Shown here in pieces: positions 1-64,000 of a DNA stretch of 64,000 nucleotides (the stretch's first letter is position 1; each line of letters begins with the position of its first letter). The position numbers were made by a program, and so were the translations under genes. Location: the NCBI RefSeq assembly GCF_030268225.1, contig NZ_BSQG01000001.1, positions 485,299 to 549,298 on the forward strand, in the 5' to 3' direction. The notes beneath the pieces are model-generated. The model was not told where the DNA came from. It worked only from the letters and a program-made list of their open reading frames with translations, and did no database searches. Source of the DNA: Nocardiopsis ansamitocini. GTDB taxonomy: Bacteria; Actinomycetota; Actinomycetes; Streptosporangiales; Streptosporangiaceae.

Positions 1-714
1 GGGGGTGGAGTGCAGATCGCCTTCGGGATCGGTCTTCGCGGCGAAGGTGGTGAGTGCTGCGTCCAGGCGCTGCACCTGATCGGGGTCGGCACCCTTCTGC
101 GGGCCGAAGATCGCACTGGCACCGCTGATCCCAAGGAGCGGGTTGTCGACGTCGGTGGCGGCGATGAGGCGTACACCACGGGTGCGAGCGCGCGCCGGCG
201 CGAGGTCGACCTCGCCTTGGAGGTCGACTAGCGCTGCCCCGCCCCCGCTCAGTGCGGCTGCCGGCTCTGCTCCGAGAGCGGCGAGCAGACCGGCCCCGCC
301 GTCGTTGGTACCGCTGCCGCCCAGACCGACGACCACGGTCGTCGCTCCGCGGTCGATGGCGTGGGCGAGGAGTTCCCCCACACCGCGGGTCGAGGTCACC
401 CCGGGATCGCGTTGTTGCGGAGAGATCTGGTCCAGTCCGCAGGCAAGCGCACTCTCCACGTAAGCGGTGTCGTCCACCAGGAGGTAACGGGCCTCTACCG
501 GGTCGCCCAGGGGGCCGGTCACCTGGGCGTCCACGAGGGCTCCGCCGAGAGCGGAGTGCAGGACCCCGACGAAACCGGGACCGCCGTCGGAGAGGGGGAC
601 CAGCTCGCAGCCGGCTCCGGGAGCGGTCGAGTGCCAGCCTTCGGCAACGGCCTCTGCCGCCTCTACAGCGGTCAGGGTGCCGGCGAACTTGTCAGGAGCA
701 ATAACGATACGCAC
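1..714 (-). CDS. glxK: Glycerate kinase, 3' part missing (runs off window start)
   Basis: The protein starts with GTG at 714 and reads MRIVIAPDKFAGTLTAVEAA, followed by an LSDGGPGF segment and a GLGGSGTNDGGAGLL glycine-rich stretch. These are hallmarks of the GlxK/GarK glycerate 2-kinase family, which phosphorylates D-glycerate with ATP in glyoxylate and photorespiration-like metabolism. 238 codons are visible; family members have about 370-380 residues, so roughly the C-terminal third lies outside the window. It lies about 100 nt downstream of pspAB on the same strand and may be read through from it. No frameshift is seen. Confidence 0.93.
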   Translation of the reverse strand, partial: MRIVIAPDKFAGTLTAVEAAEAVAEGWHSTAPGAGCELVPLSDGGPGFVGVLHSALGGALVDAQVTGPLGDPVEARYLLVDDTAYVESALACGLDQISPQQRDPGVTSTRGVGELLAHAIDRGATTVVVGLGGSGTNDGGAGLLAALGAEPAAALSGGGAALVDLQGEVDLAPARARTRGVRLIAATDVDNPLLGISGASAIFGPQKGADPDQVQRLDAALTTFAAKTDPEGDLHSTP

Positions 715-816
715 CCCACCAGTGTGCCCAACTCACGCCGGATCGGCGAGCCGGCAAGCGGTTTCCGTTCGCCTATCGGTAACAGAAGTCCGCATTACGG
801 AAATCTGGCAGTGGCT

Positions 817-1395
817 TCAGAGGCCGGGGGCTCCGTAGACCGGGAACCAGCGCGACTTGTCCTGCTCGATGGCGAGGTCGTCGCCGATCAGCGCGGCGAT
901 CTGCAGCTCCAGTGCCGTGTCGCGGTTGGCCTTCCCCTGGGGCGCGAACGGGTAGAAGGTGCCGCGCTTGTACAGGTAGACCAGGGCGAACTTGCGCCCC
1001 CGCGCGTCGGCGAACGTCACCAACGAGCACAGCAACGACGGCCCGAACCCTGCGCTCTCCAGACTTGAGTTGACGGCGTGCAGATCAGTGACCAGGTCGC
1101 TGATCCCGGTGGATTCCCCGGGATCGGTGCGCAGGACCAGCCATGTGTAGCCGTACTCGTCCTGGACCGGCTCCACCGCGGGCCCGCCGTCGGCGTTGAG
1201 GAGCTCGGTCACCTCCTGTTGAAGGGTGGCGAACGCCTTTCCCTCCGCTGCCCGAAAGGCCACCGAACCCGAACCGGTGGGTGCGAACTCCGACGTGGCC
1301 TCCAACGTCACGGCCGATGACGGCAACCCGAACAACTGGTCGAGGTTGGGCTTGGCCGGCTTGGAGCGGCCCAGCAGTGCTCTGAGGAAGCTCAC
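817..1395 (-). CDS. pspAB: PspA-associated protein PspAB
   Basis: This 192-residue soluble protein begins MSFLRALLGRSKPAKPNLDQ and contains a VQDEYGYTWLVLR segment typical of the actinobacterial family named PspAB, a partner of PspA in envelope stress. It has no membrane segment and no known catalytic motif. It follows htpX by 37 nt on the same strand, so the two are probably co-transcribed. The biochemical role is not established. The assignment rests on family recognition plus the pspA-pspAA-htpX context. Confidence 0.85.
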   Translation of the reverse strand: MSFLRALLGRSKPAKPNLDQLFGLPSSAVTLEATSEFAPTGSGSVAFRAAEGKAFATLQQEVTELLNADGGPAVEPVQDEYGYTWLVLRTDPGESTGISDLVTDLHAVNSSLESAGFGPSLLCSLVTFADARGRKFALVYLYKRGTFYPFAPQGKANRDTALELQIAALIGDDLAIEQDKSRWFPVYGAPGL

Positions 1396-1432
1396 GGATC
1401 AGGGTCCTTTTCTGGTTCGGGCTTCGATGGGC

Positions 1433-2350
1433 TCAGGCTCCGGTTCCCAGATGACGGGAGATCCCGGCCAACTGGGCGAGTCGCTGCTCGACCGGGGGGT
1501 GGGTGGCGAAGATCGAGCTGATGCTGACGCCCTTCTTGGAGAACGCCGGGGTGAAGAAGAAGGCGTTGAAGGGTTCGGCCTTGCGCAGGTCGTCGGTGGG
1601 AATTCGGGCCATGTCCCCGGTGATCTTGGTGAGCGCACTGCCCAGTGCAGAGGGGCGTCCGGTGAGATAGGCCGCCGCACGGTCGGCCGACAGCTCGCGG
1701 TAGCGCGAGAGAGCGCGGGTCAGCACGAAGCTGAGCGCCCACACGATCGCGCTGACCACGACCACCAGCAGCGCGATCATGGCCGGGCTGGGGCCGTTGT
1801 TGTTGCGGCCGCCCCCGCCGAAGACCGCGACGCGCAGCCCCATCTGGGTGAGGAAACCGGCCACGATCCCGAGAAAGCCCGCGATCGTCATCACCATGAC
1901 GTCGCGGTGCGCCACGTGGGACAGCTCGTGGGCCAGCACCGCCTCCAGTTCCTCGTTGTCGAGGCGGCGCATCAACCCGGTGGTGGCGCAGACCACCGCG
2001 CTCTTCTCGTTACGGCCCGTGGCGAAGGCGTTGGGCACATCGGTGCGGGCGATGGCGACCTTGGGTTTGGGCATGTCGGCCAGCGCGCACAGCCGGTCGA
2101 CCACGGCGTGCAGCTCGGGCGCCTCCTGCGGGGTGACCTCGTGGGCACCCATCGCGTAGAGGGCGATCTTGGCGGAGGAGAAGTACTGGAAGAGGGCGAA
2201 GCCCACGACGATGAGGCCGACCAGCCACACAGGCATCCCCACCAGGACCAGGGCGACCACGAAGGCAATGTAGACGAGGACGAGGATCGACATCGTCAGG
2301 ACCATCCGGGTGGTGAGCCCCCGGTCGGGAATGAACTTGCTGCCTGCCAC
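1433..2350 (-). CDS. htpX: Membrane zinc metalloprotease HtpX
   Basis: HtpX is an M48 integral-membrane protease that degrades damaged membrane proteins. This 305-residue protein has two N-terminal membrane segments (about residues 17-38 and 40-57), the zinc motif HELSH at 141-145, and the third ligand Glu near 219 in RELSADRAAAYL. Two further hydrophobic segments lie at about 152-172 and 190-212. Length is normal for the family. A strong hairpin at 2493-2525 separates it from pspA-pspAA upstream, so it probably has its own promoter. It forms a unit with pspAB. Confidence 0.95.
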   Translation of the reverse strand: MAGSKFIPDRGLTTRMVLTMSILVLVYIAFVVALVLVGMPVWLVGLIVVGFALFQYFSSAKIALYAMGAHEVTPQEAPELHAVVDRLCALADMPKPKVAIARTDVPNAFATGRNEKSAVVCATTGLMRRLDNEELEAVLAHELSHVAHRDVMVMTIAGFLGIVAGFLTQMGLRVAVFGGGGRNNNGPSPAMIALLVVVVSAIVWALSFVLTRALSRYRELSADRAAAYLTGRPSALGSALTKITGDMARIPTDDLRKAEPFNAFFFTPAFSKKGVSISSIFATHPPVEQRLAQLAGISRHLGTGA

Positions 2351-2492
2351 GGCTTCGCCTTTCGCCGGATCCGCTGGTGGGAAATACCCAGCTACCAGCG
2401 AAGCTTAGGTGGAAAAAGTTGGATTCTGGTTAGAGCGCGCCGCTGCTCCAACGGTTCCATCCGGCCGGTCACGACCCGGAGGCGAAAACGCA

Positions 2493-2525
2493 ACGGCCGC
2501 CGCGACGCGATGTCGCGGCGGCCGT
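2493..2525 (-). terminator. Hairpin downstream of pspA-pspAA
   Basis: Perfect 14-bp stem ACGGCCGCCGCGAC with a 5-nt loop, 2493-2506 pairing with 2512-2525. On the minus strand it is followed by a T-richer stretch (TTGCGTTTTC). It lies just after the pspAA stop and before htpX, so it should end the pspA-pspAA transcript. Confidence 0.75.
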
Positions 2526-2561
2526 GAGCCGGACCGTCAGGGGTAACGCCTTCGGGGCCGT

Positions 2562-2846
2562 CTAGCCGACGTCGGGGATGAGTCCCTCGTCGCCGAGCAT
2601 CTGACGGACCTCGTCCATGCTGGCGTCCGCCGGGGGCAGGATGAACTGCGACGGCGCCAAGGAGTCCGCGGGCAGCGGCTTGCCACCCTCACGGACCTTC
2701 TGCAACAGGTCGTGCAGCGCGCCACGGAAGTTCTCCTCGCTGCCGGACTCGATCGCGTCCTCGAGGGTGCGGTCGAAAGAGTTCAGCAGTTCGAGGTCGG
2801 CATCGGACAGGTCGAGCTGCCCTTCGCCCATGATGCGGACGATCAC
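2562..2846 (-). CDS. pspAA: PspA-associated protein PspAA
   Basis: This 94-residue acidic protein (MIVRIMGEGQLDLSDADLEL start, then an ILPPADASMDEVRQML tail) belongs to the small actinobacterial PspAA family, encoded next to PspA. The GTG start at 2846 overlaps the pspA stop in a 4-nt GTGA, so translation is probably coupled. It is soluble, without signal or membrane segment. Its molecular function is unknown; genomic studies of Psp systems place it as a PspA partner. Confidence 0.87.
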   Translation of the reverse strand: MIVRIMGEGQLDLSDADLELLNSFDRTLEDAIESGSEENFRGALHDLLQKVREGGKPLPADSLAPSQFILPPADASMDEVRQMLGDEGLIPDVG

Positions 2847-3607
2847 GCGTTCCCCCCCTGCTGACCAGAGGCGTTGCCGCCTTCGATCTGCGGGGTGGAC
2901 GCTCCGCCGCCGCCGAGCTGACGCTTCATCTGCTCGAGCTCGGCCTCTACACCCGTGGTGCTGGCCATGCGGTCGAGCTCTGCCTGAATGTCGTCGCGGG
3001 GCGCACCGGAGACGTCGTCGAGCGCACCGGAGGCCAGGAGCTCGTCGACGGCGCCCGCGCGCGCCTGCATCTCGGCGGTCTTGTCCTCGGCTCGCTGGAC
3101 CGCCAGGCCGACGTCACCCATCTCCTCGGAGATGCCGGAGAACGCCTCACCGATCTGCGCCTGTGCCTGCGCAGCGGTGTAGGTGGCCTTGATGGTCTCC
3201 TTGCGGGTACGGAAGGAGTCGACCTTGGCCTGAAGGCGCTGAGCGGCCAGGGTGAGCTTCTGCTCCTCGCCCTGCAACTGCTCGTGCTGCGCGCGCAGGC
3301 CGTCGATCTGGGACTGCAGTCCCGACTTGCGGGTGAGGGCCTCTCGGGCAAGGTCCTCACGGCCCTGCCCCAGAGCGGCCTGTCCCTGGTTGGTCAGCTT
3401 GTTGGCCTGCTGGTCCAACTGCTGGATCTGGAGTTCGACCCGCTTGCGCGAGGTGGCTACATCGGCCACCCCTCGCCGGACCTTCTGCAGCAGTTCCAAC
3501 TGCTTCTGGTACGAGTAGTCGAGAGTCTCGCGAGGGTCCTCGACTGAGTCCAAGGCTTTGTTGGCCTTGGATTTGAAGATCATGGAAAGTCGCTGAAACA
3601 CGCTCAT
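2843..3607 (-). CDS. pspA: Phage shock protein A (PspA/IM30)
   Basis: PspA coats and protects the inner membrane under envelope stress and belongs to the bacterial ESCRT-III-like family. The 254-residue protein starts MSVFQRLSMIFKSKANKALD, which is the amphipathic N-terminal helix. It continues as almost unbroken coiled coil (about 25-215) and ends in a flexible Gly/Gln/Asn-rich tail. Length is slightly above the 220-230 usual for PspA because of this tail. It is the first gene of the pspA-pspAA pair, and the 115-nt gap to the divergent DUF3043 gene should hold its promoter. No PspF or sigma-54 system is visible nearby, as expected in actinobacteria. Confidence 0.95.
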   Translation of the reverse strand: MSVFQRLSMIFKSKANKALDSVEDPRETLDYSYQKQLELLQKVRRGVADVATSRKRVELQIQQLDQQANKLTNQGQAALGQGREDLAREALTRKSGLQSQIDGLRAQHEQLQGEEQKLTLAAQRLQAKVDSFRTRKETIKATYTAAQAQAQIGEAFSGISEEMGDVGLAVQRAEDKTAEMQARAGAVDELLASGALDDVSGAPRDDIQAELDRMASTTGVEAELEQMKRQLGGGGASTPQIEGGNASGQQGGNA

Positions 3608-3722
3608 TGGCGTGGCCGTCCTCTTCTCGGTCCGTATCGGCTGTTCCCAGCGGGCGCTCTAGCCAACCCTACGCGCTATGGCAAGAGGTCGCCATGAAGC
3701 GCGAACCGGTTACCCTGATGGA

Positions 3723-4361
3723 GTGTTCCGACGTCGCTCCGCCCCAGCATCCCAAGAGCAGGTTATGAGCAGCTCCGCTAGTTCCGAGGCCGGTCAAGCG
3801 CCCAGCGGTAAGGGTGTCTCCGACAAGAAAGCGGCCCCCACGCCCAAGCGCAGTGAGTCCGCCAACAACCTCCGCAGGCCGCTCAGCGCGCCCCAGACTC
3901 GCAAAGAAGCCTATAAGCAGTACCGCGAGCGGGAACGCCGCCGGATGCAGCGAGAGCGCGCCGGACTGAGCAAGGGATCAACCGATCCCTACACGCGGCC
4001 GCAGGACGAGGGCCCTGTGCGGGCCCTGGCCCGCGACTACGTGGACTCCCGGCGCAGCATCAGCGAGTTCTTCCTGTACTTCTCGCTGGCCATCATCGTG
4101 CTGTTGTTCCTGCCGATCCCAGAACTCCAGTTGGGCGCCACCTACGTGGTGTGGCCGCTGATGATCGTCACCATGATCACCGAGGGCATCTTCACGGCCC
4201 GCCGGGTCAAGGCGATGATCGCCAAGCAGTACCCCAACGAGACCAAGAACGTGCGCGGCGCAGGCATGTACGCGGTGATGCGCCAGCTTCAGATCCGCAA
4301 GCTGCGCCTGCCCAAGCCGCGGGTGAAGCCCGGCGACGAATTCCTCTCGAAACACCGCTGA
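3723..4361 (+). CDS. DUF3043 family membrane protein
   Basis: I chose the GTG start at 3723 because it gives VFRRRSAPAS, matching the MFRRRS opening I recall for this actinobacterial family. The 212-residue protein has a disordered basic N-terminal half (about 1-100) ending in an Arg-rich YRERERRRMQRERAG stretch. A DPYTRPQDEGPVRALARDYV segment follows, then two membrane helices (about 118-160) and a basic C-terminus. Function is unknown. It sits next to pspA in many actinobacteria, so a membrane-related role is plausible but not shown. Confidence 0.88.
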   Translation: MFRRRSAPASQEQVMSSSASSEAGQAPSGKGVSDKKAAPTPKRSESANNLRRPLSAPQTRKEAYKQYRERERRRMQRERAGLSKGSTDPYTRPQDEGPVRALARDYVDSRRSISEFFLYFSLAIIVLLFLPIPELQLGATYVVWPLMIVTMITEGIFTARRVKAMIAKQYPNETKNVRGAGMYAVMRQLQIRKLRLPKPRVKPGDEFLSKHR

Positions 4362-4409
4362 TCTGGGCCGACCGGGTTTTCGAGAACCCTGCGCCCTAGA
4401 GTTCGGGGT

Positions 4410-5414
4410 ATGGAGTTTCGTCATCTTGGCAGCAGCGGCCTGGTCGTCAGTGAGATTTCCTACGGCAACTGGATCACCCACGGGTCCCAGGTCGAGGAGG
4501 AGTCAGCGGTGGCCTGCGTACACGCCGCCCTCGACGAGGGCGTCACCACCTTCGACACCGCTGACGTCTACGCGGGGGGCCGGGCCGAGGAGGTGCTGGG
4601 CCGGGCCCTGAAGGGGCAGCGCCGTGACGGCCTGGAGATCTTCTCCAAGGTGTTCTGGCCGACGGGCGAAAGCCGTAACGACCGCGGCCTGTCCCGCAAG
4701 CACATCGTGCGCGGCGTCGAGGACTCGCTGCGCCGGCTGGGCACCGACTACCTGGACCTCTACCAGGCGCACCGGTTCGACCACGGCACACCGCTCGAAG
4801 AGACCCTTCGCGCTTTCGACGACCTGGTCCGCCAGGGCAAGGTGCTCTACATCGGAGTGTCGGAGTGGCGCGCCGAGGAGATCGAGCGGGCTCTCGCGAT
4901 CGCTGACGCGCTGGGGCTACAGCGCCCCGTGTCCAACCAGCCGCAATACAACATGCTGTGGCGGGTCATCGAGTCCGAGGTCGTGCCGGCGAGCGAGCGC
5001 GGCGGCCTCGGACAGATCGTGTGGTCCCCGATCGCCCAGGGGGTACTGACCGGCAAGTACCCGCCGGGCCAGGCCCCGCCCGCGGGGTCACGGGGCACCG
5101 ACGAGAAATCGGGTGCGCGGTTCATCAAGCGCTTCCTGGACGATCAGGAGCTGCTCACCAGAGTTCAGGGACTGTCCGGATTGGCTGCGGAAGCCGGGCT
5201 GACCCAGGCCCAGCTCGCGGTGGCGTGGGTCCTGCAGAACCCCAACGTGTCCTCGGCGATCGTCGGCGCCTCACGGCCCGAGCAGGTGCGCGACAACGTC
5301 CAGGCGGCAGGGGTCCGGCTCGATGCCGGGCTGCTCGCCCGGATCGACGAACTGCTGGGCGACTCCGTCCAGCGCGACCCCGCGCTGACGCAGAGCCCTG
5401 AGGCGCAGCGCTAG
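4410..5414 (+). CDS. Aldo/keto reductase (KCNAB/YghZ-like)
   Basis: This 334-residue NADPH-dependent aldo/keto reductase has the complete catalytic tetrad of the family: Asp49 and Tyr54 in FDTADVYAGG, Lys80 in IFSKVFW, and His121 in YQAHRFDHG. The C-terminal NADP-binding segment SSAIVGASRPEQVRDN is also present. Sequence style fits the potassium-channel beta-subunit-like subgroup. The substrate is not predictable. It is a monocistronic gene, with a GGGGT-like ribosome site just upstream of the ATG at 4410. Confidence 0.92.
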   Translation: MEFRHLGSSGLVVSEISYGNWITHGSQVEEESAVACVHAALDEGVTTFDTADVYAGGRAEEVLGRALKGQRRDGLEIFSKVFWPTGESRNDRGLSRKHIVRGVEDSLRRLGTDYLDLYQAHRFDHGTPLEETLRAFDDLVRQGKVLYIGVSEWRAEEIERALAIADALGLQRPVSNQPQYNMLWRVIESEVVPASERGGLGQIVWSPIAQGVLTGKYPPGQAPPAGSRGTDEKSGARFIKRFLDDQELLTRVQGLSGLAAEAGLTQAQLAVAWVLQNPNVSSAIVGASRPEQVRDNVQAAGVRLDAGLLARIDELLGDSVQRDPALTQSPEAQR

Positions 5415-5421
5415 AAAGCCC

Positions 5422-5455
5422 GGTGCGGGCCGCCCGTGAAGCGACCGCCCGCACC
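5422..5455. terminator. Convergent hairpin after the aldo/keto reductase
   Basis: GGTGCGGGC at 5422-5430 pairs with GCCCGCACC at 5447-5455. It lies between two converging genes and could serve both strands. There is no long T-tract. Confidence 0.55.
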
Positions 5456-5475
5456 CCGATGACCGCGTCCAGCGC

Positions 5476-5688
5476 TCAGGAGTCCTCGCTGAGACTCATC
5501 GTGTAGATCACCGCGTCGTTCTCCAGCAGTGTCACGCGCTCGACGCCCTCCGCCCGGAGTTCACGCCAGCTCTCGCCCAGCCAGCTCTCGGCGTCGCCCT
5601 TGGACGACAGCATCTCTTGGGGCAGGGCCGTGTCCGGGTCGGCAAGGACCGTTCCGTCGGCTCTCTCGTACCGCCAGCTCCACGCCAT
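5476..5688 (-). CDS. Small conserved actinobacterial protein (70 aa)
   Basis: The sequence MAWSWRYERADGTVLADPDT followed by LLENDAVIYTMSLSEDS resembles a widespread 60-80-residue actinobacterial protein of unknown function, with a WSWRYE opening and a central GDAESWLGESWREL helix. It has no signal peptide, membrane segment or cysteine. It is divergent from cobU with 117 nt between them. I cannot assign a function. Confidence 0.8.
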   Translation of the reverse strand: MAWSWRYERADGTVLADPDTALPQEMLSSKGDAESWLGESWRELRAEGVERVTLLENDAVIYTMSLSEDS

Positions 5689-5805
5689 GGACTACCTCTC
5701 ACTGGGCCGAGTCGGTCACCAGGGAGCCTATCCAGCACCGGGGGCGAGAAACCGGATCCCGGCCGAACAAGCGCTCGGCACCGGGTATGGGGTTAACTGT
5801 CGCAC

Positions 5806-6885
5806 GTGCGAATCCGTCTCTCCGGCACAGCGGGCCCGTCCGGTTGGCCTGCTCCCAATTGCCGTTGTGCCTCTTGCAACCGCGCGTCACACAACCGGCG
5901 CCTACCGGTCAGGGTGACCGTCGACGACGCGTTCACGCTGACCGGCCCCGACGGGCCGCTCCCCCGTCATCTGCCGGCCGGATACTCCCTGGTCGAGACC
6001 GTCTACGGGACCCGGGTGGACGGGGCCGACGGAGGCCGACTGCTGTATGCCAGCCCCGGAGCCCCCGCCGAGCCGCCCCGGGACATCGGCGCCCCCGGCA
6101 CTCCGGTCCCCGAACATCAGGTGGACCTGGCCCTGGTGGATGCAGCGGGGGCTCCGGAGACCATCGGAGCGCTGCGTCGTGCCGGGGTCGTGGGTTTCAC
6201 CACCGCCGTGGTGGCGGTGGGCGGCGACCACCGGGTGCACTCCCCCGCCGAGTTCGCACGCCGGGCACGACTGTGGGGAGCGCTGGCCCCCTCCGACGGC
6301 CAGGACCTCACCTGTCCGCCCGCAACCTGGCCGCCGCCTCGGGTGCGCGGGCCGTACCGGGTCCTGATCACCGGGGGCGCGCGCTCGGGCAAGTCCACCG
6401 AGGCCGAACGGCGGCTGCTCGGCGAACCCGACGTCCTCTACCTGGCCACCGGGCCCGCACCCGACGACGACCCCGCCTGGGCCAAACGGGTGGCCGCCCA
6501 CCAGGAGCGGCGCCCGACGTGGTGGCGCACCGCCGAGACCCTGGACGCGGTGGAGGTACTGGCGCAGGCCGACGGCGCGGTGCTACTGGACTGTGTGGGC
6601 ACGTGGCTGTCGGGGACGATGGCGGAACTGGGGATGTGGGACGAGGAGGCCCCCGGCGACGCCGAGGACCGGCTGGCCGCCCGGATCGACGAACTCGTCG
6701 CCGTTTGGCGTCGATGCGACGCCTACGTGGTGGCGGTCACCAACGAGGTCGGCTCGGGCGTCGTCCCGGCGACGACGAGCGGCGGGGTGTTCCGCGACTG
6801 GCTGGGGCGACTCAACCAGCTGCTGTCGGCCGAATGCGAGGAAGTCGTCCTGGCGACGGCCGGGCGCGTGGTGCAGCTGCCGTGA
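5806..6885 (+). CDS. cobU: Bifunctional adenosylcobinamide kinase / guanylyltransferase, N-terminally extended
   Basis: CobU phosphorylates adenosylcobinamide and attaches GMP during late cobalamin nucleotide-loop assembly. The CobU domain occupies about residues 184-359, with P-loop GGARSGKS at 190-197, His232 in AAHQERRP (the position guanylylated in the family), and the VTNEVGSGVVP motif near 290. The first 180 residues look like a reduced form of the metallo-beta-lactamase-like domain fused to CobU in Streptomyces. They begin with a short C-R-C-A-S-C cluster but lack an HxHxDH zinc motif. The GTG start follows a divergent promoter region. The gene overlaps cobS by 4 nt. Confidence 0.88.
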   Translation: MRIRLSGTAGPSGWPAPNCRCASCNRASHNRRLPVRVTVDDAFTLTGPDGPLPRHLPAGYSLVETVYGTRVDGADGGRLLYASPGAPAEPPRDIGAPGTPVPEHQVDLALVDAAGAPETIGALRRAGVVGFTTAVVAVGGDHRVHSPAEFARRARLWGALAPSDGQDLTCPPATWPPPRVRGPYRVLITGGARSGKSTEAERRLLGEPDVLYLATGPAPDDDPAWAKRVAAHQERRPTWWRTAETLDAVEVLAQADGAVLLDCVGTWLSGTMAELGMWDEEAPGDAEDRLAARIDELVAVWRRCDAYVVAVTNEVGSGVVPATTSGGVFRDWLGRLNQLLSAECEEVVLATAGRVVQLP

Positions 6886-7652
6886 CGCCGGTGGTCCGCG
6901 ACGCGGTGGACGGGGCCCGCATGGCCGTGGGCACCCTGACCGCCATCCCGGTCCGGGTCGTCCGGGTGGACCGTGTGGTCGCCGGTTGGGCGATGGCTCT
7001 GGCGCCGCTGGTAGCGGTACTGCTCGGGGGGCTCTGCGCAGTGGTCCTGGCCGCGGCCCTGACCGTGGGGCTGGACCCGTTGTTGGCATCGGTGCTGGCC
7101 GTGGGTGCGTTGGCGGTACTTACCCGGGGGCTGCACCTGGACGGGCTGGCCGACGTCGCCGACGGCTTGGGCAGTGGCCGACCTCCTGAAGGCGCTTTGG
7201 CCGTCATGCGACGGTCCGACATCGGCCCGTTCGGCGTGGTCGCCCTGGTGATGACCGTGCTGGTCCAGGTGCTCGCCCTGGCTTCCGTCGTCGAGTCGGG
7301 CGCACTCACAGCAGCGCTGGCCTTGGGAACCGGCCTGCTCTCGGGACGTCTGACCATCACCTGGGCGTGTGTACGGGGAGTGCCCGCGGCACGCTCCGAG
7401 GGTCTGGGCTCGTTCGTGGCCGGCAGCGTCGCCCCGTGGGCGGCGACCCTGGTCAGTGCGGCAGTGGTGGCCGGCTGCCTGCTGGCCCGCCCCGGGTTCG
7501 TACCTGCGCTGTTGCTGGGGCTGGTCGCCGCCGCGGTGCTGCTGTGCCATACCCGGCGCCGCCTCGGCGGGATCACCGGCGACGTCCTGGGCGCCCTGAC
7601 CGAGACCGCGACGACGACTGCGCTGTTGGTCACCGCCGCCTCCCTGAGCTGA
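6882..7652 (+). CDS. cobS: Adenosylcobinamide-GDP ribazoletransferase (cobalamin synthase)
   Basis: CobS joins adenosyl-GDP-cobinamide to alpha-ribazole at the membrane to complete the corrinoid. I chose the GTG at 6882, which overlaps the cobU stop (GTGA). It gives a 256-residue hydrophobic protein starting VTPVVRDAVDGARMAVGTLT. The diagnostic motif GLHLDGLADVADGLGS is near residues 85-100, followed by the ALAVMRRSDIGPFGV segment. There are about six to seven membrane helices. The longer reading frame extending upstream across cobU is not the gene. Confidence 0.92.
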   Translation: MTPVVRDAVDGARMAVGTLTAIPVRVVRVDRVVAGWAMALAPLVAVLLGGLCAVVLAAALTVGLDPLLASVLAVGALAVLTRGLHLDGLADVADGLGSGRPPEGALAVMRRSDIGPFGVVALVMTVLVQVLALASVVESGALTAALALGTGLLSGRLTITWACVRGVPAARSEGLGSFVAGSVAPWAATLVSAAVVAGCLLARPGFVPALLLGLVAAAVLLCHTRRRLGGITGDVLGALTETATTTALLVTAASLS

Positions 7653-7923
7653 ACAGCCCTTGCGCCACCCGGCTGTAGTCAGTCTCACATTTCTTCACAC
7701 CCGCCCCCGGCGACGCCGACGGCGGACGGTAGGGCCGCACCACCCCGCAGAATCGGCGGCGCAGGGGGCTGCACCGCGCTCCCAGCACCGTGTACGACCC
7801 CTGGCACGGGGGCGAACAGGTGTTTTCAGCGCCTTGACTCCTTCCGGGAATCCTTGGGCGGTTTTGTGCCCGACCAGGGAGGCGCGTCCCCAGCCGCACG
7901 TGGCAAGGACTAGCATCGAGGTC

Positions 7924-9420
7924 GTGAGCACGTCGCTGGCAGTCATCACCGAGTCCCCAAGTTCGCTCGACGTCGACGCGGTAGTCGTCGGTTACCACTC
8001 CGGGGCCGATGGCCCGGAGCCCGCGTCGGGCGCTCACGACGTCGACTCCGCCTTCACCGGCGGACTCGGCCGGGCCCTGGCTCTGCTGGGAGCCACCGGA
8101 GCCCTGGAGGAGGTGAACACCATCCCTGCTCTGGGTGCCGTCAAGAGCCCCCTCGTCGTGGCGGTCGGCCTGGGCGACGCCCCCGTTGAGGGCGAGAGCG
8201 TCACCGCCGACACCCTGGCCCGCGCCACCGGCACCGCGTTGCGCTCCTTGGCCGGCAAGTCCCGGATCGTCCTCGCACTGCCGGCCCAAAGCGCCGAGCA
8301 GACCGGGGCGATCGCGCTGGGCGCACTTCTTGGCGGCTACTCCTTCGACCGCTACCGCACCTCTGCCACCGACTCCCCGGCCGAGTCGGTCTCCGTGGTC
8401 AGCACCGCCGACGGCGCCGCCGAGGCGGTGAACCGCGCCGAGGTGCTGGCCTCTTCGGTCAATCTGGCCCGTGACCTGGTGAACACGGCCCCCGCCGACC
8501 TGAACCCCGAGGACTTCGCCGGAATCGCCGAGGAGGTGGCCCGCGAAAGCGGTCTCGCCGTCGAGACCCTCGACGAGCAGGCGTTGGCCGAGGGCGGCTA
8601 CGGAGGCATTGTCGGCGTCGGCCAGGGGTCGGCCAATCCGCCCCGCCTGGTGCGGTTGTCCTACACCCATCCCGACGCCGCCAAGACGATCGCCTTCGTG
8701 GGCAAGGGCATCACCTTCGACTCCGGCGGCCTGTCGCTGAAGCCCGCGGCCTCCATGGACTGGATGAAGTCCGACATGGGTGGCGCGGCCTCGGTCCTGG
8801 CCGCACTGCGCGCGATCGCCGCACTGCGGCCCGCGGTGAACGTCGTCGGATACCTCGCCATCGCCGAGAACATGCCCAGCGGAACCGCGCAGCGCCCCTC
8901 CGACGTCCTGACCATCTACGGCGGCAAGACCGTCGAGGTGCTCAACACCGACGCCGAGGGCCGTCTGGTCATGGCCGACGCCCTGGTGCGCGCGCACGAG
9001 GACGCCCCCGACCTGATCGTGGACGTGGCCACCCTCACCGGTGCGCAGTTGGTCGCGCTCGGGACCCGGGTGTTCGCAATCATGGCCAACGACGACGACG
9101 TGCGCGCGCGGGTCGCCGACGCCGCGGCCGAGGCAGGCGAGGCCGCCTGGCCGATGCCGCTTCCCGTCGAACTCCGAAAGGGCCTGGACTCGTCCGTCGC
9201 CGACATCGCCAACGTGGCGGGCGAGCGCTGGGGCGGAATGCTCAGCGCCGGGATCTTCCTCAACGAGTTCATCGCCGAGGGCGTCAAGTGGGCTCACCTC
9301 GACATCGCCGGACCGGCCTTCAACAGTGCCGGCCCGCACGGTTACACCCCCAAGGGCGGAACCGGCTCGGCTACGCGCACCCTCGTGCGCATTGCCGAGT
9401 CCTACGCCGGGAACTGGTAG
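7924..9420 (+). CDS. pepA: Leucyl (cytosol) aminopeptidase, family M17
   Basis: PepA removes N-terminal residues from peptides using two metal ions in a hexamer. The GTG at 7924 gives 498 residues. The C-terminal catalytic domain shows VGKGITFDSGGLSLKP (metal/catalytic Lys261, Asp266, Lys273), KSDMGGAA (Asp284) and the signature NTDAEGRL at 341-348. The less conserved N-terminal domain (1-170) is present, so the protein is full length. About 270 nt with no recognisable gene separate it from cobS. Confidence 0.96.
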   Translation: MSTSLAVITESPSSLDVDAVVVGYHSGADGPEPASGAHDVDSAFTGGLGRALALLGATGALEEVNTIPALGAVKSPLVVAVGLGDAPVEGESVTADTLARATGTALRSLAGKSRIVLALPAQSAEQTGAIALGALLGGYSFDRYRTSATDSPAESVSVVSTADGAAEAVNRAEVLASSVNLARDLVNTAPADLNPEDFAGIAEEVARESGLAVETLDEQALAEGGYGGIVGVGQGSANPPRLVRLSYTHPDAAKTIAFVGKGITFDSGGLSLKPAASMDWMKSDMGGAASVLAALRAIAALRPAVNVVGYLAIAENMPSGTAQRPSDVLTIYGGKTVEVLNTDAEGRLVMADALVRAHEDAPDLIVDVATLTGAQLVALGTRVFAIMANDDDVRARVADAAAEAGEAAWPMPLPVELRKGLDSSVADIANVAGERWGGMLSAGIFLNEFIAEGVKWAHLDIAGPAFNSAGPHGYTPKGGTGSATRTLVRIAESYAGNW

Positions 9421-9508
9421 AAAGCAAGACGGCCGGGCGCGCCCGATGCGTCCGGCCCCGTCAACGGTCCGCCTGAAAGCACCGAAACAACCAAGGAGTG
9501 TCCTTCCC

Positions 9509-10888
9509 GTGAGTGAGAGCGGCGGCACATTCGACCTCGTCATCCTCGGCGCCGGCAGCGGCGGCTACGCGGCCGCCATCCGCGCCTCCGAGCTGGGCCT
9601 GAGCGTCGCCCTTGTCGAAAAGGACAAGCTCGGCGGCACCTGCCTGCACTACGGATGCATCCCGACCAAGGCACTGCTGCACGCGGCCGAGGTCGCCGAC
9701 AGCGCCCGCGAGAGCGAGAAGTTCGGCGTCAAGGCCACCTTCGAGTCGATCGACGTCGAGGGGGTGCACAAGTACAAGGACAAGGTCGTCAGCGGCCTGC
9801 ACCGCGGCCTGGGCGGCCTGCTCAAGGCGCACGGGATCACCATCGTGGAGGGCGAGGGCAAGCTCACCGCCGAGAACCAGGTGACCGTGGACGGCAAGGT
9901 CTACGAGGGCGCCAACATCATCTTGGCCTCCGGATCCAAGCCGCGCACCCTGCCGGGGCTGGAGCTGGACGGCGAGAAGATCATCTCCAGCAACGACGCG
10001 CTCAAGCTCGACCGCGTCCCCGAGTCCGTGATCGTGCTGGGCGGCGGCGTGATCGGCGTGGAGTTCGCCAGCGTGTGGCGCTCCTTCGGCGCCGAGGTCA
10101 CCATCGTCGAGGCTCTTCCGCACCTGGTCCCGGTCGAGGAGGAGTCCAGCTCCAAGCTGCTGGAGCGCGCCTTCCGCAAGCGCGGCATCAAGTACGAGCT
10201 CGGCACCCCGTTCGAGAGCGTCAAGACCACCGACTCCGGTGTCAGCCTGACCCTCAAGGGCGGCAAGACCGTCGAGGCCGAGCTGCTGCTGGTCGCCGTC
10301 GGCCGCGGCCCGGTCTCGGAGGGCCTGGGCTACGAAGAGGCCGGGGTCCAGCTGGAGCGCGGCTTCGTCAAGGTGGACGAGAACCTGCACACCGGCGTGG
10401 GCAACATCTACGCCGTGGGCGACCTCATCCCCACCCTCCAGCTCGCGCACGTGGGCTTCGCCGAGGGCATCTTCGTGGCCGAGCACATCGCCGGGCTCAA
10501 CCCGGTGAACATCGACTACGACGGCGTCCCCCGGGTCACCTACTCCGAGCCCGAGGTCGCCTCTGTGGGCATCACCTCCGCGACCGCGGCCGAGCGCGGT
10601 ATCGAGACCACCGAGTTCGTCTACAACCTGGGCGGCAACGGCAAGAGCCAGATCCTGCAGACCCAGGGCGCCGTCAAGCTCATCGCGCAGAAGGACGGAC
10701 CCGTCATCGGCGTCCACATGGTCGGCAGCCGGGTCGGCGAGCTGATCACCGAGGGACAGCTGATCTACAACTGGGAGGCCCTGCCCTCCGAGGTCGCGCA
10801 GCTGATCCACGCCCACCCGACCCAGTCCGAGGCCCTCGGTGAGGCCCACCTCGCACTGGCGGGCAAGCCGCTGCACGTCCACGACTAG
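9509..10888 (+). CDS. lpdA: Dihydrolipoyl dehydrogenase (E3)
   Basis: This flavoprotein reoxidises dihydrolipoyl groups of 2-oxoacid dehydrogenase complexes with NAD+. The 459-residue protein has the FAD site [11 protein letters not shown] at 13-23, redox disulfide Cys45/Cys50 in [13 protein letters not shown], the NAD site [13 protein letters not shown], and the interface catalytic His in HAHPTQSE near the C-terminus. The GTG start at 9509 follows AAGGAG at a 10-nt distance. A very strong hairpin at 10903-10945 separates it from sucB although the two act together. Confidence 0.96.
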
Positions 10889-10902
10889 TTTTCCCCGCCG
10901 TG

Positions 10903-10945
10903 GGCAGCGGGCGGGCCCAGTCCAGGGCCCGCCCGCTGCCGTTTT
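10903..10945 (+). terminator. Strong intrinsic terminator between lpdA and sucB
   Basis: A 16-bp perfect stem (10903-10918 pairing with 10925-10940), 6-nt loop AGTCCA, followed by GTTTT. This is one of the strongest terminators in the window and suggests lpdA and sucB are transcribed separately or with attenuation. Confidence 0.88.
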
Positions 10946-10980
10946 CCAGCCTTGCGACACAGTTCATACAAGAGGGACAA

Positions 10981-12378
10981 ATGTCGACTTCTATTTCCAT
11001 GCCCGCGCTGGGCGAAAGCGTCTCTGAGGGCACTGTCACCCAATGGCTCAAGAAGGAAGGCGACACTGTCGAGGCCGACGAGCCCCTTCTCGAGGTCTCC
11101 ACCGACAAGGTGGACACCGAGATCCCTTCGCCGGTCTCGGGTGTGCTGACCAAGATCCTGGTCGCCGAGGACGAGACGGTCGATGTCGGTGCCGAGATCG
11201 CCGTCATCAGCGAGGCCGGCGAAGCCCAGGCCGAGCCCGCGCCCGAGGCCGCACCGGAACCGGAGCCCGAGCCCGAGCCGGCCCCCGAACCCGAGCCGGC
11301 CCCCAAGGCCGCTCCCGCTCCTGAGCCGGCTCCCGCCCCGGCCCCCGCAGCCCGCTCCGCCAAGCGCGAGGACGACCTGCCCCCGGTGGATCTGGAGACG
11401 CTCAGCGGCACCGGCCAGGTGTCGGGGACCGACACCGACGCCTACGTGACCCCGCTGGTGCGCAAGCTCGCCTCCGAACAGGGCGTGGACCTGTCCGCGG
11501 TGGAAGGCACCGGAGTGGGCGGACGCATCCGCAAGCAGGACGTCCAGGACGCTGCGCGCAAGCAGCGCGAGCAGCGCACCGCCGCCCCGGCCGCCCCCGC
11601 CGCCGCCCCGGCCGCCGCGTCGGCGGCTCCCCGTCGCAGCGGCCCCGCCGACACCAGCCTGCGCGGTCGCACCGAGACCATGTCCCGACTGCGCCAGACC
11701 ATCGCCGAGCAGATGGTGGAGTCGCTGCGCGTCTCCGCCCAGCTCACCCAGGTGATCGAGGTGGACGTCACCAAGATCGCCCGGCTGCGTGACCAGGCCG
11801 CCGAGGCGTTCCAGTCCCGCGAAGGTGTCGAACTGGGCTTCTTCCCGTTCTTCGCGCTGGCCACGGTCGAGGCACTGAAGGTGCACCCCAAGCTCAACGC
11901 CGTCATTGAAGGCACCGAGGTCACGTACCACAGCATCGAGAACCTGGCGATCGCCGTGGACACCGAGCGCGGTGTGCTGGCGCCGGTGATCAAGGACGCC
12001 GGTGACCTCAACCTCGGTGGCCTGGCCCGCAAGGTCTTCGACCTGAACGAGCGCGCCCACACCGCCGGTCTCAACCCCGATGAACTGAGCGGCGGCACGT
12101 TCACGCTGACCGACACCGGCGGCGACGGTGCGCTTTTCGAGACCCCGATCATCAACCAGCCGCAGGTGGGCATCCTGGGCACCGGGACCGTGGTCAAGCG
12201 CCCGGTCGTGGTGGACGACCCGCAGCTGGGCGAGGTCATCACGGTTCGCTCGATGGTGTACCTGGCGCTGAGCTACGACCACCGTCTGATCGACGGTGCC
12301 GACGCGGCGCGGTTCCTCGGTGACGTGCGCGAGCGCCTGGAGGAAGGCGCGTTCGAGGCGGAGCTGGGCCTGGCCTGA
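10981..12378 (+). CDS. sucB: 2-oxoacid dehydrogenase E2 (dihydrolipoyl succinyltransferase type)
   Basis: E2 transfers the acyl group to CoA in the 2-oxoglutarate (and in actinobacteria also pyruvate) dehydrogenase complex. The 465 residues comprise one lipoyl domain (1-76, lipoylated Lys43 in [10 protein letters not shown]) and a long Pro/Ala/Glu-rich linker (about 80-125). Next come the E1/E3-binding domain (about 150-185, [16 protein letters not shown]), a second Ala/Pro linker, and a catalytic domain ending [15 protein letters not shown] with His434 and Asp438. Streptomyces and mycobacterial homologues, as I recall, carry two or more lipoyl domains; only one is visible here. No E1 gene is adjacent. 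Confidence 0.93.
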
Positions 12379-12460
12379 CCCCCCTCTGCCCCGTCCGCCG
12401 TGCGGGCGGGGCAGCGCGGACCGTATCCGAACCGGTTCGGTGAGGACTCGCGGAAAAGCA

Positions 12461-12499
12461 GTGTGGCGGCACCCTTATACGGGTGCCGCCACACTTTTT
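12461..12499. terminator. Intrinsic terminator after sucB
   Basis: Perfect 14-bp stem GTGTGGCGGCACCC (12461-12474) with loop TTATAC and partner 12481-12494, followed by TTTTT. An AAAA run precedes it, so it may also work on the other strand. Confidence 0.92.
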
Positions 12500-12734
12500 A
12501 CCCCACCATCATCCCCTGGTGATCCCCACCACCAAAGGTCTGTGTGCGCCCGTGCGCGCTACGGGCGACCGTCGAAGACCCGGGGGAATTTCTTCACACC
12601 CCGCATCTCCGTTAATACTCAGCGTAGTTCATCCCTGGTACCGCGTGTGACGGATCCATGGAAAACCTTTAGGTTTTCTCCGCTGGGGCGCGCCCTGGCG
12701 CGTTCTCTCCCCGTCTCGGGGTAACTCTTGGGTC

Positions 12735-13631
12735 ATGAGGATCGCGATCACCGGGGCCTCCGGGCTCATCGGCTCGGAACTGAGCCGCTCCCTAACCGCA
12801 GACGGCCACGACGTCGTGCACTTGGTCCGCAGACAACCGCACACCATGGCCGAGGTCCGCTGGGACCCCGAGGGCAACACAGTGGACACCGAGGGGCTTG
12901 CGGGGGTGGAGGCGGTGGCACACCTGGCCGGGGCCTCTCTGGGGCCGGCCAGGTGGACGGACGCGCGCAAGCGACTGATCCGGGAAAGCCGCACCGTGGG
13001 CACCGAGACATTGGCCACCGCACTGGCCGGCATGGCCACCCCGCCGGCACGTCTGGTGTCCGGCTCGGCCATCGGTTTCTACGGTGACACCGGAAACGAG
13101 GCCGTCACCGAGGGGGCACCGCGCGGACGCGGCTTCCTCGCCGATGTGACGGCCGACTGGGAGGCAGCCACCGCCCCCGCGCAGGAGGCGGGGATCTCGG
13201 TGGCCCACGCCCGCACCGGTCTGGTCCTGGCACGCTCGGGCGGCCTGCTGGGCACCGTCCTCCCGCTTTTCAGGGCGGGGCTGGGCGGCCGGCTCGGCAG
13301 CGGACGCCAGTACATGAGCTGGATCTCACTCGCCGACGAGGTCGGTGCCCTGCGTTTTCTGCTGGAGCGGCCCGACATCACCGGTGCGGTCAACCTCACC
13401 GGTCCCGAGCCGGTGACCAATGCGGCCTACACCAGGGAGATCGGCCGCATTCTGGGGCGCCCCACCGCGCTTACGGTGCCGGGGTTCGCAATGCGTGCGG
13501 CACTGGGCGGATTTGCCGACGAAGCCGCTTTGGTCAGCCAGCGAGTGCGCCCGAAACGCCTGCTGGACTCAGGTTATTCCTTCCACAATCCCGACGCCGG
13601 AAGCGCGCTGACCGCCATCCTCGGCCGGTAG
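12735..13631 (+). CDS. TIGR01777 family NAD-dependent epimerase-like protein (SDR39U1 type)
   Basis: This 298-residue extended-SDR protein starts [20 protein letters not shown] (Rossmann GxxGxxG at 7-13). The central [18 protein letters not shown] and [15 protein letters not shown] segments are typical of the TIGR01777/YfcH family. The physiological reaction of the family is unknown. It lies 14-23 nt upstream of lipB, which suggests co-transcription with the lipoate genes. The conserved neighbourhood is the only functional hint. Confidence 0.88.
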
Positions 13632-13654
13632 CGCCGGGGCGTAAGGTGGAACGC

Positions 13655-14356
13655 GTGAGCGAGCTCCTGTATCAGTGGTTGGGCGAGGCACCGGTCCCCT
13701 ACGAGGAGGGCTGGGAGCTTCAACGGCAGCTCCACAGGCGCCGTGTCGCCGACCAACTGCCGGACACCGTGCTGCTGTTGCAGCACGAACCCGTCTACAC
13801 CGCGGGGAAGCGCACCGGCCCCTGGGACCGGCCGCAAAGCGACCCCGGTGCACCTGTCGTCGACATCGACCGCGGCGGCAAGATCACCTGGCACGGCCCC
13901 GGCCAGCTCACCGCCTACCCCATCGTCAAACTCGCCGATCCGATGGACGTCGTCGCCTACGTGCGCATGCTCGAGGACGCGATCATCGGCCTGATCAGCG
14001 AATTCGGTCTGGTCGGCAAGCGGGTGCCGGGGCGCACCGGAGTGTGGTTGGACGCCGCGCCCGAGCGGGGGCTCATCGAACGCAAGATCGCGGCGATCGG
14101 CTGCCGCGTCTCCCGCGGGGTCGCGATGCACGGATTCGCAGTGAACTGCGACAATGACTTGTCGTGGTTCGACCGGATCGTCCCGTGCGGAATCTCCGAC
14201 GCCGGTGTCACCTCCCTCTCCGCGGAGTTGGGGCGCACCGTCGGTGTGGACGACGTCCTGGAGCCGACCCGGCGCCATTTGGCCGCAGCGCTGGGCGCGC
14301 CGACCTACAGCAGCGCCCACGGTCGGCCCGCGCTCCCCGAGTTCGCGGACGCTTGA
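13655..14356 (+). CDS. lipB: Octanoyl-[ACP]:protein N-octanoyltransferase
   Basis: LipB moves octanoyl groups from ACP to lipoyl domains, the first step of lipoate assembly. Two in-frame GTG codons (13646, 13655) are possible. I prefer 13655 because AAGG lies 8 nt before it and the product then begins [20 protein letters not shown]. The 233 residues include the HGPGQL motif at 80-85, Lys144 in ERKIAAIG, and the acyl-accepting Cys178 in [13 protein letters not shown]. It is followed directly by lipA, so the pathway is contiguous. Confidence 0.94.
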
Positions 14357-14410
14357 TCCCCATGCGCACCGAGTGGACCCCCACGAGGGGTGAAGGAAAG
14401 GAAGACCGCG

Positions 14411-15355
14411 TTGAGCATCGCTCCTGAGGGACGCAAGCTGCTGCGTGTCGAGGCCCGCAACAGCGCGACTCCCATCGAGAAGAAGCCGCCGTGGATCAAG
14501 ATCAAGGCGAAGATGGGGCCGGAGTACACCGAGCTCCACTCGTTGGTCAAGAGCGAGGGCCTGCACACGGTGTGCCAGGAGGCCGGCTGCCCCAACATCT
14601 ACGAGTGCTGGGAGGACCGCGAGGCAACTTTCCTCATCGGTGGCGACTCCTGCACCAGGCGCTGCGACTTCTGCCAGATCGCCACGGGCAAGCCCAGCCC
14701 CCTGGACCGGCGCGAACCCCTGAAGGTCGCCGAGTCGGTCCGCAAGATGGAGCTCAAGTACGCCACCGTCACCGGTGTCGCCCGCGACGACCTCGACGAC
14801 GGCGGGGCCTGGCTGTACGCCGAGACGGTCCGCAAGATCCACGAGCTCATCCCGGGCACCGGTGTCGAACTGTTGATCCCCGACTTCAACGCCGACCCCG
14901 AGCAGTTGGCCGAAGTCTTCGGGTCGCGCCCGGAGGTGCTGGCGCACAACATCGAGACGGTGCCGCGCATCTTCAAGCGCATCCGACCGGGTTTCCGCTA
15001 CGAGCGCTCCCTCGAAGTGATCACCCGTGCCCGCGAGGACGGTCTGGTCACCAAGTCCAACCTGATCCTGGGCATGGGCGAGGAGCGCGAGGAGATCAGC
15101 CAGGCGATGCGCGACCTGCACGAGGCGGGTTGCGATCTGCTCACGATCACGCAGTATCTGCGCCCCTCCAAGCTGCACCACCCCATCGACCGTTGGGTGA
15201 AGCCGCAGGAGTTCGCCGACCTCGGCAAGGAAGCCGAGGAAATCGGCTTCGCGGGGGTCATGTCGGGTCCGCTGGTACGTTCCTCCTACCGTGCGGGACG
15301 GCTGTACAAGCAGGCGATCGAGAAGCGGGAAGCCGCGGTCCCCACCCAGTCCTGA
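14411..15355 (+). CDS. lipA: Lipoyl synthase (radical SAM)
   Basis: LipA inserts two sulfurs into protein-bound octanoyl groups. A TTG at 14411, preceded by AAGGAAAGGAAG, gives [20 protein letters not shown] and 314 residues, which fits the family opening better than the in-frame GTG at 14390. The auxiliary cluster cysteines are 55, 60 and 66 ([12 protein letters not shown]) and the radical-SAM CxxxCxxC is 81, 85 and 88 (CTRRCDFC). The conserved RSSY motif sits in the C-terminal [12 protein letters not shown]. It should modify the sucB product and other lipoyl proteins. Confidence 0.96.
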
Positions 15356-15370
15356 CAACGTGATCAACCT

Positions 15371-15398
15371 GAAACGGCAGCCCAGGGGCTGCCGTTTC
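15371..15398 (+). terminator. Hairpin after lipA
   Basis: GAAACGGCAGCCC at 15371-15383 pairs with GGGCTGCCGTTTC at 15386-15398 around a very tight loop. It contains its own TTTC run and ends the lip operon just before the DUF4191 gene. Confidence 0.7.
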
Positions 15399-15432
15399 AC
15401 GTATGCGCTCCGATTCGCCCTATCCTGGGGAC

Positions 15433-16164
15433 ATGGCGAAAAAGCCCAAGGACACCCAGACCGGCCCGGCGACCGACGCCCAGGGCACGGACGGCGCTGA
15501 GAAGCCGCCCGGCAGAATCAAACAGCTCCGCATGGTCGCCAAGGTCGTGCGGCAGCAGAGCCCCAGGAGCATCCCGATCGCCGTGGCGATCGGGCTGGGG
15601 ATCGTGCTGCTGGCCGTCCTGATTGGCTTCTTCACCGGCAGTCTCCTGTTCGCGATCCCGTTGGGCATCAGCATCGGCCTGCTGGCCGGCTTCATCGTCT
15701 TCACGCGCAGTGCCCAGCAGGTCCAGTACAAGATGCTGGACGGCCAGTTGGGGGCGGGAATGGCGATCCTGCAGAACATGCGCGGCGACTGGACCGTCGA
15801 GCCCGGCGTCAACGCCAACCGCAGCATGGACATCGTGCACCGCGCGGTGGGCCGGCCCGGAGTGGTGCTGGTCGGCGAGGGCGACCCCCATCGGCTCAAG
15901 CAGCTGATCGCCGCGGAGCGCAAGCGCGTCTCCCGGGTCGCCTACGACACCCCCATCTACGACGTGCAGGTGGGCAACGGCGACGGTCAGGTCAAGGTCT
16001 CGGAGTTGCAGAAGCGGATGCTGAAGCTGCCGCGCAACCTGGACAAGCCGCGGGTGGCGGAGCTGCGCTACCGGCTCAAGGCAATGCCGGCAGCCGTCCA
16101 GACCCCGCGGGGCCCGATGCCCAAGGGCGTGAAGATGCCCAAGCCGCCCAAGCAGAACCGCTGA
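15433..16164 (+). CDS. DUF4191 family membrane protein
   Basis: This 243-residue protein begins MAKKPKDTQTGPATDAQGTD and has a basic N-terminus and two membrane helices at about 50-95. A conserved cytoplasmic region follows (KMLDGQLGAGMAILQNM, VVLVGEGDPHRLKQLIAAE), with a C-terminal stretch rich in Lys and Pro. The family is actinobacterial, nearly always found between lipA and glnA, and has no known function. The ATG at 15433 follows GGGGAC. Confidence 0.88.
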   Translation: MAKKPKDTQTGPATDAQGTDGAEKPPGRIKQLRMVAKVVRQQSPRSIPIAVAIGLGIVLLAVLIGFFTGSLLFAIPLGISIGLLAGFIVFTRSAQQVQYKMLDGQLGAGMAILQNMRGDWTVEPGVNANRSMDIVHRAVGRPGVVLVGEGDPHRLKQLIAAERKRVSRVAYDTPIYDVQVGNGDGQVKVSELQKRMLKLPRNLDKPRVAELRYRLKAMPAAVQTPRGPMPKGVKMPKPPKQNR

Positions 16165-16182
16165 CTCGCCACAGCAACTTCT

Positions 16183-16213
16183 CGGCCCCTGTGCAGCACG
16201 TGCACAGGGGCCG
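16183..16213. terminator. Convergent terminator between DUF4191 and RDD genes
   Basis: CGGCCCCTGTGCA (16183-16195), loop GCACG, and a perfect partner at 16201-16213. This 13-bp stem between converging genes is usable by both. Confidence 0.8.
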
Positions 16214-16238
16214 TTCTCGTCGGCGCGGAGCGCTTCTT

Positions 16239-16736
16239 TCAGAGGCGGACGCTGATGGTGCCGGCCAGGCGGTCGTGGAGGCCACGCTGATCGCGGTCGT
16301 AGACGACCGCGGGGACGACAAGGCAGAGTAGGACGGTGCGCACGATCATCGCGACCGGCCAGGGCAGCGCCCGCTCGCCGGTGGCGGCAAGCCCGCTCCC
16401 GGTCAGCAGTTTGCCCGCGGTGGTGCCGAACAGGGTGAGCAGCACGATGACCATCACCGCGAACACCGCGACGGGCAGCAGGGCCGCGCTGGGGGGCGTC
16501 CCGCCTTCCGGAGCCGGTGCGAACACCGAGGGTGCGCCGAACAAGGCGGAGGCGAGCAGGCTCGCCAACAGCCAGTCGATGATCAGGGCGACCACCCGGC
16601 GACCGAATCCCGGCACCGAACCGGAACCGCTCTCCGGCCGGCCCAGCCGGTTGCCCCTGTACTCGAACTGCGTCTCGTCCGCGTCTCCGGGTCCGAAAGT
16701 CCCGGCGCGGCCGTCGCGGCCACCTGCATCACCCAT
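16239..16736 (-). CDS. RDD family membrane protein
   Basis: This 165-residue protein has a polar N-terminus (MGDAGGRDGRAGTFGPGDAD) and then an RDD domain: GFGRRVVALIIDWLLAS as the first helix with the Arg and Asp that name the family, and two more hydrophobic helices. A C-terminal GLHDRLAGTISV carries the closing Asp. Some RDD proteins are cation/proton exchangers, but the function of this one is unknown. Upstream in-frame GTG at 16745 is an alternative start. Confidence 0.85.
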   Translation of the reverse strand: MGDAGGRDGRAGTFGPGDADETQFEYRGNRLGRPESGSGSVPGFGRRVVALIIDWLLASLLASALFGAPSVFAPAPEGGTPPSAALLPVAVFAVMVIVLLTLFGTTAGKLLTGSGLAATGERALPWPVAMIVRTVLLCLVVPAVVYDRDQRGLHDRLAGTISVRL

Positions 16737-16864
16737 GGCATCCACGGTACTGGCGACTCTTCAGGGCCCCTTACCGGGTCTACCGTGGACGATCGTCGAC
16801 ATGGGGAAGTCTTGACCCTGAAAGACGTTGATTCCTGAGGTCAAACGGGAAAACCACCGTCTCC

Positions 16865-16902
16865 GTAACATGCGTGAAACATATGGGACACGGGTCGGAA
16901 AT
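16865..16902 (+). promoter_or_regulatory. GlnR operator (two GlnR boxes) upstream of glnA
   Basis: The sequence shows four 5-bp elements at exact 6-nt spacing: GTAAC (16865), GAAAC (16876), GACAC (16887) and GAAAT (16898). This matches the actinobacterial GlnR consensus gTnAc-n6-GaAAc repeated twice. It lies about 110 nt upstream of the glnA start. Seen directly; the binding protein is inferred from the consensus. Confidence 0.88.
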
Positions 16903-17011
16903 CGCACGCTCTTAGCGTCAAAGTCGTAGCCGGGAGGTGGCGGGGGTCGGATGTTCGCGACGAAGCGAACCGCCTACCCGCGCGACCTCTTACACCTGCA
17001 CGGAGGTAATT

Positions 17012-18436
<1,425 letters not shown>

Positions 18437-18513
18437 GAGTTGATCGCCGTGGCCTGCGCAGCTGGGAGATCTTTTCCCACCGGACGCACACCTGGCGGGC
18501 TCTGAGGGTCGCA

Positions 18514-18547
18514 GGGGCCATCGACGGCACACGCCGTCGATGGCCCC
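18514..18547 (+). terminator. Terminator after glnA
   Basis: A 15-bp perfect stem GGGGCCATCGACGGC (18514-18528) with loop ACAC and partner 18533-18547, followed by a T/C-rich run. It ends the glnA transcript. Confidence 0.85.
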
Positions 18548-18854
18548 TCTCGTTTCTCTGCGCCGAGGCGGGCACCATGAGGACGCGGGTGGGCGGCGCA
18601 CCTTCAGGACCGGCACGACAGAGGCAATCGGCGTCGCGAACGCTGGTCCCCCGTCCGCGACCACGGACGCGAAGAGGTTCCGCAGGGTGCGCCGGCCGGG
18701 CTCGGGTGACGGCTCGTACCGCTTCCGCGGCCTCCGAGGATCGATCGCACCGACGGCCTCCATCGGTCGACGCCGCTCCCCGCCGTCGTCCCCGGCGGTT
18801 TCGCGCCCTCCCGGCCATCGCCCGGAAGCCCCGGGCGAATGCCGACCCGCCCCC
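18548..18854. other. Intergenic stretch between glnA terminator and tetR, no gene seen
   Basis: About 300 nt after the glnA terminator. Open frames here have unnatural composition (Arg/Pro/Ser-rich) and no credible start or family resemblance. No repeat or regulatory motif was recognised. Confidence 0.5.
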
Positions 18855-19439
18855 TCAGCCGCCGTGCAGGGCGGGGTCCAGGTCGAGGCGCAGGATGTGG
18901 ACGAGGACGGCGCGCACGTCCTCTGCGGTGACGGTGTCCTCGGCGAACAGGGCTTCCAGGCACAGGCCGTCGGTCGCCGCAACGACCGCGCGGACGGCCA
19001 CCGGGTCGTCGGTGTAGCGGCGGGCGATGTCGGCGACCAGGTCGATCCAGCGACGCGCGACCGGGCGCAGTGCGGGACGGCGCGCCGCCAGGAGGGTCAG
19101 CTCGTACTCGGCGAGCATCCGGCCGCGGCCGGCGTGCCCCGCGGCCGCGATGAGCTCGGCCACCCCTGCCCCTACCCGGTCGCCCTCGACGAAGTCGCGC
19201 AACTGACGGGCGTAGGCGTCGGCGGCGTCGGTGAGTGCGGCGACGAGGAGGTCGTCCAGGGTGGCGAAGTAGTAGACGGCGGAGCTCGCGGGCACCTCGG
19301 CCTCACGCGCCACCGCCCGATGGGAAAGCCCCGCCACACCGTCGCGCTCGATCACCCGCAGGGTGGCCGCGATGATGGCGGCTCGGCGACGCTGTCCGCG
19401 CGCCCGCCGCCCGTCGTCGTGCTCGCTCGCCTCGGGCAT
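18855..19439 (-). CDS. TetR family transcriptional regulator
   Basis: A 194-residue repressor with an N-terminal helix-turn-helix at about 20-65 (RAAIIAATLRVIERDGVAGL, then HRAVAREAEVPASSAVYYFA) and a helical ligand domain. It lies 48 nt downstream of the SMR transporter on the same strand. The 32-bp perfect palindrome at 19822-19853 in front of that transporter is its probable operator. The likely ligand is a cationic drug or metabolite carried by the pump. Confidence 0.88.
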   Translation of the reverse strand: MPEASEHDDGRRARGQRRRAAIIAATLRVIERDGVAGLSHRAVAREAEVPASSAVYYFATLDDLLVAALTDAADAYARQLRDFVEGDRVGAGVAELIAAAGHAGRGRMLAEYELTLLAARRPALRPVARRWIDLVADIARRYTDDPVAVRAVVAATDGLCLEALFAEDTVTAEDVRAVLVHILRLDLDPALHGG

Positions 19440-19487
19440 GCTTCCCGCTCTCCTTCCACCGGGTCTTTTGGACTGCGCGGTCAGACC

Positions 19488-19811
19488 CTAGTGGGCCGCC
19501 CCGAGCTCCAGTGCCAGAACCCCGGCGATCACCAGGCCGATCCCGCCGGCCTGGATCCAGGTGAGTCCCTCCCCCAGGAACAGGGCTCCGATGAGCGCCA
19601 CCAGCGCGACGCCGGAGGCCGCCCAGATCCCGTAGGCGACACCGACCGCCATCCCGCGGTTGAGCACCTGGGCCAGGATGGCGAAGGCGGCGAGGTAGGC
19701 GACGACAGTGATCACTGAGGGGATCGGCTTGCTGAACCCCTCAGAGAACCGCAGCGCGACCGTCCCGGTGACCTCGGACACGATGGCGAGGGCGAGCAGT
19801 GCGTAGACCAC
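19488..19811 (-). CDS. Small multidrug resistance (SMR) efflux protein
   Basis: A 107-residue, four-helix proton antiporter of the EmrE/QacE type. The essential Glu near residue 13 lies in AIVSEVTGTVALRFSEGF, and the GIWAASGVALVALIG helix 3 motif follows. Pattern and length fit the quaternary-ammonium (Qac) branch better than the guanidinium branch, but substrates cannot be read from sequence. The GTG start at 19811 has AAGGTG 6 nt before it. Probably an operon with the downstream tetR. Confidence 0.9.
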   Translation of the reverse strand: MVYALLALAIVSEVTGTVALRFSEGFSKPIPSVITVVAYLAAFAILAQVLNRGMAVGVAYGIWAASGVALVALIGALFLGEGLTWIQAGGIGLVIAGVLALELGAAH

Positions 19812-19821
19812 GGGACACCTT

Positions 19822-19853
19822 CCATAAAGTTGAACAATAGTTCAACTTTATGG
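19822..19853. promoter_or_regulatory. Perfect 32-bp palindromic operator before the SMR gene
   Basis: CCATAAAGTTGAAC (19822-19835), centre AATA, GTTCAACTTTATGG (19840-19853). The arms are perfect and AT-rich against a GC-rich background, ending 11 nt from the SMR start. Size and position fit a TetR-family operator. Confidence 0.85.
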
Positions 19854-19878
19854 ACGCGTTTTCGACGATGTCAAACCC

Positions 19879-19909
19879 GTCCGGGGCCCGCTCGCGACGG
19901 GCCCCGGAC
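19879..19909 (-). terminator. Terminator after glnE
   Basis: GTCCGGGGCCCG (19879-19890), 7-nt loop, perfect partner 19898-19909, just past the glnE stop. No T-tract. Confidence 0.7.
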
Positions 19910-19913
19910 ACGG

Positions 19914-22900
19914 TCAGCTGTCGTAGAAGACGCGCTCCATCACTGCCCGGGCGCGGCGCGTGGCGCGACGGTACTCCTCCAACAGCCGCTCCCCCGGCCC
20001 CTCCGCCTCGTCCTCGGAACCGTAGCCCAGCGCGGCGGCGACCGCGGTGCGCTCGCGCAGGTCGGCGGGGATCAGGTCGCCGCCCTTGTTGCGCACGAGC
20101 ATGATCGCACCGCGCACCCGGGAGGCCAGCCGCCAGGCGACCTCCAGCGTCGCGGCGTCGTCGACGTCGAGCAGGCCGCGCTCGACCGCCACGTCCAGGA
20201 CCCGGATCGTGCCGGTCGTGCGCAGCTCCGGGATCTCGTGGGCGTGGCGCAACTGGATGAGCTGAGCCACCCACTCCACGTCGGAGAGGCCGCCGCGCCC
20301 CAGCTTGGTGTGCAGGGTGGGGTCGGCACCGCGCGGCAGCCGCTCGGACTCCATCCGTGCCTTGAGGCGGCGGATCTCCAGCAGCGTCTTCACCGAGATC
20401 CCGTCTTTGGGATAGCGGATCGGGTCGATCAGCGCGGTGAAGCGCTCCCCCAGTTCGGCGTCGCCGGCGATGGGGATGGCGCGCAGCAGTGCCTGGCTCT
20501 CCCAACTGGCCGACCAGCGCTGGTAGTAGGCGGCGTAGGAGTCGAGGGTGCGTACCATCGGTCCGTTCTTGCCTTCGGGGCGCAGGGCGGCGTCCAGGCG
20601 CACCGGGGGCTCGGCCGCGGGCAGTTCCAGCAGCCGGGTCAGCTCGCGCACGATGGCGCCCGCGGTCTCGGTGGCCGCGGCCGTGTCCGCACCGGGCAGC
20701 GGGGCGTGCACGTACATCACGTCGGCGTCGCTGGCGTAGGTCAGTTCGTTGCCGCCGAACCTGCCCATCCCGATGACGCAGAGCCGGGTACACGGCTCTT
20801 CCCCCCTTTGATGGGCCACCCGTTCGGTGGCGGCGCGCAGGGCCGCGTCGATGGTGACCGCGGAGATCGCGGTGAGCGCGTCGCCGACCCCGTCGACACC
20901 GGTCACGCCGAGCAGGTCGGCTGCGGCCGTGCGCAGCAGCTCACGGCGCCGCAACGCACGCACCGCGGCCACCTGGTTCTCGGCCGTGTCGTGGCGGCGC
21001 AGCGCGGCATCGGCCTCCACGATCAACTCGACGTTGCGGCGCTGGCGCAGGTCGGAGTCGTCGGCGAGGACGGCCACCGACTCCGGGGCACGCAGGAGCA
21101 GGTCGGTGACGTAGCGGCTGGTGCCCAGGAGCCACGCCATCCGCTCGGCGACGCGAACGTCGTCGCGCAGCAGCCTCAGGTACCACGGCGTAGTGCCGAG
21201 CGCCTCGCTCACCTGGCGAAATCCCAAAAGTCCGGCGTCGGGGTTGGGGGCGTCGGCAAACCAGCCGAGCATGACCGGCAGGAGGGTGCGCAGGATGGCG
21301 GCCCGCCTGGTCACGCCCGCGGTCAGGGACTCCAGGTGCCGCAGCGCGCCGCGCGGGTCGGTGAAGCCGAGTGCCTCCAGCCGGGCCCCGGCCTGCGCGG
21401 TGGACAGCCGCGCTTCCTCTCCCGGCAGCCGGGCGACCGCTTTGAGCAGCGGGCGGTAGAACAGCTTCTCGTGCAGGGTGCGCACCTGTCCGGCGCGGCG
21501 GCGCCAGGTGGCGGTGAGGTCGGCGACGGGGTTGACGCCGAATCCCAGCGAACGGCCGAGGCGGCGCAGTTCGTCCTGTCCGGAGGCGGTCTTGGGATCG
21601 GGCAGCAGATGGGTGCGGCGCAGCCGGTAGAGCTGGAGCAGATGCTCCACCCTGCGCAGGAACCGGTAGGCGTCGGCCATCTCGGCAGCGTCGTCGCGGC
21701 CCACGTAGCCGCCGTGCGAGAGCGCGTCGAGCGCCACCAGGGTGCCGCCCGAACGCAGTGTCTCGTCGGTGCGCCCGTGCACCAGCTGCAACAACTGGAC
21801 CGCGAACTCGATGTCGCGTAGGCCGCCGGGACCGAGTTTGAGCTGGCGGTCGGCCTCCGCGCGGGGAATGTGCGCCTCCACCCGGCGGCGCATGGCCTGG
21901 ACGTCCTCGACGAAGTTCTTGCGCCCGGCCGCCTGCCAGACCAGCGGGCTGATCGCCTGGACGTAGGCCGCGCCCAGTTCGGGGTCGCCGGCGATGGGGC
22001 GGGCCTTGAGCAGCGCCTGGAACTCCCAGGTCTTGGCCCAGCGCTCGTAGTAGGCGAGGTGTCCCGACAGCGGGCGCACCAGGGGCCCGTTCTTGCCCTC
22101 GGGCCGCAGCGCGGGGTCGACCTCCCACAGGGTGCCCTCGGCGTCGGTCTCCCCGGGGATGCGCATCATGGCGGCGGCCAGACGGGAACCGGAGCGCAGT
22201 GCGGCCTCGGTGTCCACGGTGTCGTCGAGGGGCTCTGCGACGAAGACCACGTCCACGTCGCTGACGTAGTTGAGCTCGCGCCCACCGCACTTGCCCATTC
22301 CGATGACGGCGATCCGGCAGCGGGCGGCGTCGTCGGGGAACTGGGCGCGTGCGATGGCCAGGGCGCCCTCCAGGGTGGCGGAGGCGAGGTCGGCCAGTTC
22401 CGCCGCCACCTCGTCCAGACTCTGCAGGCCGGTCAGATCCCGCCCGGCAAGGCGCAGCACCCTGCGGCGGTAGGCCAGGCGCAACGCGTGGGCCACATCG
22501 GCGGGCTCGCCGTCGGAGAGGTCGGCCGTGGGCGCGGGCGAATTGGGGTCGGCTCCGACCGTGTGCAGCAGTCCGGTACGCAGTTCTTCGGTACCGGGAA
22601 GGCGCGCGGCGTCGGCGCCGAGCAGCTCCCGCCAGTCACCGGGATGGCGCGCCAGATGGTCGGTGAGGGCGGTACTGGCACCCAGCACGCTGATCAGTCT
22701 GGACCGCAGTTCCGCGTCCTCGACCAGTGCGGTGCGGATCTCCTCGGCCTCGGTGGAGCGCTCCACGAGCCGGGTGAGACCCAGGAGCGCGAGGTCGGGG
22801 TCGGGGGCCGCGCTGAGCGCGTCCACGATCACCGCGTGCGAACCGGGGTCGAGTCCCGACTCGGCCATCAGCCGCACCGAGCGTGCACCGTCACCGAACC

Positions 22901-22928
22901 CGCGGCGCGCCAGCGCCCCCGCGGTCAT
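19914..22928 (-). CDS. glnE: Bifunctional glutamine synthetase adenylyltransferase / adenylyl-removing enzyme
   Basis: GlnE adenylylates or deadenylylates GlnA Tyr402 according to nitrogen status. The 1004-residue protein (start ATG at 22928, MTAGALARRGFGDGARSVRL; a GTG at 22952 is an alternative) has the expected two nucleotidyltransferase modules. The N-terminal one has GMGKCGGRELNYVSDVDV at about 205-225, and the C-terminal one GMGRFGGNELTYASDADV at about 715-735. Each is followed by a helical bundle and an RPEGKNGP motif. Length matches actinobacterial GlnE. Confidence 0.94.
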   Translation of the reverse strand: MTAGALARRGFGDGARSVRLMAESGLDPGSHAVIVDALSAAPDPDLALLGLTRLVERSTEAEEIRTALVEDAELRSRLISVLGASTALTDHLARHPGDWRELLGADAARLPGTEELRTGLLHTVGADPNSPAPTADLSDGEPADVAHALRLAYRRRVLRLAGRDLTGLQSLDEVAAELADLASATLEGALAIARAQFPDDAARCRIAVIGMGKCGGRELNYVSDVDVVFVAEPLDDTVDTEAALRSGSRLAAAMMRIPGETDAEGTLWEVDPALRPEGKNGPLVRPLSGHLAYYERWAKTWEFQALLKARPIAGDPELGAAYVQAISPLVWQAAGRKNFVEDVQAMRRRVEAHIPRAEADRQLKLGPGGLRDIEFAVQLLQLVHGRTDETLRSGGTLVALDALSHGGYVGRDDAAEMADAYRFLRRVEHLLQLYRLRRTHLLPDPKTASGQDELRRLGRSLGFGVNPVADLTATWRRRAGQVRTLHEKLFYRPLLKAVARLPGEEARLSTAQAGARLEALGFTDPRGALRHLESLTAGVTRRAAILRTLLPVMLGWFADAPNPDAGLLGFRQVSEALGTTPWYLRLLRDDVRVAERMAWLLGTSRYVTDLLLRAPESVAVLADDSDLRQRRNVELIVEADAALRRHDTAENQVAAVRALRRRELLRTAAADLLGVTGVDGVGDALTAISAVTIDAALRAATERVAHQRGEEPCTRLCVIGMGRFGGNELTYASDADVMYVHAPLPGADTAAATETAGAIVRELTRLLELPAAEPPVRLDAALRPEGKNGPMVRTLDSYAAYYQRWSASWESQALLRAIPIAGDAELGERFTALIDPIRYPKDGISVKTLLEIRRLKARMESERLPRGADPTLHTKLGRGGLSDVEWVAQLIQLRHAHEIPELRTTGTIRVLDVAVERGLLDVDDAATLEVAWRLASRVRGAIMLVRNKGGDLIPADLRERTAVAAALGYGSEDEAEGPGERLLEEYRRATRRARAVMERVFYDS

Positions 22929-23029
22929 CTCCGAACCATTCCGAGTCGCCACGACGACAACCGTAGTGCGCGCATGCCCGGTGGGGTGGAACCGAGGCCC
23001 CTTCCTGAGTGGATGTCCGGACACACGAA

Positions 23030-23062
23030 AGGCCGGGCACCCTGCGGGGAAGGGCGCCGGCC
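23030..23062 (-). terminator. Possible terminator after the small membrane protein gene
   Basis: AGGCCGG (23030-23036) pairs with CCGGCCT, with an imperfect inner extension ACCC/GGG. It lies between two minus-strand genes. Imperfect and without a T-tract. Confidence 0.4.
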
Positions 23063-23084
23063 TGATCGTTGCGGACGGTGGGGG

Positions 23085-23420
23085 TTACCAGAAGACGGCG
23101 ATGGCGACGTTGAGGATGGCCAGGACGCCGGCGATGACGGCGAGCCTGGTGGCGGGCTTGCGAAGGTTGAGCACGGCCACGACGGTGACGGCGACGGAGA
23201 TCACGAGCTTGACGCCGATCTTGACGTGGTTGAAGTCGCCGTCGCCCATCTCACCCACGCCGACCAGGAGCAGGCCGGTGACGAGCTGGAGGAGGGAGCT
23301 GTGCAGGATCACCTTGGGCGACTTGGCGTGCCCGCTGATCAGCTGAAGGAGGAACCCGGCGACGATGCCCGCCATGCCGAGTAGATGCAGGAATACGAGC
23401 GCGGAATAGACGATGTCCAT
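23085..23420 (-). CDS. Conserved four-helix membrane protein (111 aa)
   Basis: From the ATG at 23420 the product is MDIVYSALVFLHLLGMAGIV and so on, 111 residues with four hydrophobic helices (about 3-25, 38-55, 64-82 and 90-110) and a short HAKSPK loop. It resembles a widespread actinobacterial integral-membrane family without assigned function. Upstream of the ATG the frame stays open but is Arg/Pro-rich and not credible. Confidence 0.75.
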   Translation of the reverse strand: MDIVYSALVFLHLLGMAGIVAGFLLQLISGHAKSPKVILHSSLLQLVTGLLLVGVGEMGDGDFNHVKIGVKLVISVAVTVVAVLNLRKPATRLAVIAGVLAILNVAIAVFW

Positions 23421-23632
23421 GGCCCGCACGCTACTACGACGTGTAGGACACCTGTTCACCAGTAGGACATCGCCGCATCGGACGGTACCCGACCTGCGAG
23501 ATCTCGATCGATACTCCCGCGGAGCAGGGCATGATCCGCCCGCCCCCGGGTCATCGCGTCCCGCGGTGACAGGTGGGGACGGGCCCGGCATCGATCACGC
23601 GGCGATGCGAGCGGAGTGGGTGACGTCCCGGA

Positions 23633-23722
23633 TCAGCCACCCATGCTGATGTATCCCATGGCTGCGGAGACGGCGAGGAAACCGACGATCGCGGTACCGG
23701 CAACCCAGAGTTTCGTCTTCAC
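23633..23722 (-). CDS. Candidate 29-residue single-helix membrane protein
   Basis: A GTG at 23722, preceded by GGAG at 7 nt, opens a 29-codon frame: VKTKLWVAGTAIVGFLAVSA followed by AMGYISMGG. It is basic at the N-terminus with one membrane helix (about 5-25). The ribosome site and coherent hydrophobic composition support it. The longer in-frame extension to 23992 is low-complexity and less credible. Function unknown. Confidence 0.5.
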   Translation of the reverse strand: MKTKLWVAGTAIVGFLAVSAAMGYISMGG

Positions 23723-23930
23723 GGCGGGACTCCGATCTTTTGGGGTCACTGGGCAGGCTACGGGATACACCGGCTGGGGACCAGGGCTCTTTGCCGCTTT
23801 GCGCACGGTCCGTGCCGCCGTGGCGACACCGCGCCGCTGTCCTCGGCAGGTGTGCGACAGGGTGCGGCCTGCGGCGATCCGGTTGTCTTGAACCGGATCG
23901 AAGTCGGACAGGACTTTCAGGGGATCAGGC

Positions 23931-26126
23931 TCAGCCCCAGTTGTCGGCGAAGGTTCGGGAACAGCCGCCGCCACTGTCATCGGCGGTTGCAAAACGGTTG
24001 CCGCGCTGCTCCCACTCGACCGTGCCGTCGGGGTTCTTCTTGACGTACTTGTAGGTGAACGAGGTGCCCCCGGGCAGGGAGACCGTGCCCTTCCAGAGGG
24101 GGTAGTCGGCGGAGGAGAGCTTCACGGCTTTTCCCGGGTCCCAATTGCCGAGTTGGGCGACGGAGCCGACCACGTAGACCTCCTGGCCGTGCCAGGTGGT
24201 GACGGTGGGGTGGAAGCGGGCGGTGACGGCGGAGCATCCGCTGCCGCCTCCCCCTCCGCTGCCGCCGGCCGCGACGTTCCAGGTGACGTTGTAGGAGGCA
24301 CCACCGGTACCGCTGCGATTGGGATCGTTCTCCCATTCGGCGGTGCCGCCGGGAGAGACCTTGACGAGCTTCCAGGCGAAGGGGCCGTCGATGTCGGCCG
24401 AACCCGTCCAGGTCGGATAGGTCGCCTCGTCGGTGCTCAGCTTCAGTCCGTCCCGGGGGTTCCACGAACCCAGTTCGGGCACGGAACCGACGGCATAGAC
24501 CTCCTGGCCGTAGTCGGTGGTGACGTCGGCCGTGAACGAGGTGCTCCCCCCGCCCGGCGGCGGGCCGACAGGACCGCAGCCGCCGGGGTCGAGGCACTCG
24601 GTCAGGGCCTCGATGTGCAGGGCCACGCCCCGGTTGGCGGGGATGGCGGCGGTGAAGGCGCCGTCCGAGACGGTGAGGACACCACCGGTGCACGCGTCGG
24701 CCTCGGCGTCGTAGGTGCCGCGGGCCACGTTGCAGTAGTCGCCGTCGGGCAGGCCGGTGGTGAACGTCTTGTCCCAGACGCTGGAAGTGGCGTTGAAAGC
24801 GGCGTAGCCGGCGGTGCCGCGGGCGAACCCGAGGCGGCCGTTGCCGTCGGTGGTCACGCTGCCGATGCCGTGGCCGTCCGTGGCGTTGCGGAAGCCCGCC
24901 ATCCCCAGGACCTGCTCGTTACGGTGTTCGCAGATCCAGGCGGCGGAGTCGCAGTCGGTGGCGTTGGTGGTGCCGTTCGTCGAGCTCGGCGGCCCCTCGG
25001 CCTCCACGGAACCGAAGGCGTAGCTGGACATCAGCTGAGGCGTGCCGTAAGGGTGCGCCATCATGAACGCGTCCGCCAGGTAGTAGCGGTCGCCGTCCTT
25101 GTAGGTCAGCGTCGGGGTGGCGCGCTGGGTGTCGTGGTTGTCGATGAAGACGACCGCCTGGGCCGAGGTCAGGCCGCCGTAGTCGGGCATGGCGCCCAGG
25201 GAGGCGATGGTGCCGTCACTGAAGGCGGAGGCGACTGCGCGCTGGTAGTCGAAGTTGGTGACACCGCCGTAAGGGGCATAGGCGGTGTAGGGCACAGTGG
25301 CGTCGCCGTAGACCTCGTGGAAGAGGTCGGGACGGCCACCGAAACCGGGGACGTCGTGCAGCCGGTCGATGATGTCGGCGAGGTGCGCTTCCTGCACGTG
25401 CTTGGCCGCGTCCACCCGGAAGCCCGCGACCCCCAGGTCGATCACCGTGTTCATGTACTTGGCGATCATGCGTCGCACGTCGGCGTCGGCGGTGTTGAGG
25501 TCGGCCAGGCTCAACAATTCGCAGTTCTGGACCTCGGCCTTGTCGTTCCAGTTGGTGATCTCGCGGTAGCAGGGGCCGAAGTCCGCGCGGGTGTAGCTGT
25601 CGCCGGAGCCGTCGCCGAACAGGTCGGGATAGGAGTACTTCTCGAAGACGGTGCCTGCGCTGCCGGGGCCGGCACCGACCGATCCGGTTCCGCTCATGTG
25701 GTTGAGGACCATGTCGACGTAGATCTTGACCCCGGAGTCGCGGCAGCGCTCCACCATGTCGACGAATGCGGCGCGGTCGCCCCGCCTGGTCTGGTCGATC
25801 TTGTAGGAGACCGGCTGGTAGTCCTGCCACCAGGGGTAGGTCCCCCCTTCTGCGGCGGGGAGGACGACGTGCTCTTGGGGCGGGGAGACCTGGACTCCGC
25901 CCCAGCCGTTGGGGCCGAGGGTCGTCTCGCACTCCTCGGCGACGGAGTCCCAGCGCCATTGGAACAGGTGGACGATGGAGTCGCCGTTGGCCTCGACCGC
26001 CGCTTCCCGGGGCTGGGGCAGGGGGTCCGCGTGCGCGGTCGAGACGGCCGTCAGGGGGATCAGGGACAGGACGAAGCCGAGGACGGCCGCCAGCAGGACG
26101 GCCAGTGGTCTGCGAACTGCTGTCAT
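23931..26126 (-). CDS. Secreted alpha-amylase (GH13) with two CBM20 starch-binding domains
   Basis: A 731-residue extracellular alpha-amylase that hydrolyses internal alpha-1,4 bonds in starch. Signal peptide 1-33 (hydrophobic core LAVLLAAVLGFVL, likely cleavage after AHA). The GH13 domain (about 45-505) has DMVLNH (138-143), nucleophile Asp239 in GFRVDAAKH, acid/base Glu271 in EVYG, and Asp332 in FIDNHD. Two CBM20 domains follow at about 528-618 and 631-731, each with a GQEVYxVGSVxxLGxW motif, joined by a GGSGGGGGSG linker. Two tandem CBM20 units are more than most actinomycete amylases carry. The ATG at 26126 follows GGAGAGCGTG. Confidence 0.95.
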   Translation of the reverse strand: MTAVRRPLAVLLAAVLGFVLSLIPLTAVSTAHADPLPQPREAAVEANGDSIVHLFQWRWDSVAEECETTLGPNGWGGVQVSPPQEHVVLPAAEGGTYPWWQDYQPVSYKIDQTRRGDRAAFVDMVERCRDSGVKIYVDMVLNHMSGTGSVGAGPGSAGTVFEKYSYPDLFGDGSGDSYTRADFGPCYREITNWNDKAEVQNCELLSLADLNTADADVRRMIAKYMNTVIDLGVAGFRVDAAKHVQEAHLADIIDRLHDVPGFGGRPDLFHEVYGDATVPYTAYAPYGGVTNFDYQRAVASAFSDGTIASLGAMPDYGGLTSAQAVVFIDNHDTQRATPTLTYKDGDRYYLADAFMMAHPYGTPQLMSSYAFGSVEAEGPPSSTNGTTNATDCDSAAWICEHRNEQVLGMAGFRNATDGHGIGSVTTDGNGRLGFARGTAGYAAFNATSSVWDKTFTTGLPDGDYCNVARGTYDAEADACTGGVLTVSDGAFTAAIPANRGVALHIEALTECLDPGGCGPVGPPPGGGSTSFTADVTTDYGQEVYAVGSVPELGSWNPRDGLKLSTDEATYPTWTGSADIDGPFAWKLVKVSPGGTAEWENDPNRSGTGGASYNVTWNVAAGGSGGGGGSGCSAVTARFHPTVTTWHGQEVYVVGSVAQLGNWDPGKAVKLSSADYPLWKGTVSLPGGTSFTYKYVKKNPDGTVEWEQRGNRFATADDSGGGCSRTFADNWG

Positions 26127-26190
26127 CACGCTCTCCAAAGCGAGACGGGGGGACTTCCCGAACGGGAGGAACACCGTGAGATGAAGCGAA

Positions 26191-26206
26191 CCTGCAAGCG
26201 ATGCAA
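26191..26206. promoter_or_regulatory. CTTGCA direct repeat before the amylase gene
   Basis: On the coding (minus) strand this reads CTTGCATCGCTTGCAGG, two CTTGCA units 9 nt apart, ending 65 nt upstream of the amylase start. I recall CTTGCAG direct repeats in Streptomyces amylase promoters bound by a MalR/Reg1-type LacI repressor, so this is a candidate carbon-control operator. Confidence 0.6.
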
Positions 26207-26440
26207 GAACTTTCACAGTGAGACGAAGGTAACAACTGATCGCCGCTTTGTGAACTCCGCATTTCCGAGTGCACAAAAAAAGAAGTCCCTCGCAGCAAAA
26301 TGACGCTTTTGCTTACTTTTCGCACGATAAGTTCGACATTCGGCAACTCGTCGACCATGCACAAAAGCGACATGACCACCGCGACATCCAGCCCCCCGAG
26401 CACCACGCACCCCGGACGAATCCCTCACCCAGCGCACTCC

Positions 26441-26457
26441 CTTGCAGAGATTGCAAG
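26441..26457. promoter_or_regulatory. CTTGCA palindrome upstream of amylase
   Basis: CTTGCA-GAGAT-TGCAAG is a perfect inverted repeat, followed 3 nt later by another TTGCAA. It carries the same hexamer as the direct repeat at 26191-26206, about 235 nt away, so two sites for one regulator are plausible. Confidence 0.55.
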
Positions 26458-26707
26458 TATTTGCAAAACCGTTGGTTGTCGCCTCGGAGGGGAGGGGCGG
26501 TACACGACATGGAGACGTCCGTCCGGCTGCCCCGCAGTGCCCCGCCGGCCCGACGGGACCGGACCGCGGTCTTAGCCGGCGGGCGGCACCACCCCGACGA
26601 TGCGCGCCGTCTAAGGAGTTCGCCCGATGTGCGATCTGGCGTCTTAGCGAAAGTCTGTGGTCAGTCGGGCGGAACCACCCGCCCGAGCGAACCGAAGGAC
26701 GGCAACC

Positions 26708-26881
26708 ATGCACCCCGACATCACCCGCGCCCTGGCCGACGACCACCGCGCCGCGCTCATCCGGGAAGCACAGAACCGGCTGACCCGCCGTCAACGACTG
26801 ATCGACGCCGCCGACCGTCGCCGGGACGCACGAACCCGCACGGGCGGTAGCGGGCATCGGAACAAGGGCCTGGCGGCCTGA
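26708..26881 (+). CDS. Small basic protein (57 aa), unknown
   Basis: The ATG at 26708 is preceded by GAAGGA. The 57-residue product MHPDITRALADDHRAALIRE continues with an amphipathic, Arg-rich helix (NRLTRRQRLIDAADRRRDAR). Proteins of this form (short MHPDI-type start, basic helical tail) recur in actinobacterial genomes, often near regulators. No function is known. Confidence 0.6.
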   Translation: MHPDITRALADDHRAALIREAQNRLTRRQRLIDAADRRRDARTRTGGSGHRNKGLAA

Positions 26882-26924
26882 GCGGTGGCCGCACGGCCGA
26901 CCACCGCCCCGATTACCTGTACTG

Positions 26925-26954
26925 CGTGGCCCTCGCCCATCGGCGGGGGCCACG
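26925..26954. terminator. Hairpin between the 57-aa gene and nadE
   Basis: CGTGGCCC with a partner GGGCCACG and an inner CGCC/GGCG extension, located just past the nadE stop and also downstream of the converging small gene. Confidence 0.65.
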
Positions 26955-26960
26955 AGCCGT

Positions 26961-28706
26961 TCAGACGGTCCAGCGGTTGGTGATGGGCAACCGGCGGTCC
27001 CTGCCGAAATTGCGCTTGCTGACCTTGGGGCCAGGCGGATACTGGCGGCGCTTGTACTCGGCGCGGTCGACCAGGCGGATCATCCGGTCCACCAGGTCGG
27101 CGTCGTGCCCGGCCGCGACGAGCTCGGCACGGCCGAGGTCCGTCCCGACGTAGTCGTCCAGCAGTGCGTCGAGGACGGGATAGTCCGGCAGCGAGTCGGT
27201 GTCGAGCTGTCCGGGACGCAGTTCGGCGCTGGGCGGTTTGGTGATGGAGTTCTCCGGGATCGGGGCCGTCTCCCCCCCGCGCTCGGCCTCGGCGTTGCGC
27301 CAGAGCGCCAGTTCCCAGACCAGTGTCTTCCAGGCGTCCTTGATCGGCGCGAAACCGCCCGCGGAGTCCCCGTAGAGCGTGGAGTAGCCTGCGGCCAGTT
27401 CACTCTTGTTCCCGGTGGTCAGGACAAGATGGCCCTCCTGATTGGACAGTGTCATCAGTAGCTGGCCGCGGACGCGCGCCTGGAGGTTCTCCGCCGCGAG
27501 CCCGTCGATCTTGACGGCGTCCTCGAAGGCGTCGACCATCGGCCCCACCGCCACGGTTCGGCCGTTGATGCCCTGGCGCCGCACGAGCTCCTCCGCGTCG
27601 GAGACGGAGTGGTCGCTGGAGTAGCGGCTGGGCATGAGCACCGCGTGCACCAGTTCCGGGCCGATCGCATCGGCGGCGATCGTGGCCACCAGGGCGGAGT
27701 CGATACCACCCGACAGCCCGAGGATGACCGAACCGAACCCGTTCTTGCGGACGTAGTCGCGGGTCCCCAGGACAAGCGCCGAGTAGACCTCCGCGATGTC
27801 GTCCAATCGGGGCTCCACGACGTGCGGGCGCACGGCGAAGGAGGGCACCGGTTCCTCGGAGAGGAGGTGGCGTTCCACCGTGATGCCGCCGCTGACGGCC
27901 CCCCACACGCCGGGGCCGCCTGAAGCAGGGAGATCGAGATCGGTGACCAGCAGATTCTCGTCGAACTGCGGGGCGCGTGCCAGGAGCTCACCGGAAGCGT
28001 CCACCACGAGGGAGTCCCCGTCGAACACCAATTCGTCCTGGCCGCCGACCAGGTTGACGTAGGCGAGCGCCGCGTCGGCCTCGCGCGCGCGCCGGGCGCA
28101 CAGTTCCAGACGCTGGTCGTCCTTGTCCCGCTCGTAGGGCGAACCGTTGAGGACGACGAGCAGCCCCGCGCCGGCGTCGCGCACCGCGGCCACCGGGCCG
28201 CCGTCCTGCCAGAGGTCCTCGCAGATGGCGAAGGCAACATCGATCCCGTGCAGGCGTACAACGGGCAGGATGTCGCCGGGGACGAAATAGCGGAACTCGT
28301 CGAAGACGCCGTAGTTGGGCAGGTGGTGCTTGGCCGAAGTGAACACCACGCGGCCCTTGTGCAGCATCGCCACGGCGTTCTGCGGTGCCCCGGTGGGCTG
28401 GCCGAGCCGGGTGACGGCGTCGGCGCGCCTGCTCAGGAAGCCGGTCACCACGGGGAGATCGCCCAGTCCCTCGTCGGCGAGGCGCGCGGCGAGGGCATGC
28501 GCGGCCTCGATGGAGGCGTCCGCGAACGTCCGGCGCAACGCCAGGTCCTCGACCGGGTAACCGGTGAGCATCATCTCCGGGAAGACGACCAGGTGGGCGC
28601 GCTCCCCCACGGCGCGTCGCGCGTAGTCCACGACGAGTCCGCAATTACCTTCCAGGTCACCGACAGTGGGGTTGACCTGGGCCATAGCTATTCGCAGTTG
28701 TGCCAC
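26961..28706 (-). CDS. nadE: Glutamine-dependent NAD+ synthetase
   Basis: NadE amidates nicotinate adenine dinucleotide to NAD+. The GTG at 28706 gives 581 residues. The N-terminal nitrilase-type glutaminase domain (1-270) shows Glu44 (FPEMMLTGYP), Lys126 (SAKHHLPNYGVFDE) and Cys162 (AICEDLW). The C-terminal ATP-pyrophosphatase domain has the P-loop-like LGLSGGIDSALVATI and TTGNKSELAAGYSTLYGD. This two-domain form uses glutamine rather than free ammonia, which fits its place between glutamine synthetase genes. Confidence 0.96.
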   Translation of the reverse strand: MAQLRIAMAQVNPTVGDLEGNCGLVVDYARRAVGERAHLVVFPEMMLTGYPVEDLALRRTFADASIEAAHALAARLADEGLGDLPVVTGFLSRRADAVTRLGQPTGAPQNAVAMLHKGRVVFTSAKHHLPNYGVFDEFRYFVPGDILPVVRLHGIDVAFAICEDLWQDGGPVAAVRDAGAGLLVVLNGSPYERDKDDQRLELCARRAREADAALAYVNLVGGQDELVFDGDSLVVDASGELLARAPQFDENLLVTDLDLPASGGPGVWGAVSGGITVERHLLSEEPVPSFAVRPHVVEPRLDDIAEVYSALVLGTRDYVRKNGFGSVILGLSGGIDSALVATIAADAIGPELVHAVLMPSRYSSDHSVSDAEELVRRQGINGRTVAVGPMVDAFEDAVKIDGLAAENLQARVRGQLLMTLSNQEGHLVLTTGNKSELAAGYSTLYGDSAGGFAPIKDAWKTLVWELALWRNAEAERGGETAPIPENSITKPPSAELRPGQLDTDSLPDYPVLDALLDDYVGTDLGRAELVAAGHDADLVDRMIRLVDRAEYKRRQYPPGPKVSKRNFGRDRRLPITNRWTV

Positions 28707-28905
28707 GCGCACGAGCCTAACGAACCCCTCTCGGACCAGCGGCGACAACCCTCCGGGGTGAAGCCGCACCGGCCTTGCGCCCCGCCTCCACCTCCCTTGG
28801 GGCACCCTCGGTTAACGTCGAGGTAACCCCCACCAGGCACACTTGTACTGAGGTGTCTGGTAGGAACGCTTCAGGCGTCCTTGGACCGTATGAGGAAGGT
28901 GGACC

Positions 28906-30267
28906 GTGAACCGACAGCAGGAATTCGTGCTCCGGACTTTGGAGGAGCGCGATATCCGCTTCGTGCGCCTGTGGTTCACCGACGTGCTCGGCTACCTCAA
29001 ATCGGTGGCCGTGGCGCCGGCTGAGTTGGAGGCGGCTTTCGCCGAGGGCATCGGGTTCGACGGCTCTGCGATCGAGGGCTTCGCCCGGGTGCACGAGGCC
29101 GACATGCTCGCCCAACCCGACCCCACGACGTTCCAGGTGCTGCCCTGGCGCAACGAGCCGCACGGAACCGCCCGGATGTACTGCGACATCCTCATGCCCG
29201 ACGGGACACCCAGTTACGCCGACCCCCGGCACGTGCTCAAGCGGCAGCTGAGCAAGGCCTCGGACCTCGGGTTCACGTTCTACACGCACCCCGAGATCGA
29301 GTTCTACCTGCTGAAGAAGAAGCCCGAGTACGGCGAGTTCCCCGAGCCCAACGACGACGGCGGGTACTTCGACCACACCCCGCACAACAGCGCGCACGAC
29401 TTCCGGCGCAACGCCATCATGATGCTGGAGGACATGGGCATCTCGGTGGAGTTCAGCCACCACGAGGGCGGCCCCGGCCAGCAGGAGATCGACCTGCGCT
29501 ACGCCGACGCTCTGACCACCGCCGACAACGTCATGACGTTCCGGCTGGTCATGAAGGAGGTGGCGCTGGAGCAGGGCATCTACGCCACGTTCATGCCCAA
29601 GCCGTTCACGGAGTTCCCGGGCTCGGGCATGCACACCCACCTGTCGCTGTTCGAGGGCGATCGCAACGCCTTCTACGAGCCGGGCGCGGACTACCAGCTG
29701 TCCAAGGTCGGTCGGGGCTTCATCGCGGGCCTGTTGGCCCACGCATCGGAGATCACCGCGGTGTGCAACCAGTACGTGAACTCCTACAAGCGGCTGTGGG
29801 ACAACGCGGCGGCCTCGGCGGGCATGGGCGGCGAAGCGCCGGCCTATGTGTGCTGGGGGCACAACAACCGCTCGGCCCTGGTGCGGGTTCCGATGTACAA
29901 GCCCACCAAGAGCAACTCCAGCCGGATCGAGTTCCGCTCGCTGGACTCGGCCTGCAACCCCTACCTGGCCTACGCGCTGATCCTGGCGGCGGGCCTGAAG
30001 GGGATCGAGGAGGGCTACGAACTGCCCCCCGGCGCCGACGACGACGTGTGGGCGCTCACCGACTCCGAGCGCCGAGCGCTGGGCATCACGCCCCTGCCGC
30101 AGAGCCTGGACGAGGCGATCCGGGTCATGGAGGGCAGCGAACTGGTCGCCGAGACCCTGGGCGAGCACGTCTTCGACTTCTTCCTGCGCAACAAGAAGGC
30201 TGAGTGGGAGTCCTACCGTCGCCAGGTCACGCCCTACGAGCTGCAGCGCTACCTGCCGACCCTGTAA
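28906..30267 (+). CDS. glnA2: Glutamine synthetase-like enzyme GlnA2
   Basis: A 453-residue GS-I-fold protein (GTG at 28906 after GGAAGG). It keeps the catalytic signatures IGFDGSAIEGF, KPFTEFPGSGMHTHLS, and IEFRSLDSACNPYLAYALI. The segment equivalent to the GlnA1 adenylylation site reads LPPGADDDVWALTD with no Tyr, so GlnE should not modify it. The Streptomyces homologue is reported to be a gamma-glutamylpolyamine synthetase rather than a true glutamine synthetase, so that role is likely but not proven here. It is divergent from nadE. Confidence 0.92.
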   Translation: MNRQQEFVLRTLEERDIRFVRLWFTDVLGYLKSVAVAPAELEAAFAEGIGFDGSAIEGFARVHEADMLAQPDPTTFQVLPWRNEPHGTARMYCDILMPDGTPSYADPRHVLKRQLSKASDLGFTFYTHPEIEFYLLKKKPEYGEFPEPNDDGGYFDHTPHNSAHDFRRNAIMMLEDMGISVEFSHHEGGPGQQEIDLRYADALTTADNVMTFRLVMKEVALEQGIYATFMPKPFTEFPGSGMHTHLSLFEGDRNAFYEPGADYQLSKVGRGFIAGLLAHASEITAVCNQYVNSYKRLWDNAAASAGMGGEAPAYVCWGHNNRSALVRVPMYKPTKSNSSRIEFRSLDSACNPYLAYALILAAGLKGIEEGYELPPGADDDVWALTDSERRALGITPLPQSLDEAIRVMEGSELVAETLGEHVFDFFLRNKKAEWESYRRQVTPYELQRYLPTL

Positions 30268-30295
30268 GCCGCACCGTGCGCGAAGCGGTCCCGAG

Positions 30296-30328
30296 CGGCC
30301 TCACCGGTACTCGAATCCGGTGGGGCCG
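30296..30328 (+). terminator. Terminator after glnA2
   Basis: CGGCCTCACCGG (30296-30307), 9-nt loop, CCGGTGGGGCCG (30317-30328): a 12-bp stem with one T-G pair. The TTCGAAT-like loop is not a tRNA arm. Confidence 0.65.
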
Positions 30329-30550
30329 CGGTACGCGGCCGGGCGGCACTGCGGATCGTGGAGCGCACGCGCCTGGAGTTCGCACGGCCCATGACCGGGT
30401 TCGACCGATCGTGAACTCGGCCGGTTTCCAGAACCACTTCCCTCCCGGCGTGCGCCACGGGCGACGGTCCCCGCCTGCACTGCGCCCGTCGGGGGCAGGG
30501 TCGACCCCACCGAACACGAGGAGTACTGACGGGGGCCGACCGCACCGCGC

Positions 30551-33436
30551 TCACCCCATACCCAACTCACGGGCACGCACGGCCGCGGCGTTGCGGTTGG
30601 TGACCTCCAGCTTGGCGAAGAGGTTGGACACGTGCACACTGACCGTCTTGGGGGAGATGGACAGCGTCCGTGCGATCTCGCGGTTGGTGCGTCCTTTGGT
30701 GAGGCCGGCAAGAACCTGGGCTTCCCGCGGGGTGAGACCGGAGATCGCCGCCGGTGTGCCTCCTGCGGCCTCTGTCGCGAGTCGCCGGAGGCGCGCCGAT
30801 CCCGTCTTGGCGGCGATTCGCCGGACTTCGGCCAGCCGCCGTGCGGCTTCGGCACGGTCCCCGACAGCCGCGGCGACCCGTGCCCCCTCGGCCAGCGCGG
30901 CGGCCGTTTCCAGTGGCCGTCCCGCGCTGTGCCATGACCAGGCGGCCGTGTCCCACTGCTCCAGTTGCGCATGGTGGTCCGCGCACAGCAGCGCCTCTAC
31001 CTCCGCCGCATAGGCTGCCTCGGTGTCGTCGGTGAGCATGAGGTCCTCGACGAGCGCGCGCACCCCCAGGCGCAACTGTTCGCGATCCCCGGGTGAGATC
31101 CCGTGCTCGGCCGGCGCGCCCGCCGCCCGATGCCAGAGTTCGGCTCCGATGCGGGCCAGCCAACCGAAGAGGTAGACCGGTAGGTCGCGCTCCTGCCGGT
31201 CGCGAAGCAGCCGCTCCAGCCTGCGCCGGCAGGGCCCGAGGTCGCCGTGGATCAGGTCCAGCCGCAGCACGACCAGTTGCCATCGGACGAACTCTCGAAA
31301 GCGCAGCGGTTCCGTCGCCCCGGCATCGATCTCGGCCAGGCACTCCCGGGCGAGGTCGAGGTCGTCCTGCCAGATGGCGATCTCCGCCCCCAGCACGAGC
31401 CCTCTGAAGCGCAGTGCCCTTGCGGTCAAGCGCGGCAGGGTTTCCTCGGCGTAGCGGGCCGCAGCGTCCAACCGTCCCATGTGCAGGTTGATGAGCGCCA
31501 GGCTCCACTCCTGGAACGGACGCAGGCCGTCGCGGTCCCCGTGCCGCTCCTTGCCCCCGAGAAGCCGCAGGCCCTCGGTGAAACGCCCCTGAGTCGTGTA
31601 CAGGACCCCTATGTTGTTGAGCGCCCGATCCTTCAACCGGGAGGAGCCGATGGCAAGGGCGATCTCCCGCCCCTGGTTCAGCAGCACCATCCCCTGTTCG
31701 GGGTCGTCGCCGAGGTCGCCGCGCACGCTTCCCATCGTGATGAGTGCGCTCGCCTCACTGGCCCGGTCACCCACCTCCCTGGCCAGCCGCAGCGTCTCCT
31801 GGGCGACGTTCCACGCCTCCTCGCCCGCTCCGCGCAGCATGAGTTCGGCTGCCAGGCTCGACATCAGCTTGGCCCGGTCGTCATGCCCGGCGGGCAGGAC
31901 GCGAAGTGCGTCGCGCAGGTCGGCCAGGGACTGTTCGTGGGCCGTGTCCTTGTACGCTTCCCCGCGCACGTGCAGTAGATGGGCGACGCGCACGGCGTCG
32001 GTCCCGGCCGTGGGGCCGGCCGGGACCGATGCGGCCAGTTCGTCCAGGGCCGCAGTGGCATAGCGCACGGCACGCTCGGCCTCGTCGGCGACGATGGCGG
32101 TGCGCGCTGCGCGGTGGAGCGTTTCGACGTGGTCGTGCCCGACCCGCGCGGCGGCGTCGGGAACCAGTTCCCACAGCTCCAGCACCCGCTCCAGCATGTG
32201 CAGTCGTTCGGGGTGGGCCAGCGCGCCGCCCGCCTCCTCGGCCGCGCGCCATGCCGCCCCCAGGGCGCGGGGCAGGTCGTGCGCGGCGTAGGCGTGGTGG
32301 GCGAGCCTGGTGACCAGGCGCGTCACCGGCAGGGCGGACACCGCGTCGGGGTCGTCGATCAGCTCGGACAGTGCCATCACGTAGCGGCGGTGCAACCTCA
32401 CCCGTTCGCCGGGCAGGAGGTCCTCGTGGACGGCCTCGCCGAGCAGGGTGTGGCGGAAGGCGTAGCCCTCGCCGTCGGTGCGCAGGACGTTGGTATCGAT
32501 AGCGGCACGCAACGCGGCCTCCAACACCTCCTCGGGCATGTCTGCGACGGTTGCGAGCAGTCGGTGGTCGACGCGGTCGCCTCCCAGTGCCGCGAGTTTG
32601 ACCACGAAGCGAGCGGTTTCGTCAAGGCCGCGCAGCACACCCAGGAAGAGCTCACGGGGGCCGTCGGGCACGCGCGGATCCCCCACGTCGGGCAGTTCGA
32701 GGAGGGACTCGACGAACAGCGGGTTGCCGCCGCTGCGGGCGTAGAGGAGGTCGAGGACGCGGGGGGCGAGGTCGGCGCCCCTGATTCCGGCGGCTTGGCG
32801 GGCGACCTCCGCGCGCGACAGTGGGGACAGTTCAACCCTGGTCACCGCTGGCAGGCGCTCCAGTTCGGGTAGCAGACGGCGCAGTGGGTGAAGGCGGTGC
32901 AGGTCGTCGGTCCGGTAGCTGATCAGGAGCTGGACCGGTGCACGGTACAGGTTGCGGAGGAGGAAGACGAGGAGGTCGCGGGTGGAGCGGTCGGCCCAGT
33001 GCAGGTCCTCGACGACGAGGGTGAGCCCGTCGCTGCCGGCCCGGGATTCCAGCAGAGCCAGGACCTCCTCGAACAGCTGCCCCCGGCCCTCGTCGGAGTC
33101 GGTGGGGCGAAGGCCGAGCTCGGGCAGTAGTCGGGGCAGTTCGCGGGAGTGGTCCGAGGGGGCGGGGGCCTCACGCACCAGCCGGCGCAGCGCGGTGACG
33201 AACGGGGCGAATGGCAGGCCGTCCACGCCCAACTCCAGGCAACCGCCGGTGACCACTCGACCCATCGGCGCCTGGGCCGCGTACTCGCGCAGCAGCCGGG
33301 ACTTGCCGACCCCGGCGTCCCCGGCCACGAGGACAGCGGTCGCTGCCTCGCGGCGGGCGCGATCCGCGTCCTCCAGCAACAGACGGATCTCGGCCCTCCG
33401 ACCGACGAACAGGGGACTCCGGTCACGCTGGTCCAT
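30551..33436 (-). CDS. Large ATP-binding LuxR-family regulator (LAL type)
   Basis: A 961-residue cytoplasmic regulator. The N-terminal AAA-type ATPase module has Walker A GDAGVGKS at 39-46 and Walker B TLVVEDLHWAD near 145-155. A long helical, TPR-like middle follows, and then a C-terminal LuxR helix-turn-helix (GLTPREAQVLAGLTKGRTNR, then EIARTLSISPKTVSVHVSNL). This architecture is the MalT/LAL class, where an inducer and ATP control DNA binding. The ATG at 33436 lacks a strong ribosome site but lies 14 nt after a small upstream frame. No target cluster is obvious nearby; panB is divergent. Confidence 0.92.
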   Translation of the reverse strand: MDQRDRSPLFVGRRAEIRLLLEDADRARREAATAVLVAGDAGVGKSRLLREYAAQAPMGRVVTGGCLELGVDGLPFAPFVTALRRLVREAPAPSDHSRELPRLLPELGLRPTDSDEGRGQLFEEVLALLESRAGSDGLTLVVEDLHWADRSTRDLLVFLLRNLYRAPVQLLISYRTDDLHRLHPLRRLLPELERLPAVTRVELSPLSRAEVARQAAGIRGADLAPRVLDLLYARSGGNPLFVESLLELPDVGDPRVPDGPRELFLGVLRGLDETARFVVKLAALGGDRVDHRLLATVADMPEEVLEAALRAAIDTNVLRTDGEGYAFRHTLLGEAVHEDLLPGERVRLHRRYVMALSELIDDPDAVSALPVTRLVTRLAHHAYAAHDLPRALGAAWRAAEEAGGALAHPERLHMLERVLELWELVPDAAARVGHDHVETLHRAARTAIVADEAERAVRYATAALDELAASVPAGPTAGTDAVRVAHLLHVRGEAYKDTAHEQSLADLRDALRVLPAGHDDRAKLMSSLAAELMLRGAGEEAWNVAQETLRLAREVGDRASEASALITMGSVRGDLGDDPEQGMVLLNQGREIALAIGSSRLKDRALNNIGVLYTTQGRFTEGLRLLGGKERHGDRDGLRPFQEWSLALINLHMGRLDAAARYAEETLPRLTARALRFRGLVLGAEIAIWQDDLDLARECLAEIDAGATEPLRFREFVRWQLVVLRLDLIHGDLGPCRRRLERLLRDRQERDLPVYLFGWLARIGAELWHRAAGAPAEHGISPGDREQLRLGVRALVEDLMLTDDTEAAYAAEVEALLCADHHAQLEQWDTAAWSWHSAGRPLETAAALAEGARVAAAVGDRAEAARRLAEVRRIAAKTGSARLRRLATEAAGGTPAAISGLTPREAQVLAGLTKGRTNREIARTLSISPKTVSVHVSNLFAKLEVTNRNAAAVRARELGMG

Positions 33437-33450
33437 GGAACCCAAGGATG

Positions 33451-33630
33451 TCAGCCGGCGGTCGCCCGAGAGGGCTGCGACGCCGACCGGTCCCGGCCGT
33501 TTCTCGTCGGCCGGTCGCTCCTGCGGGGCAGCGACGGGAGCGACCGGGCCAGTCGCTCGTTGCGTGCCCGGGAACGGGTCGTCTCCTGGTACTGGCGGGC
33601 CAGTTCTGCCGCATGGTCGACGTGGTTCAT
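33451..33630 (-). CDS. Candidate 59-residue protein upstream of the LuxR regulator
   Basis: The ATG at 33630 is preceded by GGGAG at 8 nt. The frame MNHVDHAAELARQYQETTRS continues into a Ser/Arg-rich tail and stops 14 nt before the LuxR regulator start. Good ribosome site, helical acidic/basic N-terminal half and placement suggest a real small leader gene co-transcribed with the regulator. No family recognised. Confidence 0.45.
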   Translation of the reverse strand: MNHVDHAAELARQYQETTRSRARNERLARSLPSLPRRSDRPTRNGRDRSASQPSRATAG

Positions 33631-34023
33631 GGTGATCGCTCCCGATGACTGGGTTTCCGAGTGTTTTCACCCGTTCGACTCCGAGCCTGTGGCTAAGGCC
33701 ACAGGCGGCGCCATCGGAAGATCGCCCTAGATCCACCCGCCCCGGACGGGGTGTGCCTTAGCCGATGTGACCGGCCCGGCCTCCCCCACCGGACGACGGC
33801 AACGGCGGGGTTGGGGGCCGCTCGGAAAGCCTCCGGCTGAACGGTCCGATCTCACTTCCAGGCCGGATGGAACAAGACGCCGAATTGGTTGTAAAAACGA
33901 GGAAAGACCGTTCAACCGACCGTGCGATGATGAGCCTTGCCGGCGTCATCCGCGCCGGAAATCGTGACCGACACGTCCGGGGACGCCCGTTCAGCGGCGC
34001 TTCGAGACAACGAAGGAAACGCT
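33631..34023. other. Divergent control region between LuxR unit and panB
   Basis: About 390 nt without a supported gene. It contains a short perfect hairpin CCTGTGGC-TAAG-GCCACAGG at 33686-33705 and a locally AT-rich patch near 33880-33905 that may carry the panB promoter. No known operator consensus recognised. Confidence 0.45.
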
Positions 34024-34863
34024 ATGAGCAACACACCCTCCACGACCGCTCTCTACGGCGGCGTCACCAACCGCCGCGTGACCGTGCGCGACCTCGCCCT
34101 GGCCAAGCAGCGCGGGGAACGCTGGCCGATGCTCACCGCCTACGACGCCCTGACGTCGCGGGTCTTCGACGAGGCGGGCATTCCGGTGCTCCTGGTCGGG
34201 GACTCCGCCGCGATGGTGGTCTTCGGCTATGACTCCACTCTCCCCGTCACCATCGACGACATGGTGCCCCTGACCGCCGCGGTGTCGCGCTCCACCAAGC
34301 GCGCGCTGGTCGTGGCCGACCTCACCTTCGGCTCCTACCAGGGCTCGGCGGAGCAGGCACTGGCCGCGGCCTCGCGCCTGATGAAGGACGGCGGCGCCCA
34401 GGCGGTGAAGCTGGAGGGCGGCCGCCGGATCGCACCCCAGGTGGAAACCCTGGTGAGCGCGGGTATCCCGGTGATGGGCCACATCGGCCTGACCCCGCAG
34501 TCGGTGAACGTGCTGGGCGGGTACCGGGTCCAGGGGCGCGGCGAGGCGGGTGCGGACCTGCTGGCCGACGCCAAGGAACTGGAACGTGCGGGTGCCTTCG
34601 CGGTGGTGCTGGAATGCGTTCCCGCCGACCTCGCAGCCGAGGTCACGGCGCAGCTCACCATCCCCACCATCGGTATCGGCGCGGGCGTGCACACTGACGC
34701 CCAGGTTCTGGTGTGGCAGGACATGGCCGGGCTCACCCCGCACGTGGCCAAGTTCGTCAAGACCTACGCCGACCTCGGCGCCAGCCTGACCGCGGCTGCA
34801 CGTTCCTACGCAGAGGAAGTGGTCGCGGGGACCTTCCCCGAGGAGCGGCACTCCTACAGCTGA
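34024..34863 (+). CDS. panB: 3-methyl-2-oxobutanoate hydroxymethyltransferase
   Basis: PanB makes ketopantoate from 2-ketoisovalerate and methylene-tetrahydrofolate, the first committed step to pantothenate and CoA. The ATG at 34024 follows GAAGGA and yields 279 residues. Family motifs are [40 protein letters not shown], the AVKLEGG segment, the [20 protein letters not shown] loop and the C-terminal [19 protein letters not shown]. panC and panD are not in the window. Confidence 0.96.
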
Positions 34864-34881
34864 GTACCGCCGCGGTGACAC

Positions 34882-34913
34882 GACCGCCCGGGGGCCACGG
34901 CTCCCGGGCGGTC
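34882..34913 (+). terminator. Terminator after panB
   Basis: GACCGCCCGGG (34882-34892) pairs perfectly with CCCGGGCGGTC (34903-34913), then TGGTTTA. Confidence 0.75.
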
Positions 34914-35001
34914 TGGTTTATGCTGCCCACAACTTAAAACCGAATGCTACTCGGTAGTAGTGTTGGGTCCGTTCTGGCGAGCGAGACAGCGGAGGCTTCC
35001 C

Positions 35002-36039
35002 ATGCACCTCTCCATGCCCATGGGCTACTCGGGCGACATCAAGCAATCGGTGGACCAGGTGGTCGAGCTTGAGAAGGCCGGGCTGGACACCGTGTGGGTG
35101 GCCGAGGCGTACGGGTACGACAGCCCGACCCTCATGGGCTACCTCGCGGCGCGTACCGAGCGTGTCACCATCGGGGCGGCGATCATCCCGCTCTACACCA
35201 GGACCCCCAGCCTGATCGCACAGACCGCCGCCGGTCTGGACTACCTCTCCGACGGTCGGGCCATCATCGGCCTGGGCGCCAGTGGTCCACAGGTGATCGA
35301 GGGCTGGCACGGTGTCCCCTACACCAAGCCTCTCGCCCGAACCCGGGAGATCATCGAGATCTGCCGCTCGGTGTGGGCCCGGGAGACACCCCTGACCCAC
35401 GAAGGCAAGGTCTACACCCTGCCGCTGCCGGCCGAGCAGGGCACCGGCCTGGGCAAACCACTCAAGATCATCAATCACCCGGTACGTCCGTCCATCCCGT
35501 TGTACGTGGCCGCGCTGGGCGAGAAGAACGTGGAACTGACCGCGGAGGTCGCCGACGGGTGGCTTCCGCACCTGTTCATCCCGGAGAAGGCCGCAAGCGT
35601 GTGGGGGGCCTCCCTGGCCGCCGGGCGGGCGAAGCGGGATCCGGGACTGGGCGAACTCCAGATCGCGGCGGGCGGCATGATCGCGATCGGCGAAGGCCCC
35701 GAGACCAAGAAACTGCTGGACTTCGCCCGGCCGACGATCGCGCTGTACGTGGGCGGCATGGGCGCCAAGGGCAAGAACTTCTACAACTCGCTGGCCCAGC
35801 GTTACGGCTACGAGGAGGCAGCGGCCACCATCCAGGACCTGTACCTGGCCGGCAAGAAGGACGAGGCCGCCGCCGCGGTGCCGGACGAGATGGTGGAGCT
35901 GATCAACCTGGTGGGCCCGGAGTCCTACGTCCGCGAGCGCATCGAGGCGTTCCGCGAGGCAGGGGTGACCCACCTGAACCTGATCCCGGCCACCGACGAC
36001 CCGGTGGCGCTGGTCGAGAAGGTCCGGAGCTGGCTGTAG
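35002..36039 (+). CDS. LLM-class F420-dependent oxidoreductase
   Basis: A 345-residue TIM-barrel protein of the luciferase-like superfamily (ATG at 35002 after GGAGG). The MGYSGDIKQSVDQVVELEKA opening, IGAAIIPLYTRTPSLIAQTA, LGLGASGPQVIEGWHG-type loop and VADGWLPHLFIPEKA match F420-dependent members (MSMEG/Rv3520c type, named from memory). The substrate is unknown. The next gene, converging from the other side, is an F420-NADP reductase homologue, which supports F420 use. Confidence 0.88.
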   Translation: MHLSMPMGYSGDIKQSVDQVVELEKAGLDTVWVAEAYGYDSPTLMGYLAARTERVTIGAAIIPLYTRTPSLIAQTAAGLDYLSDGRAIIGLGASGPQVIEGWHGVPYTKPLARTREIIEICRSVWARETPLTHEGKVYTLPLPAEQGTGLGKPLKIINHPVRPSIPLYVAALGEKNVELTAEVADGWLPHLFIPEKAASVWGASLAAGRAKRDPGLGELQIAAGGMIAIGEGPETKKLLDFARPTIALYVGGMGAKGKNFYNSLAQRYGYEEAAATIQDLYLAGKKDEAAAAVPDEMVELINLVGPESYVRERIEAFREAGVTHLNLIPATDDPVALVEKVRSWL

Positions 36040-36059
36040 CCGCTTCTGCCTCCCCCGTT

Positions 36060-36098
36060 CGGTGGGTGGGCCACCGCAGGTTCGCGCCCCGCCCACCG
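36060..36098. terminator. Convergent terminator between the two F420 genes
   Basis: CGGTGGGTGGG (36060-36070) pairs with CCCGCCCACCG (36088-36098) with one G-T pair, between converging genes. Confidence 0.65.
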
Positions 36099-36117
36099 GA
36101 CCGGTACCGCCACTGCG

Positions 36118-36804
36118 TCACACGTGGGTGATCCGGATTCCCGCGTGCGTCTTGTAGCGGCGGTTGACGGAGATGAGGTTCGCGGTGAGCGCCTCGACCT
36201 GATGGGCGTTGCGCAGCCGGCCGCCGAAGATGCCGCGCACCCCGGGAATGCGTGCGGCAAGCGCGCGCACGGTGTCGGCGGCCGCGCGGTCGTCCCCCAG
36301 GACCAGGACGTCCAGGTCGACCTCGGCGACCTCCGGGTCGAGCAGGACCACGGCCGAGACGTGGTGGAAGGCCGCGACCACGCGGCTGTCGGGGAGGACG
36401 GCGGCAGCCTGTTGCGCCGCGCTGCCCTCCTCGACCGGCAGCGCATAGGCGCCTTGCTTGTCGAAGCCCAGCGGATTGACGCAGTCCACCACGATCTTGC
36501 CGGCCAGGACCTCCCTGAGGGAGGCGAGCAGGTCGCGGTGACCGTCCCAGGGCACGGCCGCGATCACGACGTCGGCCGCCGCGGCGGCGTCGGCGTTGGC
36601 CAGTCCGCGCACCGGCAGGTCGGCGCCGAGCCCGTCGGCCGCGTCCTGGGCACGCTGTGCACTGCGCGAGCCGAGAATGACGTCGTGCCCGGCGAGAGCG
36701 AACCGACGCGCCAGGCCGCGGCCCTGGTCACCGGTCCCACCGAGGATCGCGATGGAGAGTCCGCTGACATCGGGCGCGTCGTGGGGAGAGGTCTGAGCTG
36801 TCAT
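36118..36804 (-). CDS. npdG: NADPH-dependent F420 reductase (Npd-like)
   Basis: Transfers hydride between NADP(H) and coenzyme F420, supplying F420H2 to oxidoreductases. Start taken at ATG 36804 (MTAQTSPHDAPDVSGLSIAI; 36816 is an alternative), 228 residues. The Rossmann motif ILGGTGDQGRGLARRF is near 20-34 and SRSAQRAQDAADGL binds NADP. The C-terminal RLRNAHQVEALTANLISVNR is characteristic of this family. Convergent with an F420-type LLM enzyme gene. Confidence 0.9.
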   Translation of the reverse strand: MTAQTSPHDAPDVSGLSIAILGGTGDQGRGLARRFALAGHDVILGSRSAQRAQDAADGLGADLPVRGLANADAAAAADVVIAAVPWDGHRDLLASLREVLAGKIVVDCVNPLGFDKQGAYALPVEEGSAAQQAAAVLPDSRVVAAFHHVSAVVLLDPEVAEVDLDVLVLGDDRAAADTVRALAARIPGVRGIFGGRLRNAHQVEALTANLISVNRRYKTHAGIRITHV

Positions 36805-36906
36805 GGCACCGATCATGGCACCCGAGCGGCCTCGGGTCACGGACCGCCCCCACCACAACCGAATCCGACTCGGGTTACGTCCTCGGCCGGCGCCGAGGAG
36901 CCGTCC

Positions 36907-37113
36907 TCAATCGCGGTTCCACTCCTCGTCGGCCTCGTCCCAGTTCTTGTTGCGCTCGGCCGCGGTACTCAGTGCGGCCTGCGCCGCGGCCTTGTCGGGG
37001 TAGGGCCCCAGGCGGTCCTTGCCCGGGCTTCCCGACCCGTACTCGACCTGATTGGTCTTCAGGGAGTACCACCACTGGCTGCCATCCCCCGCACTGGTGC
37101 CGTGCTCGGCCAC
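36907..37113 (-). CDS. Small SPOR-like conserved protein (68 aa)
   Basis: The product (MAEHGTSAGDGSQWWYSLKT, then NQVEYGSGSPGKDRLGPYPD) has a SPOR-like pattern: an aromatic WWYSLKT strand, a GPYPDKAAAQAAL segment and an acidic tail. Such 60-70-residue proteins are common next to map in actinobacteria. No signal or membrane helix, so a peptidoglycan role is doubtful. Function unknown. Confidence 0.75.
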   Translation of the reverse strand: MAEHGTSAGDGSQWWYSLKTNQVEYGSGSPGKDRLGPYPDKAAAQAALSTAAERNKNWDEADEEWNRD

Positions 37114-37260
37114 GAACGCCTCCTGATATCCGTCTGCGTACTGCGTCCGCCCCGGACGTCGTCCGCCCCGGGCTCTTGAGGTCCCTACCCCGCTCGCGCC
37201 CGATCCACCGGCGATCGCGGCGCGCGTTGGACCCGGGAGCCTTAACTACAATTGCTGTCC

Positions 37261-38112
37261 ATGACTACCCCGCTGGTTCCCGGGCGAATCTCGCCCCAAC
37301 GCACGGTTCCGCCGTCGATCCCCCGCCCCGAGTACGTGGGCAAGAAGCACCCCGTCGAGGGCGTGCTGGGCGACGTCCAGACCGCGGAGACCATCGAGGC
37401 CATGCGCGTGGCCGGACGCATCGCGGCCCAGGCGCTGGAAGAGGTCGGGCGCAACGTCCGTCCCGGTGTCACCACCGACGAACTCGACCGCATCGGGCAC
37501 GAGTTCCTGTGCGACCACGGCGCCTACCCCAGCACCCTCGGCTACAAGGGCTACCCCAAGTCGCTGTGCTCCTCGCTCAACGAGGTCATCTGTCACGGGA
37601 TCCCCGACGACACGGTCGTCTCCGACGGCGACATCGTCAACATCGACATCACCGCCTACATTCACGGCGTGCACGGCGACACCAACGCCACTTTCCCGGC
37701 CGGTGACGTCGACGAGGAGTCCCGCCTGCTGGTCGAGCGCACCCGCGAGGCGACCGCCCGCGCGATCAAGGCGTGCCGTCCGGGCCGACAGGTCAACGTG
37801 ATCGGCCGGGTCATCGAGTCCTACGCCAAACGGTTCGGCTACGGGGTGATCCGCGACTTCACCGGCCACGGCGTCGGGCCGGAGTTCCACTCCGGCCTGG
37901 CGGTGCCGCACTACGACGACCCGCGCGCCGACACCGTGCTCGTCCCCGGCATGACCTTCACCATCGAGCCCATGATCACCTTGGGCACCATCGACTACGA
38001 CATCTGGCCCGACGGCTGGACCGCGGTCACCCTGGACCGCAAACGCACCGCACAGTTCGAGCACACCCTCGTGATCACCGACGACGGCGTGGAAATCCTC
38101 ACGTTGCCCTAG
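37261..38112 (+). CDS. map: Methionine aminopeptidase, type I
   Basis: Map removes initiator methionine. The ATG at 37261 gives 283 residues with an N-terminal extension (about 1-35, including PRPEYVGKK) typical of actinobacterial long-form Map. The catalytic domain carries [20 protein letters not shown] (first metal Asp), VHGDTNATF (second Asp), GHGVGPEFH (His), MTFTIEPM (Glu) and QFEHT (Glu). It opens the peptidase run that continues to 43486. Confidence 0.95.
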
Positions 38113-38165
38113 ACGCGGCCCCGGGTCCACCGTCGCCGCCGGGGGTGGCGTTAGGCTCGGGCCTC

Positions 38166-38999
38166 GTGAAGATCCTCATCTCCGCCGACATGGAAGGCGC
38201 GACCGGAGTCACCTGGCCCGCCGACGTGGAGCCCGGCACCGAGCAGTGGCAGCGCTGCCGCGCCATGTTCACCTCCGACGTGAACGGCGCCATCGCGGGG
38301 TTCTTCGACGGCGGCGCCACCGAGGTCCTGGTCAACGAGGCGCACGCGACCATGCGCAACCTGCTGCTGGAGCGTCTGGACGAGCGTGCCGCCATGCTGA
38401 CCGGACGGCACAAGGACCTCACCATGGTGGAGGGCGTGCAGCACGGCGACGTCGACGGGGTGGTGTTCCTCGGCTACCACTGCGGTGCGGGCACCGAAGG
38501 CGTCCTGGCCCACACCTATCTGCCCAACTCCATCACGGGGGTCTGGCTGGACGGCGAACCCGCGAGCGAGGGCCGGCTCAACGCGCGGGTGGCCGCGGAG
38601 TACGGCACCCCGGTGGTCCTGGTCACCGGGGACGACCGTGCCTGCGCCGACGCCCTCGGTTACGCGCCCGGTGCCCGAACGGTCGCGGTGAAGGACTACG
38701 TCTCCCGCTATGCGGCGGTGTGTCGCCCCCCGGCCCGTACCTTCGCCGACATCTCCCGGGAGGCCGCGGCAGCGGCGCTCCTGGCCAAACGGCACCCACC
38801 CGCGGCACCGGCGCCCATGACGGTGGAGGTCGAGGTGGACGCCGCCCAACTGGCCGGCGCCGCAGCGATGGTGCCGGGAGTGGAACAGGTCGGCGAACTA
38901 CGGGTCCGCTACACCTCGTTCGACGCCTACACGATGATCCGGTGCTTCAAGGCGGTGACGACGCTGATCTCGGCGGCCGTGGAGAAGCACTACGGCTAG
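38166..38999 (+). CDS. dppA: D-aminopeptidase DppA (family M55)
   Basis: DppA-type M55 peptidases release N-terminal D-amino acids (D-Ala in Bacillus) from short peptides. The GTG at 38166 gives 277 residues with the zinc/active-site residues at the positions known for DppA: Asp8 and Glu10 (SADMEGATG), His60 (NEAHATMRN), His105 (GYHCGAG) and Glu135 (EPASEGRL). The SFDAYTMIRCF C-terminus is typical. Its product spectrum fits recycling of peptidoglycan-derived peptides. 45 nt separate it from the next peptidase. Confidence 0.93.
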   Translation: MKILISADMEGATGVTWPADVEPGTEQWQRCRAMFTSDVNGAIAGFFDGGATEVLVNEAHATMRNLLLERLDERAAMLTGRHKDLTMVEGVQHGDVDGVVFLGYHCGAGTEGVLAHTYLPNSITGVWLDGEPASEGRLNARVAAEYGTPVVLVTGDDRACADALGYAPGARTVAVKDYVSRYAAVCRPPARTFADISREAAAAALLAKRHPPAAPAPMTVEVEVDAAQLAGAAAMVPGVEQVGELRVRYTSFDAYTMIRCFKAVTTLISAAVEKHYG

Positions 39000-39044
39000 G
39001 CGCGTGGTCCGGCCCGCAGAAAGCAGTGAGTGAGGAGCCCCACG

Positions 39045-40400
39045 ATGCAGGAGTCCGTCGACTGGAACACGGCCGACGACGAGGTCGTCCGCTTCACCTC
39101 GGACCTGATTCGGATCGACACCACCAACCGGGGAGGCGGCGACTGCGTGGAACGTCCGGCGGCCGAGTACGCCGCCGGTCTCCTGGCCGAGGCGGGCCTG
39201 GAACCCCTGTTGCTGGAATCCGCGCCGGGCCGGACCAACGTGGTGGTCCGGATTCCCGGCAGCGATCCGGGGGCCGACGCCCTGTTGGCGCACGGCCATC
39301 TCGACGTGGTACCGGCCGACCCGGCGCACTGGCAGTTCCACCCGTTCTCCGGGGAGGTCAGCGACGGCACGGTCTGGGGCCGGGGCGCGCTGGACATGAA
39401 GAACACCGTGGCCACACTGGTGGCCCTGGTCAGGGAGTGGGCGCGCAGCGGTCGGCGTCCGCGCCGCGACCTCGTACTGGCCCTGACCGCCGACGAGGAG
39501 GACAGCGCCGCGTACGGCTCGGACTGGCTGGTTCGCGAGCACGCCCAGCTGTTCGAGGGATGCACGGAGGCCATCGGGGAATCCGGCGCCTACACCTTCC
39601 ACGCCACCGACTCGGCCGGTGAACCGGTTCGGCTGTACCCGGTGGCTGCCGGAGAGCGCGGCAGCGCCTGGCTTCGGTTGAGCGCACACGGCACTGCCGG
39701 GCACGGCTCCAAGGTCAACCGGGACAACGCGGTGGGCGCGGTGGCTGCCGCGGTGGCCCGCATCGACGCCCATGAATGGCCGGTGCACCTGACCCCGGTG
39801 ACCAGGGCGGCGATCACCGGTATCGGCGCGGCCCTGGGCGTGCACACCGGTCTGGACGCCCCCGGTTTCGATCCCGCTCGCGACCTGGACGCCGTGGTGG
39901 CACGGTTGGGGCCGGCCGGACGACTGGTGGCCTCCAGCGTGCGCAACAGCGCCAACCCCACCATGCTGTCGGCCGGCTACAAGGTGAACGTGATTCCGGA
40001 GTCGGCCTCGGCCGGGGTGGACGGGCGCATGCTTCCGGGCGCCGAAGAGGAGTTCGTCACCGCGTTGGACGCCCTGACCGGCCCCCGGGTGGACTGGGAG
40101 TTCGCCCATCGTTCAACGGCACTGCTGTCACCGGTGGACGCCCCGGTGTTCACCCAGATGGAAAAGGCCCTCCTGGAGTACGATCCGCAGGCGCACGTGG
40201 TGCCGTTCTGCATGTCCGGCGGCACCGACGCGAAGCAGTTCGCCACCCTGGGAATCAGGGGCTACGGGTTCACCCCGTTGCTGCTTCCTCCGTCCCTGGA
40301 CTACAACGCCCTTTTCCACGGGATCGACGAGCGGGTTCCCGTGTCGGCGCTGCACTTCGGGCTCCGCGTCCTCGACCGGTTCCTCACCGAACCGGCCTGA
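39045..40400 (+). CDS. M20 family metallopeptidase (ArgE/DapE/ACY1-like)
   Basis: A 451-residue cytoplasmic dizinc hydrolase (ATG at 39045, GGAG 7 nt before). Metal-site motifs are LLAHGHLDVVPAD (His, Asp), WGRGALDMKNTVA (bridging Asp), LALTADEEDSAAYGS (catalytic Glu and ligand Glu) and the C-terminal LFHGIDERVPV His. An inserted dimerisation domain occupies about 190-325. The substrate class is peptides or N-acyl amino acids; with its DppA, S9 and S66 neighbours a dipeptidase role is plausible. Confidence 0.9.
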   Translation: MQESVDWNTADDEVVRFTSDLIRIDTTNRGGGDCVERPAAEYAAGLLAEAGLEPLLLESAPGRTNVVVRIPGSDPGADALLAHGHLDVVPADPAHWQFHPFSGEVSDGTVWGRGALDMKNTVATLVALVREWARSGRRPRRDLVLALTADEEDSAAYGSDWLVREHAQLFEGCTEAIGESGAYTFHATDSAGEPVRLYPVAAGERGSAWLRLSAHGTAGHGSKVNRDNAVGAVAAAVARIDAHEWPVHLTPVTRAAITGIGAALGVHTGLDAPGFDPARDLDAVVARLGPAGRLVASSVRNSANPTMLSAGYKVNVIPESASAGVDGRMLPGAEEEFVTALDALTGPRVDWEFAHRSTALLSPVDAPVFTQMEKALLEYDPQAHVVPFCMSGGTDAKQFATLGIRGYGFTPLLLPPSLDYNALFHGIDERVPVSALHFGLRVLDRFLTEPA

Positions 40401-40514
40401 TCGCGCCCTCGTCCGGTTGAACCGGTGTTCCTGTGCGATTCCCGGCGGTCGGTCGACACGATCGGGCACTCTGAACAGTGTTGGCGCCGATTTTCACAGA
40501 GAGGGAGAGCCCCC

Positions 40515-42551
40515 GTGCACCAGAGCCCCATTGCTCACGGCTCGTGGCCGTCCCCGATCGACGCCGCGCTGGTGGCGCGGCACGACGGGGCGCCCGGCTG
40601 GCCCGCGGTCCTGGGCGAGGAGGTGTGGTGGACCACGCCGTTGCCGCAGGAGGGCGGCCGGGTCTCACTGTGCCGAACCCGGCTGGACAGTGTTCTGGAT
40701 TCCCCTGAGACGGTGCTCCCCGCACCATGGAACGTGCGCAGCCGGGTGCACGAGTACGGTGGCCGTCCCTATCTGCTGCTCCCGGGGCACGACGGACCGA
40801 CCCTGGTGTTCAGCGAGTACGGCGACCAGAGGCTGTACCGCTACGAACCGGGCCGGGCGCGGCACCCGCACGACCCGTCTCCGGGGCCGGTGGCGCTGCC
40901 GACCCCGTTGACGCCGGAGCCCCGGCTGCCCTCTGGCACGCGTTACGTGGAACCGATCGCGGGGCCGGGCGGCGAGGAGGTGTGGTGTGTCCGCGAGACA
41001 CACACCGGATCCGCACCCACCGACGTGGTACGCGACCTCGTCGCGGTTCCCCTGGACGGCTCGGCCGCCGAGGCCCCCGACGCCGTCCGGGTCCTGGTGC
41101 GCGACACCCACTTCCTGTGCTGCCCACGGGTGTCCCCCGGCGGAGGACGCCTGTCCTGGATCGGCTGGGAGCACCCGGCGATGCCCTGGGACTCAACGCT
41201 GTTGCGTGTGGCCGACCTGGACGCGGGGTCAGTGGTGGGTGAGCCGCGCACGGTGGCTGGCGGCCCCGACGAGGCGGTCGTCCAGGCCGAATGGAGCGAT
41301 CCCGACACGCTGTACTACGTGTCGGACCCCCAGGGCTGGTGGCATCCGCACCGGATCGACTTCACCGCGGGAGGGCGGCCCGTCTCGGCGGGGGCGTCGC
41401 TCGTGGCGGATTCCCCCGAGGAGTTCGGCGGTGCGCTGTGGCTGTTGGGATCGTCCTGGCTGGCCCCCATGGAAGACGGCCGCCTGGCGGTGGTGCACGG
41501 GCGTGCCGCAACATCCCTGGGCCTGCTCGACCCCGGTACCGGCGCACTCGCCGACGTCGACACCCCGCACACCGAGTGGTTCTCGCGATTGGCGGTGGCC
41601 GGGGACTTCGTGGTCGGGGTGGCGGCGTCCCCGACACTGCCCGCAGAGGTGGTGCGGGTGGGGCCGAAGGGGTACCAGTCGCTGAGCCGACCGAGCGCTC
41701 CCGTCGAGAGCGTCCACGCCGATTACCTGCCCCGGCCCGAGGCACGGGTCTTTCCCGGGGTGGGCGGACGCGAGGTCCACGCCAACGTCTACCCTCCGTA
41801 CAATCCTCGCGCCCGGGGGCCGGAAGGCGACCTTCCACCGTTCGTGGTCTTCGTGCACGGGGGCCCCACCAGTCGCAGGCCCATGGTGCACGACCTTGAG
41901 GTCGCCTACTTCACCAGTCGGGGCATCGGCGTGGCCGAGGTCAATTACGGCGGTTCCACCGGGCACGGACGTGCCTACCGCAACCGACTGCGCGAGGAGT
42001 GGGGTGTGGTGGACGTACAGGACTGCGTCTCGGTGGCCGAGGCCCTGGCCGCGGAGGGTGCGGCCGACCCCGAGCGGCTCGGGATCCGCGGCGGCAGCGC
42101 GGGGGGCTGGACGAGCGCGGCAGCGCTGGTGTCCTCCACCGTGTTCGCGTGCGCCACCATCAAATACCCGATCCTGGACCTCACCGGGTGGCGGACGGGC
42201 GAGACCCACGACTTCGAGTCGCAGTACCTGGAGACCCTTGTGGGCGGTTGGCCGCAGGAGCGGCAGCGCTACTCGGAGCGTTCACCAGTGAACCGGGCCG
42301 AAACGGTCGGCGTGCCGTTCCTGCTCATGCAGGGCCTGGAGGACGCGATCTGCCCACCGGTGCAGTGCGAGCGCTTCCTGGAACGCATCGCCGGCCGCGG
42401 CGTCCCGCACGCCTACCTGGCCTTCGAGGGCGAACAGCACGGTTTCCGGCGGGACTCCACCATCATCGCCGCGCTGCACGCGGAGCTGTCGCTGTACGCC
42501 CAGGTGTTCGGGTTCCAGAGCGACGCACCCGACGTGGAGCTGAACGCGTGA
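40515..42551 (+). CDS. Prolyl-oligopeptidase family (S9) serine peptidase
   Basis: A 678-residue protein (GTG at 40515 after GAGAGGGAGAG). A seven-bladed beta-propeller-like N-terminal domain spans about 1-420, with repeated VWWTTPL, LVFSEYGDQRLYRYE and TLYYVSDPQGWWHP strands. The alpha/beta-hydrolase domain carries Ser528 (IRGGSAGGW), Asp610 (GLEDAICP) and His642 (GEQHGF). No signal peptide, so it is a cytosolic oligopeptidase of the S9C acylaminoacyl-peptidase style. It overlaps the next gene by 4 nt (GTGA). Confidence 0.92.
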   Translation: MHQSPIAHGSWPSPIDAALVARHDGAPGWPAVLGEEVWWTTPLPQEGGRVSLCRTRLDSVLDSPETVLPAPWNVRSRVHEYGGRPYLLLPGHDGPTLVFSEYGDQRLYRYEPGRARHPHDPSPGPVALPTPLTPEPRLPSGTRYVEPIAGPGGEEVWCVRETHTGSAPTDVVRDLVAVPLDGSAAEAPDAVRVLVRDTHFLCCPRVSPGGGRLSWIGWEHPAMPWDSTLLRVADLDAGSVVGEPRTVAGGPDEAVVQAEWSDPDTLYYVSDPQGWWHPHRIDFTAGGRPVSAGASLVADSPEEFGGALWLLGSSWLAPMEDGRLAVVHGRAATSLGLLDPGTGALADVDTPHTEWFSRLAVAGDFVVGVAASPTLPAEVVRVGPKGYQSLSRPSAPVESVHADYLPRPEARVFPGVGGREVHANVYPPYNPRARGPEGDLPPFVVFVHGGPTSRRPMVHDLEVAYFTSRGIGVAEVNYGGSTGHGRAYRNRLREEWGVVDVQDCVSVAEALAAEGAADPERLGIRGGSAGGWTSAAALVSSTVFACATIKYPILDLTGWRTGETHDFESQYLETLVGGWPQERQRYSERSPVNRAETVGVPFLLMQGLEDAICPPVQCERFLERIAGRGVPHAYLAFEGEQHGFRRDSTIIAALHAELSLYAQVFGFQSDAPDVELNA

Positions 42552-43486
42552 GGACCGTCCCCCAACTGCGCAGGCCGCCCCGCTTGCGTCCGGGTATGCG
42601 GGTGTCGGTGGTGGCGCCGTGCAGTCCGATGCCGCGCGAACGACTGGAGCGCGCGTGTTCGATCGTCGAGGCCTGGGGTTTGGAGCCGGTCCTGGGAGAG
42701 CACGTGCTGGACCGGCACCCGCGGCTGCCCTACCTGGCCGGGCTGGACTCCGACCGCGCCGCCGACCTTCAGGCGGCGTGGCTGGATCCCACGACGTCGG
42801 CGGTGCTGTGCGCGCGTGGGGGCAACGGTGCGCACCGGGTGGTGGACCTGCTGGACTACTCGGCGATGCGGACGGTGGCACCCAAGGTGTTCGTGGGCTA
42901 CAGCGACGTGACCGCGCTGCACGAGGCGTTGGCGATGGAGCTGGGCGTGTCCACCTTGCACGGACCGGTGATCGCAACTCGGGAGTTCCTGGAGGAGGAG
43001 GCGACTGCGGAGGGGTTGCGCGCGACCCTGCTCGACCCGGATTCCCTGGTGAAGCTCACCTCTCCCGGAGCCGAGACACTGGTACCGGGTACCGCGCGGG
43101 GGGTGACGTTCGGGGGGAACCTGAGCCTGCTCAGCGACGGGTTGGCCACTCCGCACAGCCGGCTCTCGGGGACGGGCGGCATCCTGCTGCTGGAAGACGT
43201 CAGCGAGGACGTCTCCCGGATCGACCGGATGTTGGGCCAGCTGCTGCGCACCGGCTGGCTGTCGGGGGTCGCCGGTATCGCACTGGGCTCGTGGCGGGAC
43301 TGCACGCCCGGCCCCGACGTGGTGCGTGCGCTGCTGGTCGAACGGTTGGCTCCGTTGGGCGTCCCCGTGGTGGGGGACCTGGGGTTCGGGCACTGCCCCG
43401 TCCAACTGACCGTGCCGCTGGGCGCCATGGCCACCCTCGATGCCGACGCAGCGACGCTGACCCTGGACGCCCCCGCGCTGGCCTGA
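42548..43486 (+). CDS. LD-carboxypeptidase family S66 (LdcA/MccF-like)
   Basis: A 312-residue Ser-Glu-His peptidase. Motifs are VSVVAPCSPMPRERLERACS, CARGGNGAHRVVDLLDY, nucleophile Ser in FVGYSDVTALHEAL, Glu in LLLEDVSED and His in GDLGFGHCPVQLTVPLG. LdcA cleaves the L,D-bond of murein tetrapeptides; MccF members instead open acyl-sulfamoyl adenylate antibiotics. Its translational coupling to an S9 peptidase and the nearby DppA favour cell-wall peptide recycling, but self-protection against a microcin-like compound cannot be excluded. Confidence 0.9.
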   Translation: MRTVPQLRRPPRLRPGMRVSVVAPCSPMPRERLERACSIVEAWGLEPVLGEHVLDRHPRLPYLAGLDSDRAADLQAAWLDPTTSAVLCARGGNGAHRVVDLLDYSAMRTVAPKVFVGYSDVTALHEALAMELGVSTLHGPVIATREFLEEEATAEGLRATLLDPDSLVKLTSPGAETLVPGTARGVTFGGNLSLLSDGLATPHSRLSGTGGILLLEDVSEDVSRIDRMLGQLLRTGWLSGVAGIALGSWRDCTPGPDVVRALLVERLAPLGVPVVGDLGFGHCPVQLTVPLGAMATLDADAATLTLDAPALA

Positions 43487-43637
43487 CTCCTTGCGCGGCC
43501 CGACGTCGGTCGGTCGTCCCGAGGACATCTCCTACTTTCGGCCTAACCCGATTCCAACCTCATGGACGAGGACTTCTCACCCGATTCCACGCATACTCGA
43601 AGGAGAGGCCCAGACACACCAGAGTGGGGGAAGCACG

Positions 43638-44000
43638 ATGGCCACGGCACAGTTGAGTGGAAATGCCGGCGTCTGGGGGCTCCACGGAGCCACACGCTTC
43701 GAACACCGGCGGGCGCCGACCCGGCTGCGAACCTTGTGGTCCGTCACGAGCGGTGTCCTGGGCGCGCTGTTCGCGGCCGAGCTGGTGCTGCCCGAAGCCG
43801 ACCCCGATGAGGTCCGCTCCCTGCTCGTCGAGCTGGGCCGCCTGGACGCCTCGGCCCTGCCCGCCGAGCGGACGGTCGCACTGGAGGCGTTCCAGGCGGA
43901 CAAGGGGCTGCCGGTGAACGGAGTCGCCGACGGCCGCACCGTCTCCGGGCTCATGCGGTCCGTCTCCGAAGTCCGGGAACTGCGCGAACTCGGTTTGTGA
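43638..44000 (+). CDS. Small protein with peptidoglycan-binding-like C-terminus
   Basis: A 120-residue protein (ATG at 43638, AGTGGGGGAAG upstream). The N-terminus is polar, and a weak hydrophobic segment SVTSGVLGALFAAELVL lies at about 35-55. The C-terminal part (AVALEAFQADKGLPVNGVAD-like, about residues 77-107) resembles one repeat of PG_binding_1. No signal peptide. Function unknown, and the domain call is tentative. Confidence 0.6.
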   Translation: MATAQLSGNAGVWGLHGATRFEHRRAPTRLRTLWSVTSGVLGALFAAELVLPEADPDEVRSLLVELGRLDASALPAERTVALEAFQADKGLPVNGVADGRTVSGLMRSVSEVRELRELGL

Positions 44001-44137
44001 GCCGCCGCCAAGGATCAGGCGGCCGTTGCCCACTGGTCCCCGACGTTTCTGCTCGGGGAACCTCAGCCGTGACGCCGGCTCCGGACGGGCGCGACAGCAG
44101 GAGGACGCCCCGGACGACCGGTCGTTGAGATGGCGGC

Positions 44138-44911
44138 CTAGTCCAGGAAAGCGCGCAGCAGTGCGCTGGTGCCGTCGAGGTGTTCGGTGACCGCGGCCCG
44201 AGCGGCCTCGGGGTCGCGGGCCTGGATGGCGGCGACGATCGCGGCGTGCTGGGCGCGGCTGTGCTCCAGGTTCTTGGCCAGCATCGGCATGGCGTTGAGC
44301 AGGTCGTTGACGCGCATGCGGGCGTCGGCCAGAGCAGAGGTCAGCGTCACCGAACCCGCGAGCTCGGGGAGGGTGAGGTGGAAGGCGGTGTCGCGGCGGC
44401 GGTAGTCCTCGATGGTCGCGTCCTCTGCCTCGGACATCCGCGCGATTAGGGTCTGCTCCTGCTCCGCGCTGAGCCCTCGGGCCGCCAGGAGAACTGCGCT
44501 GCCCACTTCCAGGGCGAGGCGGAAGGTGAACAGGTCGTCGAGGCCGGAGTCCATCTGGCGCAGGAGCCGCTGGGCCTCGGCCCGGCTCGGGCGGGGCGGC
44601 ACGTAGGTCACGAAGGTGCCACCGAAACGGCCGCGCCGGGACTCCACGTAGCCGGCCTCTTGGAGAGCGCGGATCGCTTCGCGCAGCGTGATGCGGCTGA
44701 CCCCCAGCCGGGCGGACAGCTCGCGCTCAGCGGGGAAGCGTTCGCCGCGCGGCACCACGCCCAGCTTGATCGCCGAGAGCATGCGCTCGACGGTCTCCTC
44801 GAAGGCGTTGCCCGCGCGTACCGGGCGAAAAACCGCCTCGGCCGTCGGCTCGCCGGGCCCGGCCCCGTGCTCGGACCGCGACTCGCCCACACCGACCTCG
44901 CACTCGCTCAC
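44138..44911 (-). CDS. FadR/GntR-family regulator (FCD domain)
   Basis: A 257-residue repressor with an N-terminal winged helix at about 33-105 (LGVVPRGERFPAERELSARL, GVSRITLREAIRALQEAGYV) and a C-terminal helical FCD ligand domain (FRLALEVGSAVLLAARGL to the end). It is 101 nt downstream of the permease on the same strand. In Streptomyces, a GntR-type regulator (EpuRI, from memory) controls the glnA4 ethanolamine genes; by context this is the local equivalent. Confidence 0.88.
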   Translation of the reverse strand: MSECEVGVGESRSEHGAGPGEPTAEAVFRPVRAGNAFEETVERMLSAIKLGVVPRGERFPAERELSARLGVSRITLREAIRALQEAGYVESRRGRFGGTFVTYVPPRPSRAEAQRLLRQMDSGLDDLFTFRLALEVGSAVLLAARGLSAEQEQTLIARMSEAEDATIEDYRRRDTAFHLTLPELAGSVTLTSALADARMRVNDLLNAMPMLAKNLEHSRAQHAAIVAAIQARDPEAARAAVTEHLDGTSALLRAFLD

Positions 44912-45012
44912 GCAGCGCGTCCCCGACGGCTACTTTCTGCTGTTGACGACTACCACCATAGGACGGGAGCCGGCGGCGAAGGACCGGGCCCGCGCCGCCG
45001 GCGCGGCGGGGC

Positions 45013-46473
45013 CTACTTCAGCTCGGACTCGGCCTTCTCCAGCAGCGCGAACTCCTCCTCGGGTGCGTTGGCCACCAGTCGGTGACGCGAGTAGAACCAG
45101 AAGTAGGCGAGGAAGACCACGAAGATCGCCGCGGTGATCCCCGCACCGACCATGTCCACGAAGAAGGTGGCCGCCACCGCGCACAGCGCGAGCACGAAGG
45201 CGATTCCGGTGGTCACCGTTCCGCCGGGCGTGCGGTAGGGGCGCTCCAGGTCGGGTTCGCGGCGGCGCAGCACGATGTGCGACAGCGTCATCAGGACGTA
45301 GGACACCGTCGCGCCGAACACCGCGATGTTGATCAGTTGGTCGCCGTTGCCCACGGCGGTGGCCAGCAGGAAGCCGATCGTTCCGGGGACGATGAGCGCC
45401 AGGTAGGGGGTCTTGCGCTTGCCGGTGACCGACAGCCAGCGGGGCAGGTAACCGGCCCGGCTGAGCGCGAAGAGCTGGCGCGAGTAGGCGAAGATGATGG
45501 AGAAGAAGCTCGCGACGAGGCCGGCCAGTCCCACGTAGTTGACGAAGTCGGCCAGCAGGGTGTTGCCGCCGTATGCCTGGCGCAGCGCCTCGGGCAGCGG
45601 GTTGGTCGACTCCGACATCAGTGCCGCGCCCGCGCCGCCCGGGGCGAGCACGAGCATGCAGGCACCGGTGATGATCAGCACCGTCATTCCACCGATGATG
45701 CCGCGCGGCATGTCGCGCTTGGGGTCGCGCGCCTCCTCCGCTGCCAGGGGGACCCCTTCGATGGCCAGGAAGAACCAGATGCCGAACACGAACGCGCCGA
45801 GGACGCCCGCGTAGCCGAAGGGCAGGAACTCGCTGGCTCCCAGGGCGTCGGTGGGCGCGATGTCGAAGAGGTTGGCGGGGTCGAACTTGGGGACCATGCC
45901 GATGATGAAGGCGACGAGGGCGACCATCGCCACTCCGGTGATGACGAACATCAGCCGCAGCGCCTCCCCCACGCCCCACAGGTGGATGCCCACGAAGATC
46001 AGGTAGCAGGCGAGGTAGACGACCCACGCGGGGGTCCCGCCCAGCAGGCCCAGGGCCTCGACGTAACCACCGATGAAGACGGCGATGGCCGCCGGTGCGA
46101 TGGCGTACTCGATGAGGATCGCGGTCCCGGTGGCAAACCCCCCGAGCGGCCCCAGCGCGCGGCGGGCGAACCCGTATCCCGCACCCGCGGTGGGGAGTGC
46201 GGAGGCGAGTTCGGCCAGGCCGAACACCATGAACAGGTACATCATGCCCATGAGGACGAAGGCGATGAGCAGGCCGCCCCACCCGCCCTCGGCAAGACCG
46301 AAGTTCCATCCGGCGAAATCGCCGGAGATGACGTAGGCGACCCCGAGCCCGGCGAGGAGGACCCAGCCGGCCGCGCCCTTCTTCAGCTGCCGTTTTTGCA
46401 GGTAGTCCGCGCTGGCGGTGGAGTAGTCCGCGCCCTGGATGTGGACGTGTCTCGTACTGTCGTCGTCTGCCAC
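45013..46473 (-). CDS. APC-family permease, ethanolamine-permease-like
   Basis: A 486-residue transporter with about 12 membrane helices. GTG at 46473 gives VADDDSTRHVHIQGADYSTA. Segments such as LGVAYVISGDFAGWNFGLAE and EGVPLAAEEARDPKRDMPRG match the EutP/Eat ethanolamine permease branch of the APC superfamily. Divergent from the glnA4-like gene across a 370-nt control region, so substrate uptake and first enzyme are likely co-regulated. Confidence 0.88.
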   Translation of the reverse strand: MADDDSTRHVHIQGADYSTASADYLQKRQLKKGAAGWVLLAGLGVAYVISGDFAGWNFGLAEGGWGGLLIAFVLMGMMYLFMVFGLAELASALPTAGAGYGFARRALGPLGGFATGTAILIEYAIAPAAIAVFIGGYVEALGLLGGTPAWVVYLACYLIFVGIHLWGVGEALRLMFVITGVAMVALVAFIIGMVPKFDPANLFDIAPTDALGASEFLPFGYAGVLGAFVFGIWFFLAIEGVPLAAEEARDPKRDMPRGIIGGMTVLIITGACMLVLAPGGAGAALMSESTNPLPEALRQAYGGNTLLADFVNYVGLAGLVASFFSIIFAYSRQLFALSRAGYLPRWLSVTGKRKTPYLALIVPGTIGFLLATAVGNGDQLINIAVFGATVSYVLMTLSHIVLRRREPDLERPYRTPGGTVTTGIAFVLALCAVAATFFVDMVGAGITAAIFVVFLAYFWFYSRHRLVANAPEEEFALLEKAESELK

Positions 46474-46843
46474 TTGTCTGTCCGCCTCACTCGTGCGTCG
46501 TGGTGGCCCCGACCGCCCCGCCCCCGCCCTTCGGCCCCACCCCCGAAAGGTATTAGGTCGGTCCATTGCCGATAGCCGATGATGATGCGGCGGTCGCGCG
46601 AAGCGTGTCAAGCATGCGACCGATTTCCCCACCCTCACACGATCGGGATCTGATCGGGTTTCGGCCTGGTTAAGACCGGTTGCCGACCGATCCGTCATTG
46701 ACATCGGGCGCCGCGGGCTGCTTCTATTCGCTCAATGGTCTGGTCCTGAACCTTAAAGAACCGCGGTGGCGGCCGCGCAGGAGCCGCGAACGCCGGGAGC
46801 GTGCACCGTGTGGGACGCCGAGGCGTGGAGAAGGAGCCCGAAG
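46474..46843. promoter_or_regulatory. Divergent promoter region, permease / GlnA4
   Basis: No gene is seen in the 370 nt. Plus strand: TTGACA at 46698-46703 and TTCTAT at 46722-46727 (18-nt spacer), followed by CAATGGTCTGGTCC at 46733-46746. Minus strand: TAATAC at 46555-46550 directly next to a reverse-oriented CAATGGACCGACC (46569-46557). The shared CAATGG start near both promoters may mark regulator sites. Weak but directly visible. Confidence 0.45.
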
Positions 46844-48202
46844 GTGCGAACGAACGACGGCGGCCTGCCCCTGGACGAACTGCGCGAGGACGTGCGGTCC
46901 GGCGCGGTCGACACGGTCCTGGTGGCCTTCACCGACATGCAGGGCCGCCTGCAGGGCAAGCGCCTGTCCGGCCGGTTCTTCCTGGAGGAGGTGCTGGAAA
47001 ACGGCACCGAGGGCTGCAACTACCTGCTCGCGGTGGACGTGGAGATGAACACCGTCGACGGCTACGCCATGTCGTCCTGGGAGACCGGTTACGGCGACTT
47101 CGCGATGGTGCCGGACATGGACACCCTGCGCCGCACACCGTGGCAGGACGGCCAGGTCATGGTGACTGCCGACCTCGCCTGGCACGACGGGTCGGCGGTC
47201 GTGGCCTCGCCGCGCCAGATCCTCAAACGCCAGACCGAACGGCTGGCCGAGCGCGGCTGGCACGCCGAGGTGGGCACCGAACTGGAGTTCGTGGTCTACC
47301 GCGACTCCTACGAGGACGCGTGGAACAGGGGATACCGCGATCTCACCCCCGCCAACCAGTACAACGTCGACTACTCCGTCCTGGGCGGCGCCCGGGTGGA
47401 GCCGCTGCTGCGCCGCATCCGCAACGAGATGACCGGCGCCGGGCTCTACGTGGAGTCGGCCAAGGGCGAGTGCAATCTCGGCCAGCACGAGATCGCCTTC
47501 CGCTACGACGAGGCCGTGCGCACCTGCGACAACCACACCGTGTACAAGAACGGCTCCAAAGAGATCGCCGTGCAGGAGGGGATGTCGCTGACCTTCATGG
47601 CCAAGCCCAACGCCCGCGAAGGCAACTCCTGCCACGTGCACATCTCGCTGCGCGACGCCGAGGGGCGCCCGGTGATGGCCGAGGGGCAGGGAATGTCCGC
47701 CATCGGCGAGCAGTTCCTCGCCGGGCAGGTGGCGGCGCTACGCGAACTGACCCTGTTGCTCGCACCCAACATCAACTCCTACAAGCGGTTCGTTCCGGGC
47801 AGCTTCGCGCCCACGGCGGTCGCCTGGGGGGTGGACAACCGCACCTGCGCGCTGCGCCTGGTGGGCCACGGTCACTCCCTGCGGGTGGAGAACCGGGTCC
47901 CCGGCGGTGACGTCAACCCCTACCTGGCGGTGGCCGCACTCATCGCAGCGGGCCTCGACGGCATCGACCGCGGTCTGGAACTGGGCGAGGCCTGCGCCGG
48001 GAACGCCTACACGTCCGGTGCGCAGACGGTCCCCACGACCATGCGCGAGGCGCTGGAGCTGTGGGAGGGCAGCGCACTGGCCCGCGCGGCCTTCGGCGAG
48101 GAGATGGTGGAGCACTACGCCAACCACGCCCGCGTGGAGCTGGCGGCCTTCGAGTCCGCGGTCACCGACTGGGAGATGTACCGGGGCTTCGAACGGCTCT
48201 AG
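46844..48202 (+). CDS. glnA4: Glutamine synthetase-like gamma-glutamylethanolamide synthetase (GlnA4-like)
   Basis: A GS-fold ligase of 452 residues; GTG at 46844 is chosen because GGAG lies 7 nt before it (an upstream GTG at 46766 is also in frame). Core motifs are VAFTDMQGRLQGKRLSGRFF, TELEFVVYRDSYEDAWNRG, ESAKGECNLGQHEIAFRY, FMAKPNAREGNSCHVHISLR and RVENRVPGGDVNPYLA. No adenylylation Tyr motif. The DSYEDAWNRGYRDLTPANQY insertion is typical of the GlnA3/GlnA4/PuuA group rather than true GS. With an ethanolamine-type permease, aldehyde dehydrogenase, SDR and a C26 hydrolase alongside, gamma-glutamylation of ethanolamine is the best reading. Confidence 0.85.
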   Translation: MRTNDGGLPLDELREDVRSGAVDTVLVAFTDMQGRLQGKRLSGRFFLEEVLENGTEGCNYLLAVDVEMNTVDGYAMSSWETGYGDFAMVPDMDTLRRTPWQDGQVMVTADLAWHDGSAVVASPRQILKRQTERLAERGWHAEVGTELEFVVYRDSYEDAWNRGYRDLTPANQYNVDYSVLGGARVEPLLRRIRNEMTGAGLYVESAKGECNLGQHEIAFRYDEAVRTCDNHTVYKNGSKEIAVQEGMSLTFMAKPNAREGNSCHVHISLRDAEGRPVMAEGQGMSAIGEQFLAGQVAALRELTLLLAPNINSYKRFVPGSFAPTAVAWGVDNRTCALRLVGHGHSLRVENRVPGGDVNPYLAVAALIAAGLDGIDRGLELGEACAGNAYTSGAQTVPTTMREALELWEGSALARAAFGEEMVEHYANHARVELAAFESAVTDWEMYRGFERL

Positions 48203-48258
48203 AGCCTTCACGGTTGTCCAACGATCAGATGTCCACCGCACACGGCGAGGGGGAAGCG

Positions 48259-49626
48259 ATGACGGGGTCGTCGTACAAGGTGATCAATCCGGCGGACGGG
48301 GAGGTGATCGCCCGCGTCGAGCTGGCCTCGGTCGAGGCGACCGACGCGGCGGTCGCCCGCGCGAGCGCCGCGTTCGAGGGCTGGCGCGCCACTCCCCCGG
48401 GCGAACGGGCCCGGCTGCTGCGCGCGGTGGCGGCACGCATCGATGCCCACCGCGAGGAGCTGGCCGCCATCGAGGTCCGCAACGCCGGGCACCCGATCGG
48501 CCAGGCCCGCTGGGAGGCGGGCAACGCGCGCGACGTCTTCGAATACTTCGCGGCCGCCCCCGAACGCGAGACCGGCCGACAGATCCCGGTCCCGGGCGGT
48601 TGGAGCGTGACCTTCGCCGAGCCGCTGGGCGTGGTCGGGGTGATCGTGCCGTGGAACTTCCCCATGCCGATTCTGGCCTGGGGCGCCGCACCCGCGCTGG
48701 CCGCCGGCAACACCGTCGTCGTCAAGCCGGCCGAGCTGACCCCGCTGACCGCGATCCGGATCGGTGAACTGGCCCTTGAAGCGGGGTTGCCCGAAGGCGT
48801 GCTCCAGGTCCTGCCCGGCGCGGGACCGGTCGCCGGGGAACGGCTGGTACGCCACCCCGGCGTCGCCAAGATCGCGTTCACCGGTTCCACCGCCGTGGGC
48901 AAGCGCATCATGGCTGCCTGCGCCGACGACCTCAAACGGGTGACCCTGGAGCTGGGCGGCAAGAGCGCCAACATCGTCTTCGCCGACGCCGACCTGGCCA
49001 AGGCAGCGGCGGCCGCACCCTCCAGCGTGTTCGACAACGCGGGCCAGGACTGTTGTGCGCGGTCGCGGCTGTTGGTGCAGCGCTCGGTGTTCGACGAGTT
49101 CATGGAACTGCTGGAACCGGCGGTCAAGGGCGTGGTCGTGGGCGACCCGTGGGACGAGGCCACCGAGATGGGTCCGCTGATCTCGGCGGCCCAGCGCGAC
49201 CGGGTCGCCGGCTACGTGCCCGAGGGCGCCCCGGTGGCGTTTCGCGGAACGGCTCCCAGCGGACCGGGGTTCTGGTATCCGCCCACGGTCCTGGCTCCGG
49301 TGGACCCGGCCTCCCCGGCGTTCACCGAGGAGATCTTCGGGCCGGTGCTGTCGGTACTGCCCTTCGAGGATGAGGCCGACGCCGTGCGCATCGCCAACGA
49401 CACCGTGTTCGGACTGGCCGGCTCGGTCTGGACCCGCGACGTGGGTCGGGCGTTGCGCGTCTCGCGCGCGGTGAACGTCGGAAACCTGTCGGTGAACTCC
49501 CATTCCGCCGTGCGGTACTGGACGCCGTTCGGCGGCGCCAAGCAGTCGGGGATCGGCCGGGAGCTGGGACCCGACGCGCTGGCGGCTTTCACCGACACCA
49601 AGACGGTTTTCCTCTCCGACGAGTAG
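48259..49626 (+). CDS. NAD(P)-dependent aldehyde dehydrogenase
   Basis: A 455-residue ALDH-superfamily enzyme. ATG at 48259, preceded by GAGGGGGAAG, gives MTGSSYKVINPADGEVIARV. Catalytic motifs are WNFPMPILAWGAAPAL, FTGSTAVGKRI, LELGGKSANIV (general-base Glu), and NAGQDCCARSRLLVQ with nucleophilic Cys. It lies 56 nt after glnA4 and should oxidise the gamma-glutamyl aldehyde intermediate to gamma-glutamylglycine; this substrate is inferred. Confidence 0.9.
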   Translation: MTGSSYKVINPADGEVIARVELASVEATDAAVARASAAFEGWRATPPGERARLLRAVAARIDAHREELAAIEVRNAGHPIGQARWEAGNARDVFEYFAAAPERETGRQIPVPGGWSVTFAEPLGVVGVIVPWNFPMPILAWGAAPALAAGNTVVVKPAELTPLTAIRIGELALEAGLPEGVLQVLPGAGPVAGERLVRHPGVAKIAFTGSTAVGKRIMAACADDLKRVTLELGGKSANIVFADADLAKAAAAAPSSVFDNAGQDCCARSRLLVQRSVFDEFMELLEPAVKGVVVGDPWDEATEMGPLISAAQRDRVAGYVPEGAPVAFRGTAPSGPGFWYPPTVLAPVDPASPAFTEEIFGPVLSVLPFEDEADAVRIANDTVFGLAGSVWTRDVGRALRVSRAVNVGNLSVNSHSAVRYWTPFGGAKQSGIGRELGPDALAAFTDTKTVFLSDE

Positions 49627-49750
49627 ATCCGTCCGTCCCCCGTTACACCCATCGGCCGTCCCGCTCCCGGCCGCGGTGCGTCCCGGAGGCGTTCCGCGCG
49701 ACCGGGCCGCGGGCGGCACCAGGCAGGACCTAGGTAGAAAGAGCAGGGAG

Positions 49751-50515
49751 ATGCAGCGGTTCGAAGGACGCGTCGCCGTCATCACCGGCGCGGGCAGCGG
49801 CATCGGCCGAGCGACCGCGCTGCGGTTGGCCGCGGAGGGCGCCACCATCGTGGCGGTCGACCTGGACACCTCCGCGGGCGAGCGGATCGCCGAGGAGACC
49901 GGCGGGTCGTTCATCGCCGCCGACGTCACCGACGAGGCGGCCGTGGAAGCGGTCTACGCCCGGACGGTCGAGGCGTACGGCAGCGTGGACGTGGCGTTCA
50001 ACAACGCCGGGATCTCCCCGCCCGAGGACGACTCGATCCTGACCACCGGGATCGACGCCTGGCGCCGGGTCCAGGAGGTCAACCTGACCTCGGTCTACCT
50101 GTGCTGCAAGTACGCGCTGCCGCACATGCGCGAGCAGGGCCGGGGGGCGATCGTCAACACGGCGTCCTTCGTGGCGACGATGGGCGCGGCGACGTCGCAG
50201 ATCTCCTACACCGCCAGCAAGGGCGGCGTACTGGCGTTGAGCCGGGAGCTGGGGGTGCAGTTCGCCCGGGAGGGGATTCGGGTCAACGCCCTGTCCCCGG
50301 GACCGGTCAACACGCCGCTGCTCAAGGAACTGTTCGCCGCCGACCCCGAGCGGGCGGCGCGCCGGCTGGTGCACGTGCCGTTCGGACGGTTCGCTGAACC
50401 CGAGGAGATCGCGGCGGCGGTGGCCTTTCTGGCCAGCGACGACGCATCCTTCATCACCGCGTCCAACTTCCTGGTGGACGGCGGCATCTCGGGCTCCTAC
50501 GTGACCCCGCTGTAG
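49751..50515 (+). CDS. Short-chain dehydrogenase/reductase
   Basis: A classical 254-residue SDR (ATG at 49751 after AGGGAG). TGAGSGIGRA at 12-21 binds NAD(P), NNAG is near 89-92, the catalytic Ser-Tyr-Lys set lies in TASFVATMGAATSQISYTAS plus K, and the C-terminus is DGGISGSYVTPL. Within this operon it is the candidate alcohol dehydrogenase converting gamma-glutamylethanolamide to its aldehyde, the step between GlnA4 and the aldehyde dehydrogenase. That role is inferred only from position. Confidence 0.88.
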   Translation: MQRFEGRVAVITGAGSGIGRATALRLAAEGATIVAVDLDTSAGERIAEETGGSFIAADVTDEAAVEAVYARTVEAYGSVDVAFNNAGISPPEDDSILTTGIDAWRRVQEVNLTSVYLCCKYALPHMREQGRGAIVNTASFVATMGAATSQISYTASKGGVLALSRELGVQFAREGIRVNALSPGPVNTPLLKELFAADPERAARRLVHVPFGRFAEPEEIAAAVAFLASDDASFITASNFLVDGGISGSYVTPL

Positions 50516-50552
50516 TCCGTTTCCCGTCCGCGATCACCCTTTGGAGAAGACC

Positions 50553-51275
50553 GTGTCCCCGGCCCGCCCCGTCATCGGCCTGTCCGCCTATTCCGAGCAC
50601 GCCCGGTGGGGCGAGGCGTGGAGTATGCCCGCCACCCTGCTGCCCCAGGCCTATGCCGATGCCGTGGCCGCGGCCGGTGCCCTTCCGCTGTTGATTCCCT
50701 CGGTCACAGGCGTCGCCGCGATCGTGGACCGGGTGGACGCGCTGATCCTGGCGGGCGGGGGCGACATCGACCCCGCCCGCTACGGGGCCTCCCCAGACGC
50801 CGAGACCGCCGGGGTGCGCCCGGAGCGCGACGGCGCGGAGTCCGAACTGCTGGCAGCGGCGCTGGAGCGCGGTACCCCGGTGCTGGGGATCTGCCGGGGC
50901 ATGCAACTGCTGAACGTCGCCCGTGGCGGCACACTGCACCAGCACCTGCCCGACGTGGTCGGCCACTCCGGTCACCGGAGCGAGGTCGCGGTCTTCGGGC
51001 CGCACGACGTCAAGGTCGCGCCGGACTCGCTCACCGCCCGGGCGTTGGGCGAGACCGCACTGTCCGTGCCCAGTTACCACCACCAGGCGGTGGACCGGTT
51101 GGGCCGAGACGTCATCGCCACGGCCTGGTGCGACGACGGCACCGTGGAAGCGGTGGAGTACACCGACCGCCCCGACGTCCTGGGGGTGCAATGGCACCCG
51201 GAGATGGGGGCGGACCCCCGCCTGCTCGCCTGGTTCACCGAACGGGCTCGCGTTTCTGCCCTCGATCACCGCTGA
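50553..51275 (+). CDS. Gamma-glutamyl hydrolase, peptidase C26 (PuuD-like)
   Basis: A 240-residue class-I glutamine-amidotransferase-like hydrolase. GTG at 50553 follows GGAGAAG at 6 nt. Nucleophilic Cys is in LGICRGMQLLNVARGG and the His-Glu pair in GVQWHPEMG; LILAGGGDIDPARYG is also conserved. PuuD homologues cleave gamma-glutamyl amide bonds, so this would release glycine and regenerate glutamate as the last pathway step. It is the last gene of the plus-strand operon. Confidence 0.9.
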   Translation: MSPARPVIGLSAYSEHARWGEAWSMPATLLPQAYADAVAAAGALPLLIPSVTGVAAIVDRVDALILAGGGDIDPARYGASPDAETAGVRPERDGAESELLAAALERGTPVLGICRGMQLLNVARGGTLHQHLPDVVGHSGHRSEVAVFGPHDVKVAPDSLTARALGETALSVPSYHHQAVDRLGRDVIATAWCDDGTVEAVEYTDRPDVLGVQWHPEMGADPRLLAWFTERARVSALDHR

Positions 51276-51331
51276 CCCCGACCGCCTCCCCCTTCGATCG
51301 ACGTTTGGCGGTGTGCGGCCGGACGGTCGGC

Positions 51332-51697
51332 GGGTGGTCAGTCGCTGCCGCACACGACGGTGCGGCTCATCAGGACGCGGGCGCCCTCAGGTAGGGGTGC
51401 GGTGTCGCCGTGGTCCAGCACGCGCAGCCAGATGTCGGTGCGGGGCGAGTAGAGGTCGTGGCGTTCGATGGCCTCCCACAGGTCGTGGGGCAGCGGAGCG
51501 CAGTAGCAGGCGCAGTGCTGGTTAAGCCCGGCATAGCGGGGCGAGCGCTTACCGGCCAGCGAGATACCGGTGTCCTCGTCGACCTCACCGCCCTTGACCA
51601 CCTGCACGGTGCTCACCGAGACGACGACCCCGTCGGGGAGGGTGATGGTCATGCCAAAACTCCTTGATCGGTGAAGGGGTTTCGATACCGGCCGTGC
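51332..51697. repeat. 366-bp direct repeat, copy A
   Basis: Identical to 52893-53258 (offset 1561) except two adjacent substitutions near 51345. It spans the whole 104-aa gene, its ribosome site and 45 nt of upstream sequence. Copies A and B diverge completely outside these limits. Confidence 0.93.
51338..51652 (-). CDS. 104-aa protein of unknown function, copy A
   Basis: The ATG at 51652 is preceded by AAGGAG at 7 nt. The 104-residue product MTITLPDGVVVSVSTVQVVK has a beta-rich N-terminal part and a central cysteine cluster, NQHCACYCAPLPHDLWEAIE. The C-terminal half reads RTDIWLRVLDHGDTAPLPEG and VLMSRTVVCGSD. Four Cys and several His could bind metal, but no family is recognised. It is divergent from a GntR/UTRA regulator at 52056, and a copy at 52899 differs by one residue (Ser to Ala near the end). 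Confidence 0.75.
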   Translation of the reverse strand: MTITLPDGVVVSVSTVQVVKGGEVDEDTGISLAGKRSPRYAGLNQHCACYCAPLPHDLWEAIERHDLYSPRTDIWLRVLDHGDTAPLPEGARVLMSRTVVCGSD

Positions 51698-51747
51698 CCG
51701 GGGAGAGTTCGACGCTTGCCAGGGCTTCTGAATGCTCCGGACGCCAT
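51649..51747 (-). CDS. Possible 32-codon leader frame ahead of copy A
   Basis: A frame MASGAFRSPGKRRTLPGHGR plus 12 residues starts at ATG 51747 (weak GGAA ribosome site) and stops in an ATGA overlap with the copy A start. Its last 13 residues are shared with the longer frame ahead of copy B because they lie inside the repeat. Weak evidence; possibly a translational-coupling leader. Confidence 0.25.
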   Translation of the reverse strand: MASGAFRSPGKRRTLPGHGRYRNPFTDQGVLA

Positions 51748-52055
51748 CGTTTCCGGAAGAGGAAAGGGCGCACGGCCACAAGCACACGACGAAGCACCAC
51801 ACGAAGACGAACCTCATTGGGAAAGGTCAACCGGTCGGCGGAGCGGGGCGCATCCCACCCCAGCGGGGAAAGAACATGCGAGCCTGGACGGAACCGATCC
51901 GAGGCGTCGGAACTGTTCCTGGACACTCTCGAAAATATATACTTAGGTGTTAGGTGTCAACGCCTAGGATAAAACGAGTCGCGGAAGGGGCCGCTTTGGG
52001 AGAGTTAGACTGCTGCCGAACTTAGGAGTCAGGAGTTAGGAGAAGGGAGTCAGTC
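51653..52055. other. Divergent control region, copy A / first GntR regulator
   Basis: About 400 nt. The outer half near the regulator is AT-rich with promoter and operator motifs (see 51932-51966). The half next to copy A would be an untranslated or weakly translated leader of about 280 nt. The purine-rich run TTAGGAGTCAGGAGTTAGGA lies directly before the regulator start at 52056. Confidence 0.5.
51932..51966 (-). promoter_or_regulatory. Minus-strand promoter with embedded GntR-type operator
   Basis: Perfect -35 TTGACA (complement of 51955-51960), 17-nt spacer, -10 TATTTT (complement of 51932-51937). TAGGTGT-CA-ACGCCTA (51951-51966) is an imperfect inverted repeat over the -35, and a second TTAGGTG half-site lies beside it (51943-51949). 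The arrangement fits repression by the neighbouring GntR regulator. Confidence 0.6.
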
Positions 52056-52820
52056 ATGATCGATGCGCCTCGATCCCGTTATCAGCAGGTCGCGGACCTC
52101 ATCCGCGAAGCGATCCAGCGTGGGGACTATGCACCCGGATCGGCTCTTCCCAGCCAACCCACCCTTGCCGGCAAGTACGGAATCAATCAGACCAGCATCG
52201 GGAAGGCGATCGCCCTGCTCCGCAGGGAAGGGCTGGTTCGGGTGATCAAAGGCAAGGGAGCCTACGTGCGGGAGATCCCACCGATCAGTCGATACGCCGT
52301 GACGCGCTATGCCGAAGCCGTCCGGGAGAGTGGTACCGCGCGGGGAGCCTTCGACGCGGAGATGGCACAGCGAGGACACGAGTCCCGGACCGAACTCGTC
52401 CAATGGGGAGAGACGGTCGCCCCTCAGGTGGCCTCGGATGCCCTGGACCTGACAGCCGGGGCGAAGGTCGCGATCCGCAAACGCCACATGCACGCCGACG
52501 ACGTACCCGTACAGATCGCGACCTCATACGTTCCGTGGGAACTGGCCAAAGGCACCGCCATCGCCGAACAGGACACCGGAAGCGGCGGCACCTACTCGCG
52601 CCTCGCGGAAGCGGGACACACCGTGGAACGCTTCACCGAAACGATCCGTTCACGGATGCCCACTCCGGAAGAAGCGGACTTCCTGCGGCTCGACGAAGAC
52701 CAACCCGTCTACGACGTGCTCCATACCGCTTGGACCGCAGAAGGACGCGCCGTGGAAATCTGCGTGCACGTCATGCCCACCACCCAATGGGTTCTTCACT
52801 ACGAGTGGCCCGCGTCCTGA
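52056..52820 (+). CDS. GntR-family regulator with UTRA domain (first)
   Basis: A 254-residue regulator of the HutC/FarR type: winged helix at about 6-72 (SRYQQVADLIREAIQRGDYA, then TLAGKYGINQTSIGKAIALL) and a UTRA ligand domain from about 85 (IRKRHMHADDVPVQIATSYV, then a C-terminal VHVMPTTQWVLHYEW). ATG at 52056 after AGGAGAAGGGAG. Divergent from copy A of the 104-aa gene and followed by copy B in convergent orientation. The ligand is unknown. It is only distantly similar to the second regulator at 53584. Confidence 0.87.
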   Translation: MIDAPRSRYQQVADLIREAIQRGDYAPGSALPSQPTLAGKYGINQTSIGKAIALLRREGLVRVIKGKGAYVREIPPISRYAVTRYAEAVRESGTARGAFDAEMAQRGHESRTELVQWGETVAPQVASDALDLTAGAKVAIRKRHMHADDVPVQIATSYVPWELAKGTAIAEQDTGSGGTYSRLAEAGHTVERFTETIRSRMPTPEEADFLRLDEDQPVYDVLHTAWTAEGRAVEICVHVMPTTQWVLHYEWPAS

Positions 52821-52892
52821 CCACACCTCGATGCAGGGAACGTCGCACAGCACTGAAAGGAACCCAGCCACCCCATCGGCCCCCAAGGGGCG

Positions 52893-53258
52893 GGGTGGTC
52901 AGTCGGCGCCGCACACGACGGTGCGGCTCATCAGGACGCGGGCGCCCTCAGGTAGGGGTGCGGTGTCGCCGTGGTCCAGCACGCGCAGCCAGATGTCGGT
53001 GCGGGGCGAGTAGAGGTCGTGGCGTTCGATGGCCTCCCACAGGTCGTGGGGCAGCGGAGCGCAGTAGCAGGCGCAGTGCTGGTTAAGCCCGGCATAGCGG
53101 GGCGAGCGCTTACCGGCCAGCGAGATACCGGTGTCCTCGTCGACCTCACCGCCCTTGACCACCTGCACGGTGCTCACCGAGACGACGACCCCGTCGGGGA
53201 GGGTGATGGTCATGCCAAAACTCCTTGATCGGTGAAGGGGTTTCGATACCGGCCGTGC
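52893..53258. repeat. 366-bp direct repeat, copy B
   Basis: Second copy of 51332-51697 with two substitutions near 52906. Same orientation, so recombination between the copies would delete the first GntR regulator and one small gene (1561 bp). Confidence 0.93.
52899..53213 (-). CDS. 104-aa protein of unknown function, copy B
   Basis: Same as copy A apart from the C-terminal CGAD instead of CGSD. ATG at 53213 with the same AAGGAG site. Near-identity at the DNA level, including synonymous sites, points to a very recent duplication or ongoing gene conversion. Divergent from the second GntR/UTRA regulator (53584). An upstream frame (53210-53479) stops on its start codon. Confidence 0.75.
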   Translation of the reverse strand: MTITLPDGVVVSVSTVQVVKGGEVDEDTGISLAGKRSPRYAGLNQHCACYCAPLPHDLWEAIERHDLYSPRTDIWLRVLDHGDTAPLPEGARVLMSRTVVCGAD

Positions 53259-53479
53259 TCCGGCTGCGCTACGACACCTGCCGGGGCTTTTGCGCACTCC
53301 GGAACCGCAACTACGGCAACCTCATCGCCAAGCCGGAAAGCGCAGAGCAGGAGTACGAGCCGCCCCGACTGCTCGGGAAGCGGCATGTCCCCAGAACAGA
53401 GCACAACATCCACCAGAACACTCATGTCATTTTTACGAGAACTCCTATTGATGAGTTGAGGATACTCGATCCACGCCAT
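53210..53479 (-). CDS. 89-aa frame translationally coupled to copy B
   Basis: ATG at 53479 has a near-perfect AAGGAGGA at 8 nt, and the frame (MAWIEYPQLINRSSRKNDMS start) ends in an ATGA overlap with the copy B start. Composition is plausible (LVDVVLCSGDMPLP, GRLVLLLCAFRLGDEVAVV), but no family is recognised. Its last 13 residues lie in the repeat. It is either a true small gene or a leader that drives copy B translation. Confidence 0.5.
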   Translation of the reverse strand: MAWIEYPQLINRSSRKNDMSVLVDVVLCSGDMPLPEQSGRLVLLLCAFRLGDEVAVVAVPECAKAPAGVVAQPEHGRYRNPFTDQGVLA

Positions 53480-53487
53480 TCATCAAC

Positions 53488-53539
53488 TCCTCCTTAGGAC
53501 TTGCTCGTGTTTTTTCTGGACAGGAGTACTCTTAAAGAG
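53488..53539. promoter_or_regulatory. Divergent promoter/operator before the second GntR regulator
   Basis: Contains the palindromes GAGTACTC (53524-53531) and CTCTTAAAGAG (53529-53539), and a CCTTAGG (53492-53498) that recalls the TTAGG/CCTAGG motifs before the first regulator. A T-rich stretch (TTTTTT at 53509-53515) lies between. A candidate autoregulatory site. Confidence 0.45.
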
Positions 53540-53583
53540 GTCCGGTCTTGAGGCTGACCAGAGGCGAAGAAGAGGAAGCGGTC

Positions 53584-54357
53584 ATGAGCCCCGGAGTTCC
53601 GAAGTACCATCGAATCGCCAACGAGCTGCGCAAACGCGTTCATGATGGGACTTATCCCCCGGATGAGGCCATCCCCGCCGAGACGGCTCTGGCGCAGGAG
53701 TTCCGGGTCAGTGTCCCGACGATCCGACAGGCCGTCTCCGTTCTTCGAGCCGAAAGCCTGCTGGAGTCCCGGCACGGTCGAGGGACGTTTGCCCTGGCCA
53801 GTTCGCGACTCCACCGCAAGTCCAGGCATCGCTACGGACGCGCTCGCTCAGACAACAAGCTCCTCACCTCTCACCTGCGCCACGAGATCGTCTTCGCCGG
53901 CAGAGGCCCTCTGCCGGACCACATAGCCGACTATGCCGGTCTCGCGCCGGGCGCGGAGGTGGTCATCCGACGCCGGAACCTCTACGACAAGGAGACGGGC
54001 CGCGCCGAAGAGGTCGGGGCCAGCTACATCCCGATGGGCATAGCCGCCGGGACCTTCCTCGAAGAGCCCGATGTCGTTCCGAAGGCACTATTTCTGTGTG
54101 TCGAGGACCTGAGCGGCAAGCGGTACGCCCACGCGCGTGACTACTGGCTGTCTCGCCCCGCAACCGAGGAGGAGTCGGAGATCCTGTCTGTCCCGCACCC
54201 GAACCACGTGATGCATGTGACCCACGTGGCGCGGGCCGAGGACGGGAGCCTGCTGGAGATCTCGGAATCCTCGTGGCCGGCGAATCGGGTGTTGATCATC
54301 GATGAGTACGACATCGAGCAGGTGGCGCAGGAGCCGGAGGGGTATTCAGAGGTCTAG
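53584..54357 (+). CDS. GntR-family regulator with UTRA domain (second)
   Basis: A 257-residue HutC/FarR-type regulator: winged helix at about 7-75 (KYHRIANELRKRVHDGTYPP, then FRVSVPTIRQAVSVLRAESL) and UTRA domain from about 90 (VVIRRRNLYDKETGRAEEVG and so on). ATG at 53584 after GAGGAAG. Paralogous in layout to the first regulator, but the proteins share little beyond the fold, so only the small partner gene was duplicated recently. Confidence 0.87.
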   Translation: MSPGVPKYHRIANELRKRVHDGTYPPDEAIPAETALAQEFRVSVPTIRQAVSVLRAESLLESRHGRGTFALASSRLHRKSRHRYGRARSDNKLLTSHLRHEIVFAGRGPLPDHIADYAGLAPGAEVVIRRRNLYDKETGRAEEVGASYIPMGIAAGTFLEEPDVVPKALFLCVEDLSGKRYAHARDYWLSRPATEEESEILSVPHPNHVMHVTHVARAEDGSLLEISESSWPANRVLIIDEYDIEQVAQEPEGYSEV

Positions 54358-54737
54358 CGGCCCCGCCGGACACCGCGGGAACGGCGCGCCGTCCTTTCCC
54401 GGTACGAAACAGCGCGCGTCCATCACCACTGCCAGGAACGACACCCTCTTGGGCAAGCAGCGAAAACGCCCCCGACTCCGCCCGCCTGATGCGGCGGCGC
54501 AGGCCAAGGGAAACGTCGTGTTCAAAAGCTCAAGAGGCTTCCGGCATCGACGCCTTCGGGCTGACCGCGCCCCCGGGCGAACAGCGGATGTCGGGGCCCC
54601 AACGGGCCGTCGTGGGCGCTTCCGGTGTGAAGACGCCGGGCGGCCGGTCAAAGAACGCGGCTAGCCCTCCGCTCCACCGATCGTGATCTTTTCCGTTCGT
54701 CGGGCGCGGTCCGACGGTCGGCTGAGTGGAGAGACGG
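54358..54737. other. Non-coding stretch between second GntR regulator and repeat remnant
   Basis: About 380 nt, GC-rich. Open frames are Arg/Pro-rich without a convincing start. No terminator-quality hairpin, promoter or known motif recognised. Confidence 0.45.
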
Positions 54738-54854
54738 TCAGTCGGCGCCGCACACGACGGTGCGGCTCATCAGGACGCGGGCACCTTCGGGCAGGGGCAC
54801 GGCGTCGCCGTGGTCCAGGACCCGCAGCCAGACGTCGGTGCGGGGCGAGTGGAG
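54738..54854 (-). pseudogene. Decayed third copy of the 104-aa gene (C-terminal end only)
   Basis: The last about 36 codons of the 104-aa family are recognisable (SPRTDVWLRVLDHGDAVPLP, then EGARVLMSRTVVCGAD), but the first two thirds, including the cysteine cluster, are replaced by unrelated sequence after 54854. DNA similarity covers 54736-54854 with many scattered changes, so this copy is older than the A/B pair. Confidence 0.7.
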
Positions 54855-54965
54855 ACGGTGGCCACGGAGACGCCCCGCCGGGGAGGAGGACACACGACGA
54901 GAGGGGCCTCCCGGGTCGAGGAGAGCGCCCTCTCGTACGCGCATGTGCCGTGTGGAGCCCGGTGC

Positions 54966-56009
54966 CTACCGGAAAGCGGGCATGACCTCGTTGATGAACA
55001 GTTCGAGGGACACGCGCTTCTCCTTGTGGGGCAGGCTGTTGTCGATCCAGAAGCTGTACTCGTCGATCCCCAGTTCCTCGTACCGGCGCAGCCGTTCGAC
55101 GACCTCTTCCGGGGTGCCGATCATCGCGGTCCGGCGCAGGGACTCGGGCTCGAATTCCGGGCGCTCGGCGAACTTCGCGACCGGGCTGGGCTCCAGGAAC
55201 CCGTTCTCGGGGGTCTGCTTGTTCCCGAACCAGGCGTCGAAGGTGCGGTAGTAGCGCTGGATCGCCTCGGCCGCCGGACGCCAGCCGTCCGGGTCCGAGG
55301 GGCTGTGCACGTGGGTGTGGCGCAGGACCATGATCTCCGGCTTGGCCACCTCCGGGTGGTTGCGGACAGCGGTCTCGAACTTGTCGACCAGGTTCTCGAC
55401 CTCCTCGATGCCCTTCATCAGCGGGGTGACCATCACGTTGCACCCGTTGGCGACGGCGAAGTCGTGCGAGGCGGGGTCGCGCGCGGCGACCCACAGCGGA
55501 GGGTGCGGCTGCTGTAGGGGCTTGGGCACGCTGGTGGACGTGGGGAACTGCCAGATCTGACCGTCGTGCGCGTAGTCACCCTGCCAGAGGGCCCGGACCG
55601 CCGGGACCAGTTCTCGCAGGTGCGTTCCCCCGTCCGCCGCGGGCAGTCCGCCGGCGAGGCGGTCGAACTCGAACTGGTGGGCCCCCCGCGCGATGCCGAT
55701 CTCCGCTCGCCCGCCGCTGATCACGTCGAGCAGGGCGGCTTCGCCCGCGGCCCGGATCGGGTTCCAGAAGGGAGCGATGATGGTGCCCGCGCCGAGGCGG
55801 ATGGTGGTGGTGCGCGCCGCCAGGTAGGCGAGCTGCGGGATCGGGCTGGGCGAGCTGACGAACTCCATGGAGTGGTGCTCGCCGACCCACACTGTGGAGA
55901 ATCCGCCTTGCTCCGCGATCTGCGTGAGCTCCGTCAGGTTCTCGAACTGCTGCTGGGGACCTTCGCTCTCGTCCCATCGCTCCATGTGCGCGAACAGGGA
56001 AAATCTCAC
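54966..56009 (-). CDS. Luciferase-like flavin-dependent monooxygenase
   Basis: A 347-residue bacterial-luciferase-family TIM-barrel (GTG at 56009). Markers are FSTVWVGEHHSMEFVSSPSP, RLGAGTIIAPFWNPIRAAGE, GGRAEIGIARGAHQFEFDRL and NGCNVMVTPLMKG. The EHH motif and loop pattern suit FMN-dependent oxygenases rather than F420 enzymes. The flavin reductase at 62043 in the divergent operon would supply reduced flavin. Last gene of a six-gene operon, 2 nt after the tautomerase gene. Probable role: oxygenative ring or C-N cleavage of the substrate. Confidence 0.9.
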   Translation of the reverse strand: MRFSLFAHMERWDESEGPQQQFENLTELTQIAEQGGFSTVWVGEHHSMEFVSSPSPIPQLAYLAARTTTIRLGAGTIIAPFWNPIRAAGEAALLDVISGGRAEIGIARGAHQFEFDRLAGGLPAADGGTHLRELVPAVRALWQGDYAHDGQIWQFPTSTSVPKPLQQPHPPLWVAARDPASHDFAVANGCNVMVTPLMKGIEEVENLVDKFETAVRNHPEVAKPEIMVLRHTHVHSPSDPDGWRPAAEAIQRYYRTFDAWFGNKQTPENGFLEPSPVAKFAERPEFEPESLRRTAMIGTPEEVVERLRRYEELGIDEYSFWIDNSLPHKEKRVSLELFINEVMPAFR

Positions 56010-56011
56010 TG

Positions 56012-56284
56012 CTACTCCTGGTCTTCGGTGTCGGCGGGCCGGCCGCCGCCGTTGTCGTCGGTCCGAGGGGGCGGTTTTGTCCCGGTGCTGTGCGCGGTGT
56101 CCATCTCCGCGAGGGTCACGTCGCCGGTCGCCCAGTGCGTCCTGGGTACCTCGTGGACGACGACCCGGATGTACTCCGGTCTGGTGTTCACGGTGCGCAG
56201 CACCGAGGCGTGCACCTCGTGGATCAGGTCGCGGATCTGCTCGGGGGAACGGCCCTCGGAAAGGGTGATGTCGATCTGGGGCAT
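56012..56284 (-). CDS. 4-oxalocrotonate tautomerase-like protein
   Basis: MPQIDITLSEGRSPEQIRDL with Pro at position 2 (Pro1 after Met removal, the catalytic base) and YIRVVVHEVPRTHWATGD are 4-OT hallmarks. The 90-residue chain exceeds the 62 usual for 4-OT because of a disordered acidic tail (about 63-90). It follows the aldehyde dehydrogenase by 1 nt. A keto-enol or double-bond isomerisation of a pathway intermediate is expected. Confidence 0.85.
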   Translation of the reverse strand: MPQIDITLSEGRSPEQIRDLIHEVHASVLRTVNTRPEYIRVVVHEVPRTHWATGDVTLAEMDTAHSTGTKPPPRTDDNGGGRPADTEDQE

Positions 56285-56285
56285 C

Positions 56286-57773
56286 TCAGCTCCGGAGGAC
56301 GAACGGGTCGGACACCGGTTCCTCGCTGGTGTTGATCCAGACGCTCTTGAGCCGCGTGTACTCCTTGATGGTCTCGGTGCCGTGTTCGACACCCACCCCG
56401 CTGCTCTTGAACCCCTGGCGCGGCGACATCGGGGACATCGCACGGTAGGTGTTGACCCATACGGTCCCCGCCTCCAGGCGGGTGGCGACGCGGTGGGCCC
56501 GCGCCAGACCGGAGGTCCACACACCCGCCGCGAGTCCGAACTCGGTGTCGTTGGCCAGGCGCACGGCCTCCTCTTCGGTGTCGAAGGGCATGACCGCCAG
56601 GACGGGTCCGAAGATCTCCTCCCGCACCACGCGCATGTCGTTGTGCACGTCGACCAGCACGGTGGGTTCGTAGAAGTACCCGCCGAGGCCGCCGTCCGAG
56701 GAGCGGCCTCCGATCAGGACCCGGGCTCCCTCGCTCCGGCCAAGGTCCACATACCCGGCGACCTTGTCCCGCTGGTCCTCGAAGGCCAGCGGACCGATCT
56801 CGGTAGTCTCGTCGAGCGGGTCGCCCATGCGGATGCGCTCTGCCCGTGCGGAGACGAGTTCGAGCAGTTCGTCGTAGACGGACCTGTGCGCAAGGACCCT
56901 GCTGCCCGCGATGCAGGTCTGCCCCGCGGCCGCGAAGATCCCCGCGACGACGCCCATGGCCGCGTTCGGGATGTTGGCGTCCTCGAACACGATGTTGGGC
57001 GACTTGCCGCCGAGTTCCAGGGTGGAGCCGACGAAGCGGCCGGCCGTGGCGGAGGCGATGCGCGATCCGGTCGAGGTGCTGCCGGTGAAGGAGATCTTGG
57101 CGATTCCACGGTGGTCGACCAGGGCCTGTCCGGCCTCGGCACCGAAGCCGGTGACCACGTTGACGGCCCCCGGGGGGAAACCGGCCTCCACCACCAGCTC
57201 GGCCAGCCGGACGACGGTCGCCGAGGTGTACTCGGAGGGCTTGACCACGACGGTGTTCCCGGCGCAGAGCGCGGGGGCCAGCTTGCTGGTGGTCAGCGTC
57301 AGCGGCGAGTTCCACGGGGTGATCGCCCCGACGACGCCGAGCGGTTCCCGGGCGGTGTAGTTCAGCACCCGCCGGTCCGACGCGGGGATCACGTCGCCTT
57401 GGATCTTGTCCGCCAGACCCGCGTAGTAATAGTAGTACTCGGGCAGCCCCGCGAGCTGACCGCGCATCTCACGCAGGAGCTTGCCGTTGTCCAGGGTCTC
57501 CATGCGGGCGAGCTCTTCGGCGTTCTCGGCGATCAGGTCGCCCAGTCGCCGCAGCAGCCGCCCCCGCTTGGTCTGGCTCAGGTCCCGCCAGCGTGGGTCC
57601 TCGAATGCCTGGCGTGCGGAGACCATCGCGCGTTCGACGTCGGCGGCGTCCCCCCGCGCCGCTTCGTAAAGGGGGTGGCGGGTGGCCGGGTTCGTGCTCT
57701 CGAAGTAGCGTCCGGAGGCCGGCTCGACCGGCTCGCCGCCGATGAGGTGGTTCAGCTTCCTGAGTTCAGACAT
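56286..57773 (-). CDS. Aldehyde dehydrogenase (semialdehyde dehydrogenase type)
   Basis: A 495-residue NAD(P)-dependent ALDH: TPWNSPLTLTTSKLAPALCA, FTGSTSTGSRIAS, LELGGKSPNIVFEDA (Glu) and FAAAGQTCIAGSRVL (Cys). It resembles betaine-aldehyde and hydroxymuconic-semialdehyde dehydrogenases, and a more specific call is not safe. Its start overlaps the hydrolase gene by 8 nt. In the trigonelline pathway an ALDH (TgnC, from memory) acts right after ring opening; this is the analogous candidate. Confidence 0.92.
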   Translation of the reverse strand: MSELRKLNHLIGGEPVEPASGRYFESTNPATRHPLYEAARGDAADVERAMVSARQAFEDPRWRDLSQTKRGRLLRRLGDLIAENAEELARMETLDNGKLLREMRGQLAGLPEYYYYYAGLADKIQGDVIPASDRRVLNYTAREPLGVVGAITPWNSPLTLTTSKLAPALCAGNTVVVKPSEYTSATVVRLAELVVEAGFPPGAVNVVTGFGAEAGQALVDHRGIAKISFTGSTSTGSRIASATAGRFVGSTLELGGKSPNIVFEDANIPNAAMGVVAGIFAAAGQTCIAGSRVLAHRSVYDELLELVSARAERIRMGDPLDETTEIGPLAFEDQRDKVAGYVDLGRSEGARVLIGGRSSDGGLGGYFYEPTVLVDVHNDMRVVREEIFGPVLAVMPFDTEEEAVRLANDTEFGLAAGVWTSGLARAHRVATRLEAGTVWVNTYRAMSPMSPRQGFKSSGVGVEHGTETIKEYTRLKSVWINTSEEPVSDPFVLRS

Positions 57774-58497
57774 GGGCGTGGTCTCCGATGAAGGCGGTGA
57801 TGCTCTCGACGAGCGCCTGCGGCTGTTGCACAGGGAGCATGTGGCGGGCTCCGGGCACGGTGGTCGCGAGACAGTTCGGGATCGCGGCGGCGAGCCGGAG
57901 GGTCATCGCGGGCGTCGACCCCGGGTCCTCCTCACCGGTAACGGCCAGGGACGGCACAAAAATCCGTCCCAGGTCCGGCCCCAGTTCGGCGTCCGCGGTC
58001 GCGAACACCTGATAGCAGTGGAGGAAGGAGTCGACGTCGTTGGCGAGCAGGGTGCGTTCGGTGAGCGCCACCCGGTCCGGGCTGACGTCGGTGCCCTCGT
58101 ACCACCGCCGCAGCGAAGCGGCCGCAGCCGCCCCGAAGTCGACGCGCGCGGTCTCAAGGCGTCGCAGCACGTCCTCGCGCTCTCCCGGCGTGCGTCGGCA
58201 CACCGAGCTGACCGAGGTGAGCGTCGCGACCAGGTCGGTCCGGTGCAGGGCCAGGTGCTGGGCGACGAGCGCTCCGAGCGAGAAGCCCACCACGTGGGAT
58301 CGCGCGGGGATTTTTGTCGCCACGTCCTCGGCGAGGTCCGCCAGGGTCGTTCCCGCGGGCGCCGGGGAGCCCGGGCGGTGACCGAGCAGATCGGGCGTCA
58401 CGACGGTGAAACGGTCGGCCAGCAGCTCGGCCACGGGTTCCCACATGGTGTGGTCGAGCCCGACACCGTGGAGCAGCACGAGGGTCGGTTTGGTCAT
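57766..58497 (-). CDS. Alpha/beta-fold hydrolase
   Basis: A 243-residue hydrolase: oxyanion motif LLHGVGLDHTMWEP, nucleophile elbow VVGFSLGALVAQ (Ser near 93), acid in VTGEEDPGSTP and His in VPGARHMLPVQQP. It resembles PcaD-type enol-lactonases and C-N or C-C bond hydrolases of ring-fission pathways. It is 6 nt after the AA_synth gene and overlaps the ALDH gene. Confidence 0.9.
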   Translation of the reverse strand: MTKPTLVLLHGVGLDHTMWEPVAELLADRFTVVTPDLLGHRPGSPAPAGTTLADLAEDVATKIPARSHVVGFSLGALVAQHLALHRTDLVATLTSVSSVCRRTPGEREDVLRRLETARVDFGAAAAASLRRWYEGTDVSPDRVALTERTLLANDVDSFLHCYQVFATADAELGPDLGRIFVPSLAVTGEEDPGSTPAMTLRLAAAIPNCLATTVPGARHMLPVQQPQALVESITAFIGDHAHV

Positions 58498-58503
58498 GGG
58501 TGT

Positions 58504-59055
58504 CTACTGTTCCGTCGAAAGGTCGGCCAGTCGTTGCTGCGGGCGTCCACGGGAGGCGGCGGCGAGCGCGATGACGATCTCGTCCGGGTGCGGCGCGTCG
58601 GCGACGCGCATCTCCACGGTCTGGTGGTGGGAGCGGATCGTGGCGTCGGTGATGTGCTTCAGCGGGATGTCGAACACCGCTCCGACCCCGCCGCGTTTTT
58701 CCACGGCGGGCAACAGGGTGGTCGCGTTGGCCGCCTCGCGGAAGTGGTTGCCGAACTTCAGCGTGTGGATCAGGGCCGAGCCATGCTCCACCTCCCCGTC
58801 CAAGCCGACGATGGCCGCCTTGCCGTAGGCCTCGGCAGGTTCGCCGAGCGCTTCGAGGACCTCCGGCGCGAGGAGCTTGCCAAGGTCGGAGGCGGTGGCG
58901 TCGATGCCGGGGCCCAGGTCCTGGACGAAACCCTGACCTGCCCAGGGGTTGTCGATGACGGCCGCCACGACGGCGATGCGGGCTGCGGGGTCGACAGGAC
59001 GGCCGCCCTCGGCGGTGGTCACCTCGACGTAGGTGACGATCTTGCGGATGTTCAT
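58504..59055 (-). CDS. AA_synth (DUF1185) family protein, paralogue 1
   Basis: A 183-residue protein, MNIRKIVTYVEVTTAEGGRP opening, with AVIDNPWAGQGFVQDL, GKAAIVGLDGEVEHGSALIH and DAPHPDEIVIALAAASRGRP. These segments define the amino-acid-synthesis (PF06684, formerly DUF1185) family, whose function is not established. It overlaps the next paralogue's stop in an ATGA. Tandem copies suggest a hetero-oligomer or two related steps. Confidence 0.87.
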   Translation of the reverse strand: MNIRKIVTYVEVTTAEGGRPVDPAARIAVVAAVIDNPWAGQGFVQDLGPGIDATASDLGKLLAPEVLEALGEPAEAYGKAAIVGLDGEVEHGSALIHTLKFGNHFREAANATTLLPAVEKRGGVGAVFDIPLKHITDATIRSHHQTVEMRVADAPHPDEIVIALAAASRGRPQQRLADLSTEQ

Positions 59056-59681
59056 GACAGGACGTCCTCCAGGTTCTGCGCGGTTACGGCGCGGTCGGTG
59101 GTGCGGTCACCGATGCGCGGGTGCGGGCGCGGTCCGGTCGATGCCGCGGCGATAACGACGATCTCGTCGGCCCGCGGCGCGTCTCCGACCCGCGCGCTGA
59201 TGGTCTGGTAGTGGCTGCGCGTCGCGGCGTGGGTCTTGTGCCACATCGGCACGATCAGGTCCTCACCGGCTCCGGCGCGTGCGTCGGAGAAACAGATGAT
59301 GGACTCGCCCCGCAGGAACTCGCGCACGAGGTTGCCGAAGTAGGGCGTGTGGATGAGGGCCCCCGCGTGCTCGATCTCCCCGGCGGTGCCGACGATCGCG
59401 GCTTTCCCGAACGCCTCGATCTCGTCCGCTCCGCCCAGGGCCGCGATGAGGTGGTCCGTGAGGATGCCGGCAAGCACCGGCGCGACGCGCCCCTGCTCTT
59501 CGGACAGGTCCGCGAGCGGCTCCCTTCCCGCCCAGGGGTTGCGCACCACCGCAGCCACGCTGGCCCGCCGCGCGGGGTGAACCGGACGCACTCCCGCCTC
59601 TGTGACGACGACGTCCCGATAGGTCACCAGCTTGCGCAGAGCGATCCGCTCGGCGGTGGAATGGGAGGCGATCTCTTGCAT
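59052..59681 (-). CDS. AA_synth (DUF1185) family protein, paralogue 2
   Basis: A 209-residue homologue of the neighbouring gene: VVRNPWAGREPLADL, FGKAAIVGTAGEIEHAGALI and GDAPRADEIVVIAAASTGPR, with a longer N-terminus (MQEIASHSTAERIALRKLVT). It carries one Cys in ESIICFSD that paralogue 1 lacks. First gene of the minus-strand operon, with its promoter in the shared divergent region. Function unknown. Confidence 0.87.
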   Translation of the reverse strand: MQEIASHSTAERIALRKLVTYRDVVVTEAGVRPVHPARRASVAAVVRNPWAGREPLADLSEEQGRVAPVLAGILTDHLIAALGGADEIEAFGKAAIVGTAGEIEHAGALIHTPYFGNLVREFLRGESIICFSDARAGAGEDLIVPMWHKTHAATRSHYQTISARVGDAPRADEIVVIAAASTGPRPHPRIGDRTTDRAVTAQNLEDVLS

Positions 59682-59918
59682 GGCACAGACATTAGATCGT
59701 TCATGTATGCAAGGTCAAGAGTGAGCGCGTCCAGGCGCAACAGCCGGCCAGCACTCCGGCGGACTTCTTCCCAACAAGCCCCCAACTGCAATTATTTGCA
59801 ATCTTTCACGTGCGGGAGGATGACCGCGAACCCAAGTCTTGACATGCGCACTGTGACATGGCTTACGATCTCTTGCATGCCAGAGTCGGTGAAGCGGCTC
59901 GTCGAACCGAGGAGTCCC
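59682..59918. promoter_or_regulatory. Shared divergent promoter/operator region of the catabolic cluster
   Basis: Minus-strand promoter TTGACC (complement of 59713-59718), 16 nt, TCTAAT (complement of 59691-59696), with CATGTATGCAAG (59702-59713) filling the spacer. Plus-strand TTGACA at 59839-59844 with a TACGAT at a long 19-nt spacing. The 13-mer GATCTCTTGCATG occurs at 59670-59682 and again at 59867-59879, one near each transcription unit. GCAA motifs (TGCAATTATTTGCAA near 59785) lie between. Likely sites for the GntR/FCD regulator at 62586. Confidence 0.6.
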
Positions 59919-61601
59919 ATGTCTGAGCAGCCTCCCGCGGGTAGGGAAACTCCCCGCGCAACGGCGCAGGAGAAGCCCGTGCCGGCGGAAGTCGGTATGC
60001 CCGGGCCGGACGGTGCGCCGGGGGCAGGACTCTCCCGCGGCCTCGACGGCGTGGGGAAGCCGCCCACGGGCCGGGGAGTCCGACAACTCGGTTCGGTCTT
60101 CTGGATCTCCATCGCCGTGGCCGTGGTCTTCGTCGCCTGGGCGGCGCTGTTCACCGAAAACCTCAACAGGGTCACAGCGACCTCATTGAACTGGGTCACC
60201 GCGTCGTTCGGATGGGGCTATCTGTTCGCGACGCTGGGCATCCTGGTCTTTCTGGTCTTCCTGGCGTTCAGCCCCGTGGGCCGGACCCGGCTCGGCAAGG
60301 ACACCGACCGCCCGGAGTTCTCCAACCTCACCTGGTTCGCCATGCTCCTCGGCGCGGTGATGGGCATCGGCCTCGTCTCCTACGGCGTCGCAGAGCCCAT
60401 CTCGCACCTCGCGGTCCCGCCCCACGGGCTCGCCGAGCCCAACACCCCGGAGGCCGCTGTCCGCGCCCTCCAGTACTCCTACTTCGACTGGGGGCTACAC
60501 GCCTGGGCGGTCTTCGCCGTGTTCGGGCTCGCGATCGCCTATTCGACCTACCGCAAGGGGCGCCGGCCGCTCGTCAGCCAGCTCTTCACCCCGTTCCTGG
60601 GAGACCGGGTCAACGGCCCGATCGGCAAGGCCATCGACGTCCTCTCCGTCTTCGCCACGCTCTTCGGCACCGCCACGTCCCTGGGCCTCGGAGCGCTTCA
60701 GATCAGCAACGGGATGGGGCGCCTGTTCACAATCCCCGTCAACTCCGTCTTCCAGGTCCTCGTCATCGCGGTGATCACGGCCATCTTCACCATGTCGGCC
60801 GTCACCGGCATCAACAAGGGCATCAAGATGCTGAGCTACGTCAGCGGTGCCATGGCGATCGGCATGTTCGTCTTCGTGCTGGCCGTCGGCCCCACCGTCT
60901 TCCTGGCCAACCTCTACATCGAGTCGCTCGGCCTGTGGGCGAGCGACTTCTTCCGGATGAGCCTGCAGGGCGCCGCCTTCGGCGACCTGGAGTGGATGCA
61001 GGGATGGACCTACTTCATGCTCGCGTGGTGGGTCTCCTGGGGGGCGTTCGTCGGGATCTTCCTCGCCCGGATCTCCCGGGGACGCACGATCCGCGGATTC
61101 ATCGGCGGCGTGCTGACGGTACCGAGCATCGCCTTCTTCACCTGGTTCGCGGTCTTCGGAGGAACAGCCATCCACGTGGACCTGTTCCAAGGCGGGGACA
61201 TCGCGGAACAGACCGCCGCCGACTTCGGCAACGCCTTCTTCGCGACGCTCGACCACCTCCCGCTCTCCACGGTGACGTCCGTGGTCGCGGTCCTGCTCGC
61301 GGTGATCTTCTTCGTCACCAGCGCGGACTCCAACACCTACGTGCTGGGCACGCTGACCTCCCACGGCTCGCTCAACCCGAGCCGCCCGGTACTCGTCCTC
61401 TGGGGTGTGCTCACCGGACTCACCGCGATGGTACTCATGCTCGCGGGCGGCCTCGGCGCCCTCCAGAACACGGTCATCGTGACCTCACTGCCCTTCCTCG
61501 TGATCATCGCCGGCCTGACCATCGCCCTGGGCCGGGAGATCACGGCCGACCACCACGCCACGAACTCCCACACGAAGGAGAAAACCGATGCCGCACGCTG
61601 A
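59919..61601 (+). CDS. BCCT-family (betaine/carnitine/choline-type) transporter
   Basis: A 560-residue secondary transporter with 12 predicted helices and a disordered N-terminal 60 residues. I chose ATG 59919 because GAGGAG precedes it (59878 is an alternative). Family motifs are NLTWFAMLLGAVMGIGLVSY, the Trp-rich YSYFDWGLHAWAVFAVFGLA helix, and FFVTSADSNTYVLG. BCCT carriers import zwitterionic quaternary-ammonium compounds, which narrows the pathway's substrate class. Overlaps the next gene by 14 nt. Confidence 0.93.
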   Translation: MSEQPPAGRETPRATAQEKPVPAEVGMPGPDGAPGAGLSRGLDGVGKPPTGRGVRQLGSVFWISIAVAVVFVAWAALFTENLNRVTATSLNWVTASFGWGYLFATLGILVFLVFLAFSPVGRTRLGKDTDRPEFSNLTWFAMLLGAVMGIGLVSYGVAEPISHLAVPPHGLAEPNTPEAAVRALQYSYFDWGLHAWAVFAVFGLAIAYSTYRKGRRPLVSQLFTPFLGDRVNGPIGKAIDVLSVFATLFGTATSLGLGALQISNGMGRLFTIPVNSVFQVLVIAVITAIFTMSAVTGINKGIKMLSYVSGAMAIGMFVFVLAVGPTVFLANLYIESLGLWASDFFRMSLQGAAFGDLEWMQGWTYFMLAWWVSWGAFVGIFLARISRGRTIRGFIGGVLTVPSIAFFTWFAVFGGTAIHVDLFQGGDIAEQTAADFGNAFFATLDHLPLSTVTSVVAVLLAVIFFVTSADSNTYVLGTLTSHGSLNPSRPVLVLWGVLTGLTAMVLMLAGGLGALQNTVIVTSLPFLVIIAGLTIALGREITADHHATNSHTKEKTDAAR

Positions 61602-62013
61602 GTCCCGCCGGACGAGTATCCAAAGGACCTGGGAGAAGGCCTGGAACCACGGCGAGGTCGACGCGCTCGACGAACTGCACGGTCCCGGCTACCTGCGCCG
61701 CAACGCGGAGTCCCATCCCCTGGACCTCGACGCGTTCAAGGCGTCGATCCTCGCCACCCGCTCCGCCTTCCCCGACCTGACGACAACGGTCGACGAGATC
61801 GTCATCGAGGGCGACCGCGCCGCGATCCGCTGGCACAGCTCCGGGACGCACCAGGGCGCGCTCCTGGGTGTACCCGCCACACGACGCCTCGTGCGGGTGA
61901 GCGGGGCTACCTTCGCCCGGTTCGAGGACGGGCGGATCACGGAAGAGGTCGTGACCTGGGACCCCCGCACGCTGCTCACCGCGCTCGGAATCATCAGCGT
62001 CGGCCAGGACTAG
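61588..62013 (+). CDS. SnoaL-like / ester-cyclase family protein
   Basis: A 141-residue alpha+beta-barrel protein (MPHAESRRTSIQRTWEKAWN, FPDLTTTVDEIVIEGDRAAI, WHSSGTHQGALLGVPATRR, FARFEDGRITEEVVTWD). This is the SnoaL/NTF2-like pattern, with acid/base residues in the cavity. Members isomerise, cyclise or hydrate small molecules, so it may act on an unstable ring-opened intermediate. The exact role is unknown. Confidence 0.85.
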   Translation: MPHAESRRTSIQRTWEKAWNHGEVDALDELHGPGYLRRNAESHPLDLDAFKASILATRSAFPDLTTTVDEIVIEGDRAAIRWHSSGTHQGALLGVPATRRLVRVSGATFARFEDGRITEEVVTWDPRTLLTALGIISVGQD

Positions 62014-62042
62014 TCCCACCCACAACACCGAGGAGCACACCC

Positions 62043-62546
62043 GTGGACACCCTCCCCGCGAAAATCGACACCGACCTCATGAAGCAGGTCAACAAGCAGT
62101 TCGTCACCGGAGTCACGGTCGTGACGGCGATGGACGGCGACACGCCCAAGGGCCTGGCCGTCAACGCCTTCTCCAGCATCTCGCTGGACCCGGCCGTGGT
62201 GATGGTGTGCGTCCAGCACACCTCCTCCACCCACGACTGCCTGTTCCGGACCGAACACCTGGCCGTCAACATCCTGTCGACCGAGCAGCTCGAAGTCGTC
62301 ACCCGTTTCGCGGGCAAGTCCGACGACAAGTTCGCGGGCCTCGACTGGGCTCCGGGCCCCCACGGAAGCCCGCTGATCGCCCGCAGCAGCGCCCGGATGG
62401 AGGTGCTGATCCGGGAGCGGCTCCAAGCCAGCACGCACACGGTGTTCATCTGCCGCGTGGTACACGCCGAGGTCACGGACACCGCTCCCATGGTCTACAG
62501 CGCCGGTCGGTTCTTCGACGGTGCGGCACTTCCTCCCCTGGGATAA
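62043..62546 (+). CDS. Flavin reductase (HpaC/DIM6 family)
   Basis: A 167-residue FMN-binding reductase: VTGVTVVTAMDGDTPKGLAV, NAFSSISLDPAVVMVC, HLAVNILSTEQLEVVTRFAG, and the C-terminal PMVYSAGRFF. GTG at 62043 after GAGGAG. It should deliver reduced flavin to the luciferase-like monooxygenase encoded at 54966 in the divergent operon, completing a two-component oxygenase. Confidence 0.92.
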   Translation: MDTLPAKIDTDLMKQVNKQFVTGVTVVTAMDGDTPKGLAVNAFSSISLDPAVVMVCVQHTSSTHDCLFRTEHLAVNILSTEQLEVVTRFAGKSDDKFAGLDWAPGPHGSPLIARSSARMEVLIRERLQASTHTVFICRVVHAEVTDTAPMVYSAGRFFDGAALPPLG

Positions 62547-62585
62547 TCGACCACGCGTTTCACTCATGGAGAAGGAGGCGTCCCA

Positions 62586-63296
62586 GTGGCGCGAGGCACG
62601 CGCGATTTGAGCTCCACATCCATTCAGGCCACCGTCATCAAGGAGATGCGCGGACGCATCATCAGCGGCAGCATCGAACCGGGCAGCCCTCTCTCGGAGC
62701 TCGCCCTGGCCGAGGAATACGGGGTCAGCCGCACACCGGTCCGTGAAGCGCTCAAGCAGTTGCAGACCGAGGGCCTGGTCGAAATCCGGCCCAGGGTCGG
62801 CACCTTCGTCACGGCTCCGTCCAGACGGGAGATCACGGAGCTCTTCGAGATGAAGGAGCTGCTCGAAGGCGCGGCGGCCAGGCTCCTCGCGCTCCGGGGA
62901 CGGGTGCCGGAGATCGATCAGCTGGAACGCAACCTTCGGGAATCCGACGAGGCGGTCGCACGGGACGACCGGAAGCGCTACGCCGATCTGGTGCACGAGT
63001 TCCACGACCTCGTCGTCCGGGGAGCCGACAACCACAAGTTGGAGGCGCATTACCGGACGCTCATGAACCAGCTCGCCTACCCCCGCCTCGTGATGACGTC
63101 GCTGAACCAGCCCGGACGTCCGCTCCAGTCCGAACGCGAACACCACCTGGTGCTGGAACTGGTGCGGTCGAAGGACAGTGACAGTGCCGAGCGGGTCATG
63201 AGGGAGCATGTGCGGGAGAGCCGTCGCGCCCTGCTGGCGAGCCTTCCTGGGTCGAGTGTCCACGACGGCCGTGGGAGTGGGCGTCCCCGATCGTGA
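62586..63296 (+). CDS. GntR-family regulator, FCD domain
   Basis: A 236-residue regulator: winged helix at about 10-80 (VIKEMRGRIISGSIEPGSPL, EEYGVSRTPVREALKQLQTE) and helical FCD domain (IDQLERNLRESDEAVARDDR, HEFHDLVVRGADN, EREHHLVLELV with candidate metal-binding His). GTG at 62586 after GAAGGAGG, 39 nt after the flavin reductase. As the last gene of the transport operon it is the likely regulator of both divergent units. Confidence 0.9.
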   Translation: MARGTRDLSSTSIQATVIKEMRGRIISGSIEPGSPLSELALAEEYGVSRTPVREALKQLQTEGLVEIRPRVGTFVTAPSRREITELFEMKELLEGAAARLLALRGRVPEIDQLERNLRESDEAVARDDRKRYADLVHEFHDLVVRGADNHKLEAHYRTLMNQLAYPRLVMTSLNQPGRPLQSEREHHLVLELVRSKDSDSAERVMREHVRESRRALLASLPGSSVHDGRGSGRPRS

Positions 63297-63368
63297 CGGC
63301 CCGGCTCAGGACCGTCGAGGGGAGCACACGGTCGTCCGGCTGGACGCGGGGTGCGGCGAGGAAGGCGT

Positions 63369-63396
63369 CGGGGTCGGTCTTCGCAGACCGACCCCG
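63369..63396. terminator. Terminator after the GntR/FCD gene
   Basis: CGGGGTCGGTCT (63369-63380), loop TCGC, AGACCGACCCCG (63385-63396): a 12-bp perfect stem between converging genes. No T-tract. Confidence 0.75.
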
Positions 63397-63470
63397 GGCG
63401 CCCTTCGCCGTGTGCAGGAGGTTCCCGCCCCCGTGAACGATCCGGGAATCGTTTAGGCCGGTCTCCTGGA

Positions 63471-64000
63471 TCAGCGGAACAGGGCCTGCGCATGGCAGGC
63501 AGCGGTGTGCTGCTGTGCCGTGGTCCCTGGAACCGCACCGGCGGCTCCGCTCCCGTCCGGGAACACGTCCCCGCCTGTTCTGGTCGCGGCCCCGCCGGGA
63601 ATCGGGGCCGGCACCGGGTCGAGGGTCCGGCACGCCTGTGCCACACCCGCCCGGGCCGCGTCGCCCGAGGAGAGGACCGGACAGCGCGGGTGGAACCGGC
63701 AGCCGCCCGGGATTCGGGCGGGGTCGGGTGGCTCCCCGGCGAGAACGGTGGCCGGTTTGACCTGCGACTCCGGAAGCACCGAGAGCAACGCCCGGGTGTA
63801 GGGGTGACGGGGCGCGGTCAGGACCTCCTCCACCGGGCCCGCCTCCACGATCCGGCCCAGGTACATCACCGCGACCCGGTCAGCGATGTTCCATGCCAGA
63901 CCGAGGTCGTGCGTGACGACCAGGGCGGACAGGCCGAGGTCGTCGCGCAGCCCCATCAGCAGCGCCAGGATCTCGCCGCGCACGGAGGCGTCCAGGGAGG
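63471..64000 (-). CDS. Oligopeptide/dipeptide-type ABC transporter ATPase, N-terminal part missing
   Basis: The visible C-terminal 176 codons enter at SLDASVRGEILALL (D-loop), then SALVVTHDLGLAWNIADRVA with the switch His, VMYLGRIVEAGPVEEVLTAP and the Dpp/Opp-specific C-terminal motif PGGCRFHPRCP that closes an oligo_HPY domain. Walker A and B lie outside the window. A Cys/His-poor tail with GGAATRTGG follows. It may belong to a second uptake system next to the catabolic cluster; direction is toward it. Confidence 0.92.
   Translation of the reverse strand, partial: SLDASVRGEILALLMGLRDDLGLSALVVTHDLGLAWNIADRVAVMYLGRIVEAGPVEEVLTAPRHPYTRALLSVLPESQVKPATVLAGEPPDPARIPGGCRFHPRCPVLSSGDAARAGVAQACRTLDPVPAPIPGGAATRTGGDVFPDGSGAAGAVPGTTAQQHTAACHAQALFR

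Follow-up and report, generated by a model that had tools for sequence, protein, structure and literature searches.

What does a divergent ten-gene cluster in Nocardiopsis ansamitocini import and degrade, and how closely does it follow a known route? The cluster lies in the window, the 64,000-nucleotide stretch of DNA that was analysed as a whole, and an earlier note drawn from the letters alone proposed import and oxidative ring opening of an N-methylpyridinium betaine such as trigonelline or homarine. From homology, gene order, co-conservation, motifs and operator-like sites we infer every reaction, the substrate and the binding of the regulator, and on this basis the locus probably encodes an actinobacterial Tgn-type pathway for uptake and breakdown of an N-methylpyridinium-carboxylate betaine. 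The likeliest substrate is trigonelline, an alkaloid of plants and of coffee. Ring-opening chemistry of the Tgn type is very likely; trigonelline as the main substrate is favored with more moderate confidence. The cluster shares most of the sequence features that mark Tgn systems and differs from them in its importer, its accessory proteins and its split AA_synth protein. The Tgn-type core is already known; what is new is the division into two proteins, AAS1 and AAS2, with complementary loss of motifs, and a conserved putative operator at the promoters of both arms.

Gene content and organization

All ten open reading frames are present at the coordinates below, and every family assigned to them in the earlier note scored above its Pfam cut-off in profile matches.

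54966-56009, minus strand: LLM-class (luciferase-like) oxygenase of the TgnB family, predicted ring-opening component (PF00296)
56012-56284, minus strand: 4-OT-type tautomerase with N-terminal Pro1 (PF01361)
56286-57773, minus strand: aldehyde dehydrogenase (ALDH), TgnC homologue (PF00171)
57766-58497, minus strand: alpha/beta hydrolase, TgnD homologue (PF12697)
58504-59055, minus strand: AAS2, AA_synth protein (PF06684)
59052-59681, minus strand: AAS1, AA_synth protein, overlapping AAS2 by 4 nt (PF06684)
about 59919-61601, plus strand: BCCT carrier, zwitterion type (PF02028)
61588-62013, plus strand: SnoaL-like protein (PF07366)
62043-62546, plus strand: flavin reductase, corresponding to TgnA's N-terminal domain (PF01613)
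62586-63296, plus strand: GntR/FCD regulator (PF00392 and PF07729)

The minus-arm junctions, read from the LLM oxygenase through the tautomerase, ALDH, hydrolase and AAS2 to AAS1, measure +2, +1, -8, +6 and -4 nt, matching the range of -8 to +6 nt given before, and about 237 bp separate the minus arm from the plus arm. Some 3.7 kb away from the cluster, consecutive genes for a GntR/FCD regulator, an amino acid permease, a glutamine-synthetase-like ligase, an ALDH, an SDR and a peptidase C26 (window 44138-51275) make up a gamma-glutamylated amine (Puu-like) operon.

Conservation among actinobacteria

A survey of 395 genomes from the taxonomic class of the source found an LLM oxygenase at E <= 1e-60 in twelve, the source genome counted. 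All ten genes occur in the same order in G008 (L027), and all ten are also present in L133, L134, L136, L137 and L138, making six other genomes in total, while L135 has nine, missing the tautomerase alone, and L139 has a partial LLM gene on its own. Relatives whose LLM is at least 72% identical to that of the window keep nine or ten genes in this order, apart from Arthrobacter dokdonellae, which has no BCCT gene, and the lone partial LLM; the layout is therefore not due to chance. Comparison of actinobacterial neighborhoods bears out co-conservation, the absence of which would have spoken against the earlier note, with nine or all ten genes in seven other actinobacteria.

More distant loci retain parts of the set. 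Three actinobacterial genomes of 1.6-1.8 Mb (L140, L141, L142) have a compact set of AA_synth, hydrolase, LLM and ALDH genes, and no flavin reductase was detected near these sets. G618 (L155) contains an LLM with 53% identity together with GntR, AAS1, AAS2, hydrolase and ALDH genes. In G023 (L028), the otherwise same cassette lacks the tautomerase and carries a different LLM, only 28% identical to that of the window, so the substrate of the LLM may vary; this other LLM has no strong relatives in the plasmid collection.

The LLM oxygenase and its family

Along its full length the window LLM shares 50.1% identity with TgnB of Acinetobacter baylyi; against the homologue on Sinorhizobium meliloti pSymA the figure is 51.6%. 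Among matches sampled from 877 plasmid records in a collection of 72,556, identity falls from 75% (Arthrobacter) to 45-55% in tgn-like operons and then straight down to about 30%. A maximum-likelihood tree places the window LLM in an actinobacterial clade inside a TgnB-like family. Next to this clade stand the proteobacterial TgnB clade and another drawn from actinobacteria with very small genomes, and five outgroup LLMs have very long branches. Ten residues are invariant in 38 members of the TgnB family and absent from five other LLMs. The window LLM did not cluster with F420- or alkane-type enzymes, a grouping that would have spoken against the earlier note, and the two-component system of LLM and flavin reductase described there is supported.

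Other LLM genes also occur near AA_synth genes. A second LLM family, whose members are 45-53% related to one another, lies beside them at L028 7627-8766, L156 7341-8435 and L157 6849-7979; the L028 member is the one that takes the place of the TgnB-like LLM in its cassette. A third subgroup, 45-47% identical to the window LLM, is found in Rhizobium binae and Ensifer canadensis (L146 3680-14029; L147 1914-14020) with neighboring genes for AA_synth, a carboxymuconolactone-decarboxylase-like protein and a polar amino acid ABC importer, and probably acts on a different substrate.

Comparison with Tgn loci

Perchat and colleagues reportedly described in 2018 how cleavage of the C5-C6 bond of trigonelline yields a formamido hydroxybutyrolactone, which is oxidized to formamido-methylene-succinate and then hydrolyzed to CO2, methylamine, formate and succinate semialdehyde. 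Scanning the collection with an alignment of LLM relatives recovered the corresponding region of A. baylyi DSM 14961 (L043), the type strain and not ADP1, with the gene order AA_synth, hydrolase, reductase, LLM, ALDH, NCS1 permease, porin, SSADH. The genome holds exactly one AA_synth gene. TgnF, which stimulates TgnE-dependent oxidation of succinate semialdehyde in A. baylyi, is homologous to HcdD of the former DUF1185 family (PMC7913881), so the single AA_synth gene is tgnF, and its neighbors would be the genes for TgnD, TgnA, TgnB, TgnC, the permease, the porin and TgnE.

The relationship to the Acinetobacter pathway proposed from the layout is supported in that the comparison with TgnA-D gave homologues for all core parts. 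Both clusters combine an LLM, a flavin reductase, an ALDH, an alpha/beta hydrolase, AA_synth and a GntR regulator. In the window, however, a BCCT carrier replaces the NCS1 permease and porin, AA_synth is duplicated and diverged, a tautomerase and a SnoaL-like protein are extra, the C-terminal domain of TgnA and an in-cluster SSADH are lacking, and the genes are laid out in two divergent arms. The tautomerase and the SnoaL-like protein hold as additions to the Tgn set, and the BCCT carrier is another. AA_synth itself, which had also been listed as an addition, does not, because TgnF already belongs to this family; the idea that AA_synth is foreign to Tgn is rejected, and only the duplication is added.

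Two further loci show how this core varies. The S. meliloti pSymA operon (L036 12816-24673), close to nifB and presumably the trigonelline region, has the five-gene core in the A. baylyi order, with an ABC importer that includes a PotD-like binding protein, a single AA_synth gene and SSADH inside the operon. Its flavin reductase is the protein of a solved, uncharacterized structure, 3rh7 (SMa0793), a TgnA-type homologue that is also the best structure match of the TgnA model. Plasmid pDCT5 of Arthrobacter dokdonellae resembles the window in its GntR, AAS1, AAS2, hydrolase, ALDH, tautomerase and LLM (75%) genes and differs in having an NCS1 permease in place of BCCT, an SSADH, and a fusion of SnoaL to the flavin reductase in one ORF (L029:5490-6428). 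The single fused protein suggests that the functions of SnoaL and the flavin reductase are linked. The pyridine pathway of Arthrobacter sp. 68b (PyrA-E), compared here by description only, likewise comprises two-component LLM ring opening, an ALDH, an amidohydrolase and SSADH, and its substrate is neutral.

The remaining core enzymes match their A. baylyi counterparts to different degrees. The ALDH is 46% identical to TgnC; the flavin reductase is 39% identical to the reductase domain of TgnA, and the C-terminal domain of TgnA is absent from all actinobacterial reductases compared. Between the hydrolase and TgnD identity is just 28%, but the triad motifs GxSxG, DP[GN]ST and RHM are present in both. 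No SSADH of the TgnE type lies within the ten-gene cluster; a homologue elsewhere in the genome has 47% identity to TgnE and scores best against SSADH family models. An SSADH is likewise absent from the flank examined in many proteobacterial tgn loci, which makes an in-cluster TgnE a weak criterion. Heterotetrameric sarcosine-oxidase-like genes flank the tgn clusters of A. baylyi (L043 1243-6412) and Phyllobacterium (L033 832-5851), where they may serve the released methylamine.

Transport

Alignment with solved BCCT structures revealed an MGIG segment without the Asp of the choline carrier and an aromatic box of tryptophans in WGLHAW and AWWVSW. This glycine-rich TM3 motif and Trp box support the import of a zwitterionic quaternary amine, as had been supposed from the family alone. 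A BCCT gene immediately follows tgnC in eight alphaproteobacterial tgn operons; elsewhere, tgn operons rely on NCS1 or on ABC importers of the PotD type. The window BCCT is 35-39% identical to the alphaproteobacterial tgn BCCTs versus 40% to the other BCCT of its own genome, and close orthology with the former is therefore rejected; the carrier looks to have been recruited more than once. The simplest reading of these sequence relationships is that different importers were repeatedly recruited for one zwitterionic substrate, a pattern that would favor trigonelline and would make the importer (BCCT, NCS1 or ABC) an exchangeable part around a constant core.

Regulation

The region between the arms contains the following elements.

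59674-59687 and 59701-59714 (region 59669-59714): GntR-type operator-like palindromes, at most 3 mismatches to TCTTGCATGCAAGA, kept in relatives
59839-59844 (TTGACA) and 59864-59869 (TACGAT), plus strand: promoter-like element of the BCCT arm, conserved in relatives
59871-59884, plus strand: operator-like palindrome resembling TCTTGCATGCAAGA, after the TTGACA-TACGAT element

Three such copies with at most 3 mismatches in 310 bp compare with 0.005 expected under a Markov model, and similar palindromes are found in intergenic regions of other actinobacterial clusters, whose GntR/FCD regulators are 52-87% identical. The palindrome at 59674-59687 overlaps the start codon of AAS1, which would account for the recurrent MQE start of AAS1 in close relatives. 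Both promoters thus appear to carry a conserved putative operator, through which the GntR protein could govern both arms.

Proposed route and alternative substrates

In the proposed route, the BCCT carrier would bring in the betaine and the flavin reductase would hand reduced flavin (FMNH2) to the LLM oxygenase, which would split the ring between C5 and C6 with no hydroxylation step beforehand. The resulting N-methylformamido aldehyde would close to a hydroxylactone, which the ALDH is predicted to convert to formamido-methylene-succinate. Release of formate and methylamine by the hydrolase would leave 2-formylsuccinate or its enol; loss of CO2 would then give succinate semialdehyde, to be oxidized to succinate by the SSADH whose gene lies elsewhere in the genome. 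The enol/formyl-acid or the semialdehyde stage may be where the tautomerase and the AAS1/AAS2 pair act, a placement that, like any role of SnoaL, we infer from context. Such a route would extend trigonelline-type pyridinium degradation to soil actinobacteria.

Several features count against this reading. At 50% identity the LLM could still act on a different pyridinium, the hydrolase is distant from TgnD, the reductase is without the second domain of TgnA, SSADH is not in the cluster, and the published pathway has no place for a tautomerase, SnoaL or a second AA_synth. The same ring opening could serve homarine, N-methylpyridinium, pyridine or a substituted pyridine, which we regard as a real though minority possibility. 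The actinobacterial LLM clade does split from that of A. baylyi, with diagnostic residues that are consistent but few, at only four positions; the extra enzymes suggest altered downstream chemistry, and L028 shows an alternative LLM in the same cassette. An SSADH gene accompanies the Arthrobacter cluster and many tgn operons, however, which fits conversion of a 3-carboxylate to succinate semialdehyde; since the clusters point to this product, homarine is less likely than trigonelline, and a neutral pyridine does not suit a BCCT importer.

It is improbable that generic ring-fission enzymes here process a non-pyridine betaine (stachydrine, carnitine, glycine betaine) or some other metabolite. 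BCCT families do transport such betaines, and the ALDH scores best, below cut-off, on betaine-aldehyde and HpaE models, but the LLM belongs to the Tgn family and the core genes match the Tgn set, and no Rieske, TMA-lyase or demethylase genes were found in the cluster. Least credible of all is an F420-dependent or alkane/alkanesulfonate-type LLM among an unrelated mixture of neighbors: the weak NCBIfam F420 matches of the window LLM were every one below cut-off, its family is discrete from F420 enzymes, gene order is strictly conserved, and a flavin reductase partner is always present in the clusters of close actinobacterial relatives. Models of the Rut pyrimidine pathway gave RutF and RutD scores far below cut-off and no RutA match among those listed, and F420-type, alkanesulfonate-type and Rut assignments of the cluster proteins were all rejected on their cut-offs. 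Trigonelline remains the favored substrate over homarine.

The AA_synth pair and the tautomerase

AAS1 and AAS2 are each about 41-52% identical to proteobacterial TgnF-type proteins and form clades of their own (support 100/99 for AAS1 and 98/97 for AAS2), both separate from TgnF; relatives of AAS2 with known structure are 2qtp and 3byq. Single TgnF-type proteins retain two motifs, a loop of the form G-x-G-[FY]-V-E-[DN]-L and a tail of the form R-P-x-x-R-I-G-[DN]-R. The window copy of AAS1 has kept the tail (RPHPRIGDR) and lost the GQGFVEDL loop, and AAS2 has kept the loop (GQGFV[EQ]DL) and lost the RIGDR tail. Across ten pairs, including that of the window, AAS1 retains the tail alone and AAS2 the loop alone; His174 (3byq numbering) is missing from AAS2 in nine of the ten. 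The L155 pair is less clear-cut, with a nearly intact loop in AAS1 and, in AAS2, a variant loop (GKGYVDDL) and no tail.

The AA_synth structure paper describes a C-terminal dimer interface at which the beta2-H1 loop of one protomer meets the stretch following beta7 in its partner, with salt bridges Glu90-Arg176 and Glu92-Arg172. With the loop and tail motifs assigned to these two regions by sequence position, complementary loss across the interface implies that an AAS1/AAS2 heterodimer would hold two composite sites, one of them intact and the other degenerate in both its parts. We predict that the two proteins form a heteromer, probably a two-part version of the TgnF-type helper protein; since the motifs were defined after inspection of the alignments, this is offered as a hypothesis and not a result. 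Paralogues with complementary losses in apparently one inter-subunit site make AA_synth function testable.

Pro1 and Arg11 of the tautomerase are invariant in all eight homologues found, and Arg39, present in the window protein, is replaced in A. dokdonellae; the best PDB match is 3mb2. Pro1, Arg11 and Arg39 are the classical 4-OT residues, and the set would suit an enol dicarboxylate, for example the enol of 2-formylsuccinate. The tautomerase appears helpful and not essential, since it is missing from L028, L135 and L155. More speculatively, and on balance doubtfully, AAS1 and AAS2 could be an obligate heteromer whose one intact composite site, formed by the AAS2 loop and the AAS1 tail, is catalytic and works with the Pro1 tautomerase to convert 2-formylsuccinate from enol to keto form or to decarboxylate it. 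In the Acinetobacter pathway this step has been taken to be spontaneous or merely "assisted". If true, this would be the first defined enzymatic role for the PF06684 "amino acid synthesis" family.

Tandem AA_synth pairs also occur in a second pyridine-carboxylate context, directly after genes for 6-hydroxynicotinate reductase and a UPF0280-type protein (annotated hypothetical in L121), in Sulfitobacter, Pseudosulfitobacter and Neorhizobium (L119 7083-10585, L120 7092-10576, L121 7559-11148). The reductive nicotinate route passes via 2-formylglutarate, as the trigonelline route would via 2-formylsuccinate, which by analogy suggests that AA_synth proteins act on 2-formyl-dicarboxylates.
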